Part shown: positions 1 to 21,018 of the stretch, one piece after another
Layout: every line of letters begins with the position of its first letter
Position numbering within the stretch: position 1 is the first letter of the stretch
DNA from: a virus
Virus record (IMG/VR): IMGVR_UViG_3300035661_000365
Location: 1 to 21,018 of that record
Direction: 5' to 3' (one strand)
DNA length: 21,018 nucleotides
Notes under the pieces: model-generated
Told to the model about the DNA's origin: nothing
Seen by the model: only the letters and a program-made list of their open reading frames with translations
Database searches by the model: none
Made by a program: the position numbers and the translations under genes

Positions 1-67
1 TTAATGCTAATGAAAAACTAAAATTCATCAACACTCTAGTTAAAGTTTTTGGTGATTGTTGAATCAT
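1..67 (-). CDS. Start of an unidentified gene running off the left edge
   Basis: A minus-strand reading frame opens with ATG at 67 and stays open for 22 codons to the window edge; it begins MIQQSPKTLT. It is preceded by AAGGAG with six bases between it and the ATG, one of the better ribosome-binding sites in the window, and it follows the stop of the gene at 98 by about 30 bases in the same direction. The product cannot be identified from so few residues. A competing plus-strand reading exists: the same bases could be the last 19 codons of a convergent gene ending TGA at 60-62. I prefer the minus strand because of the Shine-Dalgarno site and because all other genes point that way. Confidence 0.45.
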   Translation of the reverse strand, partial: MIQQSPKTLTRVLMNFSFSLAL

Positions 68-97
68 CCTTGACTCCTTCTTTTGTGTTTACATAAT

Positions 98-484
98 TTA
101 GTCCGTTTTACCTCTACTTAATGTTTTGCTAAGTTTCATTTTTTGTGATAGTGGTACAACTGTGATTGGACTACCAAATTGTTCCATAAGTTGATTATCA
201 TCTTTATATTCATCTGGTTGAATATAATATGTTTGACCATCTGGTGTATAGATAGCATATAAACAGATTTTTGATGGTTGTACCATATTTACTAGGTCGT
301 ATGGATTATTATTCAGATGATCAATGTGACCATTTTCATCATAAGATAATACTTGACCATTATTAGTAACACCATAGTATAGATTAAACCCAGTGGTAAA
401 TGAATATGTAGAAACATATTTGACTGTTTGACCATTACGAGTTTCAGCAATAACACCAGTTTTGAATTGTTCTAAATCAAACAT
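98..484 (-). CDS. Hypothetical phage protein
   Basis: I do not recognise this protein of about 128 residues. It is rich in Tyr, Asn and Gly, has a beta-strand-like pattern, and shows no signal peptide, membrane segment or Cys motif. The longest frame begins at 508, but I chose the ATG at 484 (MFDLEQFK): it gives an 8-base overlap with the stop of the upstream gene, typical of translationally coupled phage genes, while the longer start would extend far into that gene. It is the third gene after gp56 and presumably shares its transcript. Confidence 0.6.
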   Translation of the reverse strand: MFDLEQFKTGVIAETRNGQTVKYVSTYSFTTGFNLYYGVTNNGQVLSYDENGHIDHLNNNPYDLVNMVQPSKICLYAIYTPDGQTYYIQPDEYKDDNQLMEQFGSPITVVPLSQKMKLSKTLSRGKTD

Positions 485-674
485 AATTATACACCATGAT
501 TTCATCATCAGAATCGTCTACACTAACAAATAATAAATGATATGGAACGAAGACATTATTCTCTAACGTGATACCTTCTGATGTTACTTCTACAATTATT
601 AAATCTGTACCATAAAATTTAACAATTGTACCAACATCAATTGGTTCATCCATACGTTTATATACTTTAATCAT
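477..674 (-). CDS. Small hypothetical protein, beta-rich
   Basis: This is a protein of about 65 residues with alternating hydrophobic residues (VGTIVKFYG, LIIVEVTSEGITL) that suggest a small beta-barrel or SH3-like fold, followed by an acidic patch (VDDSDDE). No family is recognised. GTG at 680 and ATG at 677 and 674 are all in frame; the GGGG ribosome-binding element best fits the ATG at 674, with five bases between. The gene lies about 20 bases after gp56 and its stop overlaps the next gene, so it is probably co-transcribed with both. Confidence 0.6.
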   Translation of the reverse strand: MIKVYKRMDEPIDVGTIVKFYGTDLIIVEVTSEGITLENNVFVPYHLLFVSVDDSDDEIMVYNYV

Positions 675-695
675 CATCACCCCATATTGTGTACA

Positions 696-1223
696 TCAAT
701 AGTTATTATTATATCGGTTTAAGTTTTCTGCATTCTTTAACAAATATAATTCTAAAATATCATCAGCAGTTAACCCTAATGAAATACCAATATTAAAGAC
801 AAAGTGAAGGATATCAATATATTCCATATATACTTCAAGTTTATCAGATTCAGACATCTCATCAAATACAACTGTACGTTTTGCTTGGTTATCGGCTTTC
901 CATTTCTTCCAAACAGATGTAGCAGCTTTTTCCCCACCAGACATTCCACCGAATGAAGTCAATAGTTCACGGGATTCATCCGTAATACTATCAAATTGTT
1001 CGCGTGTATAGTCTACAAGTTCACCACAGGTTTTTAGTGTAGATGGATCAACATTTCCATTCTGTGGAAGTTTTTTAGCAAGTTCTTGTTGTAATCGCAA
1101 TTGAGTATCTAATACCAACTGTAATGGATTTTTACCATCCATTACATATTGTTTCAATAAACCCTTAACAGTCGCCAATGACTCTGGATTTACAAGATGT
1201 GCGCATTGATTAAATACTGCCAT
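696..1223 (-). CDS. 56: dCTPase/dUTPase, T4 gp56 type
   Basis: This is an all-alpha, dimeric dCTP/dUTP pyrophosphatase. The 175-residue protein resembles T4 gp56 (about 171 residues) along its length as I recall that sequence: the FNQCAHL opening, the NPLQLVLDTQ helix, SRELLTSFG, the VWKKWKA block, EYIDILHF and a C-terminal YLLKN. The likely metal ligands are Glu83/Glu86 in the ESREL region and Glu134/Asp137 in EYIDILHF. The frame opens further upstream, but the ATG at 1223 has GGGGAAGGGGAAG before it and gives the family N-terminus. In T4 the enzyme removes dCTP so that cytosine is not built into phage DNA and supplies dCMP to the hydroxymethylase; the dCMP-type enzyme at 7322-8179 fits that role. 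dsbA ends one base upstream. Confidence 0.93.
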   Translation of the reverse strand: MAVFNQCAHLVNPESLATVKGLLKQYVMDGKNPLQLVLDTQLRLQQELAKKLPQNGNVDPSTLKTCGELVDYTREQFDSITDESRELLTSFGGMSGGEKAATSVWKKWKADNQAKRTVVFDEMSESDKLEVYMEYIDILHFVFNIGISLGLTADDILELYLLKNAENLNRYNNNY

Positions 1224-1224
1224 A

Positions 1225-1554
1225 TTATTCTTCCCCTTCCCCATTATATCCAATACCAGGGGCACCAATCATTGAGAATACAGAACGGGTGAATTCCATA
1301 AATTCTTCATTCTTTGCCTCTTCTTGTGCAAGGTTTGCCGCATAATATAATTTTGCCATTTTATTGAATACTTGTTTTGGCACACCATATTCATCATTCA
1401 TTCGACTAGCGATATCCTTTTGTAAATCTTTCTCTGCATCAACACGAGTAAATGATTTACTCATTTCTTTCATCGCTTCACCCATTGCGGTCGCAAGGTC
1501 TTGCGTTACTATAGATGGTAAAGTTACAATTTCTGATTTATTCACGATTGCCAT
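1225..1554 (-). CDS. dsbA: DsbA-like double-stranded DNA-binding protein
   Basis: This 109-residue protein resembles T4 DsbA (about 89 residues), a small dsDNA-binding protein linked to late transcription. The shared part is the central helical region: DLQKDIASRMNDEYGV, then VFNKMAKLYY, then an acidic helix leading to FTRSVFS. About 20 extra residues at the N-terminus and a Gly-rich tail (IGAPGIGYNGEGEE) are additions. The start is supported by GGAG nine bases upstream. A strong TTTACA/TATAAT promoter sits 32 bases before the ATG, so this gene probably leads the dsbA-gp56 transcript. In T4, dsbA lies next to rnh and 33; here it lies after 59. The assignment rests on remembered motifs and on the neighbourhood. 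Confidence 0.72.
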   Translation of the reverse strand: MAIVNKSEIVTLPSIVTQDLATAMGEAMKEMSKSFTRVDAEKDLQKDIASRMNDEYGVPKQVFNKMAKLYYAANLAQEEAKNEEFMEFTRSVFSMIGAPGIGYNGEGEE

Positions 1555-1585
1555 GTTAATTACTCCATTTGTTTATAGTAAAACT

Positions 1586-1614
1586 ATTATACAACATTTA
1601 TGACTAGATGTAAA
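1586..1614 (-). promoter_or_regulatory. T4-early-like sigma70 promoter before dsbA
   Basis: On the minus strand, TTTACA (1614-1609) and TATAAT (1591-1586) are exactly 17 bases apart; the -35 is within GTTTACA, as in T4 early promoters. It directly follows the stop of the 31-codon frame and points at dsbA. Confidence 0.85.
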
Positions 1615-1618
1615 CAGT

Positions 1619-1714
1619 TTATTTCAATTCTACGTATTTTTCAGTATCTAACGGTACTGTTACGACCACAGTTTCTGATTCATCAGTGATTGTGATGTAG
1701 CTATTATACAACAT
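1619..1714 (-). CDS. Possible 31-residue microprotein between gp59 and dsbA
   Basis: An ATG at 1714 opens a 31-codon frame ending TAA at 1619-1621. It begins MLYNSYITITDE, is acidic and Thr/Val-rich, and ends KYVELK. TAGGAAAAG lies directly before the ATG and uses the TAG stop of gp59, so translation could be coupled to gp59. Codons 3-4 are also the TATAAT of a promoter, so that promoter cannot supply its own message; the frame would need read-through from gp59. It matches no known protein and could be a chance frame, but the ribosome-binding site and codon content favour a gene. Confidence 0.45.
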   Translation of the reverse strand: MLYNSYITITDESETVVVTVPLDTEKYVELK

Positions 1715-1731
1715 CTTTTCCTACTTGTAAA
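1703..1731 (-). promoter_or_regulatory. Second T4-early-like promoter, overlapping the gp59 end
   Basis: TTTACA (1731-1726) and TATAAT (1708-1703) on the minus strand, 17 bases apart. The -35 lies in the last codons of gp59 and the -10 within the 31-codon frame. It is in tandem with the promoter at 1586-1614, about 117 bases upstream of it, and both read into dsbA-gp56. Confidence 0.8.
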
Positions 1732-2338
1732 CAGATTCTTTCCATTCTAGCCATTTTTCTTTTATCTTCTCTTCATCTAAATTAATGAAGTAACTGTATG
1801 CCCGCAATGTTTGTATATGTTGACTGTATAGTTCTTTATAGATATTATTGAGATATATGCTATCCCAGACAACATCAATTTTTGTCGCTGTTATAACACA
1901 TAGTACTGTTTCTGCTGAGATATGACCATGTAGCCATGATTCTAATAACTTTGGGTAACCATTAGTTGGTAATAATATATCCTTAAAATTATGTATTCTA
2001 AGTTTATTCAGTTCAAGTATCATATTGGTTGTTATTGATTCAACCTTAGCATGCCATTTGCGTATTTTCATTGGTTCATTTTGTTTCATCATCAATACAT
2101 CACCAATGGTAGGGATTGTACCACGATTTAATGAAACGAAACATAGAAATGCTGCTAGGAAGTCTCTTACATCATTGAATTTTGCAACCTTAAACATTTT
2201 ATAGTCGCTGCGGTTTTCAAACGCAGCTCTAGATGTTTTGATTTTGCCTTTGAACTTTATAAAATTGTACTTATCACCACCATGTTTAAAATGGTTACAC
2301 AACGAAAGGTATGTTACATAAATTTCGTATGGTTCCAT
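1721..2338 (-). CDS. 59: Replicative helicase loader, T4 gp59 type
   Basis: The 205-residue helical protein resembles T4 gp59 (217 residues), which loads the gp41 hexameric helicase onto gp32-coated forked DNA and links recombination to replication. The matching region begins near residue 8: a YLSLCNHF helix, a basic DKYNFIKFKGKIKTSRAAF stretch, then a KMFKVA element; the C-terminal half is helical, with a basic end (KEKWLEWKESVYK). AAAAGGAAC ten bases before the ATG supports the start. It follows the gp33-like gene by 14 bases, as 59 follows 33 in T4. No gp32 gene is visible downstream inside this window, unlike T4. Identification is from remembered sequence plus gene order. Confidence 0.82.
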   Translation of the reverse strand: MEPYEIYVTYLSLCNHFKHGGDKYNFIKFKGKIKTSRAAFENRSDYKMFKVAKFNDVRDFLAAFLCFVSLNRGTIPTIGDVLMMKQNEPMKIRKWHAKVESITTNMILELNKLRIHNFKDILLPTNGYPKLLESWLHGHISAETVLCVITATKIDVVWDSIYLNNIYKELYSQHIQTLRAYSYFINLDEEKIKEKWLEWKESVYK

Positions 2339-2352
2339 TCAAATTGTTCCTT

Positions 2353-2946
2353 TTAGAAAAGTGTTTTGGTTGGTGATAGTCCCTTGATCATATTTCTATT
2401 TTGAAGTTCTGCTTCTAAACGTTGTTTAAATGTTGGTGAAATGAAGTTAGCAATATCTTCATGATCAATATTATCATGGTTCTCTAAATATGTTACTAAA
2501 TTATCCCATGCAGATTCACCATCATTAACAAAATCCCCTTCAAAGAATTCAATTGTTTTTGCTGCAACATTATCAGAATCAACTGCATCTAAGAATTGTT
2601 CAAATTCTTTATATACTTGAAAAACATTTAGGTGAGTTTCATTTTGTAGATAGTCAAAAATTGAAATAACTTGAGAACCAACAACAATCTTATCATCCAA
2701 TACTACACCTAGTTTATTATACATGATACCAGCAACAAGTGCATAATACAAAACGGTGGTATCATTTCTCCGTTCACAATAGATTCTATTAAAATCTGGT
2801 GTTACATCTGGCCCAATAAATGTTATCGGTTTACCATTTATTAGAACTTCATATTCTTTTGGGTGTTCCAATAAAAATACAGGTTCAGATTTATTATAAT
2901 AGGTTTTAATCATTTCTTCTAATAGCATATATTCATTAAACCTCAT
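2353..2946 (-). CDS. 33: gp33-like late-transcription coactivator with an extra N-terminal domain
   Basis: This 197-residue protein sits between rnh and 59, close to where T4 has gene 33. Its last 50 residues (about 147-197) resemble the C-terminal half of T4 gp33: a helix ending TYLENHD, then IANFISPTFKQRLEAELQ and NMIKGLSP. T4 gp33 binds the RNA polymerase beta flap and uses its hydrophobic C-terminus to contact the sliding clamp; here the chain ends SPTKTLF, also hydrophobic at the tip. T4 gp33 has only 112 residues, so the first roughly 145 residues are a domain I cannot name. The frame opens with TTG at 2958, but ATG at 2946 gives an 11-base overlap with rnh; ATG at 2928 is possible. The function is inferred from context plus a short similarity. 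Confidence 0.6.
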   Translation of the reverse strand: MRFNEYMLLEEMIKTYYNKSEPVFLLEHPKEYEVLINGKPITFIGPDVTPDFNRIYCERRNDTTVLYYALVAGIMYNKLGVVLDDKIVVGSQVISIFDYLQNETHLNVFQVYKEFEQFLDAVDSDNVAAKTIEFFEGDFVNDGESAWDNLVTYLENHDNIDHEDIANFISPTFKQRLEAELQNRNMIKGLSPTKTLF

Positions 2947-3850
2947 TTGCCGAATCAATTAATCGTTTCATTTTATGCTTTGCAAAATACATCTGAACAT
3001 TCATTGCATTATATTTTCTGTTTGTTTGTGCCTTATACTCAGCCCAACATTGATTTACTAAATCTGTAGGAATTGAAGAAAAGTCAACTAATAACTTATT
3101 GCGATAAAAATTAGCAATGAATGTATCATTTGTTAAGAATCGTTTAGGATCCCAACTTGTTTGTGCTGCTTCAGTAATAAGTTTTGCTGATACTGGCTTT
3201 TGCCTGATAGAATCACCTTCTGACCTTGATAAAAATAAATCTGCATCAGAGTATATATTTGGAATACCATCACCAGCATCACCACGAATAATCTTTACAT
3301 GAAGGTCTGTAATTGGATCAATTTTAGGTGTAACGAATTTCTTTGTGATTGGTGACCATTGTCTAATATTCGGATATTGTTGCAATTGTACCAAGTCACC
3401 ATCTGCTGAGATAATACAAATATTTGCATCTTGATTTAATCGCGGTGATAGAATACCAATAACATCATCTGCTTCTAATGATTGTACTTCAACAACGTGC
3501 CAAGGTAGATGTTCATCGATTTCTTTAATGATTGTTTCAACATGTAAAAATACAGTTTTCCAATCAATATCAGATTCTTCACGACCTTTCTTTCGCATTC
3601 CTTTATAGAATGGTAGAATATCTTTACGCCAATATGGTGCTCTATCAATTGCGATAATACATTCATCAGCATTATGCTTTATATTCTTATAATATAATAA
3701 GGAGCCAATTAGCCCAGGTCGTAGAACTTCAAGTTTAACTGATTTTTTACCAGTCTCCGGGTTAATATCCCAGTCGGATCTATCCCTAAAAATGCTATGA
3801 ATACAACCATGCAGAACAGCAGAGAAGTCAATAATTGTAATGTTTTTCAT
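2936..3850 (-). CDS. rnh: RNase H / 5'-3' flap exonuclease, T4 Rnh type
   Basis: This protein removes RNA primers and flaps during lagging-strand synthesis, acting with gp32 and the clamp. At 304 residues it matches T4 RNase H (305) in length and in the FEN/PIN-like acidic residues: Asp8 (IIDFS), Asp69 (IAIDRAPYWRKD), Glu126-Asp128-Asp129 (LEADD), Asp150/Asp152 (ISADGDLVQL) and Asp191/Asp194 (RGDAGDGIPN). The basic FYKGMRKKGREES segment is the expected arch region, and the chain ends DSANEV much as T4 ends with SINEF. The start has ATAGGAAC upstream and lies 37 bases after the small gene ending at 3888. It probably shares the transcript from the promoter at 4466-4494. Confidence 0.93.
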   Translation of the reverse strand: MKNITIIDFSAVLHGCIHSIFRDRSDWDINPETGKKSVKLEVLRPGLIGSLLYYKNIKHNADECIIAIDRAPYWRKDILPFYKGMRKKGREESDIDWKTVFLHVETIIKEIDEHLPWHVVEVQSLEADDVIGILSPRLNQDANICIISADGDLVQLQQYPNIRQWSPITKKFVTPKIDPITDLHVKIIRGDAGDGIPNIYSDADLFLSRSEGDSIRQKPVSAKLITEAAQTSWDPKRFLTNDTFIANFYRNKLLVDFSSIPTDLVNQCWAEYKAQTNRKYNAMNVQMYFAKHKMKRLIDSANEV

Positions 3851-3887
3851 GATGTTCCTATATGATATATTTTATAGATATGTACTT

Positions 3888-4082
3888 TTATCTATAAGTG
3901 ATTCTTCTGGTATCAGATGTTAAATTGATTATACATGAGATGAAGTTTGATGCAATATCCGGATGGTTAAGACATAAACGTAGTACATCTTGTTTTGTTT
4001 TTAGATCGGTAATTGAGAGTAGATGATTGACATTGCTCTCAATTGCCGCTAATGGCTCTATACTAAAATTATCGCCATCCAT
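3888..4082 (-). CDS. Small hypothetical protein
   Basis: This 64-residue protein is predicted helical, with regularly spaced Leu and Ile (LLSITDLKTKQDVLRLCL) and no membrane segment or signal. It matches no family I know. The ATG follows the stop of the capsid-targeted gene by five bases; the ribosome-binding site is weak (AAAGAAA), so coupling to the upstream gene is likely. An ORF this short could be spurious, but tight packing and same-strand placement support it. Confidence 0.5.
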   Translation of the reverse strand: MDGDNFSIEPLAAIESNVNHLLSITDLKTKQDVLRLCLNHPDIASNFISCIINLTSDTRRITYR

Positions 4083-4087
4083 TTTCT

Positions 4088-4432
4088 TTAACGATCCAAA
4101 TGGTCAACTGATAAATCAATGCTTGCCCAATCAATATCAGTCATATCTAGTTTATCAGATACCGATACATTTTTTACACCATAGAAGAAGTCTTCTAGTT
4201 TAGAATATGCAGTTTGTTTAGAGTTGACACTCGTGCTTTTAAATAGCGCTTCGATGCCGGTATATTTCTTTGCTTTTACCAAACCTTTCAATTCATCAAG
4301 CATTTTAATATACGGTTCACGGTTTGGTAACATTTCGATAAAACGAGCTGCTGCTAGTGTAGCTGCATTCTTATAACCGCCAACCGCTTCGTTGATTGTT
4401 TTTTCTGTTAAAAATTCTGAGAATGATTTCAT
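4088..4432 (-). CDS. Putative internal head protein with capsid-targeting N-terminus (copy 1)
   Basis: This 114-residue protein begins MKSFSEFLTE, closely like the T4 internal-protein capsid-targeting sequence MKTYQEFIAE. Two possible prohead-protease sites of the (L/I)-x-Glu type follow: LTE at 8-10 and INE at 13-15. The remaining roughly 100 residues are helical and Lys-rich in the middle, with an acidic C-terminus (DMTDIDWASIDLSVD), and match no family I recognise. If processed as in T4, the mature protein would be packaged with DNA and injected. AAAAAGGAAATCC precedes the ATG and the promoter at 4466-4494 lies just upstream, so early synthesis is likely. The packaging role is inferred from the N-terminus only. 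Confidence 0.7.
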   Translation of the reverse strand: MKSFSEFLTEKTINEAVGGYKNAATLAAARFIEMLPNREPYIKMLDELKGLVKAKKYTGIEALFKSTSVNSKQTAYSKLEDFFYGVKNVSVSDKLDMTDIDWASIDLSVDHLDR

Positions 4433-4465
4433 TTTGGATTTCCTTTTTGTTTACTGTATGGATAT

Positions 4466-4494
4466 ATTATAACACTAGATTGAGTGGATGTAAA
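4466..4494 (-). promoter_or_regulatory. T4-early-like promoter before copy 1 of the head-protein family
   Basis: TTTACA (4494-4489) and TATAAT (4471-4466) on the minus strand, 17 bases apart, with an extended -10 (TGTTATAAT). It lies between DHFR and the gene starting at 4432 and could drive that gene, the 64-residue gene and rnh. Confidence 0.85.
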
Positions 4495-4512
4495 TAGTTT
4501 ATTTACATATTT

Positions 4513-5076
4513 TTAGCATTTAATTCTTGTATACTTTTTGACGACACCGGTTACGTCAATATCATCAAGGAGAAACACTGTACTGCTTACAAATTCTTCT
4601 TCCAATGTTTCCATAAAGTAATCTGACATTGTAACTGCCGTATCGGACTCATACCAGATGTCATAATGAGTTATATACACTTCATCAACATAACGCAATG
4701 AGCTTTCATATAACTCTTTGCCACCAATAATCCAATTATCGATTTTAAGTTTTGATAATTTGTTACATCGTGATTTACATGGTGTACATGGTTTCGCACA
4801 ACCCATATTCATTAACGTCAATTCTTTGAGGGCCCATCTAATACTGTTAGCATACATCTGAGCTGGGCCATGGTCCAGCGTTGAACTGATAACAACATTA
4901 TATCTATTTGGTAAACTCATATTTGGTAAACTCAAATGAGTATTACGTCCCATGATAACATTATGTTTGGTGGTCATTTCCCTAAAAAATTGCATGTCAA
5001 TCATTGACTTTACTACAAGTTCATTCTTATCACCAATAACATTATTTTCAGTCATTGCTAGAATCATCTTATTCAT
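4513..5076 (-). CDS. frd: Dihydrofolate reductase with a four-cysteine insertion
   Basis: This enzyme reduces dihydrofolate to tetrahydrofolate, regenerating the cofactor used by the thymidylate-synthase-fold enzyme. Its 187 residues carry the DHFR marks in order: ILAMTENNVIGDKN (substrate loop), Asp27 in SMIDMQFF at the catalytic acid position, VIMGRNTHLSL and NRYNVVIS for NADPH binding, and NWIIGGKELYESSL with the conserved Gly-Gly. Unusual is a segment at about 93-104 with Cys93, Cys97, Cys100 and Cys104 followed by a basic stretch, which could bind a metal ion. T4 Frd has no such cluster that I recall. GAGGT seven bases upstream supports the start at 5076, which overlaps the gene before it by eight bases. 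Confidence 0.9.
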   Translation of the reverse strand: MNKMILAMTENNVIGDKNELVVKSMIDMQFFREMTTKHNVIMGRNTHLSLPNMSLPNRYNVVISSTLDHGPAQMYANSIRWALKELTLMNMGCAKPCTPCKSRCNKLSKLKIDNWIIGGKELYESSLRYVDEVYITHYDIWYESDTAVTMSDYFMETLEEEFVSSTVFLLDDIDVTGVVKKYTRIKC

Positions 5077-5260
5077 TGTTTACCTCTACTTGTAATGCTG
5101 GTGTACGTCGTACCGATAAATTCATTTGTTCTTCGGTCCAAATAGTTTCAGTAGGATGAATATCACTGTACTTTTCAGCAATAGCAATAACACGATCAAA
5201 ACGACCAAGGTTTGCTATATTGTTTCTTGAGACTTCAATTAGGTTATCTTGAACCCTCAT
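5069..5260 (-). CDS. Small hypothetical protein upstream of DHFR
   Basis: This is a 63-residue soluble protein with no recognisable motif; the first part (RFDRVIAIAEKYSDI) looks helical. GGGA eight bases before the ATG supports the start. Its last eight bases overlap the DHFR start, so the two are probably translated in a coupled way. Confidence 0.55.
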   Translation of the reverse strand: MRVQDNLIEVSRNNIANLGRFDRVIAIAEKYSDIHPTETIWTEEQMNLSVRRTPALQVEVNNE

Positions 5261-5263
5261 ATA

Positions 5264-5893
5264 TTAATCCCATAGTGTCTGATAGAAACGACCAAAATAC
5301 GTAAATCCTCGATTCATTCTATCATTATGTTTTGCATATCCATCCATATCTAGACGATATGAGCCAAATGAATTATCTTGACTATCTGTTTTTGTATAAT
5401 ATTGGCTCATCCAATCAATCTGTTTCTGTTCAAATGCCCAGATCATTTCATTTAGAATAAAATTCCAGATGACTACATTCACTTCAAAGTCTTTGTCATC
5501 AATATCAGTTTCTGCCTGTCGAACTTCATCAATTTCTTTAGATAGTACTTCATATAGATCAGGATAATCATAATCATTGATAACTGGTACACCATGTTTA
5601 ACCTCTTTAAGTTGTTTTAGCATTGGCAATATAATATAAGATAAAGTTGTATCCATATCCCATATATCATAGTGATCAATTCTAATATCCATTTTACGAG
5701 ATTTTTTAGAATGTACCCAAGTCAATAATTTAGTAACTGGTGTAGTTGATAACCATTTACCAAAATTATATACATAATCTGGATATGTTTTAAATCCATC
5801 TTCATTTTCTTTTTTCTTAGCAAAGAAACACAACATCTCTGCTAATTGATGCGGACCAAAATAATTAACATGTGGGCCAATATTAACTTTCAT
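5264..5893 (-). CDS. Conserved phage protein of unknown function
   Basis: This 209-residue soluble protein opens MKVNIGPHVNYFGPHQLAEM and continues with an NFGKWL element. I associate this opening with a widespread phage protein of unknown function, often starting with a similar KWFGPYQLAEKLCFW-like segment. The middle contains an acidic region (ETDIDDKDFE) and the C-terminal half is rich in Trp, Tyr and Asp; no catalytic motif is evident. The ATG overlaps the stop of the kinase gene upstream by four bases (ATGA), so the two are coupled, and it follows the two kinases in the nucleotide-metabolism cluster. That position does not prove a role there. Confidence 0.7.
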   Translation of the reverse strand: MKVNIGPHVNYFGPHQLAEMLCFFAKKKENEDGFKTYPDYVYNFGKWLSTTPVTKLLTWVHSKKSRKMDIRIDHYDIWDMDTTLSYIILPMLKQLKEVKHGVPVINDYDYPDLYEVLSKEIDEVRQAETDIDDKDFEVNVVIWNFILNEMIWAFEQKQIDWMSQYYTKTDSQDNSFGSYRLDMDGYAKHNDRMNRGFTYFGRFYQTLWD

Positions 5894-6402
5894 GATAATT
5901 CATCCGCAATAATATTAAGTACTTCTTTTAATAGTTGTTCTGGTGTTTTATCAGCACAATCAATAATATACCCATTAAAATAATTGGTTGCTTCAATGAA
6001 TCTATTGATTTCTTCTGTTTTCTGTTCAAGGGTTGTTCCCAATGATTCACCATCTTCTCGTTGAAGTAATGTCTCTGGTTTATCAATTAATGTAAAAACT
6101 AAAACAAAATCATTAAAATAATCGTTATGGTTAACCAATTCATTCAATTCATAATGGTTATTACGATACATTGAGCCATATACATATTCACTAATAGCTG
6201 AACGATTCATAATAACATCATTAGATAGTTTACCTAATTTTGTATAAATGGATTTATAATACTCGGTATAATATGACTTTGTTGGAACTTCTGGTTTAGT
6301 TGAATGAACTACGCATGGATTAATAAGTAAACCAGTTGATATTAACCCACCGATAAGTGTATCTTTACCAACACGATCTGGTCCTTCAATAATAATCACC
6401 AT
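5890..6402 (-). CDS. P-loop nucleoside/nucleotide kinase, thymidylate-kinase-like
   Basis: The protein of about 170 residues starts MVIIIEGPDRVGKDTLIGG, a Walker A P-loop (GPDRVGKD, residues 7-14) of the thymidylate kinase type. It has an NRSAISEYVYG segment like the DRxxxSxxAY element of that family and a REDGESLGTTLEQKTEEINRF segment where the lid lies. It probably phosphorylates a deoxynucleoside or its monophosphate; the base is not readable. The frame extends 12 codons further upstream, but the ATG at 6402 has AAAGGGTGG in front and gives the family start, with a 7-base overlap with the gene before. It lies directly after a second P-loop kinase. Confidence 0.78.
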   Translation of the reverse strand: MVIIIEGPDRVGKDTLIGGLISTGLLINPCVVHSTKPEVPTKSYYTEYYKSIYTKLGKLSNDVIMNRSAISEYVYGSMYRNNHYELNELVNHNDYFNDFVLVFTLIDKPETLLQREDGESLGTTLEQKTEEINRFIEATNYFNGYIIDCADKTPEQLLKEVLNIIADELS

Positions 6403-6968
6403 ATAGCACCACCCTTTGTAAATTGTTTGCCAGAACATACATTATTAACGTATTCTATAAATTCATTTTCATCTTTATAATTATCGTTATCATAAACCCA
6501 ATGACGTGATTGCGATAGGTATGCTGATAACTGCAATGTATTATCAATATCATATTGATTTAATGGTTTAGTATTTTCTCTTCTATTAATCCAAATGAAC
6601 TTAAACCTTAATTCATGCAGCGCTTGTGTTTCTGCGATTGTTCTACAATCAGTGATAATAATGTTGTCTTCATCACTATATTGATTTATTAGGTCTATAG
6701 TATTATCAATCCAGATATTATCATCGATAGACCGTATGGTAGAAGACATCTTAATCCAGATTTCTCTAGCGGTTAATCCATATTGTTCGATGATAGCATC
6801 TTTCTTATCGTCTGATGCATATTCACCAATATCAAAAATGGATGCGCATACTGCTCGCAATGGATCAGCAAATGAAACTCGATTAAACCCAAGATTTTTA
6901 ATTAAGATTGATGCAAGATAGTCTTTACCAGAACCAGATACACCAACCAATGCTATTCTCATTCCCAT
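6396..6968 (-). CDS. Deoxynucleoside monophosphate kinase-like protein (T4 gp1 role)
   Basis: This 190-residue protein has a P-loop (GVSGSGKD, residues 8-15) followed by SFADPLRAVC, a pattern found in phage dNMP kinases, then a Walker-B-like IIITDCRTIAE and an Arg-rich segment (WINRRENTK). T4 gp1 phosphorylates dTMP, dGMP and hydroxymethyl-dCMP; this protein is shorter than gp1 (241 residues) and aligns only in motifs, so equivalence is functional inference. With a dCMP-modifying enzyme in the cluster, a kinase for the modified dCMP would be required, and this or its neighbour could be it. Two in-frame ATGs (6968 and 6962) are equally possible starts. Confidence 0.72.
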   Translation of the reverse strand: MGMRIALVGVSGSGKDYLASILIKNLGFNRVSFADPLRAVCASIFDIGEYASDDKKDAIIEQYGLTAREIWIKMSSTIRSIDDNIWIDNTIDLINQYSDEDNIIITDCRTIAETQALHELRFKFIWINRRENTKPLNQYDIDNTLQLSAYLSQSRHWVYDNDNYKDENEFIEYVNNVCSGKQFTKGGAIW

Positions 6969-6980
6969 AGTATACCAAGA

Positions 6981-7136
6981 TTATAATTTTAGACAAACTG
7001 TTTTAGTGTTTTGTTGTCGGGATTTAACTGTATCTGCAGCAATTGCACAAGATAGCTCTGATGTAAACCCTGAGATTGACTGAGTATGTGTTTGTGTACC
7101 ATCACCAGACATAAACATAATAAACAATACCCACAT
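6981..7136 (-). CDS. 51-residue phage protein with a hydrophobic N-terminus
   Basis: The ATG at 7136 is preceded by AAGGAGAACGTT, a strong ribosome-binding site, and the frame ends at TAA 6981-6983. The product begins MWVLFIMFMSGDG, is Ser/Thr-rich in the middle, and ends TVCLKL, with a pair of Cys 18 residues apart. Small secreted or membrane-tethered proteins of this kind, with a short hydrophobic start and a conserved Cys pair, are common in T4-like genomes and have no known function. A promoter lies 37 bases upstream and the dNMP kinase gene starts 12 bases downstream. A longer frame covers the same bases but runs through the promoter and lacks a ribosome-binding site. Confidence 0.72.
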   Translation of the reverse strand: MWVLFIMFMSGDGTQTHTQSISGFTSELSCAIAADTVKSRQQNTKTVCLKL

Positions 7137-7172
7137 AACGTTCTCCTTGTTGTTTGTTCAATTGTTGAGTTT

Positions 7173-7201
7173 ATTATAACACAATAGACCCAACATGTAA
7201 A
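7173..7201 (-). promoter_or_regulatory. T4-early-like promoter before the 51-residue gene and kinases
   Basis: TTTACA (7201-7196) and TATAAT (7178-7173) on the minus strand, 17 bases apart, with an extended -10 (TGTTATAAT). It can drive the 51-residue gene, both kinases and the genes down to DHFR. Confidence 0.85.
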
Positions 7202-7208
7202 TATATTT

Positions 7209-7325
7209 TTACTTTTTTGTATTATTTTCGAACATTTTGATAAAAAGTAATCGTAGTTCATCTACAAGTGCTAATGCTTTACGTTGTAATTCATCAATAG
7301 TCATTTCTTTCAAGTCTTTATTCAT
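7209..7325 (-). CDS. 38-residue protein coupled to the dCMP enzyme
   Basis: The ATG at 7325 overlaps the TGA of the upstream enzyme gene (ATGA), and the frame ends TAA at 7209-7211, just before the next promoter. The product starts MNKDLKEMTIDELQRKALAL and continues as one charged amphipathic helix ending in Lys. No function is known to me. Stop-start overlap and helix-like composition make a real gene likely; it may be a small accessory or regulatory peptide made with the enzyme. Confidence 0.6.
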   Translation of the reverse strand: MNKDLKEMTIDELQRKALALVDELRLLFIKMFENNTKK

Positions 7326-8179
7326 ACTGCCATCTCCACCCCACTAATTAATGCAGGACCTTTAACCCAATTGTTTATTTGAACATCCGCCCATTCTAAG
7401 CTAAGAATATCTTCTACAGAATTTAGTTCTTTATTAATTGTTACAGTAGGGCAGTTCATCTCACTCACATCTTGTTCAACAATCATTTCTGCTAATTCAA
7501 TCTGATTTGCATAGATATGAGTATTTGTAAAGGTCATTAAAATGTCACCAGTTTTATAACCTAGTGTATCGGCAAATGTTTTTAACCAAAAATATGAAAA
7601 TGCCAAGTCATACGGTACACCAAATACAATATCAGCGCTTCGTCCATGTACATATAAATGTAGTGTTCCATCTTGATACATGAATTCATATAAATGGAAG
7701 CATGGTTCCAATGCCATTTCACTCAGCTCATTTGGATTCCAGATTGACACAACATGGCGACGAGATGTTGGATTGTTTTTGAGTGAATTGAAAACATTTT
7801 GTACTTGGTCTGTTTTACCTCCAAAGTTTCTATATTGATAACCATAGGCTTTGCCAATATTATTTTCGGGTACATTGGTTAGACCGCGGGAATCTAAAAA
7901 TTCACGAGTAGAATTACCATCCCAAATATGGATATTCTTTTTCTGTAGTACAGTAGCATCAGTGCTACCAGACATCATCCATCTGAATTCTTCAAATGCG
8001 ATACGAGGAGCTAATGTTCGGCATTGTAATAATGGTGCATACTTATTATTGGTAGAGAATTTAATCATTTTACCGAATAATTGTTTGGACATACCAATAG
8101 ATGTTCTATCAGGTTGGAATGTACCAAAATCCAGAATCTCTTTTACTAAATTCTGATAAGCAAAGTCTACTTTAATCAT
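7322..8179 (-). CDS. Thymidylate-synthase-fold enzyme with dCMP signature (dCMP hydroxymethylase or methylase candidate)
   Basis: This 285-residue enzyme has the thymidylate synthase fold and catalytic set: Arg25, Glu63/Glu64, Tyr112, catalytic Cys160 (MALEPC), Arg140-Arg141, Arg180-Ser181, Asp183 and the His221/Tyr223 pair (THIY). The residue that tells uracil from cytosine, Asn177 in E. coli, is Asp191 here (FGVPYDLAF against LGLPFNIAS). T4 dCMP hydroxymethylase also has Asp at this place, and changing the Asn to Asp in thymidylate synthase moves activity to dCMP. The His after the catalytic Cys is Phe161. I therefore infer a dCMP hydroxymethylase or methylase using methylene-tetrahydrofolate, working with gp56, DHFR and the dNMP kinase. 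A segment at 88-107 (TREFLDSRGL) resembles an insertion of eukaryotic thymidylate synthases. AAAAGGAAC supports the start. Confidence 0.85.
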   Translation of the reverse strand: MIKVDFAYQNLVKEILDFGTFQPDRTSIGMSKQLFGKMIKFSTNNKYAPLLQCRTLAPRIAFEEFRWMMSGSTDATVLQKKNIHIWDGNSTREFLDSRGLTNVPENNIGKAYGYQYRNFGGKTDQVQNVFNSLKNNPTSRRHVVSIWNPNELSEMALEPCFHLYEFMYQDGTLHLYVHGRSADIVFGVPYDLAFSYFWLKTFADTLGYKTGDILMTFTNTHIYANQIELAEMIVEQDVSEMNCPTVTINKELNSVEDILSLEWADVQINNWVKGPALISGVEMAV

Positions 8180-8198
8180 ATTTGTTCCTTTTGTTAAT

Positions 8199-8242
8199 AA
8201 TACTTTACATTATATCAAATTTGTATAAAACTGTAAAGTATT
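8199..8242. repeat. 11-bp perfect inverted repeat across a promoter
   Basis: AATACTTTACA (8199-8209) and TGTAAAGTATT (8232-8242) are exact reverse complements with 22 bases between. The right arm contains the -35 box; the left arm begins inside the -10 and runs downstream. It could be an operator, or in RNA a hairpin ending the RNA ligase transcript. Confidence 0.6.
8209..8237 (-). promoter_or_regulatory. T4-early-like promoter before the dCMP enzyme
   Basis: TTTACA (8237-8232) and TATAAT (8214-8209) on the minus strand, 17 bases apart, extended -10 (TGATATAAT), about 30 bases before the ATG. Confidence 0.85.
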
Positions 8243-9298
8243 TTATACAGCGTTATATACCTCAAAGAAACAGGCACGTACAATATTAGCAATTAACCCA
8301 TTAAGTTCTTTAATAGTCAATCCAGCATTGTTAATTGTAACAAACTCTTCTTTAACAATATCACTAATTACCCATTTAATAACAGATCCAAGTTGTTCAA
8401 TTTTTACTTGACCCCCATTTAATGTATTGCATACTTCTTGAATACCTTGTTTAACTCTCCAATCCGGAGTAACTGTTAATGCGATATTAATTTTCAATTG
8501 TTCATGACGTAGTTGTTCTTCATCTTGACCAGATGCTTTTAGTTTAGAACGACGATCACCTTTTGAATTAGAATGCTTTTCACCTTTTGATTTGAATTTA
8601 ACTTGAGTACCATTAATTTCACCGGTAAAAACAATACCTTCGCCAATACCATGTACACCAAAATGTTTACCAACAGGACACTCATCTTCAACACTCACCG
8701 TCATCTCTGTTATTTTATCCAGCGCAGGTGCTGGGTTATTAAAATCAATCTCAATGTCATATGATTCAAATTGATTAATATTAAAGCAACGAATGGCTTC
8801 ATCTTTTAATTCTGAATGATTATATACGGTATAACCGTCTTCTTCATTATATGTTTTTACTTCAAAAACAACAAACATTTTGTTCAATTGATTTAGTGCA
8901 ACTCCAGACTGAATTGAACCACCGCACCATTCACCATATACACAAATAGTATTAGATGTTAAATCAATATTATTAGCAATAGCAAATTCATTAATCATTG
9001 TGGTATACTTATCAATATTTGATGTGACATACCAGGCAAATCCAGCATTATCAGATTCTGGTGTAATAATACGTTCGCGAGACTGAATCCATAGACCATC
9101 TACTTGATTGTAACAAATAGAGGCATTTGTTCCGTGTAACTTTACAGTACCATGGAATTTTAGTGTTGGTAATGGAATCGTGTTATCAAAAATAGGATTA
9201 CCATCCTCATCTTTACCAACATACCGGGTACGTTCTTGTACCATTTTGTTTAGTTGTGTAAAATTGACAATAGATGGAAACTTTAACAGTGTTTTCAT
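8243..9298 (-). CDS. rnlB: RNA ligase 2-family (Rnl2-type) RNA ligase
   Basis: This is an ATP-dependent nucleic-acid ligase of 351 residues that seals nicks in RNA through an enzyme-AMP intermediate. The nucleotidyltransferase motifs appear in order: motif I KLHGTN with Lys53 as the nucleophile, YGEWCGGSIQ (121-130), motif III FVVFEVK (142-148), motif IV EGIVF (220-224) and motif V VKFKSKG (233-239). A C-terminal helical domain of about 100 residues follows, as in T4 Rnl2 (334 residues). Such enzymes repair tRNA or other RNA broken by host defences; the phage tRNA genes in this window make that plausible but do not prove it. The ribosome-binding site is weak (AGAG). It has its own promoter and follows nrdA across a hairpin. 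Confidence 0.88.
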   Translation of the reverse strand: MKTLLKFPSIVNFTQLNKMVQERTRYVGKDEDGNPIFDNTIPLPTLKFHGTVKLHGTNASICYNQVDGLWIQSRERIITPESDNAGFAWYVTSNIDKYTTMINEFAIANNIDLTSNTICVYGEWCGGSIQSGVALNQLNKMFVVFEVKTYNEEDGYTVYNHSELKDEAIRCFNINQFESYDIEIDFNNPAPALDKITEMTVSVEDECPVGKHFGVHGIGEGIVFTGEINGTQVKFKSKGEKHSNSKGDRRSKLKASGQDEEQLRHEQLKINIALTVTPDWRVKQGIQEVCNTLNGGQVKIEQLGSVIKWVISDIVKEEFVTINNAGLTIKELNGLIANIVRACFFEVYNAV

Positions 9299-9332
9299 AT
9301 ACGTTGTTCTCTATATTGATTATCATATAGCT

Positions 9333-9361
9333 ATTATATCAAATAAGTTGGTAGATGTAAA
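9333..9361 (-). promoter_or_regulatory. T4-early-like promoter before the RNA ligase
   Basis: TTTACA (9361-9356) and TATAAT (9338-9333) on the minus strand, 17 bases apart, extended -10 (TGATATAAT). The rest of 9362-9503 holds no open frame that I can support. Confidence 0.85.
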
Positions 9362-9503
9362 TGGGGTTGCAAGAAAATTATACAATCTCCATAAAGTCTC
9401 TAGAATGAGTTAAAATGTTGGAGATGATAGATCGTATAGGTTAGAGTGTTAGGGTGTAATACGGATGATTATACGATGTATTAGAAGCAGATATAAGTAT
9501 AGA

Positions 9504-9536
9504 CTGCTGAGTATACTATTAAGATATACTCAGCAG
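9504..9536 (-). terminator. Strong hairpin after nrdA, possible terminator
   Basis: CTGCTGAGTATA (9504-9515) and TATACTCAGCAG (9525-9536) form a perfect 12-bp stem with a 9-base loop, 11 bases past the nrdA stop. There is no U-run after it on the minus strand, so it may protect the 3' end or act with Rho rather than being a classic intrinsic terminator. Confidence 0.55.
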
Positions 9537-9547
9537 ACATATATGTT

Positions 9548-11854
9548 TTAAATTTTACAGCTTTCGCAACCAGTTTCATCAACGGTTACGCTTGTTCGTG
9601 TATTTGCATAATATAAACCTTTATGCCCAAGTTTATAACTCAATAGAACATCCTTAATCATCTGACTCATTGGAATTTGACTACCATCGTATGATTCTGG
9701 ATTATAATTCAAGTTGTTGGAAATACCTTGGTCAATATATTTCTGCAATACAGCCATTGTTTTAATATAACCATCATTACTTGGTTGTTCCCAAACATAA
9801 TCATATTTTAGTTTAGGATTCGGTACAATCTGTTTCATGATAGATTCTTTAGAACCTTTAGTTGTAACAACAGAACGTGGTGGCTCAATACCATTGGTAG
9901 AATTGCTGATGATTGCTGATGATTCTGCTGGCATCAATGCAATTAATGTAGAATTACGAATGCCATAGGTTTTCATTTCTGTACGTAAAGATTCCCAATC
10001 CATTTTTGGATTATGCGGAACAATTGTATCAACGAACGGTGTACGATGTTCATGAATAAATGTACCATCACCATAGATTGTATCATCTAGCCATTCGCAT
10101 GGACCTTTGATTTTTGCTAATTCAACTGATGCTTTAACCAAATAGTAATACATTGCTTCCATGTATTCATCAACTAATTCTAAACCTTTACCATATTTTA
10201 GTTTATGTTGTGCTAAGAAGTGAGCAAAGTTGATAATACCAACACCAAGAGTACGGCGAGCTTTTGCTGGAATTTCAGCAGCAACCATTGGATAGTCCTG
10301 GAAACTCAATAGATTATCTAATGCAACAACAATATGTTTACATGGCTCTTCAAAGTCTGATGGTGATTTAATATTACCCCAGTTGATTGCAGCAAGTGTA
10401 CATAGAGCAATTTCACCGAATTCATCAATGAATTCATCACGTTTCATATTATCTAAATCGAATCCAAATTTTTTGACATCATCTGTTTTTAGATTTGATA
10501 ATTTGGTCAATCCAGATGTTGGTAGGTAAATTTCCAAACATAGATTACTAGAATAGATTGTGGATTTCAATGAACTCTGAGCATTCATATTATCAACATG
10601 GGCAATATAGATACGACCAGTACTAATACGTTCTGATAACAATGTGGTTAATAAATCCATTGCATTTACGCGTTTAATTGTTTTCTTACGTGAACGTGAG
10701 TACTTATTATACAATTCTTCGTATAATTCTTGATCATTAAAGAATGCTTCATATAGATCAGGCACTTCATCAAAGTTGAATAAACAATATTCTTCTTTCA
10801 TCATTGCCTTACGGTAAAAGTGACCATTGATTTGAACACCATAGTCCATATTACGAGCACGAGTATCTTCTGATCCTTTATTGTTTTTAAGAACCAATAG
10901 ATCTTCAATTTCATAGTGCATAATAGGATAATAGCAAGTACTAGAGCCAGAACGAATTGCACCTTGTGAACTTGATTTTGTCGCGGCTTCTGTAACCTTG
11001 ATGAAAGGAATCATTCCAGTATGTACAACTTCACCACCACGAATTGATGCACCAACTGGACGCAAACGACCAACATCGATACCAATACCAGCTCGTTTAG
11101 AAGCATAAGAAACAATTGCATTTGTTGTGGCATTAATTGACTCAATTGAATCATCTTGCTTCAATACAACACATGAGCTAAATTGACGGGTAGGAGTACG
11201 AACACCGGCAATAATTGGAGTTGGTAAACTGATTAAAGACTTCGGTCCATTTGATGTTAGATTATAAAAACTAATAATATGTTTCATTCTATCAACAGCA
11301 GGATAGTCCAAATGCAATACCATAGAGATTAGCATATATGCAAACTGAGGTGTCTCTAATAATTTACGAGTTGACCGATTACGCACAAGATATTTTGATT
11401 CAAATTGTTTCATCCCGGCATAACTAAACAGTTCATCATTAGAATGTTTAATGTATTTTTCTAACTGGTTGATTTCATCTTCTGTGAATTTTTCTAAAAT
11501 GATTTTATCATAGAAACCAAGTTCAGTTACTTTAACAATATGGTCATAGAATCGTGGTGCAACATGACCACCCCATACAATTTTACGAATCTTATAGTTC
11601 AATAAACGAGCAGCAACAAATTGATAATTAGGATATGATTCTGATATTAATTCAGCAGCAGTACGAATAGCCGCATCATGAATTTCTGTGGTTGTTATTT
11701 TATTAAAAAACTTTACATTCATTTGCATAGCAATTAATGAAGGTGATACATTATCTAATCCTTCACATGCAAATGATAGAATTTTATTGATCTTGTCATA
11801 ATCAAGTGGCTCGAGTTCTCCATTTGACTTCAATACATGAATTTGTTTTGACAT
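9548..11854 (-). CDS. nrdA: Class Ia ribonucleoside-diphosphate reductase, alpha subunit
   Basis: This is the large subunit that reduces NDPs to dNDPs, making precursors for phage DNA. Its 768 residues compare with 754 in T4 NrdA. Features in order: an N-terminal ATP-cone (about 4-90), Cys228 (FSSCVV) and Cys485 (ALCTLAAINWG) as the active-site redox pair, Asn437-Cys439-Glu441 (NLCLEI) carrying the thiyl radical, the Tyr-Tyr pair in GLYYANTRT for radical transfer, and Cys763/Cys766 in the tail (GCESCKI) that reload the active site. The presence of an ATP-cone suggests dATP/ATP control. The beta subunit (nrdB) is not in this window, although it must exist or be supplied. AGGA lies about 12 bases before the ATG. 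Confidence 0.97.
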   Translation of the reverse strand: MSKQIHVLKSNGELEPLDYDKINKILSFACEGLDNVSPSLIAMQMNVKFFNKITTTEIHDAAIRTAAELISESYPNYQFVAARLLNYKIRKIVWGGHVAPRFYDHIVKVTELGFYDKIILEKFTEDEINQLEKYIKHSNDELFSYAGMKQFESKYLVRNRSTRKLLETPQFAYMLISMVLHLDYPAVDRMKHIISFYNLTSNGPKSLISLPTPIIAGVRTPTRQFSSCVVLKQDDSIESINATTNAIVSYASKRAGIGIDVGRLRPVGASIRGGEVVHTGMIPFIKVTEAATKSSSQGAIRSGSSTCYYPIMHYEIEDLLVLKNNKGSEDTRARNMDYGVQINGHFYRKAMMKEEYCLFNFDEVPDLYEAFFNDQELYEELYNKYSRSRKKTIKRVNAMDLLTTLLSERISTGRIYIAHVDNMNAQSSLKSTIYSSNLCLEIYLPTSGLTKLSNLKTDDVKKFGFDLDNMKRDEFIDEFGEIALCTLAAINWGNIKSPSDFEEPCKHIVVALDNLLSFQDYPMVAAEIPAKARRTLGVGIINFAHFLAQHKLKYGKGLELVDEYMEAMYYYLVKASVELAKIKGPCEWLDDTIYGDGTFIHEHRTPFVDTIVPHNPKMDWESLRTEMKTYGIRNSTLIALMPAESSAIISNSTNGIEPPRSVVTTKGSKESIMKQIVPNPKLKYDYVWEQPSNDGYIKTMAVLQKYIDQGISNNLNYNPESYDGSQIPMSQMIKDVLLSYKLGHKGLYYANTRTSVTVDETGCESCKI

Positions 11855-11860
11855 ATAATA

Positions 11861-12130
11861 TTATTTTCCTAATACAAGTTCGTTTTCGGTTTCATGAATA
11901 ATTTTATAGTTTTGCTCAATAACAAGTAAAACTAATTCATCCATTAATGCAGATTTGAATTCTGATAGTTCTTTGCCATATAGATTATCCTGGAATCTGA
12001 ATGCATTTGAAATGTTGATACACCATTCTGTTTTTCTGAAAAAATTAGTGTCAACATATTCCCAGTCTCTGATTTCTCTAACAAGAATAGAATATGCTAG
12101 CTTTTTGATTTCTGACCAAAACAATGGCAT
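11861..12130 (-). CDS. Hypothetical protein before nrdA
   Basis: This 89-residue protein begins MPLFWSEIKKLAYSIL and is predicted helical, with conserved-looking aromatic residues (Trp5, Trp23, Trp36) and no membrane segment. I do not recognise a family. It ends six bases before the nrdA start and begins after a terminator-like hairpin, so it probably leads the nrdA transcript. No promoter of the TTTACA type is visible upstream. Confidence 0.6.
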   Translation of the reverse strand: MPLFWSEIKKLAYSILVREIRDWEYVDTNFFRKTEWCINISNAFRFQDNLYGKELSEFKSALMDELVLLVIEQNYKIIHETENELVLGK

Positions 12131-12177
12131 AGTTATGATTGTGTTCCGTTATAGAGTATATTGTTGGATTAGACTAT

Positions 12178-12199
12178 AAAGCCACCCTAGAGTGGCCTT
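12178..12199 (-). terminator. Hairpin terminator after the outer-membrane protein
   Basis: On the minus strand AAGGCCAC pairs with GTGGCTTT (one G-U pair) around a six-base loop, starting about 26 bases after the stop of the barrel gene. The U-run is short (TTT then ATAG), so termination may be partial. Confidence 0.6.
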
Positions 12200-12224
12200 A
12201 TTGGATATTGACTGTTATTATATA

Positions 12225-12785
12225 TTAGAAGTCCTGAGTGACTGATAATATTACACCAGTACTACGTTCGTCCAAGTTCTTTTCAAATCCAGCAACTGTT
12301 ACAGATGTTGCTTTAGTCAATTTATAGCTTGCACCAACTGAATATGTCCATGATTCAAACTTAATTTGGCTATCAAAGCTATTACGATAGCGAGCGCCAG
12401 CACCGAATGTTAATTTATCATTAACAGTATATGCAACCTTTGGCTCAATTGAACCGTATGTATAGCTATCAGACTTAGCAGACAACAAACCAAGACTAGC
12501 AGTTGCACCAACAGCAACCGGGCTTGCACCAATAGGGAACATACGAGTAACCTGAGGTTCTACATACGTATACATCTCACCAGTTTTTACATCACGACTT
12601 GATAATAAACGAAGACCTACTTGGTATTGGACTACATCTAAGAATGGGCGAACAAATACAGCAGCAGAATCAGCAGTATTTAGATGATCTTCATAAGCAA
12701 CGCCAAGTTCAACACCAGCAGCATAAGCATTAGATGCAGCAATTAATCCAGTAGCAATAGCAATAGTAGACATTGTTTTTTTCAT
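12225..12785 (-). CDS. Outer-membrane beta-barrel protein with signal peptide
   Basis: The 186-residue protein starts with a clear Sec signal peptide (MKKTMSTIAIATGLIAAS, cut predicted after AYA at 22). The mature part is about 164 residues of alternating Gly, aromatic and hydrophobic residues in amphipathic strands (VGLRLLSSRD, TYVEPQVTRM, VAYTVNDKLTFGAGARYR, YSVGASYKLT) and ends with Phe (GVILSVTQDF), the C-terminal signature recognised by the BAM complex. The length suits an eight-stranded barrel. No family is recognised. A phage-made barrel could block receptors against superinfecting phage, as known for some prophage outer-membrane proteins, or alter the envelope at late times. AAAAGGAAC precedes the ATG and it follows the ClpP-like gene by 29 bases. 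Confidence 0.82.
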   Translation of the reverse strand: MKKTMSTIAIATGLIAASNAYAAGVELGVAYEDHLNTADSAAVFVRPFLDVVQYQVGLRLLSSRDVKTGEMYTYVEPQVTRMFPIGASPVAVGATASLGLLSAKSDSYTYGSIEPKVAYTVNDKLTFGAGARYRNSFDSQIKFESWTYSVGASYKLTKATSVTVAGFEKNLDERSTGVILSVTQDF

Positions 12786-12814
12786 ATTAGAAGTTCCTTT
12801 TAGTTTATTAAAAT

Positions 12815-13594
12815 TTAATCATCAACATCAGATTCGGCATCATCAATAGATTTTATAGATTCGACAGAGTGTATGTAACTGTCTAAATTATTTATATACT
12901 CATCGGTGTACTCAATTGTTACAAATTGATAGACTGAGTTTAGTTCATCGTACATTATAACTTTTTCAACACCTTCATCATCAATATGGTACAATGTAGT
13001 AGTATCCATAATACGGCGTTTAGGTGATTCAAAATCAGATAAGAAGATTGCGAATCCACGATTAACCATATCAGCCGCATCAATCCATACTTCAGAAATA
13101 CGTGAATGGTATTGTTCATCTGGTGTCATGAACTTATCAACCGTGTTGGTATATAAGCGACCATAGATTACTTGTGATACATTTGCTAGTGCAAGATGTT
13201 CTGCAGTTTTACCATAATTACCAAAAGATTCTCGATGAATCATTAATATAGTATATTCATCAATGACTCGAATATCACCGGCAGACCATAAAATAAATCC
13301 AGCAGATGCAACTTCACCAATACCAATTGTTACAACATGACTATACAACTTAAAGATTCTTAAAAGTTCTAAACATGTCATTAAATCTCCACCAGGTGTA
13401 TTAATTGTTACATGTAATACACTATATTTGTTTGCTAGGTACTGAAGTTTTATTAGTTCATCTGAGTATTCAATAACAGGATCAATTTGTCCACGTATAA
13501 AGAGTTCAACTCTATGATATTCAGATACTTCTGATACGACGATGGATTTATTAATAGGAAACATTTGAGTTGGTTGATTGTCATTATCTGACAT
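12815..13594 (-). CDS. ClpP-like serine protease
   Basis: This 259-residue protein has the ClpP/crotonase fold marks: INTPGGD (66-70; Gly68-Gly69 for the oxyanion hole), GEVASAGFILWSAGD with Ser98 as nucleophile, and LMIHRESFGNYG with His120. At the third catalytic position, Asp in ClpP, the best alignment gives Glu168 (SEVWIDAADMVNRGF), so the acid may be replaced. An acidic tail (SIDDAESDVDD) follows an extra C-terminal region of about 60 residues. ClpP-like proteases occur in many phages as head-maturation enzymes or with unknown targets; the T4 prohead protease is a different fold, so I leave the target open. AAAGGAAC supports the start. It is followed closely by the barrel gene. Confidence 0.85.
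   Translation of the reverse strand: MSDNDNQPTQMFPINKSIVVSEVSEYHRVELFIRGQIDPVIEYSDELIKLQYLANKYSVLHVTINTPGGDLMTCLELLRIFKLYSHVVTIGIGEVASAGFILWSAGDIRVIDEYTILMIHRESFGNYGKTAEHLALANVSQVIYGRLYTNTVDKFMTPDEQYHSRISEVWIDAADMVNRGFAIFLSDFESPKRRIMDTTTLYHIDDEGVEKVIMYDELNSVYQFVTIEYTDEYINNLDSYIHSVESIKSIDDAESDVDD
12889..12896 (-). promoter_or_regulatory. Possible T4-type late -10 box inside the ClpP-like gene
   Basis: TATAAATA occurs on the minus strand about 104 bases before the barrel ATG. It lies in coding sequence of an AT-rich genome, so it may be chance. Confidence 0.3.
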
Positions 13595-13634
13595 ATAATG
13601 TGTTCCTTTATATTATATATGATATATTGTAAAA

Positions 13635-13820
13635 TTAATTACCAGACATTTCTTTTAGTTTTAAACATACATTCATTTCTTTTTCACCTGATGCTTTTGC
13701 AAAACACATCGAAACAGGATCTTTAATTTGGCCTATTGTATAATAGTAAAATGATGCACTAATAGAAACGGTAAATGTAATACTTGCAATAATAACTGCA
13801 AGTGAAGTATCACTATTCAT
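13635..13820 (-). CDS. Small single-span membrane protein
   Basis: This 61-residue protein has one N-terminal membrane helix (SLAVIIASITFTVSISASF, about 6-24) followed by YYYTIGQIKD and a C-terminal part with two Cys (MCFAKAS, NVCLKL). The VCLKL end is shared with the 51-residue protein at 6981-7136, so the two may belong to one group of small phage membrane proteins. No function is known. It lies 40 bases before the ClpP-like gene and six bases after the upstream gene. The ribosome-binding site is weak. Confidence 0.65.
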   Translation of the reverse strand: MNSDTSLAVIIASITFTVSISASFYYYTIGQIKDPVSMCFAKASGEKEMNVCLKLKEMSGN

Positions 13821-13826
13821 AATTAT

Positions 13827-14096
13827 TTACCACATTGGACCTTTAATTTGTGTTAATTTTCCATCTTTCAGTACCAGTGTATCATGTGCACGTAATACTA
13901 AATTTTTATGGACTGATTGGTCAGTGAATGTGATCTTTAACAATGGTGCAGCCGAAGCAACTACAACATCATCTGATCCAAATTCATCATAAACCATTGC
14001 TCTGATTTTTTCTAGTGCTAGTTTAGTTGTATCCCAAACAATAGAAGTTTGATCTGATGAATGTTCTGATAATTCAAATTGTCTAAATGTTTTCAT
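13827..14096 (-). CDS. Putative internal head protein with capsid-targeting N-terminus (copy 2)
   Basis: This 89-residue protein begins MKTFRQFELSE, with LSE at 9-11 fitting the (L/I)-x-Glu prohead-protease rule; the mature part would start HSSDQTSIVW. The body has one helix (TTKLALEKIRAMVYDEF) followed by beta-like segments (VVVASAAPLLKITF, LVLRAHDTLVLKDGKL) and no recognised domain. It shares only the N-terminus with the other four members. ATAGGAAC precedes the ATG. No sigma70 box is visible nearby; the gene follows a hairpin-rich spacer and could be read from the promoter at 15405-15433 or the late boxes near the tRNAs. Confidence 0.65.
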   Translation of the reverse strand: MKTFRQFELSEHSSDQTSIVWDTTKLALEKIRAMVYDEFGSDDVVVASAAPLLKITFTDQSVHKNLVLRAHDTLVLKDGKLTQIKGPMW

Positions 14097-14162
14097 TACA
14101 ATATGTTCCTATGTTATTGATTTCTGAGAATTCCGGCTTATCCATGAACACCGTAAAGAGTA

Positions 14163-14191
14163 TCAGTGTAAACTATAGTAGTTTACACTGA
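14163..14191. repeat. 13-bp perfect hairpin
   Basis: TCAGTGTAAACTA (14163-14175) and TAGTTTACACTGA (14179-14191) are exact complements with a three-base loop. It sits between copies 2 and 3 of the head-protein family. It contains a TTTACA but no -10 follows at 17 bases, so it is not a promoter of the local type. Confidence 0.75.
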
Positions 14192-14195
14192 ATGT

Positions 14196-14235
14196 TTGGT
14201 TACAATCCGATCATATAGTTAATCATTGTAACCAA
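14196..14235. repeat. 11-bp perfect inverted repeat after copy 3
   Basis: TTGGTTACAAT (14196-14206) and ATTGTAACCAA (14225-14235) are exact complements with an 18-base loop, starting three bases past the stop of the gene ending at 14239. With the hairpin at 14163-14191 it forms a tandem stem-loop region, possibly a terminator or RNA-stability element; no U-run follows. Confidence 0.7.
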
Positions 14236-14238
14236 AAC

Positions 14239-15144
14239 TTATCGTCCGTAAACTCGGCCACCAACAATTTGTGTTTTTATGGCAACTAATGCAGCACTAG
14301 TTTTGTTGATTTCTGATTGAGATGGAGCACTATCAGATGAACTCTTAGTAATCTCAAGGAAAGTATCTTCTAACGCTGAGAATAATTTTCTAAACTGTTC
14401 AAAATCTTTAGATAGTTTTGCATCGTCTGACACTGAATTAGTATTTTCCGTAGAAGGTGATGGTACAGTAGTTTTACCCGTAGCTTTAGTATTCAATATT
14501 TCAACTATGATATTAAATAATTTTTTTACCATCTTTTTTGGCATATCTGCTGGTATAACATCTGATTCTCTATATTCAACACCCGAATGATGAATTTTGT
14601 GGTCGTAAGTCGTTTGTAATTTTGGATCAGTAAGAGTCTTGAAGAATTTAGGATTAGACATATCAAAAAGTTTATAATGCTCTATCTTTTTATCATTTGA
14701 GTCATCATCCAAGAACACTATACCATATTCCTCATTATTCCACTTTTGAATAATTCTTATAGTTCCATAACTTCTATCAAAATATGTAAAAATTCTTCTT
14801 AATTCGCTTTTATCGATTAATTTAATATTGCCATAATATACATCTAATAACCCAGTATTTTCCCTCTTAATCTTCACATCGTCTATACCACGATTGTAGA
14901 TAAATACATCATTCTTATTATCATTTGAATTTGATGTAGGGTAATCATTATTAGTCATACCATCAAATGTTAGCAACTTTGGATCAAACTTTCTTTGAGT
15001 GATACGTTCACACAATTCAGCAACCTTTGGGTCGTTTCGTAACATCATTAATAATGATTTAACGCTCCCATCATTTGTGACAGTTGCTTCTGTAAGATTA
15101 GCTGCACTATTGGCTGAAGATAAGAATTCTTTAAATGTTTTCAT
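14239..15144 (-). CDS. Putative internal head protein with capsid-targeting N-terminus (copy 3)
   Basis: This 301-residue protein opens MKTFKEFLSSANSAANLTEA; LTE at 17-19 followed by Ala is an exact (L/I)-x-Glu site, so a 19-residue propeptide is predicted. The body is mixed alpha/beta with many charged residues, a Ser/Thr/Asn-rich linker at about 218-240 (TTVPSPSTENTNSVS), and a helical end. No family or catalytic motif is recognised. AGGA eight bases before the ATG supports the start. A T4-type late box, TATAAATA, lies 37 bases upstream, which suits a head protein made late. The tRNA genes lie immediately before it, so tRNA transcripts could also continue into it. Confidence 0.7.
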   Translation of the reverse strand: MKTFKEFLSSANSAANLTEATVTNDGSVKSLLMMLRNDPKVAELCERITQRKFDPKLLTFDGMTNNDYPTSNSNDNKNDVFIYNRGIDDVKIKRENTGLLDVYYGNIKLIDKSELRRIFTYFDRSYGTIRIIQKWNNEEYGIVFLDDDSNDKKIEHYKLFDMSNPKFFKTLTDPKLQTTYDHKIHHSGVEYRESDVIPADMPKKMVKKLFNIIVEILNTKATGKTTVPSPSTENTNSVSDDAKLSKDFEQFRKLFSALEDTFLEITKSSSDSAPSQSEINKTSAALVAIKTQIVGGRVYGR

Positions 15145-15180
15145 TCTGTATTTCCTACATTTTATAGATTAATAACATTA

Positions 15181-15188
15181 TATTTATA
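15181..15188 (-). promoter_or_regulatory. T4-type late promoter before copy 3
   Basis: TATAAATA on the minus strand, 37 bases upstream of the ATG at 15144 and directly next to the 3' end of the tRNA gene. T4 late promoters consist only of this -10 octamer, read by gp55-polymerase with gp33 and the clamp. Confidence 0.65.
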
Positions 15189-15263
15189 TGGTGGGACTGC
15201 AGGGAATCGAACCCCGATTAAACGATTATGAGTCGCCTATTCTAACCATTGAATTACAGTCCC
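15189..15263 (-). tRNA. tRNA with CAT anticodon (Met, or Ile2 if modified)
   Basis: On the minus strand GGGACTG pairs exactly with CAGTCCC, followed by discriminator A and an encoded CCA. The D stem is ATTC/GAAT, the anticodon stem GGCGA/TCGTT has two G-U pairs, the loop CTCATAA places CAT at 34-36, and the T arm is CGGGG TTCGATT CCCTG. The variable loop is four bases by my folding. G1-C72 argues against an initiator. Elongator Met is most likely; an Ile tRNA with lysidine cannot be excluded from sequence. Confidence 0.9.
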
Positions 15264-15269
15264 GTTATT

Positions 15270-15347
15270 TGGTGCCCACAGCACGACTCGAACGTGCAAC
15301 CGACGGTGTAGAAGACCGTAGCTCTCTTCCAATTGAGCTATGTGGGC
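15270..15347 (-). tRNA. tRNA-Arg (TCT)
   Basis: On the minus strand GCCCACA pairs exactly with TGTGGGC, followed by A and encoded CCA. The D stem is GCTC/GAGC, the anticodon stem ACGGT/ACCGT, the loop CTTCTAC with TCT at 34-36, and the T arm GCACG TTCGAGT CGTGC. It reads AGA, a codon favoured by AT-rich phages and rarer in many Gram-negative hosts. Six bases separate it from the second tRNA, so they are made as one precursor. Confidence 0.93.
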
Positions 15348-15370
15348 GATTGTATTATACAACATCAACT

Positions 15371-15378
15371 TATTTATA
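15371..15378 (-). promoter_or_regulatory. T4-type late promoter before the tRNA pair
   Basis: TATAAATA on the minus strand, 23 bases before the 5' end of tRNA-Arg. With the sigma70 promoter just upstream it would allow tRNA expression both early and late. Confidence 0.55.
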
Positions 15379-15404
15379 ACTATATTGTTTGAGTTGTTAG
15401 ATAT

Positions 15405-15433
15405 ATTATATCAAACAGAAGTGTACTTGTAAA
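15405..15433 (-). promoter_or_regulatory. T4-early-like promoter for the tRNA genes
   Basis: TTTACA (15433-15428) and TATAAT (15410-15405) on the minus strand, 17 bases apart, extended -10 (TGATATAAT). It is the first promoter after the gene ending at 15452. Confidence 0.85.
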
Positions 15434-15451
15434 TGGTTTAATGAAAATAAA

Positions 15452-16732
15452 TCACATAATACCATTAAATTTTACAGAAAGGTTATAAAAATGACCTAAC
15501 TTATGTTCAACACCAGACTTATTAGTGCGTACGGAGAACATCATCTTAAGCTTTTCTGACCCGGCAATGAGTTCAATGAAAAAATCCTGTTTTGATGTTG
15601 GTGATTTAGTTGCAGAAATGGCTTTAACCTTTGGCAAAAATACTGATATATCATCATCATCAGTTACAATTTCATACGTGCTATTATATGCTTTAACCAC
15701 CACCAATGGAACATCACTTTCACCTAATATTGCAGTTCTAATCCAATTGATTGTTTTTTTATAATCTGATTTAAACATATCGCACAAATATGTCCTAACA
15801 ATATCTAAACCGGTATCATATAATTTATCATACATTGTGGGATTATTAGTTTCCAGATTATCTAAGATTTTAAGTGTATTACGTCTATCAGATGAATCAT
15901 ACGTTGTAGCACCACCAATATTAGGAATTTTTGAATAAACACCAGTATACATCAATAATCTTAATTTATTATTACTAATCCCAAATGATGTTAAAATTGG
16001 ATTAACATAGGTATTAAGTTTAGGTTCTAATGATGTTTCTGTACCAGCCTTAAGTGATACTCCAACAATTCCACCAGTTTGGTATACAATAAAGATATCA
16101 CCTTTATGACTTGATGGAATTCCAAATGGTTTTTTTCTATATGCCCATATTACCTGTTTAATTTTAGATTTTTTATCTTCATCATATAGATACTTTAATA
16201 CACCCATGGCATTATTCATTTTTTCTTTGAATTTAGATGATTGACTAAATTTAGAAATAAAATCAATAGCAGCTTTTTTATCATTATCTACATATACATC
16301 TAAAGCATCGTGATTGACTGTCATCAAAAAAGAATAAAAGTCATCTACTGATTTTGGATGATATTTCATCGTAAATGCAATCACTGGTGATAGTTCAGTG
16401 ATTGTTGAATTTAGCGTTGTTTCACTCATACCGCCACGAATAGGTTTGAACATAATAATAGTCTTGATAGTATTATTACCTTGGATGATAAGCACTGGTA
16501 TAGATCCAGATAAAGAACTTATCTTTTCTTCAGTGAAAGTAATTCCATTATTGGATAACTCTTTTTTGATTTGAGTAGATGTACCAGGACGATCATTGGA
16601 TTTTACAACAAGAACTAATCTTTTTGAATTCGATTGCTTGTCAGAAACTTCATAAGAATATTTTGCCAATATTTTAGCAATATCAGACTTGATGATTTCC
16701 TTTTCAAAAATAGTATGTAAAAACGTCTTCAT
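15452..16732 (-). CDS. Putative capsid-targeted protein with nuclease-like domain (copy 4)
   Basis: This 426-residue protein begins MKTFLHTIFEK; IFE at 8-10 fits the (L/I)-x-Glu prohead-protease rule, so a ten-residue propeptide is predicted. The central part has a PD-(D/E)XK-like pattern: an acidic helix near Glu113 (TITELSPVIAF), Asp212 in KGDIFIVYQTGG, and Ser226-Leu-Lys228 in IVGVSLKAG, followed by LNTYVNPIL. The remainder is Lys-rich and has no other motif I recognise. If the pattern is a true active site, this would be a nuclease packaged in the head and injected with the DNA, which could attack host DNA or plasmids. AGGA eight bases upstream supports the start. It follows PhoH by 37 bases. 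Both packaging and nuclease activity are inferences. Confidence 0.65.
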   Translation of the reverse strand: MKTFLHTIFEKEIIKSDIAKILAKYSYEVSDKQSNSKRLVLVVKSNDRPGTSTQIKKELSNNGITFTEEKISSLSGSIPVLIIQGNNTIKTIIMFKPIRGGMSETTLNSTITELSPVIAFTMKYHPKSVDDFYSFLMTVNHDALDVYVDNDKKAAIDFISKFSQSSKFKEKMNNAMGVLKYLYDEDKKSKIKQVIWAYRKKPFGIPSSHKGDIFIVYQTGGIVGVSLKAGTETSLEPKLNTYVNPILTSFGISNNKLRLLMYTGVYSKIPNIGGATTYDSSDRRNTLKILDNLETNNPTMYDKLYDTGLDIVRTYLCDMFKSDYKKTINWIRTAILGESDVPLVVVKAYNSTYEIVTDDDDISVFLPKVKAISATKSPTSKQDFFIELIAGSEKLKMMFSVRTNKSGVEHKLGHFYNLSVKFNGIM

Positions 16733-16769
16733 TGTAAAATCCTGTATATGTGTACGCTATATATTGTAT

Positions 16770-18131
16770 TTAACCACCTAAACGGATTACAGCTTCGTTA
16801 GCCAATTCACTACGTACGGTTTCTTTAAGGTTTACATAACTAAATTTAGACCAGTCAATAAATGCGTTAATTGTATGGGTAAAACCATTTGAGCTTGCAC
16901 TTAAAAATGCAGAATCAATTTGTGAAACGTTACCAAGCATAACAATCTTTGTGCCTTCACCAGCTCGGGTTAAAATAAGTTTCATTTGGGTATTTGTTAG
17001 GTTTTGAGTTTCATCAATAATAATATATGTATTCTTGATGCTACGACCACGTAAAAATGCTGGTGTTTCTATTTCAATACGTTCTAAAATCTGTTCAGGA
17101 ATTGGTGTTGGTTTAGAACCCTTTTCTCTTGCACCTGTTTCTTTTGTTAAAGATTTTAGATTATCAAATAGTGGACCCATGTAGCCTTCTATTTTCTCAA
17201 TCTTTGTTCCAGGTAAAAACCCAACTTCTTCTGAACCCGCAGCTGCACCAACTTCTTTAACGAACATGATTGATTCATAATCACGATTTGTAAATACAGA
17301 TTCTAATGCGGATGCAACAGCAACCAATGTTTTACCACAACCTGCAGCTCCTGAGATTGCCACTAATTGTTTTGATGTATCAGTCAATGCATTCAGTGCG
17401 ATGTTCTGTTCAACATTCTTTGCTCTAATATTCCATATAGTATTTTTACCATTGTAATAATTATTAAATGGTTTTAATTCACAATAATCATCATAGCAAT
17501 CCAGAACACAATATGCGACATCAGTATCATCTACAACAATAATCATATTGTCTCTTAGTGATGATTCTGGTTGAATTTTAATAGCATCTACATTTGAATG
17601 ATATGATTGGACTAAAATATCAATTGTTGATTGCGATAGATTTAGTTCACTTGTGTATCTAATACCATGACCAATAATAGATTTATCAGAGATGTCTACA
17701 TTATCTGCTCTATAGTCTTCTACTTCTATTAATAATGATTTTGCCTTTACCCGCATATTAATATCACGGGATACTAAAATGACTTCATTATGTGGATATA
17801 ATTTTTCTAATGCTAATGTTTCCTCAATGATAATATTATCATTTGATGGATTTACTGGAATACTTGCTTTTAATTCATGAGTTGTGAATGTTAAAATACC
17901 ACCATTTGTATTAATAGCATACTTGTTAAATGCAATTTCATTTTGCATTACATTTTCTAATTGACGGGTTGCTTCACGAGCCTGTCGAGCTAAATCAGTA
18001 TAACCTTTTTTATGATTATCCAATTCATCTAATACAATAAAAGGAATATGTATTGTATGTTCATTGAATTTTAGAATGGCAAGAGGATCAGATAGCAATA
18101 CGTTAGTATCGAGGACATAAATTTTAGACAT
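16770..18131 (-). CDS. phoH: PIN-PhoH family RNA-acting ATPase
   Basis: This 453-residue protein has an N-terminal PIN nuclease domain (about 1-140; Asp8 in YVLDTNVLL, Glu36 in VLDELDNHK, Asp123 in SRDINMR) joined to a PhoH ATPase (about 240-453) with Walker A GAAGCGKT (261-268), Walker B TYIIIDETQN (368-377), and the family GFLPGTKIEKIEGYMGP segment. The length matches bacterial PIN-PhoH proteins, some of which are RNA-cleaving helicases; phages often encode PhoH alone, and its phage role is unsettled. The ATG at 18131 has GGGA about 11 bases upstream. A strong terminator lies 100 bases upstream, so it starts a new transcript, though the promoter is not clear: TTAAATAC 40-47 bases before the ATG resembles a degenerate late box. 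Confidence 0.93.
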   Translation of the reverse strand: MSKIYVLDTNVLLSDPLAILKFNEHTIHIPFIVLDELDNHKKGYTDLARQAREATRQLENVMQNEIAFNKYAINTNGGILTFTTHELKASIPVNPSNDNIIIEETLALEKLYPHNEVILVSRDINMRVKAKSLLIEVEDYRADNVDISDKSIIGHGIRYTSELNLSQSTIDILVQSYHSNVDAIKIQPESSLRDNMIIVVDDTDVAYCVLDCYDDYCELKPFNNYYNGKNTIWNIRAKNVEQNIALNALTDTSKQLVAISGAAGCGKTLVAVASALESVFTNRDYESIMFVKEVGAAAGSEEVGFLPGTKIEKIEGYMGPLFDNLKSLTKETGAREKGSKPTPIPEQILERIEIETPAFLRGRSIKNTYIIIDETQNLTNTQMKLILTRAGEGTKIVMLGNVSQIDSAFLSASSNGFTHTINAFIDWSKFSYVNLKETVRSELANEAVIRLGG

Positions 18132-18230
18132 TAGATATGAGTCCCATAGTGTTTGTAATTAAGATAGCCATAGTATTTAATGTCGTGTCTGGCTAATTTG
18201 AAACGGGATATATTTTGTGGAGATGAATTA

Positions 18231-18267
18231 AAAAAAGGGTATACTATTTTTATATAATATACCCTTT
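18231..18267 (-). terminator. Intrinsic terminator
   Basis: On the minus strand AAAGGGTATA pairs with TATACCCTTT and is followed directly by a T-run (TTTTTTT, the A-run at 18230-18236 on the plus strand). It lies six bases after the stop of the 60-residue gene and separates it from PhoH. Confidence 0.9.
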
Positions 18268-18273
18268 ATGTGA

Positions 18274-18456
18274 TTATGCTTTTGGTGCTTTATCAGCTTC
18301 AACCAATTCAGATTTAGCAGCTGTAACAACTTTCTTTAATTCATTCAATGCATCACGCATACGTTTAGATGCTGCTTTTGTTGGTTTAGCTGCATATGCT
18401 GCTTTTTCTGTCAAGAATGCTTGTGCTAATTCTGCTGCTTTGTTTACATTTTCCAT
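18274..18456 (-). CDS. Ala/Lys-rich small helical protein
   Basis: This 60-residue protein begins MENVNKAAELAQAFLTEK and is almost wholly helix-forming, with Ala and Lys repeats (AAYAAKPTKAASKRM, ALNELKKVVTAAK). It looks like a small DNA-binding or head-core type protein, but no family is recognised. An LTE at 15-17 resembles a prohead-protease site, although the MK(S/T)F start is missing, so I do not place it in the head-protein family. AAGGAAA precedes the ATG and a strong terminator follows, so it may be made abundantly as a short message. Confidence 0.65.
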   Translation of the reverse strand: MENVNKAAELAQAFLTEKAAYAAKPTKAASKRMRDALNELKKVVTAAKSELVEADKAPKA

Positions 18457-18523
18457 TTTATCGTTTCCTTATATTAAAAATAGTTTGTTGTCTTTCCAAC
18501 TGTCTTTTATAAACCTATTATAT

Positions 18524-18946
18524 TTAATTAGCCATTAGCCCATCTAATGTAGTTTTATTTACATTACCTTTAATGGTGCCATCCATTAAATTCATTTTAA
18601 TCAAAAATTCCGCAATCGCATTACCTTTTTCAATTGTGTCTGATACAATAAGAGTACCCATACTATAATCAGCCCAGTGTCTCACATCTGAAAGGAATGA
18701 TTTTTTAGCAGGGCCAGGAATTACTTTACGTGTAAATTCACCGTCATCTGTAATATCTTCAAAATTTTCTGTTGGAAATACTGGACTAGAACCTTTAAGT
18801 GGTTTAGTATCCGTTGCACCAATAATAACTAATGATACACTAGGAAAATCTTTTGCTGATTTAATAGACTTAAATTCAGTTGTTGTGATTACATCAACTA
18901 GCGTTAATCTTTTTGATTCTCTTAAAAATGTAAGAAATGATTTCAT
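18524..18946 (-). CDS. Putative internal head protein with capsid-targeting N-terminus (copy 5)
   Basis: This 140-residue protein begins MKSFLTFLRES, with LRE at 8-10 as the predicted prohead-protease site. The body is mixed alpha/beta (LVDVITTTEF, VSLVIIGATD, TLIVSDTIEKGNAIAEFL) with no recognised domain, and it shares only the N-terminus with the other four members. AAAGGT eight bases before the ATG supports the start. The upstream 306 bases hold no clear gene; ATTAAATA about 36-43 bases before the ATG is one step from the TATAAATA late box. Confidence 0.68.
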   Translation of the reverse strand: MKSFLTFLRESKRLTLVDVITTTEFKSIKSAKDFPSVSLVIIGATDTKPLKGSSPVFPTENFEDITDDGEFTRKVIPGPAKKSFLSDVRHWADYSMGTLIVSDTIEKGNAIAEFLIKMNLMDGTIKGNVNKTTLDGLMAN

Positions 18947-19252
18947 TATATACCTTTGTGTAGTTAATTCATATTAATAATATTTAATATGGTACGGTTC
19001 GTTATTGACCAGATAACACTTTGGATTTCTCCTTTTCTGCTTTTGTTATCACCGAAAGTTTAGCAAAGCAGTATTAGAAAGTTATCAATACAACCAACAA
19101 AAGACAAACAACAACCAACAAAGCTAAAAAACAGAACACCATACAAACAACAATGAGATTAATTATTCAATGTTAAACTGTTCAACAAAAAGCCAGATTG
19201 TATGTCCATTATATGGACTACTGTAGATAACTTCCTAATAAGTCAAAATGCA
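18947..19252 (-). other. Non-coding 306-base spacer with a strongly strand-biased tract
   Basis: No convincing gene is present. On the plus strand 19085-19150 is almost only A and C, so the minus-strand RNA would be G/U-rich. Inside is an ATG frame at 19142-19074 coding a 22-residue wholly hydrophobic peptide (MVFCFLALLVVV...), without a ribosome-binding site. Near 19029-19036 there is AAAAGGAG followed nine bases later by a five-codon GTG frame (19019-19002); this leader resembles that of the gene at 4432 (AAATCCAAA after the Shine-Dalgarno), so a lost gene start is possible. A short hairpin (GTCCAT/ATGGAC, 19204-19218) lies 34 bases after the stop of the gene ending at 19253. Confidence 0.6.
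19091..19122. repeat. 11-bp direct repeat in the spacer
   Basis: CAACCAACAAA occurs at 19091-19101 and again at 19112-19122 on the plus strand, ten bases apart, within the A/C-rich tract. Confidence 0.6.
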
Positions 19253-19852
19253 TTAAATTTGATTCAATTCTTTTAAGGAATCAACCAATTCATCAGATAA
19301 ATCAATTGTCTTTGAAGAATTGATAAATGCTAATTCATCTTGCAATGCAGTTAAAGCAAATTTACATTCTTTTTGTTTTTGTTTGACAAAATCCAATGTT
19401 GATTCTGACATAGTGACAATATTAAATGTTTGCATAACATTTGCGTTAGCATTTGAATTACCATCAAACATCATTTGTTTAAAGATGACCGTACGAGAAA
19501 GTTCCAAGTTTAACATTTGAGATGTCAAAACACGATTCGTTGATAAGCTATTGTACATAGCCATATTCACTTTTGCTTCTTCAATACTCAAAAGTAAATC
19601 ATTTACACCATGTTCTGTATTAAAATCAGAGATTAGAGCGCGTAATGCAAACCGCACTTCGTGAATACGCTCCATTTCCTCAATAAGAGAAACAATCTTA
19701 AGATTGGTATCTGTAATTAAAACACCAAGATCTTGCATCGGTGAATAATTAGTAGTACCACCGGCCAATAATTGTAATTGGCGCTGGGTATCCACTGCTA
19801 ATGCAGCTAATTCTTTTTCCATTACGGAAACTTTACGTGCTGTTAATTTCAT
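19253..19852 (-). CDS. Helical coiled-coil protein after uvsX
   Basis: This protein of about 199 residues begins MKLTARKVSVMEKEL and is mostly alpha-helix with heptad-like Leu/Ile spacing (LNLELSRTVIF, LTALQDELAFI) and an Asn-rich bend (GNSNANANV, near 134-142). No family or catalytic motif is recognised. The frame extends to 19864, but the ATG at 19852 has GGAG seven bases upstream and is preferred. It follows uvsX by about 30 bases and probably shares its transcript; in T4 the gene after uvsX is 40, which this does not obviously resemble. Confidence 0.7.
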   Translation of the reverse strand: MKLTARKVSVMEKELAALAVDTQRQLQLLAGGTTNYSPMQDLGVLITDTNLKIVSLIEEMERIHEVRFALRALISDFNTEHGVNDLLLSIEEAKVNMAMYNSLSTNRVLTSQMLNLELSRTVIFKQMMFDGNSNANANVMQTFNIVTMSESTLDFVKQKQKECKFALTALQDELAFINSSKTIDLSDELVDSLKELNQI

Positions 19853-19882
19853 TGTTTTCTCCAAATTTATTATATGTATTTG

Positions 19883-20953
19883 TTAAATGTCGTTAATGTC
19901 AAACATTTCTACAAGTGTTTGTTTGTCATCATTTGCTAAACAGTATTCATCACGAATATATCGTTTGAATTTTTCTGAGCGCATGATTGGCACAAGGTAT
20001 TCTGGCGTCTGAATGTCTTTCATTCTAAACTTTTTACCATCATACAACAATTCACCAGTTTCAGTATCAACTAATTGATAATAACCATTACTTGGTTTAA
20101 TAATCAATCCAGCATCTACAGCTAAATCAACAATACCAGAAAACTGGTCAAAACCACCATCAAAACGCAATAGCATTGATAGTTTTGCTTTTTCTCTAAT
20201 GAATCGTGATTTCATAATTGAAATATTGATATTAAATCCGGCTAAATCAGTACCATCTTTTTCTTGACTCTTACTGAAGAACATTACTAAATTTGCAACA
20301 AGTTTAACTGCAGTACCACCACCTAGAACCTTTTTAGGGAATAGCCCTTGCTCATCATAAGCATGGGCAATCCAATAACTGTAAATTCCTTTGTTTGTAA
20401 AATGTGGTAAAACAATCCGGAACATTGACCGAATGGCTTTTGCTCGTGACATATCAGCAACAGCTTTTTCATTCTCAGCATCTTCTACTTCTTTCTTAGA
20501 TGCAAGAAGACCTAATGAATCAACCAAAACAAACACCTTGTCTTTTGATGACACTGCTTCAAATCGTTGAACCAGATCAAACTTCAATTGTTCTACATGG
20601 TAGACTGGAATATGAATGATACGATTTACATCGATTCCCATTGCTCGCATTGATGCTGCAGGTAATCCACCTTCAGAATCATAGAATAGTACTACACCTT
20701 CTTTGAACTTATCCAAGAATGCCTTTGCAGATACTAGACCCAATAAAGATTTACCTGTACCAGATTCACCAGTAGCAATAGTAATCCCTGGAGCAAGACC
20801 ACCTTTAATACTACCAGATAATGCAATATTAAATGTAGGTAATGGAGTGGTGACAAGTTGATCATCTGTTCTGGTATAAAAATCAGAATCGGTTAATACT
20901 GCTTCATCAACACCTTTAGCAGATGACTCAATCAATCGTTTTAATAGACTCAT
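19883..20953 (-). CDS. uvsX: UvsX recombinase (RecA-like)
   Basis: This is the strand-exchange protein that drives recombination-dependent replication and repair, acting with UvsY and gp32. At 356 residues it is a little shorter than T4 UvsX (about 390). Features: N-terminal helical part, Walker A GESGTGKS (62-69), catalytic Glu94 in FYDSEGG, Walker B VFVLVDSLG with Asp145, a loop with KVLGGGTAVKL for DNA contact, and an acidic C-terminus (VEMFDINDI). AAAAGGAAC supports the ATG. A -10 box and half a -35 box lie at the right window edge. T4-like genomes rely on this protein for late replication initiation. Confidence 0.95.
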   Translation of the reverse strand: MSLLKRLIESSAKGVDEAVLTDSDFYTRTDDQLVTTPLPTFNIALSGSIKGGLAPGITIATGESGTGKSLLGLVSAKAFLDKFKEGVVLFYDSEGGLPAASMRAMGIDVNRIIHIPVYHVEQLKFDLVQRFEAVSSKDKVFVLVDSLGLLASKKEVEDAENEKAVADMSRAKAIRSMFRIVLPHFTNKGIYSYWIAHAYDEQGLFPKKVLGGGTAVKLVANLVMFFSKSQEKDGTDLAGFNINISIMKSRFIREKAKLSMLLRFDGGFDQFSGIVDLAVDAGLIIKPSNGYYQLVDTETGELLYDGKKFRMKDIQTPEYLVPIMRSEKFKRYIRDEYCLANDDKQTLVEMFDINDI

Positions 20954-20993
20954 ACGGCACTGTTCCTTTTATATTAATTGAATTTATATGTAT

Positions 20994-21018
20994 ATTATAT
21001 CATGTTTTAACACAGATG
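20994..21018 (-). promoter_or_regulatory. T4-early-like promoter for uvsX, cut by the window edge
   Basis: TATAAT (20999-20994) with extended TGA lies 41 bases before the uvsX ATG. At 17 bases upstream the window ends with CA (minus strand of 21018-21017), the last two bases of the expected TTTACA. The other four bases are outside the window. A late-like TATAAATT also lies about 30 bases before the ATG. Confidence 0.65.

What the first reader, a model, noticed from the sequence alone, without database searches (positions are those of the whole stretch)
15452..16732. A possible head-packaged, injected nuclease
Seen: the member with IFE at 8-10 also has Glu113, Asp212 and Ser226-x-Lys228 with the spacing and hydrophobic strands of a PD-(D/E)XK active site. 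Known: this superfamily includes restriction enzymes, Holliday resolvases and many phage nucleases. Inference: a nuclease delivered with the genome could cut host DNA, plasmids or competing phage DNA before any phage gene is expressed, while modified cytosine might protect the phage itself.
Basis: inference. Interest (0 to 1): 0.78.

Follow-up and report, generated by a model that had tools for sequence, protein, structure and literature searches.

The report
PD-(D/E)XK phage nuclease with head-targeting leader
An unnamed protein of a T4-like phage turns out to be a divergent member of the restriction-enzyme-type nuclease fold, and here and in one other lineage it begins with the short removable tag that T4 phages use to load proteins into the virus head, so it may be injected into the host together with the phage DNA.

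Summary
In detail: ORF 15452-16732(-) has IFE at 8-10, Glu113, Asp212, Ser226 and Lys228. It belongs to PHROG 2496 (unknown function, no Pfam), with relatives at more than 500 sites in viral contigs and 81 cyanophage records. All four predicted catalytic residues are invariant in 116 of 116 distinct relatives spread down to about 30% identity. AlphaFold2 of residues 97-360 (pLDDT 89) gives helix(E113), strand, strand(D212), strand(S226-x-K228), helix, strand. Foldseek's first 22 PDB hits are all PD-(D/E)XK enzymes, though none is significant alone (best HinP1I, E=5e-3). So the nuclease reading is supported; activity is untested. Head packaging is plausible but weaker for this member: MKTFLHTIFE has F4, I8 and E10 of the T4 capsid-targeting sequence, but Thr instead of Phe at position 7. 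Independently, a marine clade of the same family carries better leaders, with an [LI]-x-E cleavage site just before the mature domain; cyanophage, freshwater and short members have none. In many relatives the next gene is a ligase-like DUF6267 protein, often with its own leader, followed by a cytidylyltransferase known from virions. Cutting of host DNA after injection is inference; DNA repair or end-processing is a serious rival.

The parts
15452..16732 (-). phrog_2496 protein, 426 aa: predicted PD-(D/E)XK nuclease with N-terminal leader
   Evidence: phrog_2496 E=3.8e-111; AF2 models; Foldseek
16703..16732 (-). leader MKTFLHTIFE (residues 1-10), T4 capsid-targeting-like, with predicted prohead-protease site I-F-E|K
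   Evidence: rule from PMC9026906
16442..16657 (-). N-terminal domain (about residues 26-97, beta-alpha-beta-beta-beta), absent in the short subfamily
16370..16432 (-). first core helix, residues 101-121, with Glu113 (motif I) in G-G-x3-T-T-x-N-x3-T-E-L-x-P
16049..16099 (-). beta hairpin, residues 212-228: G-D212-I-F (motif II) and S226-L-K228 (motif III)
15686..15706 (-). candidate fourth core strand, residues 343-349 (follows invariant P342; K347 nearly invariant)
14239..15144 (-). downstream gene, 301 aa, leader MKTFKEFLSSANSAANLTE|ATVT laid out like T4 IPI (MKTFKEFTSTTTPVSTITE|ATLT): second candidate head-packaged protein, function unknown
   Evidence: weak phrog_4363 internal virion protein match over residues 1-24
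15189..15347 (-). tRNA-Met and tRNA-Arg between the two leader genes
16770..18131 (-). upstream gene, PIN-PhoH (PhoH2-like)
7322..8179 (-). thymidylate-synthase-family protein with the dCMP-type Asp: candidate source of modified cytosine

Best explanation
The protein is a metal-dependent PD-(D/E)XK phosphodiesterase of a previously unassigned family (phrog_2496). Glu113 and Asp212 would bind metal and Lys228 activate the water, with Ser226 in place of the usual acidic residue. In most lineages it is an ordinary intracellular enzyme of the phage DNA-metabolism cluster. In this phage and in a separate marine clade a T4-type capsid-targeting leader precedes the enzyme. The prohead protease would remove it after I/L-x-E, leaving the mature nuclease among the DNA in the head, to be ejected with the genome and act on DNA at the start of infection. 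Shown here: family, invariant site, fold class, leader with cleavage motif. Inferred: cleavage activity, packaging, ejection and target; unmodified non-phage DNA is my first guess for the target.
For: Invariance of E113, D212, S226 and K228 in 116/116. [quoted passage not shown] the D-to-K spacing of 16 compares with 15 in Hjc (D33, K48). Foldseek ranks 1-22 all PD-(D/E)XK: HinP1I, EcoO109I, AdnAB, Exo5, ACE1, AddAB, VRR_NUC, RecU, CinB. Leader: compared with T4 IPs taken from the T4 record. In relatives the leader length varies from 10 to about 36 residues, but the [LI]-x-E site stays directly before the mature domain, and the tree needs two separate leader changes. T4-GC190, which has the leader MKKFSAFLTEAE and lies one or two genes downstream in cyanophages, was found in purified virions of S-SM1 (PMC3037559). 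Precedents: EcoRI and staphylococcal nuclease were packaged and delivered by T4 with this tag (PMC9026906; PMC3012670).
Against: No single Foldseek hit passes E<1e-3 and TM-scores are low (0.27); no sequence profile links it to any known nuclease family. Motif III has Ser, not Asp/Glu. The leader of this member has Thr at position 7, one of the two residues that matter most for targeting in T4. Nearest relatives (L009 and others) have no leader. No virion proteomics is available for this phage or for any phrog_2496 member that I could find.
Confidence: 0.5

Rival explanations
1. PD-(D/E)XK nuclease of phage DNA replication, recombination or repair (for example a flap, nick or Holliday-junction enzyme) made during infection and never packaged; the leader-like start of this member is a relic or chance.
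For: In many relatives the gene lies after uvsX-gp41-mazG or gp47-gp46. Short, freshwater and cyanophage members have no leader. Thr at position 7 weakens this leader. The next gene upstream here is PhoH.
Against: Four other window proteins have the same kind of start, the next gene downstream having an almost exact copy of the T4 IPI layout. The leader with a cleavage site is kept throughout one marine clade.
Confidence: 0.35
2. Packaged and injected, but acting on the phage's own incoming genome (end or nick processing, recombination-dependent start of replication) together with the ligase-like DUF6267 protein, not as a weapon.
For: DUF6267, with K-W-D-G-A-P, E-G-F-V and V-K-L-V-D-R motifs like nucleotidyl-transferring ligases, is the gene immediately downstream in 83 of 159 relatives with a downstream ORF, often with a leader of its own.
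Against: No DUF6267 gene in this window. In short-subfamily loci the DUF6267 gene has a leader-like start while the nuclease has none, so the two need not travel together.
Confidence: 0.12
3. Not a nuclease: a nucleotidyltransferase-type fold, or a dead PD-(D/E)XK domain used as an inhibitor like the T4 internal proteins.
For: The whole-protein Foldseek search listed DNA polymerase beta, CCA enzyme and RsfS first (E=7e-3). T4 Ip1-3 are injected inhibitors of GmrSD (PMC12373910).
Against: Those hits vanish when the N-terminal domain is left out, so they most likely come from residues 26-97. The invariant E, D and K argue against a dead site.
Confidence: 0.03

Closest known systems
phrog_2496 / T4-GC_1358 (hypothetical protein of cyanomyoviruses)
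   Same: Full-length homologue, 33-40% identity, same invariant residues
   Different: Cyanophage members have no head-targeting leader and no assigned function
Restriction endonuclease HinP1I and other PD-(D/E)XK enzymes (EcoO109I, Exo5, AddAB, RecU)
   Same: Core fold and position of the catalytic residues by model and fold search
   Different: No detectable sequence similarity; Ser in motif III; three-helix insertion between the first helix and first strand; extra N- and C-terminal parts
T4 internal proteins IPI, IPII, IPIII with capsid-targeting sequence
   Same: MKT[F/Y] start and [LI]-x-E cleavage motif at residues 8-10 (IPII, IPIII)
   Different: Thr instead of Phe at position 7; 426 aa, against 95-193 aa for the T4 proteins; T4 IPs are inhibitors of type IV restriction enzymes, not nucleases (PMC12373910)
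Staphylococcal nuclease and EcoRI packaged in T4 by a CTS fusion (PMC9026906, PMC3012670)
   Same: Nuclease carried in a T4 head by this kind of leader
   Different: Engineered, not natural

Membership tests
[quoted passage not shown]
   Model: H101-121, E191-196, E213-217, E222-228, H243-249/H255-264, E343-349; order of strands in the sheet could not be read from the output
PD-(D/E)XK nuclease superfamily | motif I acidic residue in the first core helix | tested here: met
   E113, 116/116
PD-(D/E)XK nuclease superfamily | motif II Asp at the second strand | tested here: met
   D212, 116/116; preceded by Gly, not Pro
PD-(D/E)XK nuclease superfamily | motif III (D/E)-x-K on the third strand | tested here: inconclusive
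   Lys228 116/116, but Ser226 replaces D/E; variants of the motif are documented in general (PMC1913061)
PD-(D/E)XK nuclease superfamily | structural similarity to solved members | tested here: met
   Foldseek ranks 1-22 all members; best E=5.4e-3, none below 1e-3; sequence profiles find nothing
PD-(D/E)XK nuclease superfamily | metal-dependent phosphodiester cleavage | not testable with these tools
   needs an assay
T4-type head-targeted internal protein | aromatic residues at 4 and 7 of the leader | tested here: not met
   F4 present, T7 instead of F (rule from PMC9026906)
T4-type head-targeted internal protein | [LI]-x-E prohead protease site | tested here: met
   I8-F9-E10, the only such site in residues 1-60
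T4-type head-targeted internal protein | presence in the virion in cleaved form | not testable with these tools
   needs virion proteomics
T4-type head-targeted internal protein | gp21-like prohead protease in the same phage | not tested
   the window is a 21-kb fragment; the ClpP-like protein at 12815-13594 is only a weak head-protease match
phrog_2496 | profile match over the full length | tested here: met
   E=3.8e-111, residues 18-425 on 14-420 of 422

The most novel reading that the evidence does not exclude
Some T4-like phages naturally load a PD-(D/E)XK nuclease into their heads with a swappable, cleavable leader and inject it, probably together with a ligase-like enzyme (DUF6267) and a cytidylyltransferase: an injected DNA-processing kit rather than an injected inhibitor.
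Probability: 0.35. Interest if true: 0.8.

Novelty: new variant of a known kind. Interest (0 to 1): 0.58.

Why it matters
Known T4 internal proteins with a worked-out role inhibit host restriction enzymes. A naturally packaged nuclease would be a different kind of injected protein: an enzyme that can act on DNA before any phage gene is read. It would also give a function to a large unassigned family found at more than 500 places in IMG/VR and 81 cyanophage records, and raise the question of how a phage keeps such an enzyme quiet next to its own packed DNA.

Tried and rejected
Sequence searches for a named family (Pfam, NCBIfam, PADLOC, PDB profile search) found nothing meaningful; CatAgl_D1 (E=0.01) and a GH43 chain (E=0.003) are weak chance-level matches with no support in other members. 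Nucleotidyltransferase reading from the first fold search: rejected because it disappears with the N-terminal domain removed. Direct search of viral contigs with the single protein found no relative; the family alignment found 526. No relative in bacterial or archaeal genome contigs, so it looks restricted to phages. A wrong start codon as cause of the leader: rejected, ATG 16732 has an AGGA and no better in-frame start follows.

Full report
The protein is read from 16732 to 15452 on the minus strand, 426 aa, with IFE at 8-10, E113, D212 and S226-L-K228. The start codon has an AGGA seven bases upstream. The window is a 21,018-base virus record of T4-like type: UvsX (about 43% identical to the T4-type protein), T4 RNase H, DsbA, a late-transcription coactivator and a helicase loader.

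Family. The protein matches PHROG 2496, unknown function, over its whole length (E=3.8e-111), and no Pfam, NCBIfam or PADLOC family. tblastn finds 81 phage records, nearly all Synechococcus myoviruses, at 33-40% identity, where it is T4-GC_1358. An alignment search of IMG/VR confirms 526 sites, and none in bacterial and archaeal genome contigs. There are two subfamilies. The long one has about 95 extra N-terminal residues. The short one (about 365 aa) begins directly at the motif GGxxTTxNxTITELFP, which equals residue 100 onward here. So the conserved core is residues 100-426.

Active site. In 116 distinct sequences E113, D212, S226 and K228 are invariant, along with a small set of other residues. 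The AF2 model of the whole protein (pLDDT 86, pTM 0.65) puts E113 in helix 101-121, D212 at the start of strand 213-217 and S226/K228 at the end of strand 222-228. In a hairpin turning at 218-221, residues 212 and 228 face each other, as D and K do in PD-(D/E)XK enzymes. The candidate second helix and fourth strand are 243-264 and 343-349. [quoted passage not shown] The D-to-K spacing is 16, against 15 in Hjc. A three-helix insertion lies between the first helix and first strand. Motif III has Ser in place of Asp/Glu.

Fold search. With the whole protein, PDB hits were weak nucleotidyltransferase and VOC-type matches, probably from the N-terminal beta-alpha-beta-beta-beta domain. I therefore modelled residues 97-360 alone with 39 sequences (pLDDT 89). 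The PDB search then gave PD-(D/E)XK enzymes at ranks 1 to 22: HinP1I (E=5.4e-3 and 1.6e-2), EcoO109I, AdnAB, Exo5, ACE1, AddAB, VRR_NUC, RecU and CinB, before the first unrelated protein. No single hit is significant (none below 1e-3; TM 0.27), but the agreement is not random. The membership of these enzymes in the superfamily is my own knowledge.

Leader. T4 internal proteins IPII and IPIII start MKTYQEFIAE|A, and IPI starts MKTFKEFTSTTTPVSTITE|A (sequences read from the T4 record; cut sites by the rule). In T4, residues 4 and 7 matter most for targeting, 8 and 10 for cutting after L/I-x-E (PMC9026906). The window protein has F4, T7, I8 and E10: three of four. Four other window proteins have such starts, against 0.06 expected for all five. 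The next gene downstream (14239-15144) has MKTFKEFLSSANSAANLTE|ATVT, laid out like IPI. In relatives, 15 of 46 distinct long members match a strict T4 pattern. In a marine clade the leader length varies from 10 to about 36 residues, but an [LI]-x-E stands directly before the mature domain; freshwater and cyanophage long members lack the MKxF start and a site in that position. A tree of the core alone puts the window member next to the leaderless freshwater clade and needs two separate changes for the leader. That the leader marks virion proteins in marine T4-like phages is supported by T4-GC190, which starts MKKFSAFLTEAE in related cyanophages and was found in S-SM1 virions by mass spectrometry (PMC3037559).

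Context. In 83 of 159 loci the next gene downstream is a DUF6267 protein (E about 1e-100) with motifs KWDGAPA, EGFVA and VKLVDR that resemble nucleotidyl-transferring ligases (my reading; not tested by structure), and often with a leader. The T4-GC190 cytidylyltransferase follows within one to four genes in many. Upstream lie uvsX, gp41 and mazG, or gp47 and gp46. So the family sits at the border between DNA metabolism and packaged proteins.

Mechanism. Most likely the protein is a working PD-(D/E)XK nuclease (my estimate 0.85 for the fold with an intact site). That this member is packaged and injected I put at about 0.55, and that its main target is non-phage DNA at 0.3. Support for the modified-cytosine idea: the thymidylate-synthase-like protein 7322-8179 has Asp (GVPYDLAF) where T5 ThyA has Asn (LPFNIAS) and T4 dCMP hydroxymethylase has Asp (RNDYAW). 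Engineered precedents show that a nuclease can be carried in T4 heads (PMC9026906; PMC3012670).

Limits. The window is a fragment, so the prohead protease, major capsid protein and any DUF6267 gene of this phage could not be checked. Supplementary proteomics tables could not be opened.

Noticed in passing
window 7322-8179 (-): Thymidylate-synthase-family protein with Asp at the dUMP/dCMP switch, as in T4 gp42; likely a dCMP hydroxymethylase, so the phage may have modified cytosine.
   Followed up: partly
window 14239-15144 (-): 301-aa orphan with a leader laid out like T4 IPI (MKTFKEFLSSANSAANLTE|ATVT); no meaningful match in phage records. Strong candidate injected protein.
   Followed up: partly
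window 4088-4432, 13827-14096, 18524-18946 (-): Three further small proteins with MK[TS]F leaders; 4088-4432 weakly matches an internal head protein family over the leader.
   Followed up: partly
L064, L057, L141, L162, L084, L002, L094, L148 (gene next to the nuclease): DUF6267 (unknown function) has motifs of ligase-type nucleotidyltransferases (KxDGxP, EGFV, VKLVDR) and often a head-targeting leader; PHROG 455 joins it to the virion cytidylyltransferase.
   Followed up: partly
window 12225-12785 (-): Small protein with a signal-peptide-like start and weak outer-membrane beta-barrel matches, unusual in a phage.
   Followed up: no
window 12815-13594 (-): ClpP-like protease with weak match to head maturation proteases, away from capsid genes.
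   Followed up: no
window 15189-15347 (-): tRNA-Met and tRNA-Arg genes between the two leader genes; ORF 15188-15379(+) is antisense to them and spurious.
   Followed up: yes
L064, just upstream of the nuclease gene at 4923: A 101-aa ORF repeating the start of the nuclease, leader included, lies just upstream of the full nuclease gene, as if duplicated or broken.
   Followed up: no
L008 5756-6852 (metaG-MbCM1): The short-subfamily nuclease is split over two annotated ORFs in this record, probably a frameshift or assembly error.
   Followed up: no
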